Translations under genes and position numbers: made by a program
NCBI GenBank assembly: GCA_029262295.1
Contig: JAJCZR010000006.1
Location: 1-39,587, forward strand
Length of the DNA: 39,587 nt
Origin: Deltaproteobacteria bacterium
GTDB taxonomy: Bacteria; Desulfobacterota_D; UBA1144; Nemesobacterales; Nemesobacteraceae
Reading direction: 5' to 3'
Notes under the pieces: model-generated
The model's database searches: none
Told to the model about the DNA's origin: nothing
The model's input: only the letters and a program-made list of their open reading frames with translations
Part shown: positions 1 to 39,587 of the stretch, piece by piece
Numbering within the stretch: position 1 is the stretch's first letter
Layout: every line of letters starts with the position of its first letter

Positions 1-1530
1 TTCTATATCACATACTACATCTGCATCTTCTATATTGGCTGTCTGGCTTCCTAATATCTCACATGAAGCTATATTAGGTACTAAACTTGCAGCTAAAGCT
101 AATACTTCATCAGGAAGGTCTATGAATATACTTCCACCTCCCGGTATACCTGAGCTAATACTTATTTCTGCAAACTCTCCATTATCTCCGGGGATAATAT
201 CAATATCTTCATCCATGCCACCGCCGCCTGTGCTACCACCACCTGTCTGCAATGTATTGTTAAACACACAATCAAGCATCTCAGCAGATGACATTATAGT
301 TACATCCACTGTGCCTGCTTCATTGTCTATTGCCGGAGTGCTTCCAACCAATGATGCATCACAGTTTATCTCCAGATCAATAACATTTGCCGGAATTATT
401 TCTCTAATCTGAATATCACCTGTTGGGATCATAGTCATATCCATTTCAGCATCATCAAGAGTAAAAGTTGTGAGCACTATTGTGGAATCACCCATTCTTA
501 ATACTTCAAAGTTAAAGTCGGTGCCACCGGCCGGGTTAGTAATCTTTGTTATTATTGCTTTTGCAGTGGGTTGTGCTTCAAATGCGCCTATATCACATAA
601 TGCACCTGCAACATTATCTCCGTCAACAGGCCTTTGAAAGCCTCGTTGGTCTATGTTTATTGGATTTGAATTCTGATCTACACATTCACCATTAGGCACA
701 CCGTCTATTGCAGAACTTCCGGCTAAAAGTGCATGGGTCTGAGTTGGTCCTCCGTTAAAAGCTAATGGTCCAAGATTTATATTCATATTTGGGCCAAAAC
801 CGCAAGAGTTATCATTTGAAAGATTATTCCCATTATCCGTTGTTGTTCCAGTACCAAGATTAGCGCAATTATCTCCTGAGTTTGAGGCATTATTGCCTGA
901 AACTATTGTGTTTTGTATATTGGATGAGCCATTAAAAGTTAAAATGCCGCCGCCGTCAGTTGCGGTATTCCCCGAAATAGTGCTGTTTACAATTGTTAGT
1001 ATTCCACCGTTGTTGAAGATACAACCACCGTTATTTCCTGCTCCACCAACATTTGCTAACCCACCGCTTATGGTTGTTTCATTAAGTGTCAGATTGACAT
1101 TGTCTACATCCCCATCAATTGCTAAGATACGGAATGAATCCGAATCACCAGGATCCCTTCGTATTGTGCTGCCATTGGCTTCGATTGTTATTGTGCTTGT
1201 GATTACAGGGAGGCCGTTGTTGCCATTACTATTATTATCTATATCTTCAATTGTAAATGTGGAGCCGGAAGGAAGGATGACAGTATCTGTGTCCGATTGG
1301 TTAGGTTCCCCTGCTTCGCAATCTGTATTAGGTTGCCCATCAATTTCATCATTAGCATTCTCTATTGCTTCCCTTAAGGAACACTGCCCATCAGTATCAT
1401 CAATTTCAACTACACCCACTCCAGCGTTTGAAGCTACATTAATAAGATTGCCGCCTGCCATTGCCTGACTTGCACTTAAGACAAGAATGAGGATCAATCC
1501 AGCAAGAGAGTGTTTACATTTTTTTTGCAT
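1..1530 (-). CDS. CSLREA / choice-of-anchor secreted protein (3' end outside window)
   Basis: Read leftward and open at the window edge; at least 510 codons. Residues 1-25 form a signal peptide (basic start, long Leu/Ile core, AMA-GG cleavage site). The CSLREAI motif follows near residue 50. Next come Asn/Gly-rich beta-helix repeats (NSTISGN, a GGG-I motif) ending in DIGAFE near residue 310, as in choice-of-anchor Q proteins. After that is a domain resembling the prealbumin-like (SpaA-type) beta-sandwich, then a GGGSTGGGG linker and more sequence. It is likely an exported surface or extracellular protein of unknown ligand. The ATG at 1530 has only a weak ribosome-binding site (AGAAG). The same frame continues upstream to a much better start at 1692 but is broken by TAG at 1666-1668, so the true N-terminus is uncertain. 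Confidence 0.8.
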   Translation of the reverse strand, partial: MQKKCKHSLAGLILILVLSASQAMAGGNLINVASNAGVGVVEIDDTDGQCSLREAIENANDEIDGQPNTDCEAGEPNQSDTDTVILPSGSTFTIEDIDNNSNGNNGLPVITSTITIEANGSTIRRDPGDSDSFRILAIDGDVDNVNLTLNETTISGGLANVGGAGNNGGCIFNNGGILTIVNSTISGNTATDGGGILTFNGSSNIQNTIVSGNNASNSGDNCANLGTGTTTDNGNNLSNDNSCGFGPNMNINLGPLAFNGGPTQTHALLAGSSAIDGVPNGECVDQNSNPINIDQRGFQRPVDGDNVAGALCDIGAFEAQPTAKAIITKITNPAGGTDFNFEVLRMGDSTIVLTTFTLDDAEMDMTMIPTGDIQIREIIPANVIDLEINCDASLVGSTPAIDNEAGTVDVTIMSSAEMLDCVFNNTLQTGGGSTGGGGMDEDIDIIPGDNGEFAEISISSGIPGGGSIFIDLPDEVLALAASLVPNIASCEILGSQTANIEDADVVCDIE

Positions 1531-1692
1531 TGATCTTCTTATTTTTCTGGATAGGGAAGTTAACTTCTTGTAGTGTTCAGAAAATTCATGAAAAAGGTTT
1601 TCATCTTTTTGGTGTAATCGTTTTTTTATTAAAGGATTTGTTACGTTTTCTTTAAGACCTGCTTTCTATGCCTGAAATAAATCATTATTCAT
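1531..1692 (-). other. Apparent upstream N-terminal extension interrupted by an in-frame amber codon
   Basis: An ATG at 1692 follows an AGGGGAG ribosome-binding site by six bases and is exactly in frame with the secreted-protein start at 1530 (54 codons apart). It reads MNNDLFQA, then TAG at 1666-1668, then an open, basic, hydrophilic stretch (KAGLKENV..., HQKDENLF...) running straight into the signal peptide. Long basic segments before the signal peptide (RRxxQRxWKxSLAG-like) occur in this protein family as I recall it, so the stretch is probably ancestral coding sequence. It could be a nonsense mutation, a sequencing error, suppressed amber or a short leader peptide. Confidence 0.5.
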
Positions 1693-1702
1693 CTGACTCT
1701 CC

Positions 1703-1740
1703 CCTAAGAATAAATTAGGTTTAATTTATAGGTTATTCAA
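1703..1740 (-). promoter_or_regulatory. Possible promoter of the CSLREA gene with an inverted repeat
   Basis: On the minus strand, TTGAAT (1735-1740), a 17-base spacer and TAATTT (1712-1717) give a plausible sigma70 promoter starting near 1705, just ahead of the AGGGGAG site. A 5-bp inverted repeat, CCTAA (1703-1707) and TTAGG (1715-1719), covers the -10 box and could be a repressor site. The match is moderate. Confidence 0.3.
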
Positions 1741-2075
1741 GCATAGTGCAATATATTATGTTGGGATCCAGGTTTTGACTAGAATTATAAATACATCTCA
1801 CGATTCAGGACATCAAACAAGTCAAAGAGGGGTCAAGTCTCCACATTTGACATTTCCAGCCAAATTTCATTCCGTAAATTTTCTGTACGGAATCTATTTT
1901 TTAAAGATTTAGATACCTGACTAATACATTCAGGTATGACTAGGTGGAGACACCTGATCCTTAGTATTTATAGGGGTCTGGCTTGGCATACTGGTATTAG
2001 ATACCCACTCCTTCGAGTGCGTCAGGACAGGCTCAAGTATTCAGGGATGACATTGGTGGAAGCATGTAGTTATAA
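1741..2075. repeat. Intergenic repeat island A (non-coding)
   Basis: No gene is supported between 1693 and 2081. The block carries dispersed-repeat pieces that recur at 25930-26570. GGGATCCAG (from 1763) with AGAATTATAAATACATCTCA matches a copy starting at 26264. CTCCTTCGAGTGCGTCAGGA (about 2008-2027), with GACAGGCTCAAG and ATGACAATGGTGG-like sequence after it, matches 26124-26175. A perfect 8-bp hairpin, ATTCCGTA (1869-1876) and TACGGAAT (1886-1893), sits in the middle. These resemble REP-like or MITE-like palindromic repeats common in intergenic DNA. Confidence 0.6.
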
Positions 2076-2081
2076 AAAAGA

Positions 2082-3140
2082 TCAATTCACAAAAGAACTT
2101 TCGATCTCTTTTACAAGTTCATCAACTATATCTTCTTCTTTAAAGGAACGGACAAGTTTGCCATCTTTGTAGAGCATCCCTTTCCCCCTACCCCCTGCTA
2201 TTCCAATATCAGCTTCTGATGCTTCACCAGGGCCATTAACAACGCAACCAAGAATTGCAACTTTCACTGGACGCTCAAGATCATATCCCGAAACCCTTTG
2301 CTCAACATCACTTACAAGTTTCATAAGATCAATCTCAAGGCGGCCACATCCCGGGCAGGAAATAAGTTCAATACCATTGTTTCTCATTCCAATTGATTTA
2401 AGAATATTTAAACCAACAAACACTTCTTCAACAGGATCTCCAGTTAAAGAAACCCTTATTGTATCCCCAATACCATCTGCAAGAAGAGAACCAATACCTA
2501 TGGAAGATTTAATTGTGCCCATTTTGGGTGTGCCCGCTTCAGTAACACCGAGATGAAGTGCATAATTTGTGCTTTCACCAAGAAGCCTGTAAGCCTTAAT
2601 CATTTTTTTTACATCTGTGGATTTAACAGAGATCTTGATATCATGAAAATCAAAGTCTTCTAAGATCTGCACATGCCTCATTGCACTTTCCACAAGTGCT
2701 TCAGCAGTGGGGCTTCCGTGTTTTTTAAGTATATCTTTTTCAAGTGAACCGGAGTTAACACCAATTCTGATAGGTATATTTCGCTCTTTAACCCCATCTA
2801 CAACTGCTTTTATTCGGTATTTAGCACCAATATTTCCTGGGTTGATCCTCATTCCGTCTACACCCTGGTTTAGAGCTTCAAGCGCAAGTTTATAGTCAAA
2901 ATGAATATCCGAAACAATTGGAATAGTTGTTTGCTCTTTTATCTTTCCAATAGCTTTAGCAGCATCCATATCAGGCACTGCAAGCCTTACAATATCACAC
3001 CCGGCAGCTTCAAGCCTCTTTATTTGATGCACAGTTGCATCAACATCACGAGTGTCAGTTATAGTCATAGACTGCACGGATATAGGTGCGCCACCACCAA
3101 TTTTCACATCACCAATCGCTATTTGTCTTGATTCTCTCAT
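2082..3140 (-). CDS. ispG: 4-hydroxy-3-methylbut-2-enyl diphosphate synthase (IspG/GcpE)
   Basis: This enzyme carries out the reductive ring-opening of methylerythritol cyclodiphosphate to HMBPP in the MEP isoprenoid pathway, in the cytoplasm. The 352 residues match the compact bacterial form without the plant-type insert. The N-terminal TIM barrel includes VQSMTITDTRDVDAT and MRINPGNIG. The C-terminal [4Fe-4S] domain keeps the three ligand cysteines in SCPGCGRLE and GCVVNGPGEA. The start at 3140 (MRESRQIAIGDV) matches the family N-terminus, though no clear ribosome-binding site precedes it. It is transcribed divergently from the SufT-like gene. No other MEP gene lies in the window. Confidence 0.95.
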   Translation of the reverse strand: MRESRQIAIGDVKIGGGAPISVQSMTITDTRDVDATVHQIKRLEAAGCDIVRLAVPDMDAAKAIGKIKEQTTIPIVSDIHFDYKLALEALNQGVDGMRINPGNIGAKYRIKAVVDGVKERNIPIRIGVNSGSLEKDILKKHGSPTAEALVESAMRHVQILEDFDFHDIKISVKSTDVKKMIKAYRLLGESTNYALHLGVTEAGTPKMGTIKSSIGIGSLLADGIGDTIRVSLTGDPVEEVFVGLNILKSIGMRNNGIELISCPGCGRLEIDLMKLVSDVEQRVSGYDLERPVKVAILGCVVNGPGEASEADIGIAGGRGKGMLYKDGKLVRSFKEEDIVDELVKEIESSFVN

Positions 3141-3173
3141 TAGTTAGGAAAATAGGTTATTAAAATAATTTTA

Positions 3174-3240
3174 GGTGTCAAGAAACAGTGAAAAGAAGCT
3201 GAATCCAAAAGTTTGACACCGATACTAATAAAGTTAGAAT
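3174..3240 (+). promoter_or_regulatory. Promoter for the sufT-mrp pair, with back-to-back -35 boxes
   Basis: TTGACA (3213-3218), a 16-base spacer and TAGAAT (3235-3240) form a good sigma70 promoter facing the SufT-like gene, with a start near 3247 and a leader of about 98 bases. A second TTGACA on the opposite strand (3176-3181) faces ispG but lacks an obvious -10 at the right distance. The two lie inside a perfect 7-bp inverted repeat, GGTGTCA (3174-3180) and TGACACC (3214-3220). Confidence 0.5.
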
Positions 3241-3344
3241 GATTTCCACTTTCTACAGTATTGAATATAATTATAAGTGTAACCATTCTTAAAAACCATA
3301 AAGATTTTATAAATAATAATAAATTCAACTTTGAGGTGAGAAAT

Positions 3345-3743
3345 ATGGGTATGAAGAAAATAATTCAAATAAATAACAAACCGCAGACCGAAAGTAAAAG
3401 TAACGTTTCTTTTACTAAGATGAACAAGAAAGAACAAACTGAGAAAGTAGAGCTTACTGAAGAAATTATTTACGGGGCACTAAAAAATGTAAATGATCCT
3501 GAACTTCCTGTAAGTATTGTTGATCTTGGCCTTATTTATGACACACAGATATCAGGTAGTAATGTCAAGATTACTATGACTTTAACTACTCCCGGATGTT
3601 CAATGGGTGCTCATATAGCTGGGCAAGCTGAAGATGCACTTAAAAATGCGGGTGCAGATAATGTGATAATTGAAGTTGTCTGGGATCCACCATGGAACCC
3701 CGATATGATGAGCGAAGAAGCTAAAACCAAGCTCGGGATGTAA
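3345..3743 (+). CDS. SufT-like MIP18/DUF59 Fe-S assembly protein
   Basis: Small cytoplasmic protein of the MIP18 (DUF59) family, whose members help mature iron-sulfur proteins. After a charged 35-residue N-terminal tail, the domain runs from about residue 36 to the end: DPELPVSIVDLGLIYD, then TTPGCSMG with the family's single conserved cysteine (the only Cys in the protein), then WDPPWNPDMMSEEAKTKLGM, the classical C-terminal motif. The start at 3345 is chosen because GAGGTGAG lies just upstream; an earlier in-frame ATG at 3261 has no such site. It lies eight bases before mrp, itself a MIP18-P-loop fusion, so the pair is almost certainly co-transcribed for Fe-S delivery. Confidence 0.85.
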   Translation: MGMKKIIQINNKPQTESKSNVSFTKMNKKEQTEKVELTEEIIYGALKNVNDPELPVSIVDLGLIYDTQISGSNVKITMTLTTPGCSMGAHIAGQAEDALKNAGADNVIIEVVWDPPWNPDMMSEEAKTKLGM

Positions 3744-3751
3744 ATAAATAA

Positions 3752-4798
3752 ATGGAATTAAATCAGGAACAGATAGTAAGAGTATTAAAAAAAGTAAATT
3801 ATCCAGGTTTTAATAGAGACATTGTTTCATTTGGTCTTGTTAAAAATGTTGAAGTACAAGACTCAAATGTAAATATTACTATTTTACTTCCAAAACCTGA
3901 TGACAAACTTAAAAGTGAGATTGAATCATCTGTTAAAACAGCCGTGCTTGGAATACCCGGTGTTGAAAATATAAATATTGATATTCAGGCAAGGCAGCAA
4001 AAACAAACCCCTACTGAGGGACCGAAAGACAACAAAAATCTTCCAGATATTAAATACTACATAGCTGTTGCAAGTGGAAAAGGCGGGGTAGGAAAATCAA
4101 CAGTGGCAGTGAATCTTGCTCTTGCAATCTCTAAGAAAAGAGACAAAGTGGGTTTAATGGATGCTGATATCTGGGGACCAAGTGCACCAATTATGATGGG
4201 CATAAATGATAAGCCTATTGCAAGCGGGAAAAACAAGATACTACCAATTGAAAAATTTGGATTGAAGATGATGTCTATTGGGTTCCTGGTAAACGAAGAA
4301 GATGCAGTTATCTGGCGTGGCCCTATGGTACACGGGGCGGTTAAACAATTTGTTGAAGATGTAGAATGGAAAGGAACAGACTACCTTGTGATCGACCTTC
4401 CTCCCGGAACCGGAGATGCACAACTTTCACTTGCCCAGACTGCGCCTCTAACAGGGGGAGTAATTGTAACAACCCCGCAGGATGTTGCGCTTATAGATGT
4501 AAAAAGAGGAATTCTAATGTTTAATAAACTCAATATTCCAGTGCTTGGTATTGTGGAGAATATGAGTTATCTGGATATTCCCGGTACAGATCAAAGAATG
4601 GATATTTTTGGACATGGGGGCGGAAAAGAAATGGCCAAGAAATTCAACGTACCTTTTCTGGGAGAAATTCCTATTGATCCTGACATCAGAATTGGTGGCG
4701 ATACTGGAAACCCAATAGTTGAATTCAAACCTGAAAGCAAGGCATCATTGGCATTTTTTGAAATTGCAGACAAGGTACTTGAATCAGTTGAAAAATAA
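3752..4798 (+). CDS. mrp: Mrp/ApbC-family P-loop ATPase with N-terminal MIP18 domain, cysteine-free
   Basis: Mrp/NBP35-type ATPases act as carriers in Fe-S cluster biogenesis. Residues 1-80 form a MIP18-like domain. The ATPase core begins with the deviant Walker A SGKGGVGKS (residues 108-116), then DADIWGPSAP, the IDLPPGTGDAQLSL motif and TTPQDVALIDV. The C-terminal CxxC that bridges the cluster in classical Mrp should follow NMSY; here the segment reads NMSYLDIPGTDQRMDIFGHG. No cysteine occurs anywhere in the 348 residues, including the N-terminal domain. It is therefore either a divergent carrier using other ligands or an ATPase working with the Cys-bearing SufT-like protein encoded just upstream. 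The family call is firm; cluster binding is doubtful. Confidence 0.92.
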   Translation: MELNQEQIVRVLKKVNYPGFNRDIVSFGLVKNVEVQDSNVNITILLPKPDDKLKSEIESSVKTAVLGIPGVENINIDIQARQQKQTPTEGPKDNKNLPDIKYYIAVASGKGGVGKSTVAVNLALAISKKRDKVGLMDADIWGPSAPIMMGINDKPIASGKNKILPIEKFGLKMMSIGFLVNEEDAVIWRGPMVHGAVKQFVEDVEWKGTDYLVIDLPPGTGDAQLSLAQTAPLTGGVIVTTPQDVALIDVKRGILMFNKLNIPVLGIVENMSYLDIPGTDQRMDIFGHGGGKEMAKKFNVPFLGEIPIDPDIRIGGDTGNPIVEFKPESKASLAFFEIADKVLESVEK

Positions 4799-4899
4799 CA
4801 AAAACTTTTTAACGCAATATTAATTCATTTTCTTAACAGCCATTTTTGCAAGGCCAATTAAAAACTTAAATTTTCATAAATATATAATAAACGCCCTTC

Positions 4900-4927
4900 T
4901 TGACCATCAACATTTAATGATTATTTT
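4900..4927 (+). promoter_or_regulatory. Possible promoter of the dnaJ-type gene
   Basis: TTGACC (4900-4905), a 16-base spacer and TATTTT (4922-4927) lie in the 160-base gap before the co-chaperone gene. They predict a start near 4934 and a leader of about 25 bases. No CIRCE-type inverted repeat was seen. Confidence 0.35.
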
Positions 4928-4958
4928 ATAAAAAGTAATTTAATTCCTGAGATACAAT

Positions 4959-5933
4959 ATGAGTGCAGCAAAAGACTATTATAAAACCCTTGGGTTGCCG
5001 AGAACAGCAACTAAAGATCAGATAAAAAAGGCTTATAGAGACCTTGCAAGAAAATACCATCCTGACATGAACCCCGGAGACGCAAAATCCGAAGAAAAGT
5101 TTAAGGAAATCCAGGAAGCTCACGAAATTTTATCCAATGATCAGAAGAAGAAAAATTACGACATGTTTGGCAACTCAGGATTTAGTGGCCAGGGAAGACC
5201 CGGTGGAGGACAGAGCCATACTTACTCAACTGAAGACTTTTCAGGATTTGAAGATGTATTTAAAGACATTTTTGGTTTTGGTGGAGGTGGTGGTTATACA
5301 AGACGTACATCAGGAGGGGCAGAAAACCTCGGAGATATTTTTGGTTTCGGCGGAGGAACAAGGCAGCAGCAAAAACCTAAAGATATTGAACATGCTCTTA
5401 CCATTGATTTTTTAACTGCTATAAACGGCGGGACTAAAGATATTACAATAAGCACAAAATCAACAAATGGAAAAGTTAGTAAAGAGAAAATTACTGTAAA
5501 GATACCAGCAGGCGTAAATAATGGATCAAAAATAAGGGTTCAGGGGAAAGGAGAACAAATAAATAGTGAGAGGGGCAACCTGATACTTAATGTTAAAGTA
5601 TCTTCTCATCCAATATTTAAAAGAGAAAATGACGATATTTACCTTGATCTTCCAATAACAATTTATGAAGCTGTAAATGGGGCAAATGTAGATGTGCCTA
5701 CTATCGACGGTTCAGCGAAATTAGTAATTCCTGCCGGAGTTCAAAGTGGCACGAAACTTAGGTTAAAAGATAAAGGTGCCAAGAATATCAAAACAAATAT
5801 AAAAGGAAACCAATATGTGGTGCTTCAAATAGCCATGCCAGACAACCCGGATGAAAATATAAAAAACCTGATAAAAGAGATTGGAAATAATTATCCATAT
5901 AATCCCAGAAAAAAACTTTCACAATACCTATAA
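4959..5933 (+). CDS. DnaJ-type co-chaperone without zinc finger (CbpA/type II)
   Basis: Hsp40 co-chaperone that stimulates DnaK ATPase and delivers unfolded clients. The J domain spans residues 5-70, with the HPD triad in KYHPDMNPGD. A Gly/Phe-rich linker follows (residues 71-135; GFGGGGGYTRR and FGFGGGTRQQQ). Two beta-rich client-binding domains complete the 324 residues (VKIPAGVNNGSKIRVQGKG, then VIPAGVQSGTKLRLKDKG). The four CxxCxGxG zinc-finger repeats of true DnaJ are absent, so this is a type II protein like CbpA or DnaJ2. It is followed after 15 bases by the DUF1844 gene. No dnaK or grpE is nearby. Confidence 0.92.
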   Translation: MSAAKDYYKTLGLPRTATKDQIKKAYRDLARKYHPDMNPGDAKSEEKFKEIQEAHEILSNDQKKKNYDMFGNSGFSGQGRPGGGQSHTYSTEDFSGFEDVFKDIFGFGGGGGYTRRTSGGAENLGDIFGFGGGTRQQQKPKDIEHALTIDFLTAINGGTKDITISTKSTNGKVSKEKITVKIPAGVNNGSKIRVQGKGEQINSERGNLILNVKVSSHPIFKRENDDIYLDLPITIYEAVNGANVDVPTIDGSAKLVIPAGVQSGTKLRLKDKGAKNIKTNIKGNQYVVLQIAMPDNPDENIKNLIKEIGNNYPYNPRKKLSQYL

Positions 5934-5948
5934 AAAAGGACACAAATT

Positions 5949-6203
5949 ATGAGCGATGTTAAAATGGATTTTTCAGCTTTTATTCTTTCACTTAATGCTT
6001 CAGCTTTAATACACCTGGGAGAAATACCTGATCCAGTTTCAATGGATAGATCAGTAAATATTGCTGCTGCCAAACACACAATTGATATCCTCCAGCTTCT
6101 TTCTGAAAAAACCGAAGGCAATCTCAGCCCCGAAGAGCAAAAGCTTATAGAGGATGTTGTCTATAATTTGAGAATAAAATATGTAAAGTTTTCCAAAGGT
6201 TAA
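5949..6203 (+). CDS. DUF1844 family protein
   Basis: 84-residue cytoplasmic protein of a family with no established function. It shows the family's features: FSAFILSLNASALIHLGEIPDP at the N-terminus, a central AAKHTIDILQLLSEKT helix, and LSPEEQKLIEDVVYNLRIKYV at the end. It starts 15 bases after the co-chaperone gene with an AAGGA site (5936-5940), so it probably shares its transcript. Its stop codon overlaps the stop of the convergent phosphatase gene in the palindrome TTAA (6200-6203). Confidence 0.88.
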   Translation: MSDVKMDFSAFILSLNASALIHLGEIPDPVSMDRSVNIAAAKHTIDILQLLSEKTEGNLSPEEQKLIEDVVYNLRIKYVKFSKG

Positions 6204-6907
6204 ATCATTCCAAGTTTTTCATAACCCTCAGCAATAAATTTATCAATATTCCCTTTAGAATATTTCTCCCATATTGAAAGTGCTTCTTTTATTAAAGGTG
6301 GCCTTCTTTCCGGCGAATGGGCATCTGTTGCTATAAAATCAATTAAATTTAATTTTGAAAATCCAATTACACATTTTTGGGCTTCTTTTCCATAACTTCC
6401 TGTAAAGCTGGTTGATGTAACCTGGACCAGTGCACCAAGTTGAACAAACTCCTTAATCATTGCAGGTTTATTTTGAAAATCAGCATTTCGTTCAGGATGT
6501 GCAAGTATTGGAACAATATCATTTGAAAGGAACTCATCGATAATTTTTTCAAGGCCAAAAGGTAAAGATCTGAACGGCATTTCAAGTAAAATGCATTTAG
6601 TGCCAGCAAGTGTGAGTATCTCATCCGACTTCACAAGATCAACCAATCTATCTGTAATAGCAACTTCCATTCCGGGAAATACTTTTATCTCGATATCTTC
6701 TTTTTCCAAAAGCTGGTTTAAAATCTCAGTTTTTTTTATTATTTCTTTTGCATTAGTTTCCCATTTAGTTCCTTGCACCCAGTGTGGGGTGGCTATAATT
6801 TTTGATATTCCTTCAGATTTTGAAAGCCTTACTATCTTTAGGCTTGTCTCCCAGTCTTTTGGGCCATCATCTATATCGGCAAGTATATGGCAATGAATAT
6901 CAATCAT
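6200..6907 (-). CDS. CpsB/YwqE-type PHP tyrosine-protein phosphatase
   Basis: PHP-fold, metal-dependent phosphatase of the CpsB/CapC/YwqE family, which dephosphorylates tyrosine kinases controlling exopolysaccharide export. Visible metal-binding motifs are DIHCHILADIDDGP at the N-terminus, ATPHW near residue 41, a Glu in FPGMEVAI, LAHPERN and ATDAHSPERRPP. The 235 residues are typical. The cognate BY-kinase and capsule genes are not in the window, so the substrate is unknown. The gene is divergent from hldE, another surface-polysaccharide gene, with 74 bases between them, and convergent with the DUF1844 gene. Confidence 0.87.
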   Translation of the reverse strand: MIDIHCHILADIDDGPKDWETSLKIVRLSKSEGISKIIATPHWVQGTKWETNAKEIIKKTEILNQLLEKEDIEIKVFPGMEVAITDRLVDLVKSDEILTLAGTKCILLEMPFRSLPFGLEKIIDEFLSNDIVPILAHPERNADFQNKPAMIKEFVQLGALVQVTSTSFTGSYGKEAQKCVIGFSKLNLIDFIATDAHSPERRPPLIKEALSIWEKYSKGNIDKFIAEGYEKLGMI

Positions 6908-6923
6908 AGTAAAATGCAGTGAA

Positions 6924-6954
6924 TTGAAGGTTTAAGGTAGTTAATTATAATTAA
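6924..6954 (+). promoter_or_regulatory. hldE promoter with a palindromic -10 region
   Basis: TTGAAG (6924-6929), a 16-base spacer and a consensus TATAAT (6946-6951) give a strong sigma70 promoter, with a start near 6958 and a leader of about 24 bases. The -10 sits in the perfect 14-base palindrome TTAATTATAATTAA (6941-6954), so the opposite strand also presents TATAAT (6944-6949) toward the phosphatase gene. No good -35 was found for the leftward direction. Confidence 0.6.
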
Positions 6955-6981
6955 GATTCAAAACAATAAAACGTTGATGAT

Positions 6982-8436
6982 ATGAACATTCAAAAAATAA
7001 CAAATGAGTTTCGGAAACAAACCATAGTTGTTATTGGGGATATAATGCTCGATAACTACATCTTTGGAGAAATTAAAAGAATTTCTCCTGAAGCCCCTGT
7101 GCCAGTTGTAAAATACAATAAAGAGACAGCGTTTCCAGGCGGGGCTGCAAATGTTGCATTAAATCTTGATAGCCTGGGTGCAAAAACTTTTATTATCGGA
7201 ACTATCGGCAAAGATAGTAGTGGAAAAAAAATATTAGCGCAACTTAAAAAATCCGGAATTAATACAAAATATATACTTGCAGACCCGGCAAAAACCACTA
7301 CTGTAAAAACGAGGATTGTTTCATCAAATCAGCAGGTTCTAAGAATCGATCACGAAGAAACAATTGATATAAACCCTAAAATTGAAAGTCAGATAATAAA
7401 ATCAATTAAAAGCACTTTAAAGAATTTAAGGCCAGATGCAGTAATTTTATCCGACTACAGAAAAGGGATACTTACCAACAAAATACTTTCTGAAACCATT
7501 AATATATGTAATAAAAGCAAAATATTTATTGGGGTTGATCCTAAAGGAAAAGACTTTTCAAAATACAAAGGTGTAAACCTTATAACACCGAACCAAAGTG
7601 AGGCTGAACTCTCAACAAACATAAATATTAAAGATGAAGCTTCACAAATAGATTGTATTAATAAAATTGTGAACCAGACAAAAGCTGATTGTGTTTTAAT
7701 TACAAAAGGTAAAAATGGAATTTCTTACAAAGAAAAAAAACAGAAGATTAAATCTATTGAAGCCATACAAAAAGATGTGTTTGACGTAACGGGAGCAGGC
7801 GACACATTTATAAGTAGTTTCATTCTTACTTACCTTTCAACAGGGTCTTATGATAAATCTGCTGAGTTTGCAAATAAGGCTGCGGCCGTTTCAGTTACAA
7901 AATTTGGTGCCTCAAAGATAACTCAAGCCGAGTTAATAGCAGTTGAAAACAAAATAGATAGTAAAATTCTCACTGCTGATGAACTTTCAAAAGTTATTCA
8001 TAAACAAAAAAAAAGTGGCAAAAAGGTTGTGTTTACTAATGGTTGCTTTGATCTTTTTCATCACGGACACCTTAGCATATTAGAGAAATCAAAAAAGCTG
8101 GGAGATATTCTTGTTGTGGCAATAAACAGTGACAACTCTGTTAAAAAACTTAAGGGAAAACAAAGACCTATTGTAAATGAAAAAAACAGATCAGCCCTCT
8201 TATCATCACTTGAATTTGTAAACTATGTGGTAGTGTTTGAAGAAAATACACCGCTTAAGCTAATTAAAAAAATCAAACCTGATGTAATTACGAAAGGTAA
8301 AGATTATAGTAAAGACAGTGTTGTTGGTGGAAAATATATCGAAAGTTATGGCGGAAGTGTTGAACTTATTCCACTTGAAAAAGGGTTTTCAACAACAGGT
8401 ATAGTAAAAAAAATTAAAGAAAACACCAAGAATTAA
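6982..8436 (+). CDS. hldE: Bifunctional heptose 7-phosphate kinase / heptose 1-phosphate adenylyltransferase (HldE)
   Basis: Two-domain cytoplasmic enzyme that makes ADP-heptose for the LPS inner core. The N-terminal half (about residues 1-320) is a PfkB/ribokinase-fold kinase: GGAANVALNLDSLGA near residue 53 and the anion hole/catalytic DVTGAGDTF near residue 265. The C-terminal half (about 345-484) is a nucleotidylyltransferase: FTNGCFDLFHHGHL carries HxGH, followed by VAINSDNSVKKLKG and STTGIVKKI. At 484 residues it has the length of the fused E. coli protein. It indicates an outer membrane with heptose-containing LPS. Its stop overlaps the stop of the convergent TPR lipoprotein gene in TTAA. 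Confidence 0.95.
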   Translation: MNIQKITNEFRKQTIVVIGDIMLDNYIFGEIKRISPEAPVPVVKYNKETAFPGGAANVALNLDSLGAKTFIIGTIGKDSSGKKILAQLKKSGINTKYILADPAKTTTVKTRIVSSNQQVLRIDHEETIDINPKIESQIIKSIKSTLKNLRPDAVILSDYRKGILTNKILSETINICNKSKIFIGVDPKGKDFSKYKGVNLITPNQSEAELSTNINIKDEASQIDCINKIVNQTKADCVLITKGKNGISYKEKKQKIKSIEAIQKDVFDVTGAGDTFISSFILTYLSTGSYDKSAEFANKAAAVSVTKFGASKITQAELIAVENKIDSKILTADELSKVIHKQKKSGKKVVFTNGCFDLFHHGHLSILEKSKKLGDILVVAINSDNSVKKLKGKQRPIVNEKNRSALLSSLEFVNYVVVFEENTPLKLIKKIKPDVITKGKDYSKDSVVGGKYIESYGGSVELIPLEKGFSTTGIVKKIKENTKN

Positions 8437-9215
8437 TTTGAATAAGAACAAACTGAGTCAATATGCTTTCTTGCATCCAGGCCCATTTTGGAATTTGGGG
8501 CAAGCTGCACAACCCTGCTAAAAGCACTACAGGCAGAAGGTTTATTTCCCTGCTTTAAATAAGCAAAACCAAGATTAAAAAAGGCTTCATCATATTGTGG
8601 GTAGCCTTCAATAGCAATTTTAAATTCCCTTATTGCATCCACTTCATTCCCTAGCGATAGGTGCATCTTGCCAAGCTCATTGTGCGTGTAAACAAGAAGT
8701 GGATTGATTTCCAAAGACCTATTGTAATAACTTTTGGCTTTGTTTATATCGCCCTGCATAAAATAAGCCGTACCAAGATTGGTAAGTGCTTTATCCCTAT
8801 CTTCATAAAGTGGGTCACTAGCTGCCTTCTGGCAGTATTTAATAGCACTTTGTGGCTTATTTGTTTTAATGTAGAGTCCGCATAAATTAAAATTTGCAAC
8901 AAGGTAATCATCATCAAGATCAAGCGATTTTTCATAAAGTTCTTCTGCTTGAACATAATCTTTAAGACCATAATAAATTATTCCCTTTATAAGATAAACT
9001 TCAGGATCTCTCTTAGAACGTTGTCTTGCCTCTTCAATATCTTCAAGCGCCTGTTTATAATTACCTCTTCTATATGAGGCTATAGCAAGTGATTTTTGGT
9101 TTTGAACATACTTTTCCCAGTCTTTTACTTCACCTCTGGGAGTACTGGATTTTGAGCCACATGAAATGAAAAGAAAGCAAACAATAAGCAATGTTGTAGA
9201 AAAATATTTAATCAT
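8433..9215 (-). CDS. TPR-repeat lipoprotein (PilF/PilW-like)
   Basis: 260-residue lipoprotein. The N-terminus is a signal sequence with lipobox FISC-G (Cys about residue 19), followed by about six tetratricopeptide repeats (for example ASYRRGNYKQALEDIEEA, KALTNLGTAYFMQGDINKA and AFFNLGFAYLKQGNKPSA). It resembles the outer-membrane pilotin-like TPR lipoproteins PilF/PilW, but no type IV pilus gene is near, so the role is open. The start is ATG at 9215, which shares its A with the TGA stop of the upstream kinase gene (TGATG), implying translational coupling; a TTG one codon earlier is less likely. It is the last gene of the leftward run. Confidence 0.8.
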   Translation of the reverse strand: MIKYFSTTLLIVCFLFISCGSKSSTPRGEVKDWEKYVQNQKSLAIASYRRGNYKQALEDIEEARQRSKRDPEVYLIKGIIYYGLKDYVQAEELYEKSLDLDDDYLVANFNLCGLYIKTNKPQSAIKYCQKAASDPLYEDRDKALTNLGTAYFMQGDINKAKSYYNRSLEINPLLVYTHNELGKMHLSLGNEVDAIREFKIAIEGYPQYDEAFFNLGFAYLKQGNKPSACSAFSRVVQLAPNSKMGLDARKHIDSVCSYSN

Positions 9216-10135
9216 CAATCCATATTTGAAAGTTTCATAAATGCCTGAAGCCTTGTGTCAACTTCATGATTCTTAAGCTCAGAAAGCCTGTTAACACTAA
9301 AGTCTTCCACAGTAAAAGAAGCCAAAACACTTCCGTAAACAACTGCTTTTTTAAAATCTTTTTCTAAATTTTGTTTATCGGTTCCAATAGTCTGGTCTGA
9401 AGAAATAAAACCCATAAAACCACCGGCAAAAGTGTCGCCAGCCCCGGTGGGGTCAAAAACTTTTTCAAGTGGATAGCTAGGGGCAAAAAATATTCCTTCA
9501 TCAGAAAACATAAGTGCTCCATATTCACCCCTTTTCACAATTAACCTTTCGGGCCCCATATTCATAATTTTTCTTGCAGCATTGGTTATTAATGGTTCTC
9601 CGGAAAGCTCTCTTGCTTCCGAATCATTTATCATAAGTATATTAACCCTTGAAATTATTTCCTTTAATTCAGATAGTTTATTTTCAATCCAAAAATTCAT
9701 TGTATCACAGGCAACTAATTTAGGAGAATTCATCTGGTCAAGCACTTTTAGCTGTAAAGACGGATCAATATTCGCAAGGAACACATGATCAATATTCCTG
9801 TATTCATCAGAAAGCTCAGGATCAAAAGTCTCAAAAACATTTAGGCGTGTATCAAGGGTTTTAGGATCACCAAGATCATAGCCGTATTTTCCCTGCCACC
9901 TGAATGTCTCACCCTTTTCTTTTACTATTCCCCCAGTATCAATTCCCTTTGAATCAAACATATCAAGATGCTTTTTGGGAAAATCTTCGCCAACAACAGC
10001 AACAATATGAACATCAGTAAATGTGCTTGCGGCAAGGGAAAAATATGATGCAGAACCACCTAAAACAGAGTCTGCATTACCAAAAGGGGTTTCAACTGTA
10101 TCCAAAGCTACTGAACCAACAACTAATACACTCAT
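9215..10135 (-). CDS. PfkB-family sugar/nucleoside kinase linked to mtnP
   Basis: 306-residue ribokinase-fold kinase. GGSASYFSLAA near residue 30 is the substrate-binding GG motif; NDSEA and FDPTGAGDTFAGGF (around residue 225) supply the ATP site and catalytic Asp. Substrate cannot be read from sequence. It starts in a TGATG overlap with mtnP, so the two are translationally coupled. MtnP releases 5-methylthioribose 1-phosphate, or ribose 1-phosphate if it accepts other nucleosides. A ribose 1-phosphate kinase of this family is known from archaea, so a kinase for a ribose-1-phosphate-type sugar is a reasonable inference; adenosine kinase is an alternative. Confidence 0.82.
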   Translation of the reverse strand: MSVLVVGSVALDTVETPFGNADSVLGGSASYFSLAASTFTDVHIVAVVGEDFPKKHLDMFDSKGIDTGGIVKEKGETFRWQGKYGYDLGDPKTLDTRLNVFETFDPELSDEYRNIDHVFLANIDPSLQLKVLDQMNSPKLVACDTMNFWIENKLSELKEIISRVNILMINDSEARELSGEPLITNAARKIMNMGPERLIVKRGEYGALMFSDEGIFFAPSYPLEKVFDPTGAGDTFAGGFMGFISSDQTIGTDKQNLEKDFKKAVVYGSVLASFTVEDFSVNRLSELKNHEVDTRLQAFMKLSNMD

Positions 10136-10989
10136 CAAATATACCTTTCCACTAAAATATTGAGTTTTTTCTTAACTTCATCAGAAATACTTTCTTTTTG
10201 GGTAATTAACGAATATTTAAGTGCATCATGGCAAACGCAGCTTCTACTACCCGGAATAATCGAAATTACCTTTTTAATAACTTTTTTTGCCATCTCCACA
10301 TTTTTATTAAGTGTCTCTATCACATCTTCCACAGTAACATCATCATGATCACTATGCCAACAATCATAATCAGTGGTTAAGGCAAGTGTAGAATAGCAAA
10401 TCTCTGCTTCCCTTGCAAGTTTGGCCTCAGGCATATTTGTCATACCAATTACATCCACTCCCCAATTTCTATATAGCTCACTCTCTGCCCTTGTTGAAAA
10501 CTGGGGACCTTCCATACAAATGTAGATGCCGCCATTATGTACAACTGCCCCGCAGTCGTAAGAGGCCTTTGAAAGGCATCCTGCAAGAACACTACAAACC
10601 GGATCAGCCATTGAGACATGGGCTACAATGCCATCTCCAAAAAATGTGGAGACCCGTTTTTTAGTATTATCTATAAACTGATCAGGAATAAATAAATGAC
10701 CAGGTTTAATCTCTTCTTTCATACTACCAACTGCACTAACAGAAATAATCCACTCTGCCCCAAGTTTTTTCATTGCATAGATATTTGCCCTGAAATTGAT
10801 CTCAGAAGGCATGATTGTATGCCCTTTTCCATGGCGTGGAAGAAATAAAAGGTTCACATCATCTAAAACACCTTTTACGAGTCTATCAGATGGCTTACCC
10901 CAGGGGGTATCAACTTCAATTTGTTCAATATCAGTTACCCCATCAATTTCATATAAGCCGCTTCCACCAATAATTCCAATAGTTTTCAA
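10135..10989 (-). CDS. mtnP: S-methyl-5'-thioadenosine phosphorylase (MTAP)
   Basis: Cleaves methylthioadenosine with phosphate to adenine and 5-methylthioribose 1-phosphate, salvaging the by-product of polyamine synthesis. Motifs of the PNP/MTAP family II fold: IGIIGGSGLYEI at the N-terminus, LPRHGKGH near residue 50, INFRANIYAMK, the CMEGPQFSTRAESE loop, VIGMTNMPEAKLARE with the substrate Met, and TTDYDCWH. The 284 residues are normal. The start is TTG at 10989: GAGGAG lies eight bases upstream and an in-frame TGA comes immediately before, so no longer ATG start is possible. It is coupled to the PfkB kinase downstream. Confidence 0.93.
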   Translation of the reverse strand: MKTIGIIGGSGLYEIDGVTDIEQIEVDTPWGKPSDRLVKGVLDDVNLLFLPRHGKGHTIMPSEINFRANIYAMKKLGAEWIISVSAVGSMKEEIKPGHLFIPDQFIDNTKKRVSTFFGDGIVAHVSMADPVCSVLAGCLSKASYDCGAVVHNGGIYICMEGPQFSTRAESELYRNWGVDVIGMTNMPEAKLAREAEICYSTLALTTDYDCWHSDHDDVTVEDVIETLNKNVEMAKKVIKKVISIIPGSRSCVCHDALKYSLITQKESISDEVKKKLNILVERYI

Positions 10990-11046
10990 CCTTCATACTC
11001 CTCTTTAAAAACCTTTCATAAACTATCTAAAACATATATTTTTCTT

Positions 11047-12009
11047 TTAAGAATAAATATCTATATTCTTTCCGATTTTATTTTCTTTTGCAATTTTATA
11101 AATATGCGAAGCAATGGCTACATCTTCAATAGCAATCCCTATTGACTTAAAAAGAGTAATATCATCTTCACTTTCCCTGGCATTAACTTTTTGTGAAACT
11201 ATGTCTTTAAGCTCAACAAACTGATCCCAATATATTCTGCCTCTATCTATTAGTTGTAAAAATTCACCTGCCTCAAGCTTTGACTGCTCAATATCTTCAA
11301 CAACTATTATTGATGATTTTGTAATAGTTTTTTCATCAATCTCGCTTTTAAATAAGAAGTTTCCTCCAATTGCACTTATATGAATTCCTTTCTCAAGATT
11401 TTCTCCATCAAACACAGGCTCTTTTGAGGTTGTGCAGGTTATGACAATATCTGCATTATCAATTGCCTCTTCAGTAGAATTAACACTTTTAATTTCAGCA
11501 TTAACAAATGCGCTTATACTTTCAGAAAATGACTCTCTGTTTTCCTTTTTTCTACTATAAATTTTTACCTTTTCTAAATCCCTGACTTTACTCAGTGCAA
11601 GAAGCTGACCTTCAGCCTGAAAGCCAGTTCCGAAAACAGCTGCCGTTTTACTACTTTTTTTAGACATATACTTAGCTGCAACACCTGAGACAGCTCCAGT
11701 TCTTATCATTCCCATATAATTTGCATCCATAATTGAGAGAAGCTCACCTGTTTCTATCTCATGAAGAAAAACCCTGAAGGTAAATCCATTTTTAGAACTT
11801 ACATAAGCCTTGTATCCCATATACCCCAAATAAGGAAGGGAAGCTGCCATATAATGAAACATTGTTTTTTTATTTTTAAGCCTTTCACGCGGATGGTTAA
11901 TAATGTCGTTACTTTGAGATTGTGTTGAAAAAAGTTTCTCAATCTCAAGGAGAGCATCATCTATTGATAAAATATTCTTTACATCTTCTTCATTCAAATA
12001 TAAAACCAT
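11047..12009 (-). CDS. Ornithine cyclodeaminase / mu-crystallin family oxidoreductase
   Basis: 320-residue NAD(P)-dependent enzyme of the ornithine cyclodeaminase/mu-crystallin family, which includes alanine dehydrogenases and ketimine reductases. Seen: an N-terminal segment with HYMAASLPYLGYMGYKAY, a nucleotide-binding AVFGTGFQAEGQ motif near residue 130, RTGAVSGVAAKYM, and HISAIGGNF near residue 210. The choice between lyase and dehydrogenase activity cannot be made. It follows rsmG by nine bases and precedes mtnP by 57 bases, so it probably belongs to the same long transcript, without an obvious functional link. Confidence 0.85.
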   Translation of the reverse strand: MVLYLNEEDVKNILSIDDALLEIEKLFSTQSQSNDIINHPRERLKNKKTMFHYMAASLPYLGYMGYKAYVSSKNGFTFRVFLHEIETGELLSIMDANYMGMIRTGAVSGVAAKYMSKKSSKTAAVFGTGFQAEGQLLALSKVRDLEKVKIYSRKKENRESFSESISAFVNAEIKSVNSTEEAIDNADIVITCTTSKEPVFDGENLEKGIHISAIGGNFLFKSEIDEKTITKSSIIVVEDIEQSKLEAGEFLQLIDRGRIYWDQFVELKDIVSQKVNARESEDDITLFKSIGIAIEDVAIASHIYKIAKENKIGKNIDIYS

Positions 12010-12018
12010 AATAAATGA

Positions 12019-12660
12019 TTATCCTTGTTCTAAACTAAATGTGAGTATTGACCTTCTGTCACCTGAGAATGGCAGGTTAAACTCTTCAAGTTCTTTCAAA
12101 TCAAAGTTATTGTTATTCAGTTCACGGAGTTCTTCATTAAAATTAGAAGACTTCATGATAATCACTTTTCCCTCTTTTTTTAAATAAGGCCTTGATAAAG
12201 AAAGAAGATAATCTATTTTGCCTACTGCCCTGAAAACTACACAATCAAAATCACTTGATATTTCATCCCGGGCTTTCTCAGCTCTTGTGCAAACTATTTT
12301 GAGTTGCGGTAATTCCAGTATTCTTTTAACTTCATTTAGAAACACAGTCTTTTTTTCTACTGATTCAATCAGGGTCATGTTGAGTGTTTTGTCAAAAATA
12401 ACAAGTGGTATCCCGGGGAAACCTGCACCAGATCCAATATCCAAAACCTTTGAGTTTTGATTTACTAATTTTGCAACTGTAAGGGAATCTATAAAATGCT
12501 TTAAAACAATCTCTTTATCATCAAGAATTGTGGTAAGATTAATTTTTTTACCCCACTTTTTAATGAGGCTCATATAAACCATAAATTCCCTGGTTTTAAT
12601 ATCATTAATATCAAGGCCAATCTGCTTTAGCCCATCTTTAAGATAGCACTCATTATTCAT
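12019..12660 (-). CDS. rsmG: 16S rRNA m7G527 methyltransferase (RsmG/GidB)
   Basis: SAM-dependent methyltransferase that modifies G527 in the 16S rRNA 530 loop; loss gives low-level streptomycin resistance in other bacteria. The N-terminal helical part (KKWGKKINLT) is followed by the SAM motif VLDIGSGAGFPGIPL near residue 67, the family signature LIESVEKKTVFLNEV, and VFRAVGKI. The start is ATG at 12660, two bases after the SNase stop and giving 213 residues as expected; a longer reading from 12735 would overlap the preceding gene by over 70 bases. No gidA or parAB is adjacent, unlike the common arrangement. Confidence 0.93.
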   Translation of the reverse strand: MNNECYLKDGLKQIGLDINDIKTREFMVYMSLIKKWGKKINLTTILDDKEIVLKHFIDSLTVAKLVNQNSKVLDIGSGAGFPGIPLVIFDKTLNMTLIESVEKKTVFLNEVKRILELPQLKIVCTRAEKARDEISSDFDCVVFRAVGKIDYLLSLSRPYLKKEGKVIIMKSSNFNEELRELNNNNFDLKELEEFNLPFSGDRRSILTFSLEQG

Positions 12661-12661
12661 T

Positions 12662-13453
12662 TCAAATTTTTCTAATAGAAATGGGGTGATAAACTTTAAT
12701 TTGAGTTCTGCCCCTGTACACCGAAACCTTGCCAATAACTTCGACCAATTGTCCTAAAAAATAGTCTTCCGGTTTAATTTTAAAATGTTTGAAGCTCTCA
12801 AGGTTATCCTTAAAAATTACAATATCCAGATCATCATCCATTTTTAGAACAACAACTTTTTTATTCACTTTTGTATCACTTACCTTTCCCTGCACAACAA
12901 CTTTTTGATCAAGATACCTTCTAGCACTTATGGGTTTAATTACAAACTGATTATTATCTTTTGGATATTCAAATGATTTTGGGTTACCCCATATTCCTTT
13001 CCTGGCTTTTTTCGCTTGAGACTCAGCCTTTAAAAGCTGCTGGTTATACTTTATCTGCTCTTTAAAGATAAAAGACCTTCCGAGCCCCATTTCCAATATT
13101 TTCTCATTTACAAGTTCATCATCCTTGAAGACATAAGCCAGGATCCTTCCATATTGATCAAACTTTTCATTTCCATATTCAAAACGTACAGTCTTGTTTT
13201 CAATCAGGGCTGCAAGATAGTCTTTTGCTTTATTTGCAAAAGGTTCTCCCGGCCCGGCTTCAGTTAAAATTTCAGGGGTATTAATTCCAAGCATTCTTAT
13301 CCTTGATCGATACTCATCATCAATGGTAAAAGTATCACCATCAATTACATCCAAAACCCTAAATCCATTGCTATTTTTTGAAATTACATCGGAGTTACAG
13401 GCAGTTAGAAACAGAAATAACAAAAGCGATATTAATTTATACTTCATTTTCAT
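12662..13453 (-). CDS. Staphylococcal nuclease-like lipoprotein with C-terminal OB-like domain
   Basis: 263-residue exported nuclease. The signal sequence ends in a lipobox (LFLTAC, Cys about residue 19), so it is probably membrane-anchored. The SNase domain spans about residues 30-165. The catalytic set is present: VIDGDTF (Ca-binding Asp), RIRMLGINTPE (Arg and general-base Glu) and QYGRILAY (second Arg). A C-terminal stretch (VVVQGKVSDTKVNKKVVVLKM and on) looks like a second OB-fold. The start at 13453 has AAGGAG about 12 bases upstream and overlaps the trmI end by 17 bases. It may scavenge or degrade external nucleic acid; its place between two RNA methyltransferase genes is unusual. Confidence 0.87.
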   Translation of the reverse strand: MKMKYKLISLLLFLFLTACNSDVISKNSNGFRVLDVIDGDTFTIDDEYRSRIRMLGINTPEILTEAGPGEPFANKAKDYLAALIENKTVRFEYGNEKFDQYGRILAYVFKDDELVNEKILEMGLGRSFIFKEQIKYNQQLLKAESQAKKARKGIWGNPKSFEYPKDNNQFVIKPISARRYLDQKVVVQGKVSDTKVNKKVVVLKMDDDLDIVIFKDNLESFKHFKIKPEDYFLGQLVEVIGKVSVYRGRTQIKVYHPISIRKI

Positions 13454-14225
13454 CTATTGATTTTTCTCCTTTTCTTGCAAAAGTTAAAAACCCTGTATGG
13501 CCCACCATTTTATTTCTTGGCCTGGTTTTGCCAGGTTTTACTTGATAATATCTAAGGATAAGTTCAAGTGTTTCAATATTCACAAAACCGTTTCTTTCAA
13601 GCGACTCAGCTGTTTTCTCAACTTGATTGTATGTGGGTGAGATGCTGGCAATCTGCCCTCCACCTTTAAGTGCCTTATAAGCTGAAGGAATTCCATACCA
13701 CGGAGAAGGAAGATCAATTATCACTGCATCCACTTCAGTTTCTTTAAACCCATCCCTTGCATCGCCGCAGTTAAACTCAACATAATCAAGAAGGCCTGCT
13801 TGTTCAATATTATGCTTTGCATTAGTGATAAACTGCTGTCTTTTCTCGTAGGTAAATATCTTTCCTTCCGGCGATACAGCATTGGCAAGGGCTATTGTGA
13901 GTGCACCAGATCCAATGCCAGTTTCAATTACCCTGCTCGATGATTTCAATCCAGTTTTAAAAATAATAAATGCTGCATCCTTTGGATAAACAATCTGGGT
14001 AAGCCTCCTTACTTTCATAAGTTTGTCTTCAACAGTGGGATCAAGAAGAAAAAAATCGCTTCCAAGTTTTGAAGTAATTCTATCACCCCAGTTTTTTCCA
14101 ACGGCATCTTCAAGATCAATTATCCCAAGATGTGAGCTAAAGGTTTTTCCTTCACTTATACTCACTAAAAAGGTTTTATCATCAGGGGAGAGCAAGAGTA
14201 CGGTATCTTGTAATTTAATTTTCAT
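13437..14225 (-). CDS. trmI: tRNA (adenine-N1)-methyltransferase, TrmI family
   Basis: SAM-dependent enzyme of the TrmI/Trm61 family, expected to make m1A58 in the tRNA T-loop. After an N-terminal beta domain (GKTFSSHLGIIDLEDAVGKNWG), it shows RRLTQIVYPKDAAFII, the SAM site VIETGIGSGALTIALA near residue 110, TYEKR, and catalytic-region VIIDLPSPW. The end HTGFLTFARK is typical. The start at 14225 (MKIKLQDTVLLLS) is chosen because family members begin this way; it lies 11 bases inside the end of the MFS gene, consistent with coupling. An ATG-like longer form to 14288 would add a segment unlike the family. Confidence 0.92.
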   Translation of the reverse strand: MKIKLQDTVLLLSPDDKTFLVSISEGKTFSSHLGIIDLEDAVGKNWGDRITSKLGSDFFLLDPTVEDKLMKVRRLTQIVYPKDAAFIIFKTGLKSSSRVIETGIGSGALTIALANAVSPEGKIFTYEKRQQFITNAKHNIEQAGLLDYVEFNCGDARDGFKETEVDAVIIDLPSPWYGIPSAYKALKGGGQIASISPTYNQVEKTAESLERNGFVNIETLELILRYYQVKPGKTRPRNKMVGHTGFLTFARKGEKSIDENEV

Positions 14226-15390
14226 TTGATTTAGTTTCAACATTAACAAATCTGGAAAATAAGAATAATACAAATCCAATAAAAACAAAAATTCCGGTAA
14301 TTAAATACATTGCCCTAAAACCCTGGTCCCTTGCAATTATTCCAAGTCCAAAAGCAAGCATATTTATTCCAAAGCTAAAAGACATATTGAAAACCCCCAT
14401 TGCTTTTCCCCTTTCGTCATCAAAAGCAAGGTCAATTATCATGGCACTCATTGCCGGATAAAGCATCCCATAGCCAAGACTAAATAGAAAAGATACAAAT
14501 ATCGCACTATAAAGATCACTTATAAACCAAACCGACATTAAAGATATTGCCATAAGAAGCATACTTGGCACACCCACTTTTTTTCTGTCAAAAATATCAG
14601 ACAGCCTGCCACCAAAAACCCTCACCAATATTACTGTGATTGAGTATGTTAAAAAGAAAGCGCTGACATTAATTTTCTCACTATCAAGAAATGCAGCAAA
14701 AAAATTAAGCATTGATCCAAGACCACCTGCAATAATGAGGTTTATTAAAAGTATTGGGGAAAATCTTTTGGAAAAAACTATTTTGAAAAAGCCTTTAAAA
14801 AAACTTTCTTTTGAATACTGAAATTTCCCATCTTTTGAAAAATACGAAAGTAAAAATGATATAAGGCTAAATATGGATGCATATATAAAGAAAGCCCTGT
14901 AACTTAAATTATCTATTATAAATTCACCAAGTGATGGGCCAATAGCGTATGAGGCAATTGTGAAAGCACCAAATATTCCAAGCCCGTATGCCCTTATTTG
15001 TTTTGGTACAAAATCCGACACTGATGTGGCTGCAGTAGTAAAAGAAAAGGCAAAAGCAACTCCCTGAACAAGCCTTAATAAATATATTTTATAATCAAGC
15101 TCAGTTATAAAGATAAAAGAAGCTGAACTTAAAAACATAAGCAGATATCCGAACAGCAAAAAATTTTTTCTACCAAATTTATCAATCAGATAAGACACAA
15201 GTGGCACTGTGAGTAGTGAAGTAATCCCAAATGAGCCCATGATATAGCCAATTTGGGCTTCGTCCCCACCCAATCCCCGAATAAACAAAGGCAAAAGGAA
15301 AAATGATGAGAAATTACAAAAGAAAAAGAAATTGGATAGTGTTAGTAGTGAAAAGTTTTTAAACTGCTCTTTGTCTAGGCCTGAAATCAT
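14215..15390 (-). CDS. Major facilitator superfamily transporter
   Basis: 391-residue inner-membrane protein with about 12 hydrophobic segments in two halves. The first begins with LLTLSNFFFFCNFSSFFLLP. The MFS loop motif is YLIDKFGRKNFLL near residue 65, with a second-half counterpart GGRLSDIFDRKKVG near residue 270. The closest look is to drug/sugar efflux (YfcJ/Bcr-like) MFS proteins, but the substrate is unknown. It is first in the leftward run and is divergent from the tRNA genes. No strong ribosome-binding site is visible before 15390. Confidence 0.85.
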   Translation of the reverse strand: MISGLDKEQFKNFSLLTLSNFFFFCNFSSFFLLPLFIRGLGGDEAQIGYIMGSFGITSLLTVPLVSYLIDKFGRKNFLLFGYLLMFLSSASFIFITELDYKIYLLRLVQGVAFAFSFTTAATSVSDFVPKQIRAYGLGIFGAFTIASYAIGPSLGEFIIDNLSYRAFFIYASIFSLISFLLSYFSKDGKFQYSKESFFKGFFKIVFSKRFSPILLINLIIAGGLGSMLNFFAAFLDSEKINVSAFFLTYSITVILVRVFGGRLSDIFDRKKVGVPSMLLMAISLMSVWFISDLYSAIFVSFLFSLGYGMLYPAMSAMIIDLAFDDERGKAMGVFNMSFSFGINMLAFGLGIIARDQGFRAMYLITGIFVFIGFVLFLFSRFVNVETKSNEN

Positions 15391-15469
15391 TAGAAATACT
15401 ATAAAAAGGTTGGATAACGCTATAAGTTTCCATACTTTATTTATGTTGTAAAATCAGGGAATTTTTATC

Positions 15470-15497
15470 TTTACATACATCTTTCGCATGATATATT
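15470..15497 (+). promoter_or_regulatory. Promoter of the tRNA-Lys/tRNA-Glu pair
   Basis: TTTACA (15470-15475), a 16-base spacer and TATATT (15492-15497) predict a start near 15504, ten bases before the tRNA-Lys 5' end. This spacing is usual for a tRNA transcript. Confidence 0.55.
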
Positions 15498-15513
15498 AAC
15501 TGCTCAACATTTT

Positions 15514-15586
15514 GAGCCGTTAGCTCAGTTGGTAGAGCAACTGCCTTTTAAGCAGTGGGTCACAGGTTCGAATCCTGTACGGCTCA
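15514..15586 (+). tRNA. tRNA-Lys (TTT)
   Basis: 73-base tRNA with a complete cloverleaf: acceptor GAGCCGT (15514-15520) pairs with ACGGCTC (15579-15585), discriminator A. D arm GCTC/GAGC, anticodon stem ACTGC/GCAGT, loop CTTTTAA with anticodon TTT at 15547-15549, T arm ACAGG-TTCGAAT-CCTGT. No CCA is encoded. It is separated by 12 bases from tRNA-Glu and probably co-transcribed with it. Confidence 0.98.
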
Positions 15587-15598
15587 TACCCAAACAAC

Positions 15599-15676
15599 GT
15601 CCCCGTCGTCTAGCTTGGCCCAGGACATCGGCCTTTCACGCCGGTAACAGGGGTTCAAATCCCCTCGGGGACGCCA
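15599..15676 (+). tRNA. tRNA-Glu (TTC)
   Basis: Acceptor GTCCCCG (15599-15605) pairs with CGGGGAC (15666-15672); discriminator G is followed by an encoded CCA (15674-15676). Anticodon stem CGGC/GCCG, loop CTTTCAC with anticodon TTC at 15635-15637, T arm GGGGT-TCAAAT-CCCCT. A run of five T follows shortly after. The neighbouring tRNA-Lys lacks an encoded CCA, so the genome mixes both kinds. Confidence 0.98.
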
Positions 15677-15756
15677 TTTTTCCGGGTTTGTATTCTAATT
15701 TTTCTATTCTGACTAAAAATTATGGGTATATAATATTATTTATTTATAATATACCT

Positions 15757-16296
15757 ATGCCAAAAAAATACTTATTATTATTAATCCTCCTATTTCTTTT
15801 ACCAAATCTGAATTTAACTGCAGGAGAAGTTTATAAGACCAAACAGAAAAATGGGGATTTTGTATACACTAACGTAAAACCAAAAAACGAAGCTGCAACA
15901 GTCGTTGAAGTAAAAAAATACAGGGATAATGACCAAACTGTAATACCTGATTATGAAAAATATCCTGAAAATGAGGAAGACCGTCTAGCTGAAGAAAAAC
16001 AAAACTATATAGATGATATTTTTAGGGAAAAAGCCGAAGATCTTTCACAAAGGGAAGAATCACTTAAAAAAGATATCGTATCCACTAAAGATTACATAGA
16101 TTACCTGGAAGATATAATTGAGGATTTTTTGGTAAATGGTTATTTTGCAGACAACTATATATTTGAGCTAAGGGTCCAGGAAAGAAACCTTGAGATATTT
16201 AAAGAAGAGTTGGAAGAAATAAAACAGGAAGAAAAAGCATTAAAAAAAGAAGCCCGGAAAAACAATGTTGATCCGGGCATTCTTAGAGTAAAATAA
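15757..16296 (+). CDS. Small secreted coiled-coil protein, DUF4124-like N-terminus
   Basis: 179-residue exported protein. Residues 1-22 are a signal peptide with a Leu-rich core (KYLLLLILLFLLPN). The mature N-terminus, GEVYKTKQKNGDFVYTN, resembles the DUF4124 motif (short beta domain of envelope proteins). The rest is highly charged and helical, a likely coiled coil with repeated Glu/Lys (for example EELEEIKQEEKALKKEAR). The start is ATG at 15757, right after the tRNAs; the longer open frame reaching back to 15529 runs through tRNA genes and is spurious. The function is unknown. It converges on the VPAEY-repeat gene with 23 bases between. Confidence 0.72.
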   Translation: MPKKYLLLLILLFLLPNLNLTAGEVYKTKQKNGDFVYTNVKPKNEAATVVEVKKYRDNDQTVIPDYEKYPENEEDRLAEEKQNYIDDIFREKAEDLSQREESLKKDIVSTKDYIDYLEDIIEDFLVNGYFADNYIFELRVQERNLEIFKEELEEIKQEEKALKKEARKNNVDPGILRVK

Positions 16297-16319
16297 CTAA
16301 AGTAACCTTCTATTAAATT

Positions 16320-17282
16320 TTACAATTCTACACCGAGCTTTCTTACAGTTTCAAGAGTAATTCCACCACTGGCAAGGCCCTTATCGTTTTGATATGATTT
16401 AAGGCTGGAGACTGTTCCTGAGCCAATAATACCATCTATTGGGCCACTGTAGTATCCTGCGTCTTTAAGCGAAGCCTGAAGGTTTTTCACAACATCAGTG
16501 GTCAAGTTTGTTTCGCAAAGAATTGATCTCCACTCCAACCTTGAATCAGCAACTTTTTTTGTTTTAGTTACAGTCTGTACTTCCTGCGGGATTTCAATTT
16601 TCTTTTCCTGTGCAGGGGTAACAACTTTTTTTACCTTTACTGTTTTATACTTTGCAGGAATCTCCACTTTTTCAGTTGTTGCAGCTGTTTTTATCACTCT
16701 TTTCTTTACAACAACATATTCAGCGGGAATTTCTTTTTTTTGTACAGTTGCAGCTGTTTTAACAACTTTCTTTTTAACTGTTTTGTATTCAGCAGGCTCT
16801 TCAACCAAACATAGAATTTCCCCTGTGGAGTTATCTATCTTTTCAATTGGGCCCCTGCCACTTTTCCATACTGTCTGTGCAGGTTTCACTAAAACTTCTT
16901 CCTCCACAATATCGTAAACAGGATCCACTTCCTCAAGCACTTCATAAGCAGGTTCAATCAAAACCCTTTCTTCAGCCACTTCATACTCAGCAGGAATGAC
17001 TTTAAGCTCAAAAGACGCTTCTTTAATTAATACTTCTTCTTCAACCCACTCAAACTCAGGTGGAATAATTTCAATTTCCTGTGAAGCCTGACGTTTAACA
17101 AGTTCTTCTTCAAAAGTTTCATACTGGGCCGGAACTTCCACTTTCGCATAACATTCACCTGGTTTTGCATTAGGTGGAAACAATGCTGCATCCTTAGGGG
17201 GATCAGTCTGTTGGGAAACAGTTGGCAACTGATACGCCGCAAGTAAAACCAATACTGTAAAAATTGATATAATAATTCTCAT
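16320..17282 (-). CDS. VPAEY-repeat envelope protein with C-terminal peptidoglycan-binding domain
   Basis: 320-residue exported protein. A signal peptide (residues 1-22) is followed by a KPGECYAKV motif, then eight repeats of about 23 residues of the form (V/I)PAEYxxVxxxVxxKxA. Repeats 1-4 and 5-8 are separated by an insert, WKSGRGPIEKIDNSTGEILC. The C-terminal 60 residues are a PG_binding_1 domain (NLQASLKDAGYYSGPIDGIIGSGTVSSLKSYQ). The repeats are Glu-rich before the insert and Lys-rich after it. The layout matches a family of OmpA-linked or peptidoglycan-binding proteins in Proteobacteria; its role is probably structural or adhesive. GGAGG lies six bases before the ATG at 17282. Confidence 0.85.
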   Translation of the reverse strand: MRIIISIFTVLVLLAAYQLPTVSQQTDPPKDAALFPPNAKPGECYAKVEVPAQYETFEEELVKRQASQEIEIIPPEFEWVEEEVLIKEASFELKVIPAEYEVAEERVLIEPAYEVLEEVDPVYDIVEEEVLVKPAQTVWKSGRGPIEKIDNSTGEILCLVEEPAEYKTVKKKVVKTAATVQKKEIPAEYVVVKKRVIKTAATTEKVEIPAKYKTVKVKKVVTPAQEKKIEIPQEVQTVTKTKKVADSRLEWRSILCETNLTTDVVKNLQASLKDAGYYSGPIDGIIGSGTVSSLKSYQNDKGLASGGITLETVRKLGVEL

Positions 17283-17387
17283 AAAAAACCTCCATTTATT
17301 ATGATATATATATTTGGATATATATGCTTAATAGGTTAACGATAAATAATTAGATGTATAGTATTTTTATACTCTCCATGAAATTAC

Positions 17388-18947
17388 TTATGAATATTTT
17401 TTATATTCTTCATCAAAAAGGTCTAAAAGCTCTTTAGCTTTTTTATGGTAATAATCTTTGTCATCCCACGAAAGTATTGGCCTTAGTAAATTTGAATCAA
17501 CATTTGGACATTTCGTTGGCACTTTTAGTCCGAATACTTCTGCTTCAGTAAATTCACCTTTAACAAGGGTGCCATCAATTGCAGCAGTGACCAATGCCCT
17601 TGTTGAAGGAAGTGGCATTCTATCTCCAATGCCGTATGGTCCACCTGAAATACCGGTGTTTAGAAGCCACACCTTGGCCCCACTTTTCTCCATCTTCTCT
17701 TTAAGCATTTTCCCGTAAAATTTAGGTGGCCTTGGAAGAAATGGTGCACCAAAACAAGAACTAAAAGTTGCCTGGGGCTCACTCACTCCCCTTTCTGTTC
17801 CTGCAACTTTGGCGGTGTATCCCAAAAGAAAATAGTACATTGCCTGATCCGCATTTAATTTGGATATAGGGGGCAAAACCCCAAAGGCATCATAAGTAAG
17901 CATGAAGATAGTTTTTGGAACTCCGCCCACGCCACTTGGCACAATACCGGAAAGGGAATCAATTTGATAAGCACTTCTTGTGTTTTCAGTATATTTATCA
18001 CTATCAAAATTTATTTTTCTTGTATGGCTGTCAAATTCCACATTTTCTACTATTGAACCAAAACGAAGCGAAGCATCATATATCTCTGGTTCAGTCTCTC
18101 TTTTTAATTTAATAACTTTCGCATAACATCCACCTTCAAAATTAAACACTCCATCATCAAACCATCCATGCTCATCATCACCAATGAGGTCCCTGTCTGG
18201 GTCAGCAGACAAAGTTGTTTTTCCAGTGCCAGAAAGACCAAAGAAAAGAGCTACATCCCCATCTTTTCCAGAGTTTGCAGAACAGTGCATAGGAAAAACA
18301 TTTTTTTCAGGAAGCAAGTAGTTCATCGCTGCAAAAACCGACTTTTTCATCTCTCCTGCATATTCAGTGCCGCCTATAAGGGCTATTCTTTTTTGCAGGT
18401 TGAGAAGTATAAAAGTTTCAGTTCTGGTTCCGTCTATCTTGGGATCAGCTTTAAAATTAGGGGCTGATATTACTGTAAAACCAACATCGCTATGGGGAAG
18501 TTCACTTTCATCAGGTCTTCTAAAAAGATTATTGGCAAAAATATTGTGCCATGCATACTCATTAATAACCCTTACATTTGTTTGATGGTCAGGATGAGCA
18601 CACACATGAAGATCCCTTACAAATAGATCTTTTCCTTCAAGATAATTAACGACCTTGTCATATAGGGAGTTAAATGCTTCTGGAGATATTGGCTGGTTTA
18701 TTGGTCCCCAATCAATTTTGTCTTCTGTCGTAGGCTCTTTTACAACAAATCTATCTTTAGGTGATCTTCCAGTATGGGCACCTGTATAGGCAATAATAGA
18801 GCCGCCTTCAACAATTTGACCACTTCCATCTTTAATTGATACTTCATAAAGTTCGGGGATTGAAAGATTATAAAAGATATTTCTTAAATTCTTAAGACCA
18901 TTCTTTTCTGATAATTCTTTTTCAAGAAATGAATTATCTAGATTCAT
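17388..18947 (-). CDS. pckA: Phosphoenolpyruvate carboxykinase (ATP)
   Basis: Interconverts oxaloacetate + ATP and PEP + CO2; a key gluconeogenic or anaplerotic enzyme. The 519 residues are normal for the ATP-dependent form. Seen: AYTGAHTGRSPKDRF near residue 55, HCSANSGKDGDVALFFGLSG with the P-loop GLSGTGKTTLS near residue 235, DPDRDLIGDDEHGW with the metal-site Asp, and FEGGCYAK. The start is ATG at 18947, because GGAGGT lies ten bases upstream; the GTG at 18959 overlaps that site and cannot be the start. It stands alone between the VPAEY-repeat gene and the hydrolase pair. Confidence 0.96.
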   Translation of the reverse strand: MNLDNSFLEKELSEKNGLKNLRNIFYNLSIPELYEVSIKDGSGQIVEGGSIIAYTGAHTGRSPKDRFVVKEPTTEDKIDWGPINQPISPEAFNSLYDKVVNYLEGKDLFVRDLHVCAHPDHQTNVRVINEYAWHNIFANNLFRRPDESELPHSDVGFTVISAPNFKADPKIDGTRTETFILLNLQKRIALIGGTEYAGEMKKSVFAAMNYLLPEKNVFPMHCSANSGKDGDVALFFGLSGTGKTTLSADPDRDLIGDDEHGWFDDGVFNFEGGCYAKVIKLKRETEPEIYDASLRFGSIVENVEFDSHTRKINFDSDKYTENTRSAYQIDSLSGIVPSGVGGVPKTIFMLTYDAFGVLPPISKLNADQAMYYFLLGYTAKVAGTERGVSEPQATFSSCFGAPFLPRPPKFYGKMLKEKMEKSGAKVWLLNTGISGGPYGIGDRMPLPSTRALVTAAIDGTLVKGEFTEAEVFGLKVPTKCPNVDSNLLRPILSWDDKDYYHKKAKELLDLFDEEYKKYS

Positions 18948-19052
18948 AATTATTGCCACCTCCGAATATCCCTTTTATCAAATTGATAGATAAAGTAGGA
19001 AAATAAGCCAAGCAAAAATAAAACTTACAGAATATATAATTTTGAGAAATAT

Positions 19053-19961
19053 TCAAGATTTTGGACTGTCACTGAATTTTGACAACCAATTCACAATTGT
19101 TTCAGTTGTAAACTTAGGATTCTCCATACAATCATGTTTAGCATCAGGAATATAAGTTAGCTGTACATCTTTATTTCCTGATTGATTTAGTATTTTTTTT
19201 AGCTCTTTGGGTTCCCATTCTTCAACCACGTTATCTTTGGCACCATGAATAAAAAGGATTGGCAGTTTTAGATCGCAAATTAATTCACATGTTTTTGCCT
19301 TATCCGCTTCCGGGCTTCTCATAAACCACCATGTACGGTAAGAAAACATATCCACATCAATAGGATTAAATGTCTTGCCCCAAGCCCGGTAGATAATAAA
19401 AACCTGATCATTTTTTTTATCATATGGATCTGAGCCAAGCACCTCTTTTGCTTTTTCATAAATATCATCATAAGAAGGAATGCTTTTGTTTCTATCAAGG
19501 CGCCTTTTCTGAGATTCCGGGAGTGAATGGGAACACCCTTCAAGAATAAGTCCTTTTACAATCTTATTTTTTGTTACTGTAGAATAGTAAACTGCAACAT
19601 TTGCACCCAGACTATAACCTAAAATAAATATGTTTTTAAAGCCTTCTTCCTTTAAAATTTCAACTGACTCTTCAATTTCATGGATAGTATCATCAAATAT
19701 TCCATCCCCTCCTATCTGACCCAAAAAAGCCATTCGGGTATTTACAGACAAGCTGCTTATTCCTTTTTTGCGAAGTGAAGGTGGTAGAATTTGTGGAGTT
19801 CCCTTTGCAAGGAAATTGCCCAGAACACCATGCACAATAATAACAATTGGATTTTCAAACAGTTCTTCTTCAGAGGCAAATTCAGGGGTCACTAAAAGTG
19901 AATTTACTTCAAATCCATCGTCAGTTTTATAAGTTAAAAGCCTTTTTTGTTGCTCGACCAT
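19053..19961 (-). CDS. Alpha/beta hydrolase, copy 2 of a tandem pair
   Basis: 302-residue alpha/beta-hydrolase. The oxyanion region is IIVHGVLGNFLAKGTPQ. The nucleophile elbow GYSLGAN gives the Ser, IHGAKDNVVEEWE the Asp, and DAKHDCM the His. It lacks a signal peptide. It is clearly paralogous to the adjacent upstream gene: shared landmarks are NFL, LPP, SxNTRMA, and GxxD(D/E)TI. The gene begins at ATG 19961, nine bases after that gene's stop. The substrate is unknown; esterase or acyl-ester hydrolase is the general expectation. Confidence 0.83.
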   Translation of the reverse strand: MVEQQKRLLTYKTDDGFEVNSLLVTPEFASEEELFENPIVIIVHGVLGNFLAKGTPQILPPSLRKKGISSLSVNTRMAFLGQIGGDGIFDDTIHEIEESVEILKEEGFKNIFILGYSLGANVAVYYSTVTKNKIVKGLILEGCSHSLPESQKRRLDRNKSIPSYDDIYEKAKEVLGSDPYDKKNDQVFIIYRAWGKTFNPIDVDMFSYRTWWFMRSPEADKAKTCELICDLKLPILFIHGAKDNVVEEWEPKELKKILNQSGNKDVQLTYIPDAKHDCMENPKFTTETIVNWLSKFSDSPKS

Positions 19962-19970
19962 CAATATTAG

Positions 19971-20864
19971 CTACTTAAATCTCCTGTCCATCCATCTGAC
20001 AATTATATCTCCAAGTTCTTCTTCTTTACCCTGAAGGGTGTGACCGGCATTTAGATAGTATGCCGAAACATCTTCATTACCATGATCTATTGCAATCTGG
20101 GCAAGCTCATGAGTCTCATTTGAATTAACAAACTCATCATTCCATCCCTGTATTAGTAAAATGGGGAGTTTTATATTAACAATCTGTTTAAAACCTTTTG
20201 CACCGTCGGCCTCAGGGCCAGCAAGAAACCACCATGTTTTGTATGTGTAGATTTCAGTGTGATGAGGATTAAAAGTATTGCCCCTGGCTTTTTGGATAAT
20301 GATAGTTCTATCTTGTTCGGAAGCATAAGGGTCTGGGTTTAGAATTGCTTTTGCCTCTTCATAAACTTCTTTATAGGAAGGTTGGCTTTGAAATCTATCC
20401 CACCTTCTTCTTACTGAATCAGGCATTGAAAAAGGAGTGGCAAGTGCTATTACACCTTTTAGTGATCTATGGGCTTTTGAGCTACTTCTTGAAGATGCAT
20501 ATCTTAATACTACACTTCCCCCAAGGCTAAAGCCTGAAACAATTATTTTGTCATAACCAAGATCCTCAAGATAAGTTATTACCCCATCAATCTGGGGGAT
20601 TGTTTCATCAAGAAGTCCGTAACCAAAGAGAAGTCCAAAATTTGCCATTCTTGTGTTTATTGAAATTGAGGAATAACCAGCTTTGGCAAGGATTGGAGGT
20701 AAAAACCTTTGGCTTCCATCCAGAAAGTTCCCTAAGAACCCATGCACGTGGATAATTATTGTGCTTCTTTTCTCAGGATCATTGTTTATTGCCTTATAGT
20801 ACAAGGCGTTAACCTTGCTTTGTTTTATAGGTATGGAAATTAGTTCCTGTTCTAGATATCTCAT
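19971..20864 (-). CDS. Alpha/beta hydrolase, copy 1 of a tandem pair
   Basis: 297-residue cytoplasmic alpha/beta-hydrolase and paralogue of the next gene. HVHGFLGNFLDGSQRFLPP near residue 40, nucleophile elbow GFSLGGSVVL (Ser), IQGWNDEFVNSNE (Asp) and NAGHTLQGKEE (His) complete a standard triad. Both copies keep an SNTRMA-type motif (ISINTRMANFG) and a TFNP segment before a TWWF(L/M) motif, so the pair forms a distinct subfamily. It starts at 20864 with no signal peptide. The function is not known. Confidence 0.84.
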   Translation of the reverse strand: MRYLEQELISIPIKQSKVNALYYKAINNDPEKRSTIIIHVHGFLGNFLDGSQRFLPPILAKAGYSSISINTRMANFGLLFGYGLLDETIPQIDGVITYLEDLGYDKIIVSGFSLGGSVVLRYASSRSSSKAHRSLKGVIALATPFSMPDSVRRRWDRFQSQPSYKEVYEEAKAILNPDPYASEQDRTIIIQKARGNTFNPHHTEIYTYKTWWFLAGPEADGAKGFKQIVNIKLPILLIQGWNDEFVNSNETHELAQIAIDHGNEDVSAYYLNAGHTLQGKEEELGDIIVRWMDRRFK

Positions 20865-20936
20865 AAAAACACGGGGTCACTTAAAAATAGTAGGAACTAC
20901 TATAACTTGAAATATAATTGTAGAGTAGTTTTAGGA

Positions 20937-21146
20937 TTATCTTTCTAAAATTTTGGGATTTTCAATAATCGTATCGGCAAAATCTTTTGCTTCTTTCCAG
21001 TTATTAAAACTGTCAAGAACTTTTATTTCTTTTGATGAAACAGATTTTACAAAGAATTCTTTAGTATTTTTATTCCAGATCAATTGCCAGTTATCGTTCT
21101 CAAAGTTTCTTATCCAACCAAATGGAAAAGTGCCAGAATAGTCCAT
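20937..21146 (-). CDS. Hypothetical 69-residue protein
   Basis: Unrecognised small soluble protein starting MDYSGTFPFGWIRNFENDNWQL. It is rich in Trp, Phe and Lys, with a helical end (NWKEAKDFADTIIENP). It has no signal peptide or membrane segment, and no cysteine. No ribosome-binding site is seen before the ATG at 21146, but the gene lies 13 bases after the stop of the next upstream gene in the same direction, so it could be translated by reinitiation. It may also be a spurious frame; the amino-acid composition looks protein-like. Confidence 0.5.
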   Translation of the reverse strand: MDYSGTFPFGWIRNFENDNWQLIWNKNTKEFFVKSVSSKEIKVLDSFNNWKEAKDFADTIIENPKILER

Positions 21147-21159
21147 TTTAAAAAATTAG

Positions 21160-21573
21160 TTAGTTAACTACCCTAACTATTTCCCTTAGCCCTTTGGAAC
21201 CTTTAAAGACAGCTTGCGTGAAACCACATTCCCTTATTCTCTCCAGACCTGTCAGACCATCAATTTCAGTATTGAGAAAAGGTTCAACATAATGTTTTTC
21301 AAGGCTGCAATCCGGACAATTAAATACAATTATTTCATCAAACTCACCCTTAGATGAAACTTTAATATTAGCTTTTTTCATTCTTTTATAATACTCATTC
21401 CAGTAACTTACACAGTAAAGCCTTTGCGGATCAGGCCCAATCCCATCTTCTTCAACTTCAACTTCAATTTCCTCGGCTTCATCCACAGACTCAGCACCAT
21501 TTAAAAGCACAGGGAATGCCAAAAGGGAAAGAAACAAAAAGCAAGTAACCAGATATTTCATATTGTTATACAT
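21160..21573 (-). CDS. Hypothetical secreted acidic/Cys-containing protein
   Basis: 137-residue exported protein of unknown function. Residues 1-29 form a signal peptide (TCFLFLSLLAFPVLLNGA). An acidic stretch follows (DEAEEIEVEVEEDG), then a folded part with LYCVSYWNEYYKRM, CPDCSLEKHY and RECGFTQA. The CPDC pair could bind metal or form a disulfide. The start is ATG at 21573, with GGAGG eight bases upstream; an earlier in-frame ATG at 21594 lies before that site. It is followed by the 69-residue gene. Confidence 0.65.
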   Translation of the reverse strand: MYNNMKYLVTCFLFLSLLAFPVLLNGAESVDEAEEIEVEVEEDGIGPDPQRLYCVSYWNEYYKRMKKANIKVSSKGEFDEIIVFNCPDCSLEKHYVEPFLNTEIDGLTGLERIRECGFTQAVFKGSKGLREIVRVVN

Positions 21574-21689
21574 ATAATCATCCTCCACGAACATAATTTT
21601 ACTACATTTCTCAATAATTTGGAAGGGTTAAATTAAAAAGTGAAAGAAATTTATGAGAGTATTAAAAATCGGCTTGAACCAAAAAAAAC

Positions 21690-22859
21690 TTATCTCTCTA
21701 TATGATTTTCAACAATAAAGTCTATCTTTTTTTGGTAATCAATTCTACCCTCACCATCAAAGGCTTTAAGGGAAATATAGTTATCAACTGCCTTTTGCCA
21801 ATTACGTTTTAGTTCGTAACATTCAGCAAGTGTGATGTAAGCACCCTTTTTCTTGTCAAAAGATATTTCATTATCTTCGAGAAGGTTAATATTTTCTTCT
21901 ATTTTTTCATCACAAAACCCATCTGTATCTGTAGGGGATTTTGAGATTTCATTTTTTTCGTCTGAAAGTTTGTTTTCAGCATCACCTATTCTCAGGCTTA
22001 GCATCTGTGAGCGGTTATTACCAGCTGAAGCAACTTCAAGACTTTGAGCAGCATTATCAAATGAAAGTTCTTTTCCAACAATATCTTCTTTCAAGGAAAA
22101 ATCATTCATAACAACAGGGCTTGATGCCATTGGTTTTTCATCATTCGCTTTAACCCTTTCTTCTTCAACCATAACCTCTTCAGCTTTGGCAACCTGAGTT
22201 GGGGCCTGTCTAAAATACTTGCTATCCACTTCATTAATAAACTGAGATTTTGCTTTAGAAACTATAGAAAAATCATCGTCAATTTTTGATATTAAAACTT
22301 TTTTTCTAAAATTTGGTGAGAAATCAGATCTTACAACCAAATTACTATCAAACTCAGTATTCACACTACCAGGCTTTTTAGTTTCAGTAGATTCTTCTTG
22401 ATTTTGCTGCCCTATTAACATTTGTTGACTATAATCAATCGAATCAGAAGCATTTGCAACAATCAAAGGTAAAGGCTCTACTTGTACTTCATTTTGAGGC
22501 TCATTAAGTGATGCCACCTTATCAAATGTATTGGTTTCTATATTAAAAAATATCATTATTGCCATAGTGACACTTATTACAGGCACGAGCACCGGTATTT
22601 GCAAAAACTTCTTCCAACGCGGTTCATCTTTATTGGAATTGATCCTTGCTATTTGCTGTAATCTGTCAATAATCTCAAAGCGCGGGGAATTCTCAGTATC
22701 TTTAACGCGGGAAATACTAAGAAGCTCTTTATATTTCACATAGTTGCCCCTGCACTCACTACAAGTCTGAAGATGATCGAGAAGCGTTTCTTTTGATACT
22801 TCATCAAGATCATCAAGAAAATAATCAACTATTAAGTTTTGAGAATTTTTACAATCCAT
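21690..22859 (-). CDS. Membrane anti-sigma factor with zinc-binding (ZAS) domain
   Basis: 389-residue regulator. The N-terminal cytoplasmic domain has the ZAS zinc-finger pattern HLQTCSEC (His-x3-Cys-x2-Cys, residues about 30-38) plus an early Cys in MDCKN, which binds the sigma factor. A single membrane segment lies near residues 88-108 (VLVPVISVTMAIMIFF). The periplasmic part of about 280 residues is Ser/Asn/Glu-rich and ends in a helical, TPR-like segment (KKGAYITLAECYELKRNWQKAV). It starts at ATG 22859, four bases after the sigma stop. By family, it holds the ECF sigma inactive until an envelope signal arrives. Confidence 0.82.
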   Translation of the reverse strand: MDCKNSQNLIVDYFLDDLDEVSKETLLDHLQTCSECRGNYVKYKELLSISRVKDTENSPRFEIIDRLQQIARINSNKDEPRWKKFLQIPVLVPVISVTMAIMIFFNIETNTFDKVASLNEPQNEVQVEPLPLIVANASDSIDYSQQMLIGQQNQEESTETKKPGSVNTEFDSNLVVRSDFSPNFRKKVLISKIDDDFSIVSKAKSQFINEVDSKYFRQAPTQVAKAEEVMVEEERVKANDEKPMASSPVVMNDFSLKEDIVGKELSFDNAAQSLEVASAGNNRSQMLSLRIGDAENKLSDEKNEISKSPTDTDGFCDEKIEENINLLEDNEISFDKKKGAYITLAECYELKRNWQKAVDNYISLKAFDGEGRIDYQKKIDFIVENHIER

Positions 22860-22863
22860 CAAA

Positions 22864-23478
22864 TTACAATGCCTCGTTAACTTTATTTAAACTTTCAAAA
22901 AATCCTGTTTTTTCAATTTCATCTTTCATTTTTTGTAAAGCATATCTCATTCTGCTTTTTACTGTGCTTAAAGGAGAATCAGTAATATCTGCAATTTCCC
23001 TGAACTTAAGCCCTTCGATTTCCTTTAATATAAATACTTCCCTAAATTCTTCATTTAGTTCATTTAACTTTTCATTTAATAGTGCGTTTAGTTCTTTTTT
23101 GTATATAAGTTGATCCTGGGTCACGTTTTTTCCTTTAACCAAATCAAGCTTTGAGACATTTGAGAAATCGTCAGCTGCAAACGCTGGTTCATCAAGTGAA
23201 TTATGTTTTCTATAGCTTTCTTTGCGTATAAAATCCACCGCAGTATTTCTAGCTATAGTAAAAAGCCAGGTCTTAAAACTCATTTTTGAGTTATAGTCTT
23301 TTTTCTTTTCAATAACCTTCAAGAAAACATCCTGAAAAAGGTCTTCTGCCTGTGCACTGTTGCCTGACATCATTCTTAACAAAAACCTGTAAAGAGATTC
23401 ATTATGCCTGTCGAGCACCGCATTAAAGCCATAAGGATCACCCTTTTGGAATTTAACCATAGCTTCTTCATCAGACAT
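22864..23478 (-). CDS. ECF (RpoE-like) RNA polymerase sigma factor
   Basis: 204-residue group 4 sigma factor. Region 2: ALVDRH-type start (AVLDRHNESLYRFLL), EDLFQDVFLKV and SFKTWLFTIARNTAVDF. Region 4: LNELNEEFREVFILKEIEGLKFREIADITDSPLSTVKSR, with the helix-turn-helix. It is paired with the membrane anti-sigma factor gene immediately downstream, so it responds to an envelope signal. The start is taken as ATG at 23478 (MSDEEAMVKFQ, family-like); a GTG at 23505 with a weak GAGAG site is possible and would add nine residues. A TGTAAC sequence at 23559-23564 might be a -35 for autoregulation, but that is weak. Confidence 0.92.
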   Translation of the reverse strand: MSDEEAMVKFQKGDPYGFNAVLDRHNESLYRFLLRMMSGNSAQAEDLFQDVFLKVIEKKKDYNSKMSFKTWLFTIARNTAVDFIRKESYRKHNSLDEPAFAADDFSNVSKLDLVKGKNVTQDQLIYKKELNALLNEKLNELNEEFREVFILKEIEGLKFREIADITDSPLSTVKSRMRYALQKMKDEIEKTGFFESLNKVNEAL

Positions 23479-23607
23479 AGATGATTTAAAAAGAAAACTA
23501 ATCACTCGAAACTCTCATATTCTTAATTTTAATAAAACTTAGTATATATTACGAATGAGTTACAAAAAAGATTTAGGATTTAGGTTTTTAGACTTAAATA
23601 GCAAAGA

Positions 23608-23799
23608 TTAATTATTCCTCATTTTTTCAAGGTTCCCTTCCCAGATGCCAGAACCTTTAAATTTTTTAAACTTTTGTTGACTGTTCATTTGTATAATCAG
23701 ACGAAGACCGTCTTCAATTGCAGCTTTCTTTGTTTTGTATTTCCCAAAATTTAAAGCCTTTTTCATTAGTTCGTCATCTATATTCACAGTTTTTCTCAT
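23608..23799 (-). CDS. VapB-type antitoxin, orphan (no VapC beside it)
   Basis: 63-residue VapB-family antitoxin. The N-terminal ribbon-helix-helix-type motif is MRKTVNIDDELMKKALNF; KTKKAAIEDGLRLII follows. The C-terminal KGSGIWEGNLEKMRNN is the conserved part that normally inserts into a VapC toxin. AAGGA lies seven bases upstream of the ATG at 23799. No PIN-domain VapC follows: the 100 bases downstream contain no coding frame resembling one. It instead lies downstream of a RelE-type toxin in the same direction. Confidence 0.78.
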   Translation of the reverse strand: MRKTVNIDDELMKKALNFGKYKTKKAAIEDGLRLIIQMNSQQKFKKFKGSGIWEGNLEKMRNN

Positions 23800-23830
23800 T
23801 CAAATATCCTTTTGATATTGTCTGAAGAAT

Positions 23831-24088
23831 TCATCTATATGCTTCTTTTCTATGACGAACAGATATTACATCAATCAGTTTTTTTGTATCATAAATTTTA
23901 TATACAACACGAAAATCACCTGATCTTATTCGCCATAAATCAGCATTTCCGGTCAGTTTTTTGCAACCTCTTGGACGAGGTTCAACTACCAATTTTTCTA
24001 TTTTTGTGAAAATTTGTTGGGCGGTCTTTTGAGGAAAACCTTGAAGTTCTTTTCGGGCAGATCTTGTGAAAGCTACTTCATAAGCCAA
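23831..24088 (-). CDS. RelE/ParE-type toxin
   Basis: 85-residue RelE-superfamily toxin, usually a ribosome-dependent mRNA interferase. Motifs: VAFTRSARKELQGFP at the N-terminus; KKLTGNADLWRIRSGDFRVVYKI, the family core; and VISVRHRKEAYR at the end. Basic residues match the expected active site, but individual catalytic residues vary between subfamilies. The start appears to be TTG at 24088, because no in-frame ATG exists, and it follows the antitoxin stop by two bases with a GGGA site about seven bases ahead. Confidence 0.87.
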   Translation of the reverse strand: MAYEVAFTRSARKELQGFPQKTAQQIFTKIEKLVVEPRPRGCKKLTGNADLWRIRSGDFRVVYKIYDTKKLIDVISVRHRKEAYR

Positions 24089-24090
24089 TT

Positions 24091-24267
24091 CTATTTCCCA
24101 AAAACTTTAGCTCTAACCTCTTCAAGTGATTCCCGGGGCTCGTTTTGCCGTTCTTTTGAAATCAAGTTGTCGTAAAAATCTTCCCATAGATTTTTATTTT
24201 TCTTTAAATCAATAAGAACAGCCTTTTTTTCACCCAGCTCATCTACTACAAATTGAATGCCTTTCAT
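24091..24267 (-). CDS. Antitoxin partner of the RelE-type toxin
   Basis: 58-residue antitoxin-like protein. MKGIQFVVDELGEKKAVLIDL is followed by LWEDFYDNLIS and ESLEEVRAKVFGK, a pattern seen in antitoxins paired with RelE toxins. The start is ATG at 24267, with GAGGG six bases ahead; a longer start at 24294 lacks this. It is encoded directly before the toxin with a two-base gap, so the pair is a classical type II operon. Its own promoter and an A/T-rich palindromic region upstream suggest autorepression. Confidence 0.78.
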   Translation of the reverse strand: MKGIQFVVDELGEKKAVLIDLKKNKNLWEDFYDNLISKERQNEPRESLEEVRAKVFGK

Positions 24268-24283
24268 TAGTTTCCCTCGATTT

Positions 24284-24311
24284 ATAATATTCATTAATAT
24301 TACATTAACAA
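24284..24311 (-). promoter_or_regulatory. Possible promoter/operator of the RelE-type toxin-antitoxin pair
   Basis: On the minus strand, TTGTTA (24306-24311), a 16-base spacer and TATTAT (24284-24289) predict a start near 24277, close to the antitoxin ATG. Two self-complementary AATATT boxes lie within the spacer and -10 and could be bound by the antitoxin. The leader is very short (about ten bases), so the assignment is tentative. Confidence 0.35.
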
Positions 24312-24343
24312 ACTAAAAATAACCACTTTCTACATATTATTTA

Positions 24344-25264
24344 CTATAAACTTTTTTTATAATTCTTACCCTGAAAAGTATCCTTCCTCTCAAGCTCCTG
24401 ATCTATGCCATAAATAATCTCGTTGTGTCTTTGGGTCCATTTTGGGGCCACGAGCAGATCTTGAGGGGTATCAGTAAATAATCTTTCTAATTTAATATCA
24501 GGGTCTAGCCTTTCAAGAAATTGAACAATAAAACCAAGATATTCATCGTAGGAAAAAAGATCAAACTGTTTTTCTTTATACATCCTTTCAAGTTGGGTGT
24601 TTTTAATTATATGAAGGTTATGAATTTTAAATGAATCAATGCCAAGAGTTGAAACTTCATCAGCCATCTGAAGCATCTCTTCTTTAGTTTCAGTTGGCAT
24701 TCCTACTATTATATGAGTGCCAAGATGTATTCCCCTACCCTTTGTGAGCTTAATTGCATCTAATACTGATTGATAATCGTGTCCCCTGTTCATAAACTCA
24801 AGGGTTTTATCATAGATAGACTCAATTCCATACTCAATTGTCACATAGTAATCTTTTGCAAGTCTCTCAAATATCTCTATTTTTTCTTCATCTATGCAGT
24901 CAGACCTTGTACCAACTGCAAGCCCTATCACTCCATCATACTTTAGTGATTCTTTATACATTCTCTCAAGTTCTTTTGCCTCACCGTAAGTGCTGGTATA
25001 AGCCTGAAAGTAAATAATGAATTTCTTAGCTTTATATCTTCTCTTTAAATACTCAATTCCATGTTTGATCTGAAAATCCATAGAATATCTGGCCCTGGCA
25101 TAAGGCGGCACAAAGCTATCGTTATTACAGTAAACGCAGCCTCCCTGGGCAACTGAACCATCACGATTCGGACAAGTAAACCCCATATCTATTGAGACTT
25201 TATGCACCCTTGTGCCAAAGCGTTCCCTTAGATGTTCATGATATGAGTTGTATCTTTTTTCCAT
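24344..25264 (-). CDS. yhcC: Radical SAM protein, TIGR01212/YhcC family
   Basis: 306-residue radical-SAM enzyme of the YhcC/TIGR01212 family, whose substrate is not established. The cluster-binding cysteines are in CPNRDGSVAQGGCVYC (near residues 30-45). Other landmarks: FQAYTSTYG, VGTRSDC, EYGIES, NRGHDY, HIIVGMPTET and HNLHIIKNTQLE. It starts at 25264 in a TGATG overlap with the nth stop, so the two are translationally coupled. Confidence 0.92.
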   Translation of the reverse strand: MEKRYNSYHEHLRERFGTRVHKVSIDMGFTCPNRDGSVAQGGCVYCNNDSFVPPYARARYSMDFQIKHGIEYLKRRYKAKKFIIYFQAYTSTYGEAKELERMYKESLKYDGVIGLAVGTRSDCIDEEKIEIFERLAKDYYVTIEYGIESIYDKTLEFMNRGHDYQSVLDAIKLTKGRGIHLGTHIIVGMPTETKEEMLQMADEVSTLGIDSFKIHNLHIIKNTQLERMYKEKQFDLFSYDEYLGFIVQFLERLDPDIKLERLFTDTPQDLLVAPKWTQRHNEIIYGIDQELERKDTFQGKNYKKSL

Positions 25265-25917
25265 CAGTTAAACTCCCTGAAAGAAGGGCAAATATCAGAT
25301 ATTTTGCATTCACCACAAAGTGGTATTCTTGATTTACACACAGTTCTTCCGTGATCTCCAAGTGCATTTGAAAAAAAAGTGCAGTCTTCTTCCGGCACTA
25401 TTTCTCTCATATCAGACTCTACTTTAACAGGATCTTTATTATCAGTTAGCCACAATCTTCTTGCAAGCCTTCCAATATGAGTATCTACAATAATTCCTGG
25501 TTTTCCATGATAGTTGCCAATTATCACATTTGCTGTCTTCCGCCCTACTCCCCTAAGCTTTACAAGTTCCTCAATTGTATCAGGTACAACTCCGTCATGC
25601 TTTTCACAAAGCATTTTTGTGCAAGCAATAATAGCTTTTGCCTTATTATTAAAAAAACCAGTCGATCTTATATCTTCTTTTAAAACATCTATATCGGCTT
25701 TTGAAAAATCATAAGCATTTTGATATTTTTCAAAAAGGTCAGGTGTAACCATATTTACCCTTTTGTCAGTGCACTGTGCAGATAGTATTGAACCAATTAA
25801 GAGTTCAAGGGCATTATCAAAATTCAAATGACATTTTGCATTCGGGTACTCATTTTTGAGAAATGAAAGTATCTTAGATAATCGGTTTTTTCTTTTTTTA
25901 AGGTTTGTTCTAGGCAT
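25264..25917 (-). CDS. nth: Endonuclease III (Nth)
   Basis: Bifunctional base-excision repair glycosylase/AP lyase for oxidised pyrimidines. The helix-hairpin-helix LRGVGRKTANVIIG contains the catalytic Lys (near residue 117); the essential Asp is in VDTHIGRLARR. The four [4Fe-4S] cysteines are spaced C-x6-C-x2-C-x5-C in CKSRIPLCGECKISDIC at the end. The 217 residues are typical. The start is ATG at 25917; a TTG one codon earlier is less likely. Just upstream is the large repeat island, with no clear promoter seen. Confidence 0.96.
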   Translation of the reverse strand: MPRTNLKKRKNRLSKILSFLKNEYPNAKCHLNFDNALELLIGSILSAQCTDKRVNMVTPDLFEKYQNAYDFSKADIDVLKEDIRSTGFFNNKAKAIIACTKMLCEKHDGVVPDTIEELVKLRGVGRKTANVIIGNYHGKPGIIVDTHIGRLARRLWLTDNKDPVKVESDMREIVPEEDCTFFSNALGDHGRTVCKSRIPLCGECKISDICPSFREFN

Positions 25918-26403
25918 CAAGTATCAATTTACATGGTTTGTAATATTGATAAAGCAGATTAACTTTAGCTCAGACATCAAGCACCGACACCTTATTTATT
26001 CAAAACAAGCTAGTTTACTACAATACTAAATTTTTCCACTGTCTGTCATACTTTCAATCTTCCCTGCCTGATGCATACAGGGACAAGTCTGAACAATATC
26101 TAGTATTTTAAAGTTAGACACCTGCTCCTTCGAGTGCCTAAGGACAGGCTCAAGCATGCAGGTATGACAATGGTGGGGCACGCACTGTGAGACAAAAGTA
26201 AAGTCATTCCTTCATGCTTGTGGAAGGAATCTGGCTTTTTATCTGTCATCCCAGACTTGATCTGGGATCCAGTATATTGACAAGAATTATTAATACATCT
26301 CAGAATCCACTAGACTGCTACAATAGTAAATTCTAGCTAGTATCTATTTTTTTCTCACCATCCTTGATTCCAAATTAAATTTGGAATGACAGCACCTTTC
26401 TTG

Positions 26404-26478
26404 TGTAGCGGAAGGCTATAGCCTTCCATGTGGAAACCTCCCTTCGAGTACCTCAGGACAGGAAAGGTTTCCGCTACA
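26404..26478. repeat. Nested palindromic element with a second repeat in its loop
   Basis: Outer arms TGTAGCGGAA (26404-26413) and TTCCGCTACA (26469-26478) are perfect inverted repeats. Inside are a perfect 18-base palindrome GGAAGGCTATAGCCTTCC (26410-26427) and another pair GGAAACCT (26432-26439) and AGGTTTCC (26465-26472). The remaining loop carries a copy of the dispersed CCTTCGAGTACCTCAGGACA repeat. The layout suggests one repeat inserted into another. Confidence 0.65.
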
Positions 26479-26490
26479 TTTTTATCATGC

Positions 26491-26566
26491 ATCTTGTATC
26501 CTGTATCTTGTATCTTGTATCTTGAACCCCTAACAACTATCTACTAACCCCTATCCTGCATCTTGT
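26491..26566. repeat. Degenerate ATCTTGT heptamer tandem repeat
   Basis: Five consecutive seven-base units (ATCTTGT, ATCCTGT, ATCTTGT, ATCTTGT, ATCTTGA) run from 26491 to 26525. Two more (ATCCTGC, ATCTTGT) follow at 26553-26566 after an unrelated 27 bases. It is a short microsatellite, not a CRISPR array. Confidence 0.65.
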
Positions 26567-26569
26567 ATC

Positions 26570-26609
26570 AAAAAAAAAGGGGATATGCAGATTATACATA
26601 TCCCCTTTT
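26570..26609 (-). terminator. Rho-independent terminator of the ferredoxin gene
   Basis: Perfect 13-bp stem: AAAAGGGGATATG (26575-26587) pairs with CATATCCCCTTTT (26597-26609), nine-base loop. On the minus strand the stem is followed by a run of T (26570-26578). It lies 22 bases past the ferredoxin stop. Confidence 0.92.
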
Positions 26610-26631
26610 GAAGATTGAATTATATTTTGAT

Positions 26632-26901
26632 TTAATCGTCTACTCTTGCGGGCTCAAGTCCTTCTTTTCCTTCAAAATAGTCATAATTCATTTTTGTAAA
26701 TTTTTCCCATTTTTCAGGCACTTCATCTTCATGAAAAATCGCATCCACAGGACAAGGATCCACGCAAGCGCCACAATCAATACATTCATCGGGGTGAATA
26801 AAGAGCTGGTCATCACCTTCATATATACAATCTACAGGGCAGGCCTCAACGCAGGCCTTATCTTTAACTCCGACGCATGGTTCGGATATAATGTAAGTCA
26901 T
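26632..26901 (-). CDS. fdxA: Seven-iron ferredoxin (FdxA-like)
   Basis: 89-residue soluble electron carrier. Cysteines C9, C17, C21, C25, C40, C43, C46 and C50 match the [3Fe-4S]/[4Fe-4S] pattern of Azotobacter FdI-type proteins, including the extra free Cys in CPVDC. The second motif is [12 protein letters not shown]. The acidic tail ([30 protein letters not shown]) resembles that subfamily. GGAGGAGGT lies seven bases before the ATG. It has its own promoter and terminator, so it is monocistronic. The partner is not in the window. Confidence 0.92.
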
Positions 26902-26933
26902 ACTGGTACCTCCTCCGAATGAGTTATAAAATT

Positions 26934-26961
26934 ACTATACTATAGCAATAGTTGCTTTCAA
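26934..26961 (-). promoter_or_regulatory. Ferredoxin promoter
   Basis: On the minus strand, TTGAAA (26956-26961), a 16-base spacer and TATAGT (26934-26939) predict a start near 26927 and a leader of about 26 bases before the ferredoxin ATG. It lies in the gap after secG, so the ferredoxin is expressed separately from that operon. Confidence 0.5.
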
Positions 26962-26985
26962 GATTAAGTTATAATAATTAGATGC

Positions 26986-27459
26986 CTATTCTGTCTTTGG
27001 AGTTTCATCTGGTGAGTCAATAGTAGTATCAGGCGGATCAGATTTAATCTCAAGATCCAAATCATCGCTCCCAAAAACACCTTTAGGTTCATTTGCAGCT
27101 TCATCAGGATTTGTGATATCTTCTCCTGATTCAAGATCACCTTCATTAACTTCATCTTCAATCACTTCTTCAACAGCCGGAACATCTATTACGCTATCAT
27201 CAACTACAGAAGAACTAATTGATTTAACAGAAAAGTATCCAAGTGTAAGGGACGTGACTATAAAAATAAATGCGAAAAGCCTTGTTAGTTTTACCAAAAA
27301 CGGCACGGCACCAGACGAACCGAACACAGATTCAGAAGAACCTCCACCAAACATAGCGCCAATATCTCCCGATTTACTTGGCTGGACCAAAATAATTAAT
27401 ATTAAAACAACACTCACTATTAAATGAACAATCTTTATTAAAGGTACTAGAAACTCCAA
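26986..27459 (-). CDS. secG: SecG translocase subunit with long acidic tail
   Basis: Inner-membrane subunit of the SecYEG protein translocon. Two hydrophobic helices (IVHLIVSVVLILIILVQ, residues about 9-25, and LFAFIFIVTSLTLGYFS, about 61-77) flank the conserved KSGDIGAMFGGGSSESVFGS motif. An 80-residue acidic C-terminal tail (many Asp/Glu, Pro near the end) follows, making it longer (157 residues) than many SecG proteins. The start must be TTG at 27459: GGGAG is six bases upstream inside the end of tpiA, and no in-frame ATG exists before the first helix. It is coupled to tpiA by a one-base gap. Confidence 0.88.
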   Translation of the reverse strand: MEFLVPLIKIVHLIVSVVLILIILVQPSKSGDIGAMFGGGSSESVFGSSGAVPFLVKLTRLFAFIFIVTSLTLGYFSVKSISSSVVDDSVIDVPAVEEVIEDEVNEGDLESGEDITNPDEAANEPKGVFGSDDLDLEIKSDPPDTTIDSPDETPKTE

Positions 27460-27460
27460 T

Positions 27461-28219
27461 TTATTCTCCCGCAGCTTTTACAATTTTTGAAAATGAGTCA
27501 GCTTTAAGGCTTGCACCACCCACTAGCGCTCCATCAACATTATTACTTGAAATAATTTCATCTATATTCTCTGGCTTTACACTCCCGCCATATAAGACCC
27601 TAATATTATCATCATTTTCACGAAATTTCATTGAAAGCAACTCTTTAATCATAGTATGAACTTCCACAATCTCATTTGGTGTTGCATTTTTGCCAGTGCC
27701 AATAGCCCAAACTGGCTCATAAGCAATAACTATATTTTTAAGCATATCATTATTAACGTCTTTGAGTGCAATTTCAACCTGATTTTCAATTATCTGGTTT
27801 TGAACTCCTTTTTCTCTTTGCTCCAAAGTCTCACCAACACATAAAATAATCTTCAAATCACACTTTAAAGCAAGCTTAACCTTCTTACTTACAAGCTCAT
27901 CAGTCTCACCAATTATCTGGCGCCGCTCAGAGTGGCCAATTATAACCCAGGTGCAATTAAGGTCTTTTAACATAAGGGGTGAAATCTCACCTGTAAAGGC
28001 CCCGGACTCTTCTGGATACATATTCTGGGCACAAAGTTTTATATTGCTTCCCTTTATCAAGTTTCCAACTGCATCAAGCAATGTAAATGGAGGTGCTAAA
28101 ACCACATCAACAGCGCTGTAATCACTTCCAAAATTTTCTATTAGTGAATTCGCAAGCAATTTTGCATCGCTTTTTAAAAGGTTCATTTTCCAGTTTGCAG
28201 CTATCATTTTTTTTATCAT
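27461..28219 (-). CDS. tpiA: Triosephosphate isomerase
   Basis: Glycolytic/gluconeogenic TIM-barrel enzyme, 252 residues. ANWKMN carries the catalytic Asn and Lys; IIGHSERR the catalytic His; AYEPVWAIGTG the catalytic Glu; YGGSVKPEN and DGALVGGASL bind phosphate. All catalytic residues are intact. The start at 28219 lies three bases after the stop of the pgk-like gene, and secG follows after one base, the usual pgk-tpiA-secG order. Confidence 0.96.
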   Translation of the reverse strand: MIKKMIAANWKMNLLKSDAKLLANSLIENFGSDYSAVDVVLAPPFTLLDAVGNLIKGSNIKLCAQNMYPEESGAFTGEISPLMLKDLNCTWVIIGHSERRQIIGETDELVSKKVKLALKCDLKIILCVGETLEQREKGVQNQIIENQVEIALKDVNNDMLKNIVIAYEPVWAIGTGKNATPNEIVEVHTMIKELLSMKFRENDDNIRVLYGGSVKPENIDEIISSNNVDGALVGGASLKADSFSKIVKAAGE

Positions 28220-28222
28220 AAC

Positions 28223-29311
28223 TTAGAGCTCTTCTAATTTTTCCAATACAATAAGATCATTATCCTTGAGATAATCTTGGGCAGCCTCACCTGAAGTTGA
28301 GATGTAATTAAAAAGGTGTTTATATTCGCTTCCTTCTAAAGAAAAACAAGCCTCATCCCCAATTGAGGAAACAAAGGCTTCAAGGCCAACAAATGCAGGC
28401 CCTAAATCACCTATACCCTCCACAGGGCCAAACCATAATATACTTTTTGCATCAGAAAAAACTTTAATTAAGTATTCTACATCATTTGATGGTATTTCAA
28501 ATTTATCAGATGAGTTGATAGCCCCAGCTTTTATTATCTCAATACTTCTTGTTTTTGCTGAAGAAATAAGCTTTTTAACCATGTAAAGCGAATCTTTATC
28601 ATAGTTGCCTGAAAAATCGCTTCCTACTGCTTTACTATAAGAATTGGCCACATCTGCAATCAATACTATCTTATCCACATCTTCAATAAATTTATTTGCA
28701 AACTCAATCTTCTTTGTAACTTCTTTGCCATTAAGAACTATTATGAGGGGCTTTTGAAGACCATTTTTAATATTCCTAAGGTTTTCATACTCATTTTTAA
28801 AATTTAAGCCGATAGCTATTTTTTCTTTATCTAAAACATCTAAAGAAGAATTAAGGGATGCAAAATTTGAATCAGATAATGAGAATGCTTCATTTACATA
28901 ATAATCAATATGATTAGAGATAAATTGCGGAAAATCTTCGGAGTTGTTTAATTCACTTGAGGAAAAAACAAGGTTTTCAAGCAAAATCACTGAGCCAGCT
29001 GGAAGATCAACAACAAGTTTTTTAAACGAATCATTAAAAATATTATCAAGAAAAACAATATCCTTTTCCAGCAAAGTTGAGAGATTTAATCCCACTTCTT
29101 CAAGTGAATACTTTTTATTATTTGAATTACCTATATGAGCACCAATTATTACTTTTGCATTCTCCGAAATTAAATACTTAATTGTCGGAAGGCAATTCTC
29201 AAGTTTAAAATCAAGTATTTTTTTGTTTTCAAGGCTGCCGCAATCAATATCTATACGAACAAAAACCTTTTTATTCTCAAGATCAAGTTCGTCGACTGTT
29301 TTTACTTTCAT
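28223..29311 (-). CDS. Degenerate phosphoglycerate kinase-like protein (probable pseudoenzyme)
   Basis: 362-residue open frame in the usual pgk position before tpiA. The PGK fold is recognisable along its whole length: VFVRIDIDCG, LPTIKYLISENAKVIIGAHIGNS, GSVILLENLVFS, YYVNEAFS, LWFGPVEGIGDLG and ISTSGEAAQDYL. Compared with canonical PGK, key substrate residues differ: Asn of DFN is Asp23, the Arg of the second motif is Lys36, the HLGR Arg is Asn62, the ENLRF Arg is Val115, and the AHRA His-Arg is Asp147-Ser148. The GGAKV lysine is Glu, and GGG near the end is lost. It is unlikely to be an efficient kinase; a true pgk should be elsewhere. The frame is unbroken, so it is not a pseudogene. Confidence 0.82.
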   Translation of the reverse strand: MKVKTVDELDLENKKVFVRIDIDCGSLENKKILDFKLENCLPTIKYLISENAKVIIGAHIGNSNNKKYSLEEVGLNLSTLLEKDIVFLDNIFNDSFKKLVVDLPAGSVILLENLVFSSSELNNSEDFPQFISNHIDYYVNEAFSLSDSNFASLNSSLDVLDKEKIAIGLNFKNEYENLRNIKNGLQKPLIIVLNGKEVTKKIEFANKFIEDVDKIVLIADVANSYSKAVGSDFSGNYDKDSLYMVKKLISSAKTRSIEIIKAGAINSSDKFEIPSNDVEYLIKVFSDAKSILWFGPVEGIGDLGPAFVGLEAFVSSIGDEACFSLEGSEYKHLFNYISTSGEAAQDYLKDNDLIVLEKLEEL

Positions 29312-29341
29312 TGTTTTTCACTACTCAGGATAAGTATTTAC

Positions 29342-30475
29342 TCAGGATAAGTATTTACCCAGTTTTTCAATACCACTCTTTATTGAATCTATAGATGTTG
29401 CATAAGAAAATCTAAGATAGTCATTTCCTCTTTCGCTAAAATCAATACCAGGAGTTACGGCAACTCCTGTGTTTTCAAGAATATCAAAGGCAAATTTATA
29501 AGAATCTTTTGAAAATCTGCTTGAGTTAACAAATATATAAAATGCGCCCATAGGTTCATAAGAAAACTCAAAACCTATAGATTTAAGCGCTTCCAACATT
29601 GCTACCCTTCTCTCATTAAAAAGTTTTGCTATGTCCCCTGATTTTATTTTAATCTTCTCAAGTGCTTCCACGCCCGCCATCTGCACAAAAGGGTTTGCAG
29701 AAATAAACAGGTTTTGCTGAAGTTTTTGAACATATCTAACCAGGTTTGGAGGGACTATCATGTATCCAAGCCGCCAACCGGTCATAGAATAAAGCTTTGA
29801 AAAACCACTCACAACAATGGCATTATCTGTAAATTCCAAAATTGTATTTTCCTTTTTTCCATAAACAAGGCCATGATATATTTCATCGGATATTATTAAC
29901 TGGCCAAGATCACAAACCTTTTGCATAGTTTCCTTTTCAAGCAAAGTTCCAGTTGGATTAGAAGGAGAATTAACAAGAATTGCTTTTGTCTTACTATTAA
30001 TACTTTTCTTTAAAAGTTTTATATCTATTTGATATCCATCTTCTTCATGAATCGCAACTTTTTTTGAAACGCCCCTTGCAACACTTATAATCTGAGGATA
30101 ACACGCATAGTAAGGATCAGTAATTATAATTTCATCCCCAGGATCAAGAATTGTAAGCATGGACATTAAAAGGGCCGGAGAACTACCAATTGTTATAATT
30201 ACCCTCTCATGACTTACTTGAACTCCATAGGTGCGTTTATAATCATCAGCAATGGCATTGCGAAGTTTCTCAATTCCGAGGCTGCTTGAATACTTTGTAA
30301 AACCGTCATCAATTGATTTTACCGCTGCAGCGCATATTTCAGCAGGGGTACTAAAATCAGGCTCACCAACTTCAAAGTGAAAAACTTCTTTTCCACTAGC
30401 TTCAAGCCTATTGGCCTCTTCCAGAATATCCATCACATAAAAAGGGGATATATTCTTTACAAGATCTGAAATCAT
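29342..30475 (-). CDS. Class I/II PLP-dependent aminotransferase (AspC-like)
   Basis: 377-residue fold-type I aminotransferase. Landmarks: VGEPDFSTP near residue 40, YSSSLGIEKLRNAIA, SNPTGTLL with the PLP-contact Asn, ISDEIYHGLVY with the Asp/Tyr pair, the PLP lysine in SGFSKLYSMTGWRLGY near residue 228, and FLRFSYA-type end with the carboxylate Arg (DYLRFSYATS). It is similar to aspartate/aromatic aminotransferases; exact substrate is not assignable. It lies seven bases after def and 30 bases before the pgk-like gene. Confidence 0.9.
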   Translation of the reverse strand: MISDLVKNISPFYVMDILEEANRLEASGKEVFHFEVGEPDFSTPAEICAAAVKSIDDGFTKYSSSLGIEKLRNAIADDYKRTYGVQVSHERVIITIGSSPALLMSMLTILDPGDEIIITDPYYACYPQIISVARGVSKKVAIHEEDGYQIDIKLLKKSINSKTKAILVNSPSNPTGTLLEKETMQKVCDLGQLIISDEIYHGLVYGKKENTILEFTDNAIVVSGFSKLYSMTGWRLGYMIVPPNLVRYVQKLQQNLFISANPFVQMAGVEALEKIKIKSGDIAKLFNERRVAMLEALKSIGFEFSYEPMGAFYIFVNSSRFSKDSYKFAFDILENTGVAVTPGIDFSERGNDYLRFSYATSIDSIKSGIEKLGKYLS

Positions 30476-30482
30476 ATTTAAT

Positions 30483-30986
30483 TCAAATAAAGGCCTTTTT
30501 AATTTTTTTCACAAGAAGTTCTCGTTTAAGCCTTCCAAGCCTCTCAAAAAAAAGTATTCCATCAAGATGGTCTATTTCATGTTGAAGCACTCTTGACAGT
30601 AAATCTGAAGCTTCAACAGTTATTTCTTCACCATCTCTATTAAGTGCCTGTACTTTTACATTTAGTTTTCTATTAACGTTTGCCACAAATCCCGGAACAC
30701 TTAAACAGCCTTCTTCACCAAGTTGTGAACCATCGGAATCAATAATTTCGGGGTTAATTAGTTCAATCAGGTTTTTTTCTTCACTATCCTGTGGTGTAAT
30801 ATCAACAGTTAAAACCCTTATATTTTCCCCAACTTGAGGTGCAGCAAGCCCTACTCCCGGTGCATCGTACATCGTTTCGGCCATATCATCAAGAAGCAAC
30901 AATAAACTATTATCTATTTTATCTACTGATTTTGACTTTTTTTTTAATTTTTGATCCGGATAGATCAGGATATCTAGTAAAGGCAT
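30483..30986 (-). CDS. def: Peptide deformylase
   Basis: Removes the formyl group from nascent N-terminal Met. The 167 residues contain all three motifs: GVGLAAPQVG, EEGCLSVPG with the metal-binding Cys, and QHEIDHLDG with two metal-binding His and the catalytic Glu. It begins at 30986, 47 bases after ihfB. No fmt is adjacent. It is encoded in a leftward operon with an aminotransferase and glycolytic genes. Confidence 0.96.
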   Translation of the reverse strand: MPLLDILIYPDQKLKKKSKSVDKIDNSLLLLLDDMAETMYDAPGVGLAAPQVGENIRVLTVDITPQDSEEKNLIELINPEIIDSDGSQLGEEGCLSVPGFVANVNRKLNVKVQALNRDGEEITVEASDLLSRVLQHEIDHLDGILFFERLGRLKRELLVKKIKKAFI

Positions 30987-31033
30987 TAATTTTTCATTAA
31001 GGAATTATTGGGTCTATCCAAGTAAACTAACGG

Positions 31034-31321
31034 TTAAAGATCTTCATCATTATTGACTTTCTTTATTAGATCTTTACTTGGTCTGAAATGTGGTAATTTT
31101 TTACTTGGTACAGTTACTGGTTCACCAGTTCTGGGGTTTCTGCCATCATAAGCGTCATAGCTCTTTGTATAAAAACTTCCAAAACCTCTAATTTCAATTC
31201 TTCCTTCATCTTTCAGCACATCTGTCATATGATCAATAATTGTATCCAGTATGCTCTCAGATTGGGTCGACTGAAGATTAAACTTCTCTGATAGTTCTTT
31301 TTCTATTTCTGATCTAGTCAT
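31034..31321 (-). CDS. Integration host factor / HU-type DNA-binding protein (IHF beta-like)
   Basis: 95-residue nucleoid protein of the HU/IHF family. It begins MTRSEIEKELSEKF (IHF-beta-like) and continues to the conserved GRIEIRGFGSF core and the beta-arm YDGRNPRTGEPVTVP, with the intercalating Pro in NPRTGE, then LPHFRPSKDL. It may bend DNA as an IHF subunit; an IHF-alpha partner is not in the window. It is the first gene of the leftward operon, with a good promoter. Confidence 0.9.
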   Translation of the reverse strand: MTRSEIEKELSEKFNLQSTQSESILDTIIDHMTDVLKDEGRIEIRGFGSFYTKSYDAYDGRNPRTGEPVTVPSKKLPHFRPSKDLIKKVNNDEDL

Positions 31322-31366
31322 AATATCTTAAATAATTTAGAGCACTTATGATTAAAAGACCTATGC

Positions 31367-31395
31367 AATTTAGTTGTTTTTTTAATGTTTGTCAA
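31367..31395 (-). promoter_or_regulatory. Promoter of the ihfB-def-tpiA-secG operon
   Basis: On the minus strand, consensus TTGACA (31390-31395), a 17-base spacer and TAAATT (31367-31372) predict a start near 31360 and a leader of about 39 bases before the ihfB ATG. It probably drives the following closely spaced genes to secG. Confidence 0.55.
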
Positions 31396-31512
31396 GATTA
31401 AAGGGGCTTGGAAAAGAATGATTTCTTCAGGCAAAAACCAAAAGTTTTCAACTATGGAAAATTTTTGATAAAACTTAACAAAAATTGGCATTATTAAGGA
31501 TGTCTGGCTTTG

Positions 31513-31541
31513 TTGACTTTTAGCATCAATAAACATAAATT
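31513..31541 (+). promoter_or_regulatory. Possible promoter of the TPR protein gene
   Basis: TTGACT (31513-31518), a 17-base spacer and TAAATT (31536-31541) predict a start near 31548, about 16 bases before the ATG at 31564. It lies in the 242-base divergent gap shared with the ihfB promoter. No riboswitch-like structure was recognised there. Confidence 0.4.
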
Positions 31542-31563
31542 ATTGGTGGAGCATATAAAAACT

Positions 31564-32436
31564 ATGGGAAGGCTGGAAAGGCTCTTGAACAGAGCTATTA
31601 ATTTCACAGAAAACGGTAAATGTGAAGAAGCGTTAAACCTTCTTGGCAAAGCAGAGAAAATAGCACCTAATGATCCTGAAGTATATAACTCTTATGCACT
31701 CACTTATGATGCAATGGATAATTTTGATATGTCCATTACAAATTACCAAAAAGCGCTAACATTAAACTCAAAAGATCCTCATATTTTTACTCAATACGGG
31801 ATAACCCTTTGCCGAATGGGCCATTTTAATGAGGCAATTCTTAAGCTCAGTAGCGCACTTGCTATTAATCCTGACTATATTATGGCAAAATGGCATCTTG
31901 GGGTTTGTTACAAAATGGCTGGTTTCTACGAAGAATCCCTTGCTATCTTCAAAGAGTGTCTCGAACCTGGAAACCCGGATTTTGATTATGTAAGGGAAGA
32001 AGTTTACTACCAGATTGGGCTTTGCTATTTTGATATTGGATGGACCCATGATGCACTAAAATATTTCAGGCTTCAGCTTGAAAACAACCCTTCTGACGAC
32101 TGGGCGTTGCTTTCCATTGGAAATTGTTACTTTGACCTTGGCTGGATTGATGAATCTATCGAGACTTTTAAGAATGTAATAAGAATAAAGCCAGATTTCA
32201 TAACTGCTTATAGCTCACTTGCCGCTTCTTATACTGAAAAAGGTTGGTATGATGAAGCTATTGATGTATTAAGAGAAGCACAAATGATTGCCCCCGACGA
32301 TGAATCAATAAAAGATAGTATAGATTATATTGAGTCACTAAGAGACCAAGACGGTAAAAACAGTTTAGCTTTTTTAAGCCTTATTTTGGATATAATCAAT
32401 CATAGAAAAACTGAGAAAAACCCCACTAAAAACTAG
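31564..32436 (+). CDS. Cytoplasmic TPR-repeat protein
   Basis: 290-residue protein made almost entirely of tetratricopeptide repeats: at least seven units (for example EALNLLGKAEKIAPNDPEVYNSYA, DPHIFTQYGITLCRMGHFNEAI and DWALLSIGNCYFDLGWIDESIE). It has no signal peptide. The start is ATG at 31564, with GGTGGAG about 12 bases upstream; a longer reading from a TTG at 31510 would run through the promoter. It is a probable scaffold or adaptor of unknown partner. Its stop overlaps the end of the second metal permease gene by 11 bases, convergently. Confidence 0.82.
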   Translation: MGRLERLLNRAINFTENGKCEEALNLLGKAEKIAPNDPEVYNSYALTYDAMDNFDMSITNYQKALTLNSKDPHIFTQYGITLCRMGHFNEAILKLSSALAINPDYIMAKWHLGVCYKMAGFYEESLAIFKECLEPGNPDFDYVREEVYYQIGLCYFDIGWTHDALKYFRLQLENNPSDDWALLSIGNCYFDLGWIDESIETFKNVIRIKPDFITAYSSLAASYTEKGWYDEAIDVLREAQMIAPDDESIKDSIDYIESLRDQDGKNSLAFLSLILDIINHRKTEKNPTKN

Positions 32437-33529
32437 CAGTTGCAATAGACCTTCCCTCATCGGTTAAATACAAACATTTATCAACAATCTCAATATTGCC
32501 CTTTTTCTTGGAAGTACTTATCACCCTTGAAGCGAAGTCAGGTGTCCAAAGCATATGTTTATAAAGATGTTCTATTTTAGATTCATCCTCATATTCAGCA
32601 CTTCCTTCATGGTTAATTAAATGCACAAGAAGAAGGTTCTCTGCAAATTCCCACTTTTGCTTTATCTTTTTTATCTTTATAGCAATAAGTCCGTTATTTG
32701 GGGCCATAAGAAAAATCACTCCAAATATTACTCCTGACACAACTGCCATCGAACCTGCAATATTTGCATTGAGAAGGTTCGCCACCCAAAAACCGGCAAC
32801 AGAAGATACCGAACCAATCAATACACTTAGAAAAAGCATTTTCGAAAGAGACTTTGTTAGCATAAAAGCACAGCAAGGTGGCACAATCATGAGGGCAATC
32901 ACCAGGATCGAACCCACTGAATCAAATGCCCCCACACATGTAATGGATACAATTGTCATGAGTGCTATATTGAGCATGTTTGGGAAAAACCGAAAAGCTG
33001 CAGCCAGGTTTTTATCAAAAGTTGTTATCTTGAGCTCCTTATAAAAAAGTGAGATAAAAATTATATTGAGTAGCAAAATTGATCCCATCACATACATTGA
33101 TTTCGGACCAATATCAGTTCCTGATATGTAAACCCTGTCGAAAGGTGCAAAAGCAAGCTCACCAAGAAGCACCGCATGTATATCAAGATGAATATTCCAG
33201 GCAAAAAGGCCTATTAATATAATCCCAATACTAAAAAGAAGTGGGAAAACTAATCCTATTGATGCATCCTTGCTGACAAACCTCTTTTTATTAAGAAGCT
33301 CCACAAGAAAGACTGTGAGAACACCACTTAAAGCAGCACCCAATATTAACAATGGAGATGCTATATCTTTTATAAGAAAAAAAGCTACAACAATTCCAAG
33401 CAGAATTGAATGGCTTATTGCATCTGTCATCATAGCCATTTTTCGTAAAAGCAGGAATGTGCCTGGTAAAGCACATGATGATGCAACCAGTATTGCAATA
33501 ATCTGTATCTCTATTTCATGTGGACTCAT
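32426..33529 (-). CDS. troD: Metal ABC transporter permease 2 with C-terminal winged-helix-like tail (TroD-like)
   Basis: 367-residue inner-membrane permease of the ABC-3 (MntB/ZnuB/TroCD) family. About eight hydrophobic helices run over residues 1-285, with the family signature LLRKMAMMTDAISHSILLGI near residue 33. A soluble tail of about 85 residues follows (KKIKQKWEFAENLLLVHLINHEG ... KCLYLTDEGRSIA) that resembles the winged-helix fold of DtxR repressors. It starts at ATG 33529, seven bases after the first permease stop; a TTG at 33544 is less likely. It is last in the metal-uptake operon. Confidence 0.88.
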   Translation of the reverse strand: MSPHEIEIQIIAILVASSCALPGTFLLLRKMAMMTDAISHSILLGIVVAFFLIKDIASPLLILGAALSGVLTVFLVELLNKKRFVSKDASIGLVFPLLFSIGIILIGLFAWNIHLDIHAVLLGELAFAPFDRVYISGTDIGPKSMYVMGSILLLNIIFISLFYKELKITTFDKNLAAAFRFFPNMLNIALMTIVSITCVGAFDSVGSILVIALMIVPPCCAFMLTKSLSKMLFLSVLIGSVSSVAGFWVANLLNANIAGSMAVVSGVIFGVIFLMAPNNGLIAIKIKKIKQKWEFAENLLLVHLINHEGSAEYEDESKIEHLYKHMLWTPDFASRVISTSKKKGNIEIVDKCLYLTDEGRSIATASF

Positions 33530-33536
33530 AATATTT

Positions 33537-34649
33537 CTACTCAAACCCTCTTTTTTTCACTTCAATAACGCCATTATCTGTCAATGCCCATTTATCTCCC
33601 TCTATCTGTGCAACAAGGCCCTTTTCTTTTAGCTTTACAAGATTTTTCTCGAAATTTGTATAGTTAGAATACATTATCTTTAGTAGCTTTATTGAATGTG
33701 GATAACAAGGGTCATTGTGTTTTTCTCCCAAATTAAAAAGCTCTTCAAGAATTGCATCAAGCCTCATACTATCTCTATTTTTTCTTTTCTTTAAAAGGTC
33801 AACAACAATTCCGTGTTTTGGAGAAAAAAGGATTGAAAGTAAAACAATAAAACTAATGGTTACAACTATTGCTGGCCCGGTAGGCATCCTCGATATCTGG
33901 CTGCTAATTAAGGATCCGATCACTCCTGCAAGGGCACCAAAAAAACCAGAAAGCGCCATCATAAGCCCTAACCTGTCGGTCCACTGCCTTGCAGCCACTG
34001 CCGGTGCTACTATCATAGAACTCATAAGTACAACTCCTACAGTCTGAAGCCCTAACACGATTGCAATTACAACAAGGCTAGTGATAAAAATATCAAGAAA
34101 CTTTACTTTTAAACCAATACTTGCAGCAAACTCCGGGTCGAAAGTTGAAATTTTAAACTCCTTCCAGAAAAGAAAAACAAGAAAAATGCTTATCCCGCCC
34201 ATAACCCCCATTATCTTTATATCTTCTGTAGTTAACGCCGCGGCCTGACCAAAAAGAAATTTATCAAGTCCTGCCTGGCTTGCATCGGGCATTTTTTGTA
34301 TTATTGTGAGGAGCACAAGGCCCAATCCAAAAAAAACTGAAAGCCCCATTGCAAGCGCACTATCAAATTTTATTTTTGAGTTTTTTACTACTGTAAAAAT
34401 AAGGAGCGTAACAAACCATCCAGATAACCCGGCTCCAATAAGAAGAAAAACTGAATTTTTGGAACCACTCAGCAAAAAAGCAATAGCAATACCGGGAAGG
34501 GCAGCATGTGACATTGCATCACCTAATAGGCTTTGCCTTCTCAGCACAACATACGATCCCAATACCCCGCTAACTATTCCCAAAAGAGCTGAACCTATGG
34601 CTACTGTTCTAAGGGTATAATCAAACAAAAGCTCATATAAAACTTCCAT
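33537..34649 (-). CDS. troC: Metal ABC transporter permease 1 with C-terminal winged-helix-like tail (TroC-like)
   Basis: 370-residue ABC-3 family permease. The signature is VVLRRQSLLGDAMSHAALPGIAIAF near residue 30, followed by about eight hydrophobic helices to residue 275. A tail of about 95 residues follows (DAILEELFNLGEKHNDPCYPHS ... NLVKLKEKGLVAQIEGDKWALTDNGVIEVK), with the shape of a DtxR N-terminal winged helix: helix, recognition-like segment, then a wing with LTDNG. The gap to the ATPase gene is one base. It pairs with the second permease to form a heterodimeric channel, as in TroCD. Confidence 0.88.
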   Translation of the reverse strand: MEVLYELLFDYTLRTVAIGSALLGIVSGVLGSYVVLRRQSLLGDAMSHAALPGIAIAFLLSGSKNSVFLLIGAGLSGWFVTLLIFTVVKNSKIKFDSALAMGLSVFFGLGLVLLTIIQKMPDASQAGLDKFLFGQAAALTTEDIKIMGVMGGISIFLVFLFWKEFKISTFDPEFAASIGLKVKFLDIFITSLVVIAIVLGLQTVGVVLMSSMIVAPAVAARQWTDRLGLMMALSGFFGALAGVIGSLISSQISRMPTGPAIVVTISFIVLLSILFSPKHGIVVDLLKKRKNRDSMRLDAILEELFNLGEKHNDPCYPHSIKLLKIMYSNYTNFEKNLVKLKEKGLVAQIEGDKWALTDNGVIEVKKRGFE

Positions 34650-34650
34650 C

Positions 34651-35433
34651 TCAGCTTCCCACAGCCTGACCAGGTGTTATATCACGAATGAAATTTATTT
34701 TCCCGCCGTAAGTTTTATTGAGATTTTCTGTTGTGAACACTCTATCAACTGGTCCAGAATCTATGAGCCTTACATTTAGAAGCGTAACCCAGTCAAAATA
34801 CTCTTTAATTGTCTGAAGGTCGTGATGAACTGCTATTACAGTTTTGCCTCTGCTTCGAAGCTCTTTAAGAATCGAAATAATGGCTTTCTCTGTGGTTGCA
34901 TCGACACCCTGAAATGGCTCATCCATAAGATAAACACTTGCATCCTGAATAAGTGCTCTGGCAAGAAAGACCCTTTGTTGTTGGCCACCTGAAAGCTCGC
35001 TTATCTGCCTTTTTTCATATTCAAGCATCCCAACCTTTTCAAGACAGTCCCGGGCATGATTATGTTCTTTTGTCCCTGGCCTTTTAATCCAACCAAGTGA
35101 ACCGTAGCTGCCCATTTTCACAACATCTATCACACTTGTAGGAAAGTCCCAGTCCACAGAACCCCTTTGTGGGACATAACCTATTAATTTTCTATTCTTT
35201 TCATAAGTTTCTCCATAAACAAGCACCCTTCCCGCTGCAGAGGAAACAAGGCCCTGTACTGCCTTTATTAAAGTGGTTTTTCCTGCCCCGTTAGGCCCTG
35301 CAATCGCAAGCAGAATCCCCTTTGGAACATTAAGGTCAATATCCCAAAGAACTGGTTTATTGTCGTAAGCAACGGTAAGATCTGTGATCTCAAGGGCCAG
35401 GTCTGAAGTATCAGTTTCATTAACATTATCCAT
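34651..35433 (-). CDS. troB: Metal ABC transporter ATP-binding protein (TroB-like)
   Basis: 260-residue ABC ATPase. Walker A is GPNGAGKTTL near residue 40, the Q-loop is YVPQRGSVDWDFP, the signature is ELSGGQQQRVFLARAL, Walker B is VYLMDEPFQGVD, and the switch His is in AVHHDLQTI. The QRGSVDWDFPTSVIDVV segment is typical of Mn/Zn/Fe importers. It follows the binding-protein gene after five bases and feeds the two permeases downstream. Confidence 0.93.
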   Translation of the reverse strand: MDNVNETDTSDLALEITDLTVAYDNKPVLWDIDLNVPKGILLAIAGPNGAGKTTLIKAVQGLVSSAAGRVLVYGETYEKNRKLIGYVPQRGSVDWDFPTSVIDVVKMGSYGSLGWIKRPGTKEHNHARDCLEKVGMLEYEKRQISELSGGQQQRVFLARALIQDASVYLMDEPFQGVDATTEKAIISILKELRSRGKTVIAVHHDLQTIKEYFDWVTLLNVRLIDSGPVDRVFTTENLNKTYGGKINFIRDITPGQAVGS

Positions 35434-35438
35434 AGAAT

Positions 35439-36389
35439 TTATTTGCTCCCTTTATTTAGTGCTCCAACAATCGTATCAATATTGTGTTTAAACATTCCAA
35501 CATAAGTTCCTTCGGGAGTATTTGGATTACCGAGTGCATCGGAGTACAAAAGCCCTCCAAGCTTAACATCGAAACCTTTAGATTTTACAGATGCTTTTAC
35601 TGCCTCTATATACTTTGGGGAAACTGACGACTCAATAAAAATTGCTGGAATTTTTCTTTCAACAATTATCGAAGTTATCCGCTGCACATCAGAAGTGCTG
35701 GCCTCAGTGTCAGTGCTTATTCCCTGAAGACCTATTACTTCAAACCCGTAACCAATTCCAAAATAGTTAAACGCATCGTGAGCGGTTACTAATACGCGTT
35801 TCCCTTTCGGAACTGAATTTGCCTGAGCTAAAACATACTCGTTTAGCTCAGTTAGTTTTGCTAAATATTCTTTATGGTTACTTTCATAAACTTCTTTATT
35901 TTCAGGGTCAAAATTAACAAATGAATCTTTTACCCTTTCAACACAATTAAGCCATAAATTAATGTTAAACCATATATGCGGGTCATAGTTACCTTGATAG
36001 TATTCAGGGCTTACAAGTAAGGATTTATCCACGGCTTCTCCAACCGGAACTGTTTTAATTCCCTGATTTATCATTTTTTCGAATACTTCAGACATTTTTC
36101 CCTCAAGATGAAGGCCATTATAAAAAACAATGTCTGCATTTGAGAGAAGTCCCACGTCCCTTGCACTTGCCCTGTAAAGATGAGGATCAACCCCTGGGCC
36201 CATAAGTGCTTTTGAGCTAACTAAATCACCGGCAATATTAACAACTATGTCGTTAATCATGCCAGTGGTTGAAACTACATTAATAACACCGTCATTTTTC
36301 TTTGAATTATTATTTTGATTACAACTAATAGCTGTAAAAACAAAAAACAAACCAAAAATTATCCAACTTGTTATAATAATTTTTCTCAT
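35439..36389 (-). CDS. troA: Metal-binding lipoprotein of the TroA type (Mn/Zn)
   Basis: 316-residue cluster A-I substrate-binding protein. The lipobox is TAISC (Cys 23), so it is tethered in the periplasm. The metal ligands match the TroA set His-His-His-Asp: H70 (DPHLY), H138 (DPHIW), H204 (TAHDAFNYF) and D284 (YSDALG). The segment LQGISTDTEASTSD and the end TYVGMFKHNIDTIV are also TroA-like. TroA proteins bind both Zn and Mn, so metal identity rests on the regulator. It starts one base... immediately upstream of the ATPase gene and directly after mntR. Confidence 0.9.
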   Translation of the reverse strand: MRKIIITSWIIFGLFFVFTAISCNQNNNSKKNDGVINVVSTTGMINDIVVNIAGDLVSSKALMGPGVDPHLYRASARDVGLLSNADIVFYNGLHLEGKMSEVFEKMINQGIKTVPVGEAVDKSLLVSPEYYQGNYDPHIWFNINLWLNCVERVKDSFVNFDPENKEVYESNHKEYLAKLTELNEYVLAQANSVPKGKRVLVTAHDAFNYFGIGYGFEVIGLQGISTDTEASTSDVQRITSIIVERKIPAIFIESSVSPKYIEAVKASVKSKGFDVKLGGLLYSDALGNPNTPEGTYVGMFKHNIDTIVGALNKGSK

Positions 36390-37052
36390 CTAAGCATCTG
36401 CCTCCACAACTGAAATATATTTTGCTGCTTCCCTTCCAATAGAATATTCTTCCCCTTTTACAACAAGTGTTATTGGCCCCTGGAATGGTTCTATTGAAAT
36501 AATCTTTACTTCTGTTTCAGGATAAAGTCCCATCTTTCCAAAATATCTAAGCAATTCCGGATTATGGTCACTAACTTCTGCAATAATCACTTTTGCTCCG
36601 GGAGAAACTTCTATCAGGTTTCTGGAATCCCTTTCTATCATGTTTCCATTTCTATCAGGGATTGGTGATCCATGAGGATCAGAGGTGGGATGGCCTAAAT
36701 ATTCATCAATCCTGTCTTCAAGATCTTCTGAGAGTACATGTTCCCACTTTTCAGCTTCTTCATGCACCTGGTCCCAGGGAACTCCAAGGGCTTCTTTAAG
36801 ATAAAGTTCCACAAGCCTGTGGTGCCTTATTATCTCAAGGGCAACTTTAAGGCCACTATTTGTAAGTTTTACACCCTGATATTTCTTATGAGTTACAAGC
36901 TTTTTTTCTGAAAGCTTTTTAATCATGCTGGTAACAGAAGCAGGGGCAACATTAAGTTTTTCTGAAAGTGAACTTGTGGTTACATTTTCGTGTTTGGATT
37001 CAATTTCATAGATTGATTTCAAATAATCTTCTATTGATTGACTAAGTGCCAT
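36390..37052 (-). CDS. mntR: MntR-like, DtxR-family metal-dependent repressor
   Basis: 220-residue transcriptional regulator. The winged helix (residues 1-70) includes SLSEKLNVAPASVTSMIKKL. The dimerisation/metal domain carries D9 (where DtxR has Met10 and MntR has Asp8), E101 (where DtxR has Cys102), E104 and H105 and H77/H78. Asp and Glu at these positions are the manganese-selective signature of MntR. Unlike Bacillus MntR, it also has a C-terminal FeoA/SH3-like domain (about residues 145-220; VIIAEVSDHNPELLRYFGKMGL). It is encoded between the barrel gene and the binding protein, and probably represses the operon it belongs to. Confidence 0.92.
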   Translation of the reverse strand: MALSQSIEDYLKSIYEIESKHENVTTSSLSEKLNVAPASVTSMIKKLSEKKLVTHKKYQGVKLTNSGLKVALEIIRHHRLVELYLKEALGVPWDQVHEEAEKWEHVLSEDLEDRIDEYLGHPTSDPHGSPIPDRNGNMIERDSRNLIEVSPGAKVIIAEVSDHNPELLRYFGKMGLYPETEVKIISIEPFQGPITLVVKGEEYSIGREAAKYISVVEADA

Positions 37053-37062
37053 AAAATTCTCC

Positions 37063-37824
37063 TTAAAATAAAAGTGTTAAAGCTGATGTGATCAAAAAAG
37101 CATCATCTGCATTTTCTGAAACTAGATCCCAGCTAAAACCTATAATAAGTGTTGTAAAACTGTTTAAGTTTGCAGTAAAGCCTGAAGTCAGGCTCAGTAT
37201 ATTTGAGCTCTCACCATTGTCAGGGTTCTCATAAAGATAGTTAACTTCAAACACAGGCTGCAAATAATCTGTTACGTAATATCCAATTCCGGCATTGCTT
37301 GTGACAAAGATATTTTCGTCTTCGTCAAAACCCAACACCCCATCAATATCAAGCGACAACTTATCTGAAAAGTTTTTTGTGAGGATAAGACCTGCTGGCT
37401 CAAACACCCAATCTGTGTCAGCAAAACTTGTGGGCACTGTAAAACCACCCTGATATGCAATAGAGAAAAGAGTTGATTCATAAAAGCGATATTTCACGCC
37501 TAATAATAGATCACCAAATTCATAATCAGCTTCATTTAAATCATTATCGTCTACAGTAAGAAAAATAAGGTTGGCCCCTGCTTCAAAGTTATCGAGGATA
37601 CCTTTTGTAAACCTGAGTCCTGCTTCATAATTCTTAGAATCAGAAGGATCATCGACAGATAAAAAACTAAAGAAAGGTTCAATTTCAAAATTAGTTGCAG
37701 CTACAGTATCTGCACTTGGCACAATTATTTTGGAATTAGATATTCCGCCAACAGCAAAAGCATTCTCATTGAAAAAAATGCACAAGATCAATACAGGCAA
37801 TATTTTTAATGTTCTTATTAACAT
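37063..37824 (-). CDS. Outer-membrane beta-barrel protein leading the metal operon
   Basis: 253-residue exported protein. Signal peptide to about residue 24 (ILPVLILCIFFNENAFA). The mature part is a series of alternating amphipathic strands (FEIEPFFSFLSV, YEAGLRFTKGI, LLLGVKYRFYE, LFSIAYQGGFTVP and others) and ends in Phe (SALTLLF), as outer-membrane barrels do. It resembles the Phenol_MetA_deg-type transporter barrels. It is separated from mntR by ten bases and is the first gene of the operon, which suggests a porin for the same metal; this is inference. AAGGA lies about ten bases before the ATG. Confidence 0.8.
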   Translation of the reverse strand: MLIRTLKILPVLILCIFFNENAFAVGGISNSKIIVPSADTVAATNFEIEPFFSFLSVDDPSDSKNYEAGLRFTKGILDNFEAGANLIFLTVDDNDLNEADYEFGDLLLGVKYRFYESTLFSIAYQGGFTVPTSFADTDWVFEPAGLILTKNFSDKLSLDIDGVLGFDEDENIFVTSNAGIGYYVTDYLQPVFEVNYLYENPDNGESSNILSLTSGFTANLNSFTTLIIGFSWDLVSENADDAFLITSALTLLF

Positions 37825-37847
37825 AATTTTAGTTCCTTAAATATATT

Positions 37848-37900
37848 TTTAGCCGTGTCTAAATATTTTATTAAACTAGCAGAATTATTAAGCTTGTCAA
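37848..37900 (-). promoter_or_regulatory. Promoter and DtxR/MntR-type operator candidate of the metal operon
   Basis: On the minus strand, consensus TTGACA (37895-37900) and TTTAAT (37870-37875; 19-base spacer, slightly long) predict a start near 37862. Across that point lies a perfect inverted repeat, TTTAG-CCGTGT-CTAAA (37848-37863), in the same half-site orientation as DtxR-family operators (TTAGG...CCTAA). Its place over the start site fits repression by the mntR product encoded in the operon. No binding data exist here. Confidence 0.5.
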
Positions 37901-37930
37901 ATAATTTTATGTATAATTTTGAGTGTCATT

Positions 37931-38719
37931 ATGAAAAACAATAAATTCATTAAGATATCAGCATTATTAGCGGTCTTTTTTGCAGTTCTGCTAATTGTTG
38001 CTTATTCAAAGACTGAACCTGAAAAGACTTACTCCATAAAGGTGTTAAACACCTTTCCTCATGATAAAGAGGCTTTTACTCAGGGATTAGTTTTCGACAA
38101 TGGTTATTTATATGAAAGCACCGGGCTTCATGGAAGATCATCTATAAGAAAAGTGGAAATTAGAACTGGCAAGGTATTAAAGAAAACAGTTATTCCAAAA
38201 AAGTTTTTTGGTGAAGGCATTACTATATTTAACAATAAGATTTATCAACTTACATGGAGGGCCAAAACAGGATTCATTTATGATAAGGAAAGTCTTGAAA
38301 ATATTGGGTCATTTAACTATCAAACCCAGGGCTGGGGAATTACTCATGACGATAAGAACCTGATTCTGAGTGACGGCAGCTCAAACCTTTATTTCTTAGA
38401 CCCGGATAGCTTTGAGACAGTAAAAGTCCTTAGCGTAAAAACTAAAGAAGGAAAAGATATTAAATTTTTAAATGAGCTTGAATATATTGACGGCAAAATA
38501 TTCTCAAACGTATGGCAAACAAACCAGGTTTTGATTATTGATCCTGAAAATGGAATTATTGAGAACATACTTGATCTTTCAAATCTAAAAAAGAAAATAC
38601 CAGGCAGTAAGAAGATAGATGTGTTTAATGGTATTGCCTACAACCCAAATTCAAAAACTTTCTATTTCACAGGGAAACTCTGGCCAAAGCTATTTGAAGT
38701 GAAATTAATCTTTAACTAA
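37931..38719 (+). CDS. Glutaminyl-peptide cyclotransferase (plant-type QC)
   Basis: 262-residue exported enzyme predicted to convert N-terminal Gln to pyroglutamate. An N-terminal anchor or signal (residues 8-27; ISALLAVFFAVLLIVAYS) precedes a five-bladed propeller domain: FPHDKEAFTQGLVFDNGYLYESTG, FGEGIT, LTWRAKTGFIYD, ELEYIDGKIFSNVWQT and FNGIAYNPNSKTFYFTGKLWPKLFEV are all family motifs. The start is ATG at 37931. A TATAAT lies at 37912-37917, implying a very short leader. It is divergent from the metal operon, and the function of its substrate is unknown. Confidence 0.9.
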   Translation: MKNNKFIKISALLAVFFAVLLIVAYSKTEPEKTYSIKVLNTFPHDKEAFTQGLVFDNGYLYESTGLHGRSSIRKVEIRTGKVLKKTVIPKKFFGEGITIFNNKIYQLTWRAKTGFIYDKESLENIGSFNYQTQGWGITHDDKNLILSDGSSNLYFLDPDSFETVKVLSVKTKEGKDIKFLNELEYIDGKIFSNVWQTNQVLIIDPENGIIENILDLSNLKKKIPGSKKIDVFNGIAYNPNSKTFYFTGKLWPKLFEVKLIFN

Positions 38720-38763
38720 AACTGTTTTGACAAAAATGCTATTCAGACTAAACATTTCGTCAA

Positions 38764-38793
38764 AAGACTTTTTACAAAAATAAAAAGAGTCTT
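38764..38793. other. A/T-rich hairpin between the cyclase gene and higBA
   Basis: AAGACTTTTT (38764-38773) pairs with AAAAA (38782-38786) and GTCTT (38789-38793) with a two-base bulge. It might act as a weak terminator for the cyclase gene, but no T run follows on the plus strand, so the call is tentative. Confidence 0.25.
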
Positions 38794-38820
38794 AACATTA
38801 TGCGTTGTACGTAGTATGAT
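38792..38820 (+). promoter_or_regulatory. higBA promoter
   Basis: TTAACA (38792-38797), a 17-base spacer and TATGAT (38815-38820) form a good sigma70 promoter. The predicted start, about 38827, coincides with the GTG start codon of higB, so the toxin message may be leaderless. No ribosome-binding site is visible before that GTG. Confidence 0.5.
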
Positions 38821-38826
38821 TGTAAA

Positions 38827-39105
38827 GTGATTAAATCTTATGGTGATAAGAAAACAGAAAAGATCAGAAATGGCGAAAAAGTTAAAGATATTTCGGTTGA
38901 TATTCAAATGAAAACAAAAAGAGCACTAAAAATTATTAATAATATAGCAAGTATAAATGATTTTAGAAATTTCAGGGGTTTTAACATTGAGAAACTTAAA
39001 CCAACTGAATTTTGGAGCATAAGAATAAATAGACAATACAGGATAGTCTTTAAACATAAAAAAGGTGATTACCATGAAGTGCAATTAAGTAAGCACTATG
39101 AATAG
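38827..39105 (+). CDS. higB: HigB-type toxin (RelE superfamily)
   Basis: 92-residue host-inhibition toxin, a ribosome-dependent mRNA interferase by family. MIKSYGDKKTEKIRNGEKVKDI matches the HigB N-terminus; the core is KPTEFWSIRINRQYRIVFKHKKGDYHEVQLSKHYE. The start is GTG at 38827, because homologues start at this residue and no in-frame ATG lies close by. The toxin gene precedes the antitoxin, as is usual for higBA. The stop overlaps the antitoxin's ribosome-binding site (TAGGAGG). Confidence 0.9.
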   Translation: MIKSYGDKKTEKIRNGEKVKDISVDIQMKTKRALKIINNIASINDFRNFRGFNIEKLKPTEFWSIRINRQYRIVFKHKKGDYHEVQLSKHYE

Positions 39106-39116
39106 GAGGTTAAAGA

Positions 39117-39428
39117 ATGGAAAAAAAAGAAAAATTACCACCAACAAGCCCAGGTGAAATATTAAAGCTCGATTTATTAGAACCCAATAATTTAAGCGTT
39201 CCAAAACTTGCCAGAGAAATCAATGTACCGTCTGGAAGAATTTATGATATAATCAACGCAAAAAGAGCTGTTACAGCAGATACAGATCTCAGATTATGCA
39301 AATATTTTGGTATAACTCCAGGCTTGTTTCTTAGGTTACAAGCAGAATATGAACTGGAATTAGCTCAAGATAAAATTGAAGAAGAACTGAAAGATATTAA
39401 GCCAATGGAGTTATTGGAAAACATTTGA
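39117..39428 (+). CDS. higA: HigA-type antitoxin
   Basis: 103-residue XRE-family antitoxin. PPTSPGEILKLDLLEPNNLSVP leads into the helix-turn-helix (KLAREINVPSGRIYDIINAKRAVTADTDLRL), then CKYFGITPGLFLRLQAEYELELA. It has AGGAGG eight bases ahead, a much stronger site than the toxin, consistent with antitoxin excess. It should neutralise HigB and repress the operon. Confidence 0.92.
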   Translation: MEKKEKLPPTSPGEILKLDLLEPNNLSVPKLAREINVPSGRIYDIINAKRAVTADTDLRLCKYFGITPGLFLRLQAEYELELAQDKIEEELKDIKPMELLENI

Positions 39429-39546
39429 ACTCACAGCAAAACATTAGCTTAAACTATTGCGGGCATAATTATCTTATTCAAAACTATCTTTTCTATTAAC
39501 GTTCCTATCAGGTTAAATTTTATCAATTTAATTAATGGAGAATTAC

Positions 39547-39587
39547 ATGACTTTTGAAGAATATATAAAACAAACTGGAGAAACAGC
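39547..39587 (+). CDS. Start of an unidentified gene (truncated at window end)
   Basis: ATG at 39547 with GGAG (39537-39540) six bases upstream opens MTFEEYIKQTGET and runs off the window. Too little is present to name it. It follows higA by about 118 bases in the same direction. Confidence 0.5.
   Translation, partial: MTFEEYIKQTGET

Follow-up and report, generated by a model that had tools for sequence, protein, structure and literature searches.

Inactive phosphoglycerate kinases and related systems

Catalytically inactive phosphoglycerate kinases (PGKs), many of them with extra domains, have been described in kinetoplastids and in a diplonemid (PMC7729029, PMC4106842). The kinetoplastid PGKL proteins, with T. 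brucei TbPGKL as an example, resemble the bacterial protein considered here, designated PGK2, in being predicted inactive, in occurring clade-wide, and in standing beside a working PGK (PMC4106842, PMC7729029), while unlike PGK2 they are eukaryotic, multidomain (CNB, HTH, and membrane segments), bound to the axoneme, without a link to tpiA, and of independent origin. In the null mutant tested TbPGKL was non-essential (PMC4106842).

Two other systems are useful for comparison. In the Thermotoga PGK-TIM fusion (NF010569; cited in PMC7729029), which has an active PGK, pgk precedes tpi and PGK is physically joined to TIM; in the present case the two are separate proteins from separate ORFs. Hexokinase 2 (HXK2) of T. 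brucei is inactive unless co-expressed with HXK1 (cited in PMC4106842), and such an inactive glycolytic paralogue acting via an active partner may serve by analogy as a model for PGK2, although enzyme, fold, and organism are different. A search of open-licence literature found no report of a bacterial non-catalytic PGK or of PGK in Dadabacteria, and none on PGK Lys mutants. The PGK pseudoenzyme is a kind known from kinetoplastids, and PGK2 is not a new kind.

The PGK homologue upstream of tpiA

The window, i.e., the whole analysed stretch of 39,587 nucleotides, carries on its minus strand an intact PGK homologue with an ATG start and no internal stops, which lies in the following row of genes:

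31034..31321, minus strand: HU/IHF-like DNA-binding protein, member of the conserved neighbourhood
30483..30986, minus strand: def (peptide deformylase), member of the conserved neighbourhood
29342..30475, minus strand: class I aminotransferase, constant upstream neighbour of PGK2
28223..29311, minus strand: PGK2, PGK-fold protein of 362 amino acids with the 3-phosphoglycerate (3PG) and nucleotide site residues lost
27461..28219, minus strand: tpiA (triosephosphate isomerase, TIM), 3 bases downstream of PGK2
26986..27459, minus strand: secG, small membrane protein of SecG-like sequence with homologues at the equivalent place in relatives
26632..26901, minus strand: ferredoxin, at the conserved end of the row

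PGK2 belongs to the PGK family (PF00162, EC 2.7.2.3), its match to the Pfam profile covering residues 6-275 and scoring 173 bits (E=1.2e-50) where 27 would suffice. It consists of a single PGK domain with no other Pfam match, and so the added CNB, HTH, or membrane domains of kinetoplastid PGKL are absent from it; its best NCBIfam match is the fusion family NF010569, at 161 bits against a cut-off of 883, far below what a PGK-TIM fusion would give. AlphaFold2 models the window protein with confidence (pLDDT 85.6, pTM 0.86), the model of an f3 member being confident too, and the top PDB matches in Foldseek are PGKs (TM 0.87 to 3q3v and 0.88 to 1php), hence the two-domain fold and the domain order of PGK are predicted. 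By sequence the closest PDB entry is Thermotoga maritima PGK 1vpe, while identity is about 24-25% to the PGK of the same genome (PGK1) and 26-37% to other PGK2s.

In canonical PGKs Arg38 is a member of the 3PG basic patch and Lys215 is the GGAK lysine, with a role at the phosphate. Arg65, Arg122, and Arg170 act on the 3-phosphate, together with His62 and Asp23/Asn25, and the functional elements of the C-domain are the Lys, the GGG motif, and the Asp-Mg (PMC7729029). Alignment of the window protein with PGK1 of the same genome (labels in human-type numbering) demonstrated that the 3PG basic patch of an active enzyme, Asn25/Arg38/His62/Arg65/Arg122/Arg170, reads D, K, H, N, V, and S, owing to the changes N25->D23, R38->K36, R65->N62, R122->V115, and R170->S148. 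The GGAK lysine and the GGGD loop, which serve the phosphate and the Mg-nucleotide, are likewise not those of an active PGK: K215 is replaced by glutamate (E197), the loop reads I-G-D-E, and further losses are H169->D147, D374->E, G373->D, and G396->E, while two C-domain deletions removed the LPxD loop and E343. Retained are D21 (D23), H59 (H62), K201 (K219), and W293-x-G-P, as well as 31 of the 58 columns that are conserved at 95% or more in canonical PGKs. Changes at N25, R38, R122, R170, K215, or G373 were found in none of 74 non-Dadabacterial PGKs; therefore the losses of the window protein exceed chance. Homology to an enzyme combined with lost catalytic residues is what a pseudoenzyme would show, and the sequence of PGK2 strongly supports a non-catalytic protein.

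The first-pass annotation of this DNA had already named the clean full-length frame, the five 3PG-site replacements, the glutamate in place of the GGAK lysine, and the altered late GGG loop, and all of these readings were correct. Its placement of the gene between the aminotransferase gene and tpiA, followed by secG, and in translational packing with tpiA, agrees with the gene row given above, the packing being tighter still in relatives.

Conserved gene neighbourhood

As far as contigs reach, all 23 PGK2 genes occupy a common slot, HU/IHF-def-aminotransferase-PGK2-tpiA-secG-ferredoxin-nth-radical SAM, in which tpiA is the invariable downstream neighbour (23/23 genomes). A 4-base overlap joins the end of PGK2 to the start of tpiA in 21 of the 23 genomes, the exceptions being the window with its 3-base gap and G017 with a 1-base gap, and from this gene packing it appears that PGK2 and tpiA are on a shared transcript. 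The window tpiA is the sole TIM detected in its genome. When PGK2 is missing from a genome, tpiA is coupled directly to the aminotransferase gene or a gap is left. Because the pgk-tpiA-secG order is widespread, an upstream pgk being common elsewhere in bacteria (L108, L122, L130, L159), PGK2 occupies the site where an ordinary pgk often sits.

The junction between the aminotransferase gene and PGK2 is a 30-base spacer in the window and a 4-base overlap with the PGK2 start in most f3 relatives. A direct repeat CTTATCCTGAGTA with period 17 lies at positions 29312-29351, at the aminotransferase stop codon, and forms a part of this spacer, which is absent from most f3 relatives. In one f1/g2 locus (L094, G013:C4) frame changes break both tpiA and the aminotransferase gene, probably as a result of assembly error, and in G015 (f2, 88% complete) there was no tpiA match, which reflects either an assembly gap or true absence of TIM.

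Distribution, clade, and canonical PGKs of the order

Among 44 genomes from a single order of Candidatus Dadabacteria, 23 have PGK2. It is missing from all 14 genomes of f8, the sister order, where the six tpiA loci that were read have the aminotransferase-tpiA-secG-ferredoxin row without it. Within the order the gene row is present and intact PGK2 is missing in f1/g2, f6, G028, and G022. In a tree of 86 proteins a branch with SH-aLRT 100 had all 23 PGK2 rows on one side, and the clade of Dadabacterial PGK1 was distinct from them. The end branches of PGK2 are long (1.38 for the window and 1.89 for G017, those of f4 and f7 also being long), and as a result the inner order of the clade is uncertain. 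Horizontal arrival in the window genome alone is ruled out by the common slot and the single clade.

G022 has, in the 0.8 kb that separate its aminotransferase gene from tpiA, a PGK2 relic (L088:1490-2320) of stop-ridden fragments, one piece of which was matched by tblastn at E=1.8e-5 and another at 48% identity over 31 amino acids. A short PGK2-like remnant, recognized by eye only, lies at the same place in G028 (L087:4900-5290). In this lineage PGK2 has truly decayed, which provides an internal control for the look of decay.

The expectation of the first-pass annotation that a true pgk would be found elsewhere in the genome was borne out: the window genome (98.8% complete) encodes PGK1 at G000:C68, with 495 bits to Pfam PGK and all ligand residues intact, in a gap-pgk-fba row. 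The same row surrounds PGK1 wherever its surroundings were read, and a canonical PGK is present in 43 of the 44 genomes, that of G043 being only a contig-end fragment, and the 44th genome is 59% complete. Dadabacterial PGK1 (L001:1468-2664) groups with Nitrososphaerota and Bathyarchaeota PGKs at SH-aLRT 100 (L133, L150, L156, L160, L170, L173, L176), which suggests an old transfer between domains. That PGK2 arose by copying of Dadabacterial PGK1 is unsupported, since PGK2 does not share the position of PGK1 beside the Nitrososphaerota PGK in the tree; the deep origin of PGK2 is blurred by its long branches.

A third, fully canonical PGK (PGK3), sister to Dadabacterial PGK1, was observed in three f5 genomes, G028, G022, and G034 (L084:5080-6276, L085:5531-6730, and L086:5134-6333), two of which are without intact PGK2.

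Staged loss of the active site and shifted constraint

The PGK2 families differ in how much of the active site has gone. The five f5 proteins are invariant at D23, N25, R38, H62, R65, R122, H169, R170, K219, and D374, and in all five K215 is replaced by N/S, the third glycine of GGGD (G373) by W, and G396 by Q/K. Throughout f3, f4, f7, and the window protein N25 is replaced by D, and R122, R170, and K215 are all lost. The N25D change is found in 18 of 18 non-f5 PGK2s and R38K in 16 of the 18, while f3 proteins have an acid (D/E) at R122 (14/14) and mostly Q at R170 (12/14) and retain G213, G214, P338, and E343 of the nucleotide site. At R65, R122, R170, K215, and D374 no replacement is common across the families. 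Read from the living species, these states suggest that phosphoryl transfer was lost first (GGAK lysine and GGG loop, the f5 state) and the 3PG site second (f3, f4, f7, and window).

Constraint has shifted as well. The conservation percentile of the 3PG-site columns is 50 in f3 and 59 in all PGK2s, i.e., that of an about average column, against 14 in PGK1. Ranked conservation dropped most at the GGGD loop with its helix (window residues 314-330) and at the STGGG loop (334-346). Gains lie at PGK2 residues 86-107 and 242-258, in two segments with coordinates taken from residue numbers:

28994..29056, minus strand: N-domain helix, PGK2 residues 86-106, relative conservation gained
28538..28588, minus strand: C-domain helix end, PGK2 residues 242-258 (YxxKKLxSSxxxRxI), relative conservation gained

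In max-statistic shuffles against all canonical PGKs the strongest segments reached a family-wise P of about 0.001-0.002, and against other phyla alone the two gained segments had P 0.006-0.008. Against Dadabacterial PGK1 alone the gain at 88-100 had P<0.001, partly reflecting unusual PGK1 variability there, and the gain at 242-257 was weak (P 0.04-0.2). R255 is invariant in 23/23 PGK2s and differs from the canonical residue. Judged from these conservation patterns, both helices are candidate binding surfaces.

It may be proposed that PGK2 is a re-specialised enzyme or a ligand-binding protein with the cleft rebuilt for another substrate, which would explain the fixed replacements at N25, R38, R122, and R170 and the nucleotide-site residues retained in f3. 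This explanation is unlikely, because the replacements at R65, R122, R170, K215, and D374 are not shared across families, the 3PG-site columns are of only average conservation, the nucleotide loops are the very region of greatest conservation loss, and the window copy is in addition deprived of the LPxD loop and E343. Still less probable is that f5 PGK2 continues to work as a perhaps slow PGK and only the f3, f4, f7, and window proteins are inactive: its invariant 3PG-site residues, K219, and D374 would fit, but the changes at K215, the third GGGD glycine, and G396 are present in every f5 protein, and K215 or G373 is changed in none of the 74 other PGKs.

In the 14 closest pairs of PGK2s, including f3 and f7 pairs without the 3PG site, pairwise NG86 dN/dS was 0.09-0.22, against 0.05-0.29 for tpiA in those pairs. 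Purifying selection is seen in the relatives by dN/dS; for the window copy the sign of it is solely that the frame has stayed open along a long branch. In neutral simulation of the window sequence without indels no frames were open at 0.2 substitutions per site, compared with 1.38 for the end branch of this protein. Slow death of a redundant, functionless gene, which the gradual loss of catalytic residues, the absence of PGK2 from several lineages, the G022 relic, and the long branches of the window, f4, and f7 might recall, is very improbable in view of these values, which remain low even in pairs with dead sites, of the 23 intact frames, and of the newly conserved segments, while the lineage where PGK2 did die shows stops and fragments. 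For f3, f5, and f7 simple decay is largely refuted. There is equally little to recommend the view that the frame is kept only to deliver ribosomes to tpiA with the protein idle, since the 4-base overlap by which it is prompted requires an open frame but no particular sequence, the amino-acid constraint equals that of tpiA in several pairs, and without PGK2 tpiA manages with the aminotransferase gene or with a gap.

According to these data the proposal of the first-pass annotation, a conserved PGK that is non-catalytic or re-specialised, gains support from synteny, monophyly, purifying selection, and residue loss, so far as sequences can indicate; the checks of dN/dS and residue conservation that it suggested gave low ratios and losses staged across families, and the scattered frameshifted homologues by which it would have recognized decay are not the pattern.

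Proposed role as a binding protein

It is very likely that PGK2 does a job other than catalysis. The best explanation, to which a probability of about 0.62 can be given, is that PGK2 is a PGK pseudoenzyme, passed on vertically, which works through binding and has TIM or PGK1 as its possible partner. Judging by the tree, by synteny, and by the graded loss of residues, the order would have carried two PGKs, namely PGK1 in the gap-pgk-fba row for glycolysis and gluconeogenesis and PGK2 upstream of tpiA-secG. With catalysis covered by PGK1, PGK2 would have given up phosphoryl transfer and afterwards the 3PG basic patch, its fold still remaining under purifying selection. Produced in translational coupling to TIM, it would work by binding and most likely dock on a glycolytic partner, TIM in the first place and PGK1 in the second, via helices 86-107 and 242-258, and the docked protein would alter the activity, stability, or placement of this partner. 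The intact 3PG site of f5 would make the action of PGK2 responsive to 3PG, an input that would be gone in other families, while the nucleotide side of f3 proteins keeps some conservation (DT, WxGP), so that these may bind nucleotide.

A more specific and tentative version of the pseudoenzyme reading, with rather low odds, is that f5 PGK2 is a 3PG-binding, non-catalytic metabolite sensor for its co-translated TIM or for PGK1, and that in its f3 and window descendants the basic patch would have given way to a pocket of acidic or neutral character, together with a new surface for protein binding.

Coupling of PGK2 with TIM by evolutionary rate was rejected. When distances of tpiA, aminotransferase, def, HU, secG, ferredoxin, nth, and PGK1 were compared between lineages with and without PGK2, there was no TIM-specific acceleration after PGK2 loss: TIM does evolve faster in f1/g2 than in the window, but the acceleration of def, HU, and PGK1 equals or exceeds its own. 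With this negative result the link between PGK2 and TIM is left to gene order and translational coupling, and the loss of PGK2 in f6, f1/g2, G022, and G028 means that it is dispensable for TIM.

Significance

Profile searches and gene order call PGK2 a pgk, and metabolic models of Dadabacteria would count a second enzyme, which should be taken as an annotation warning. PGK2 has been kept across the order while a working PGK is also present, and the sequence in which the sites were lost is sampled by species alive today, making it a testable case of a core glycolytic enzyme becoming a binding protein. If the sensor reading is true, the family would offer a natural step-by-step record of the passage from enzyme to regulator.
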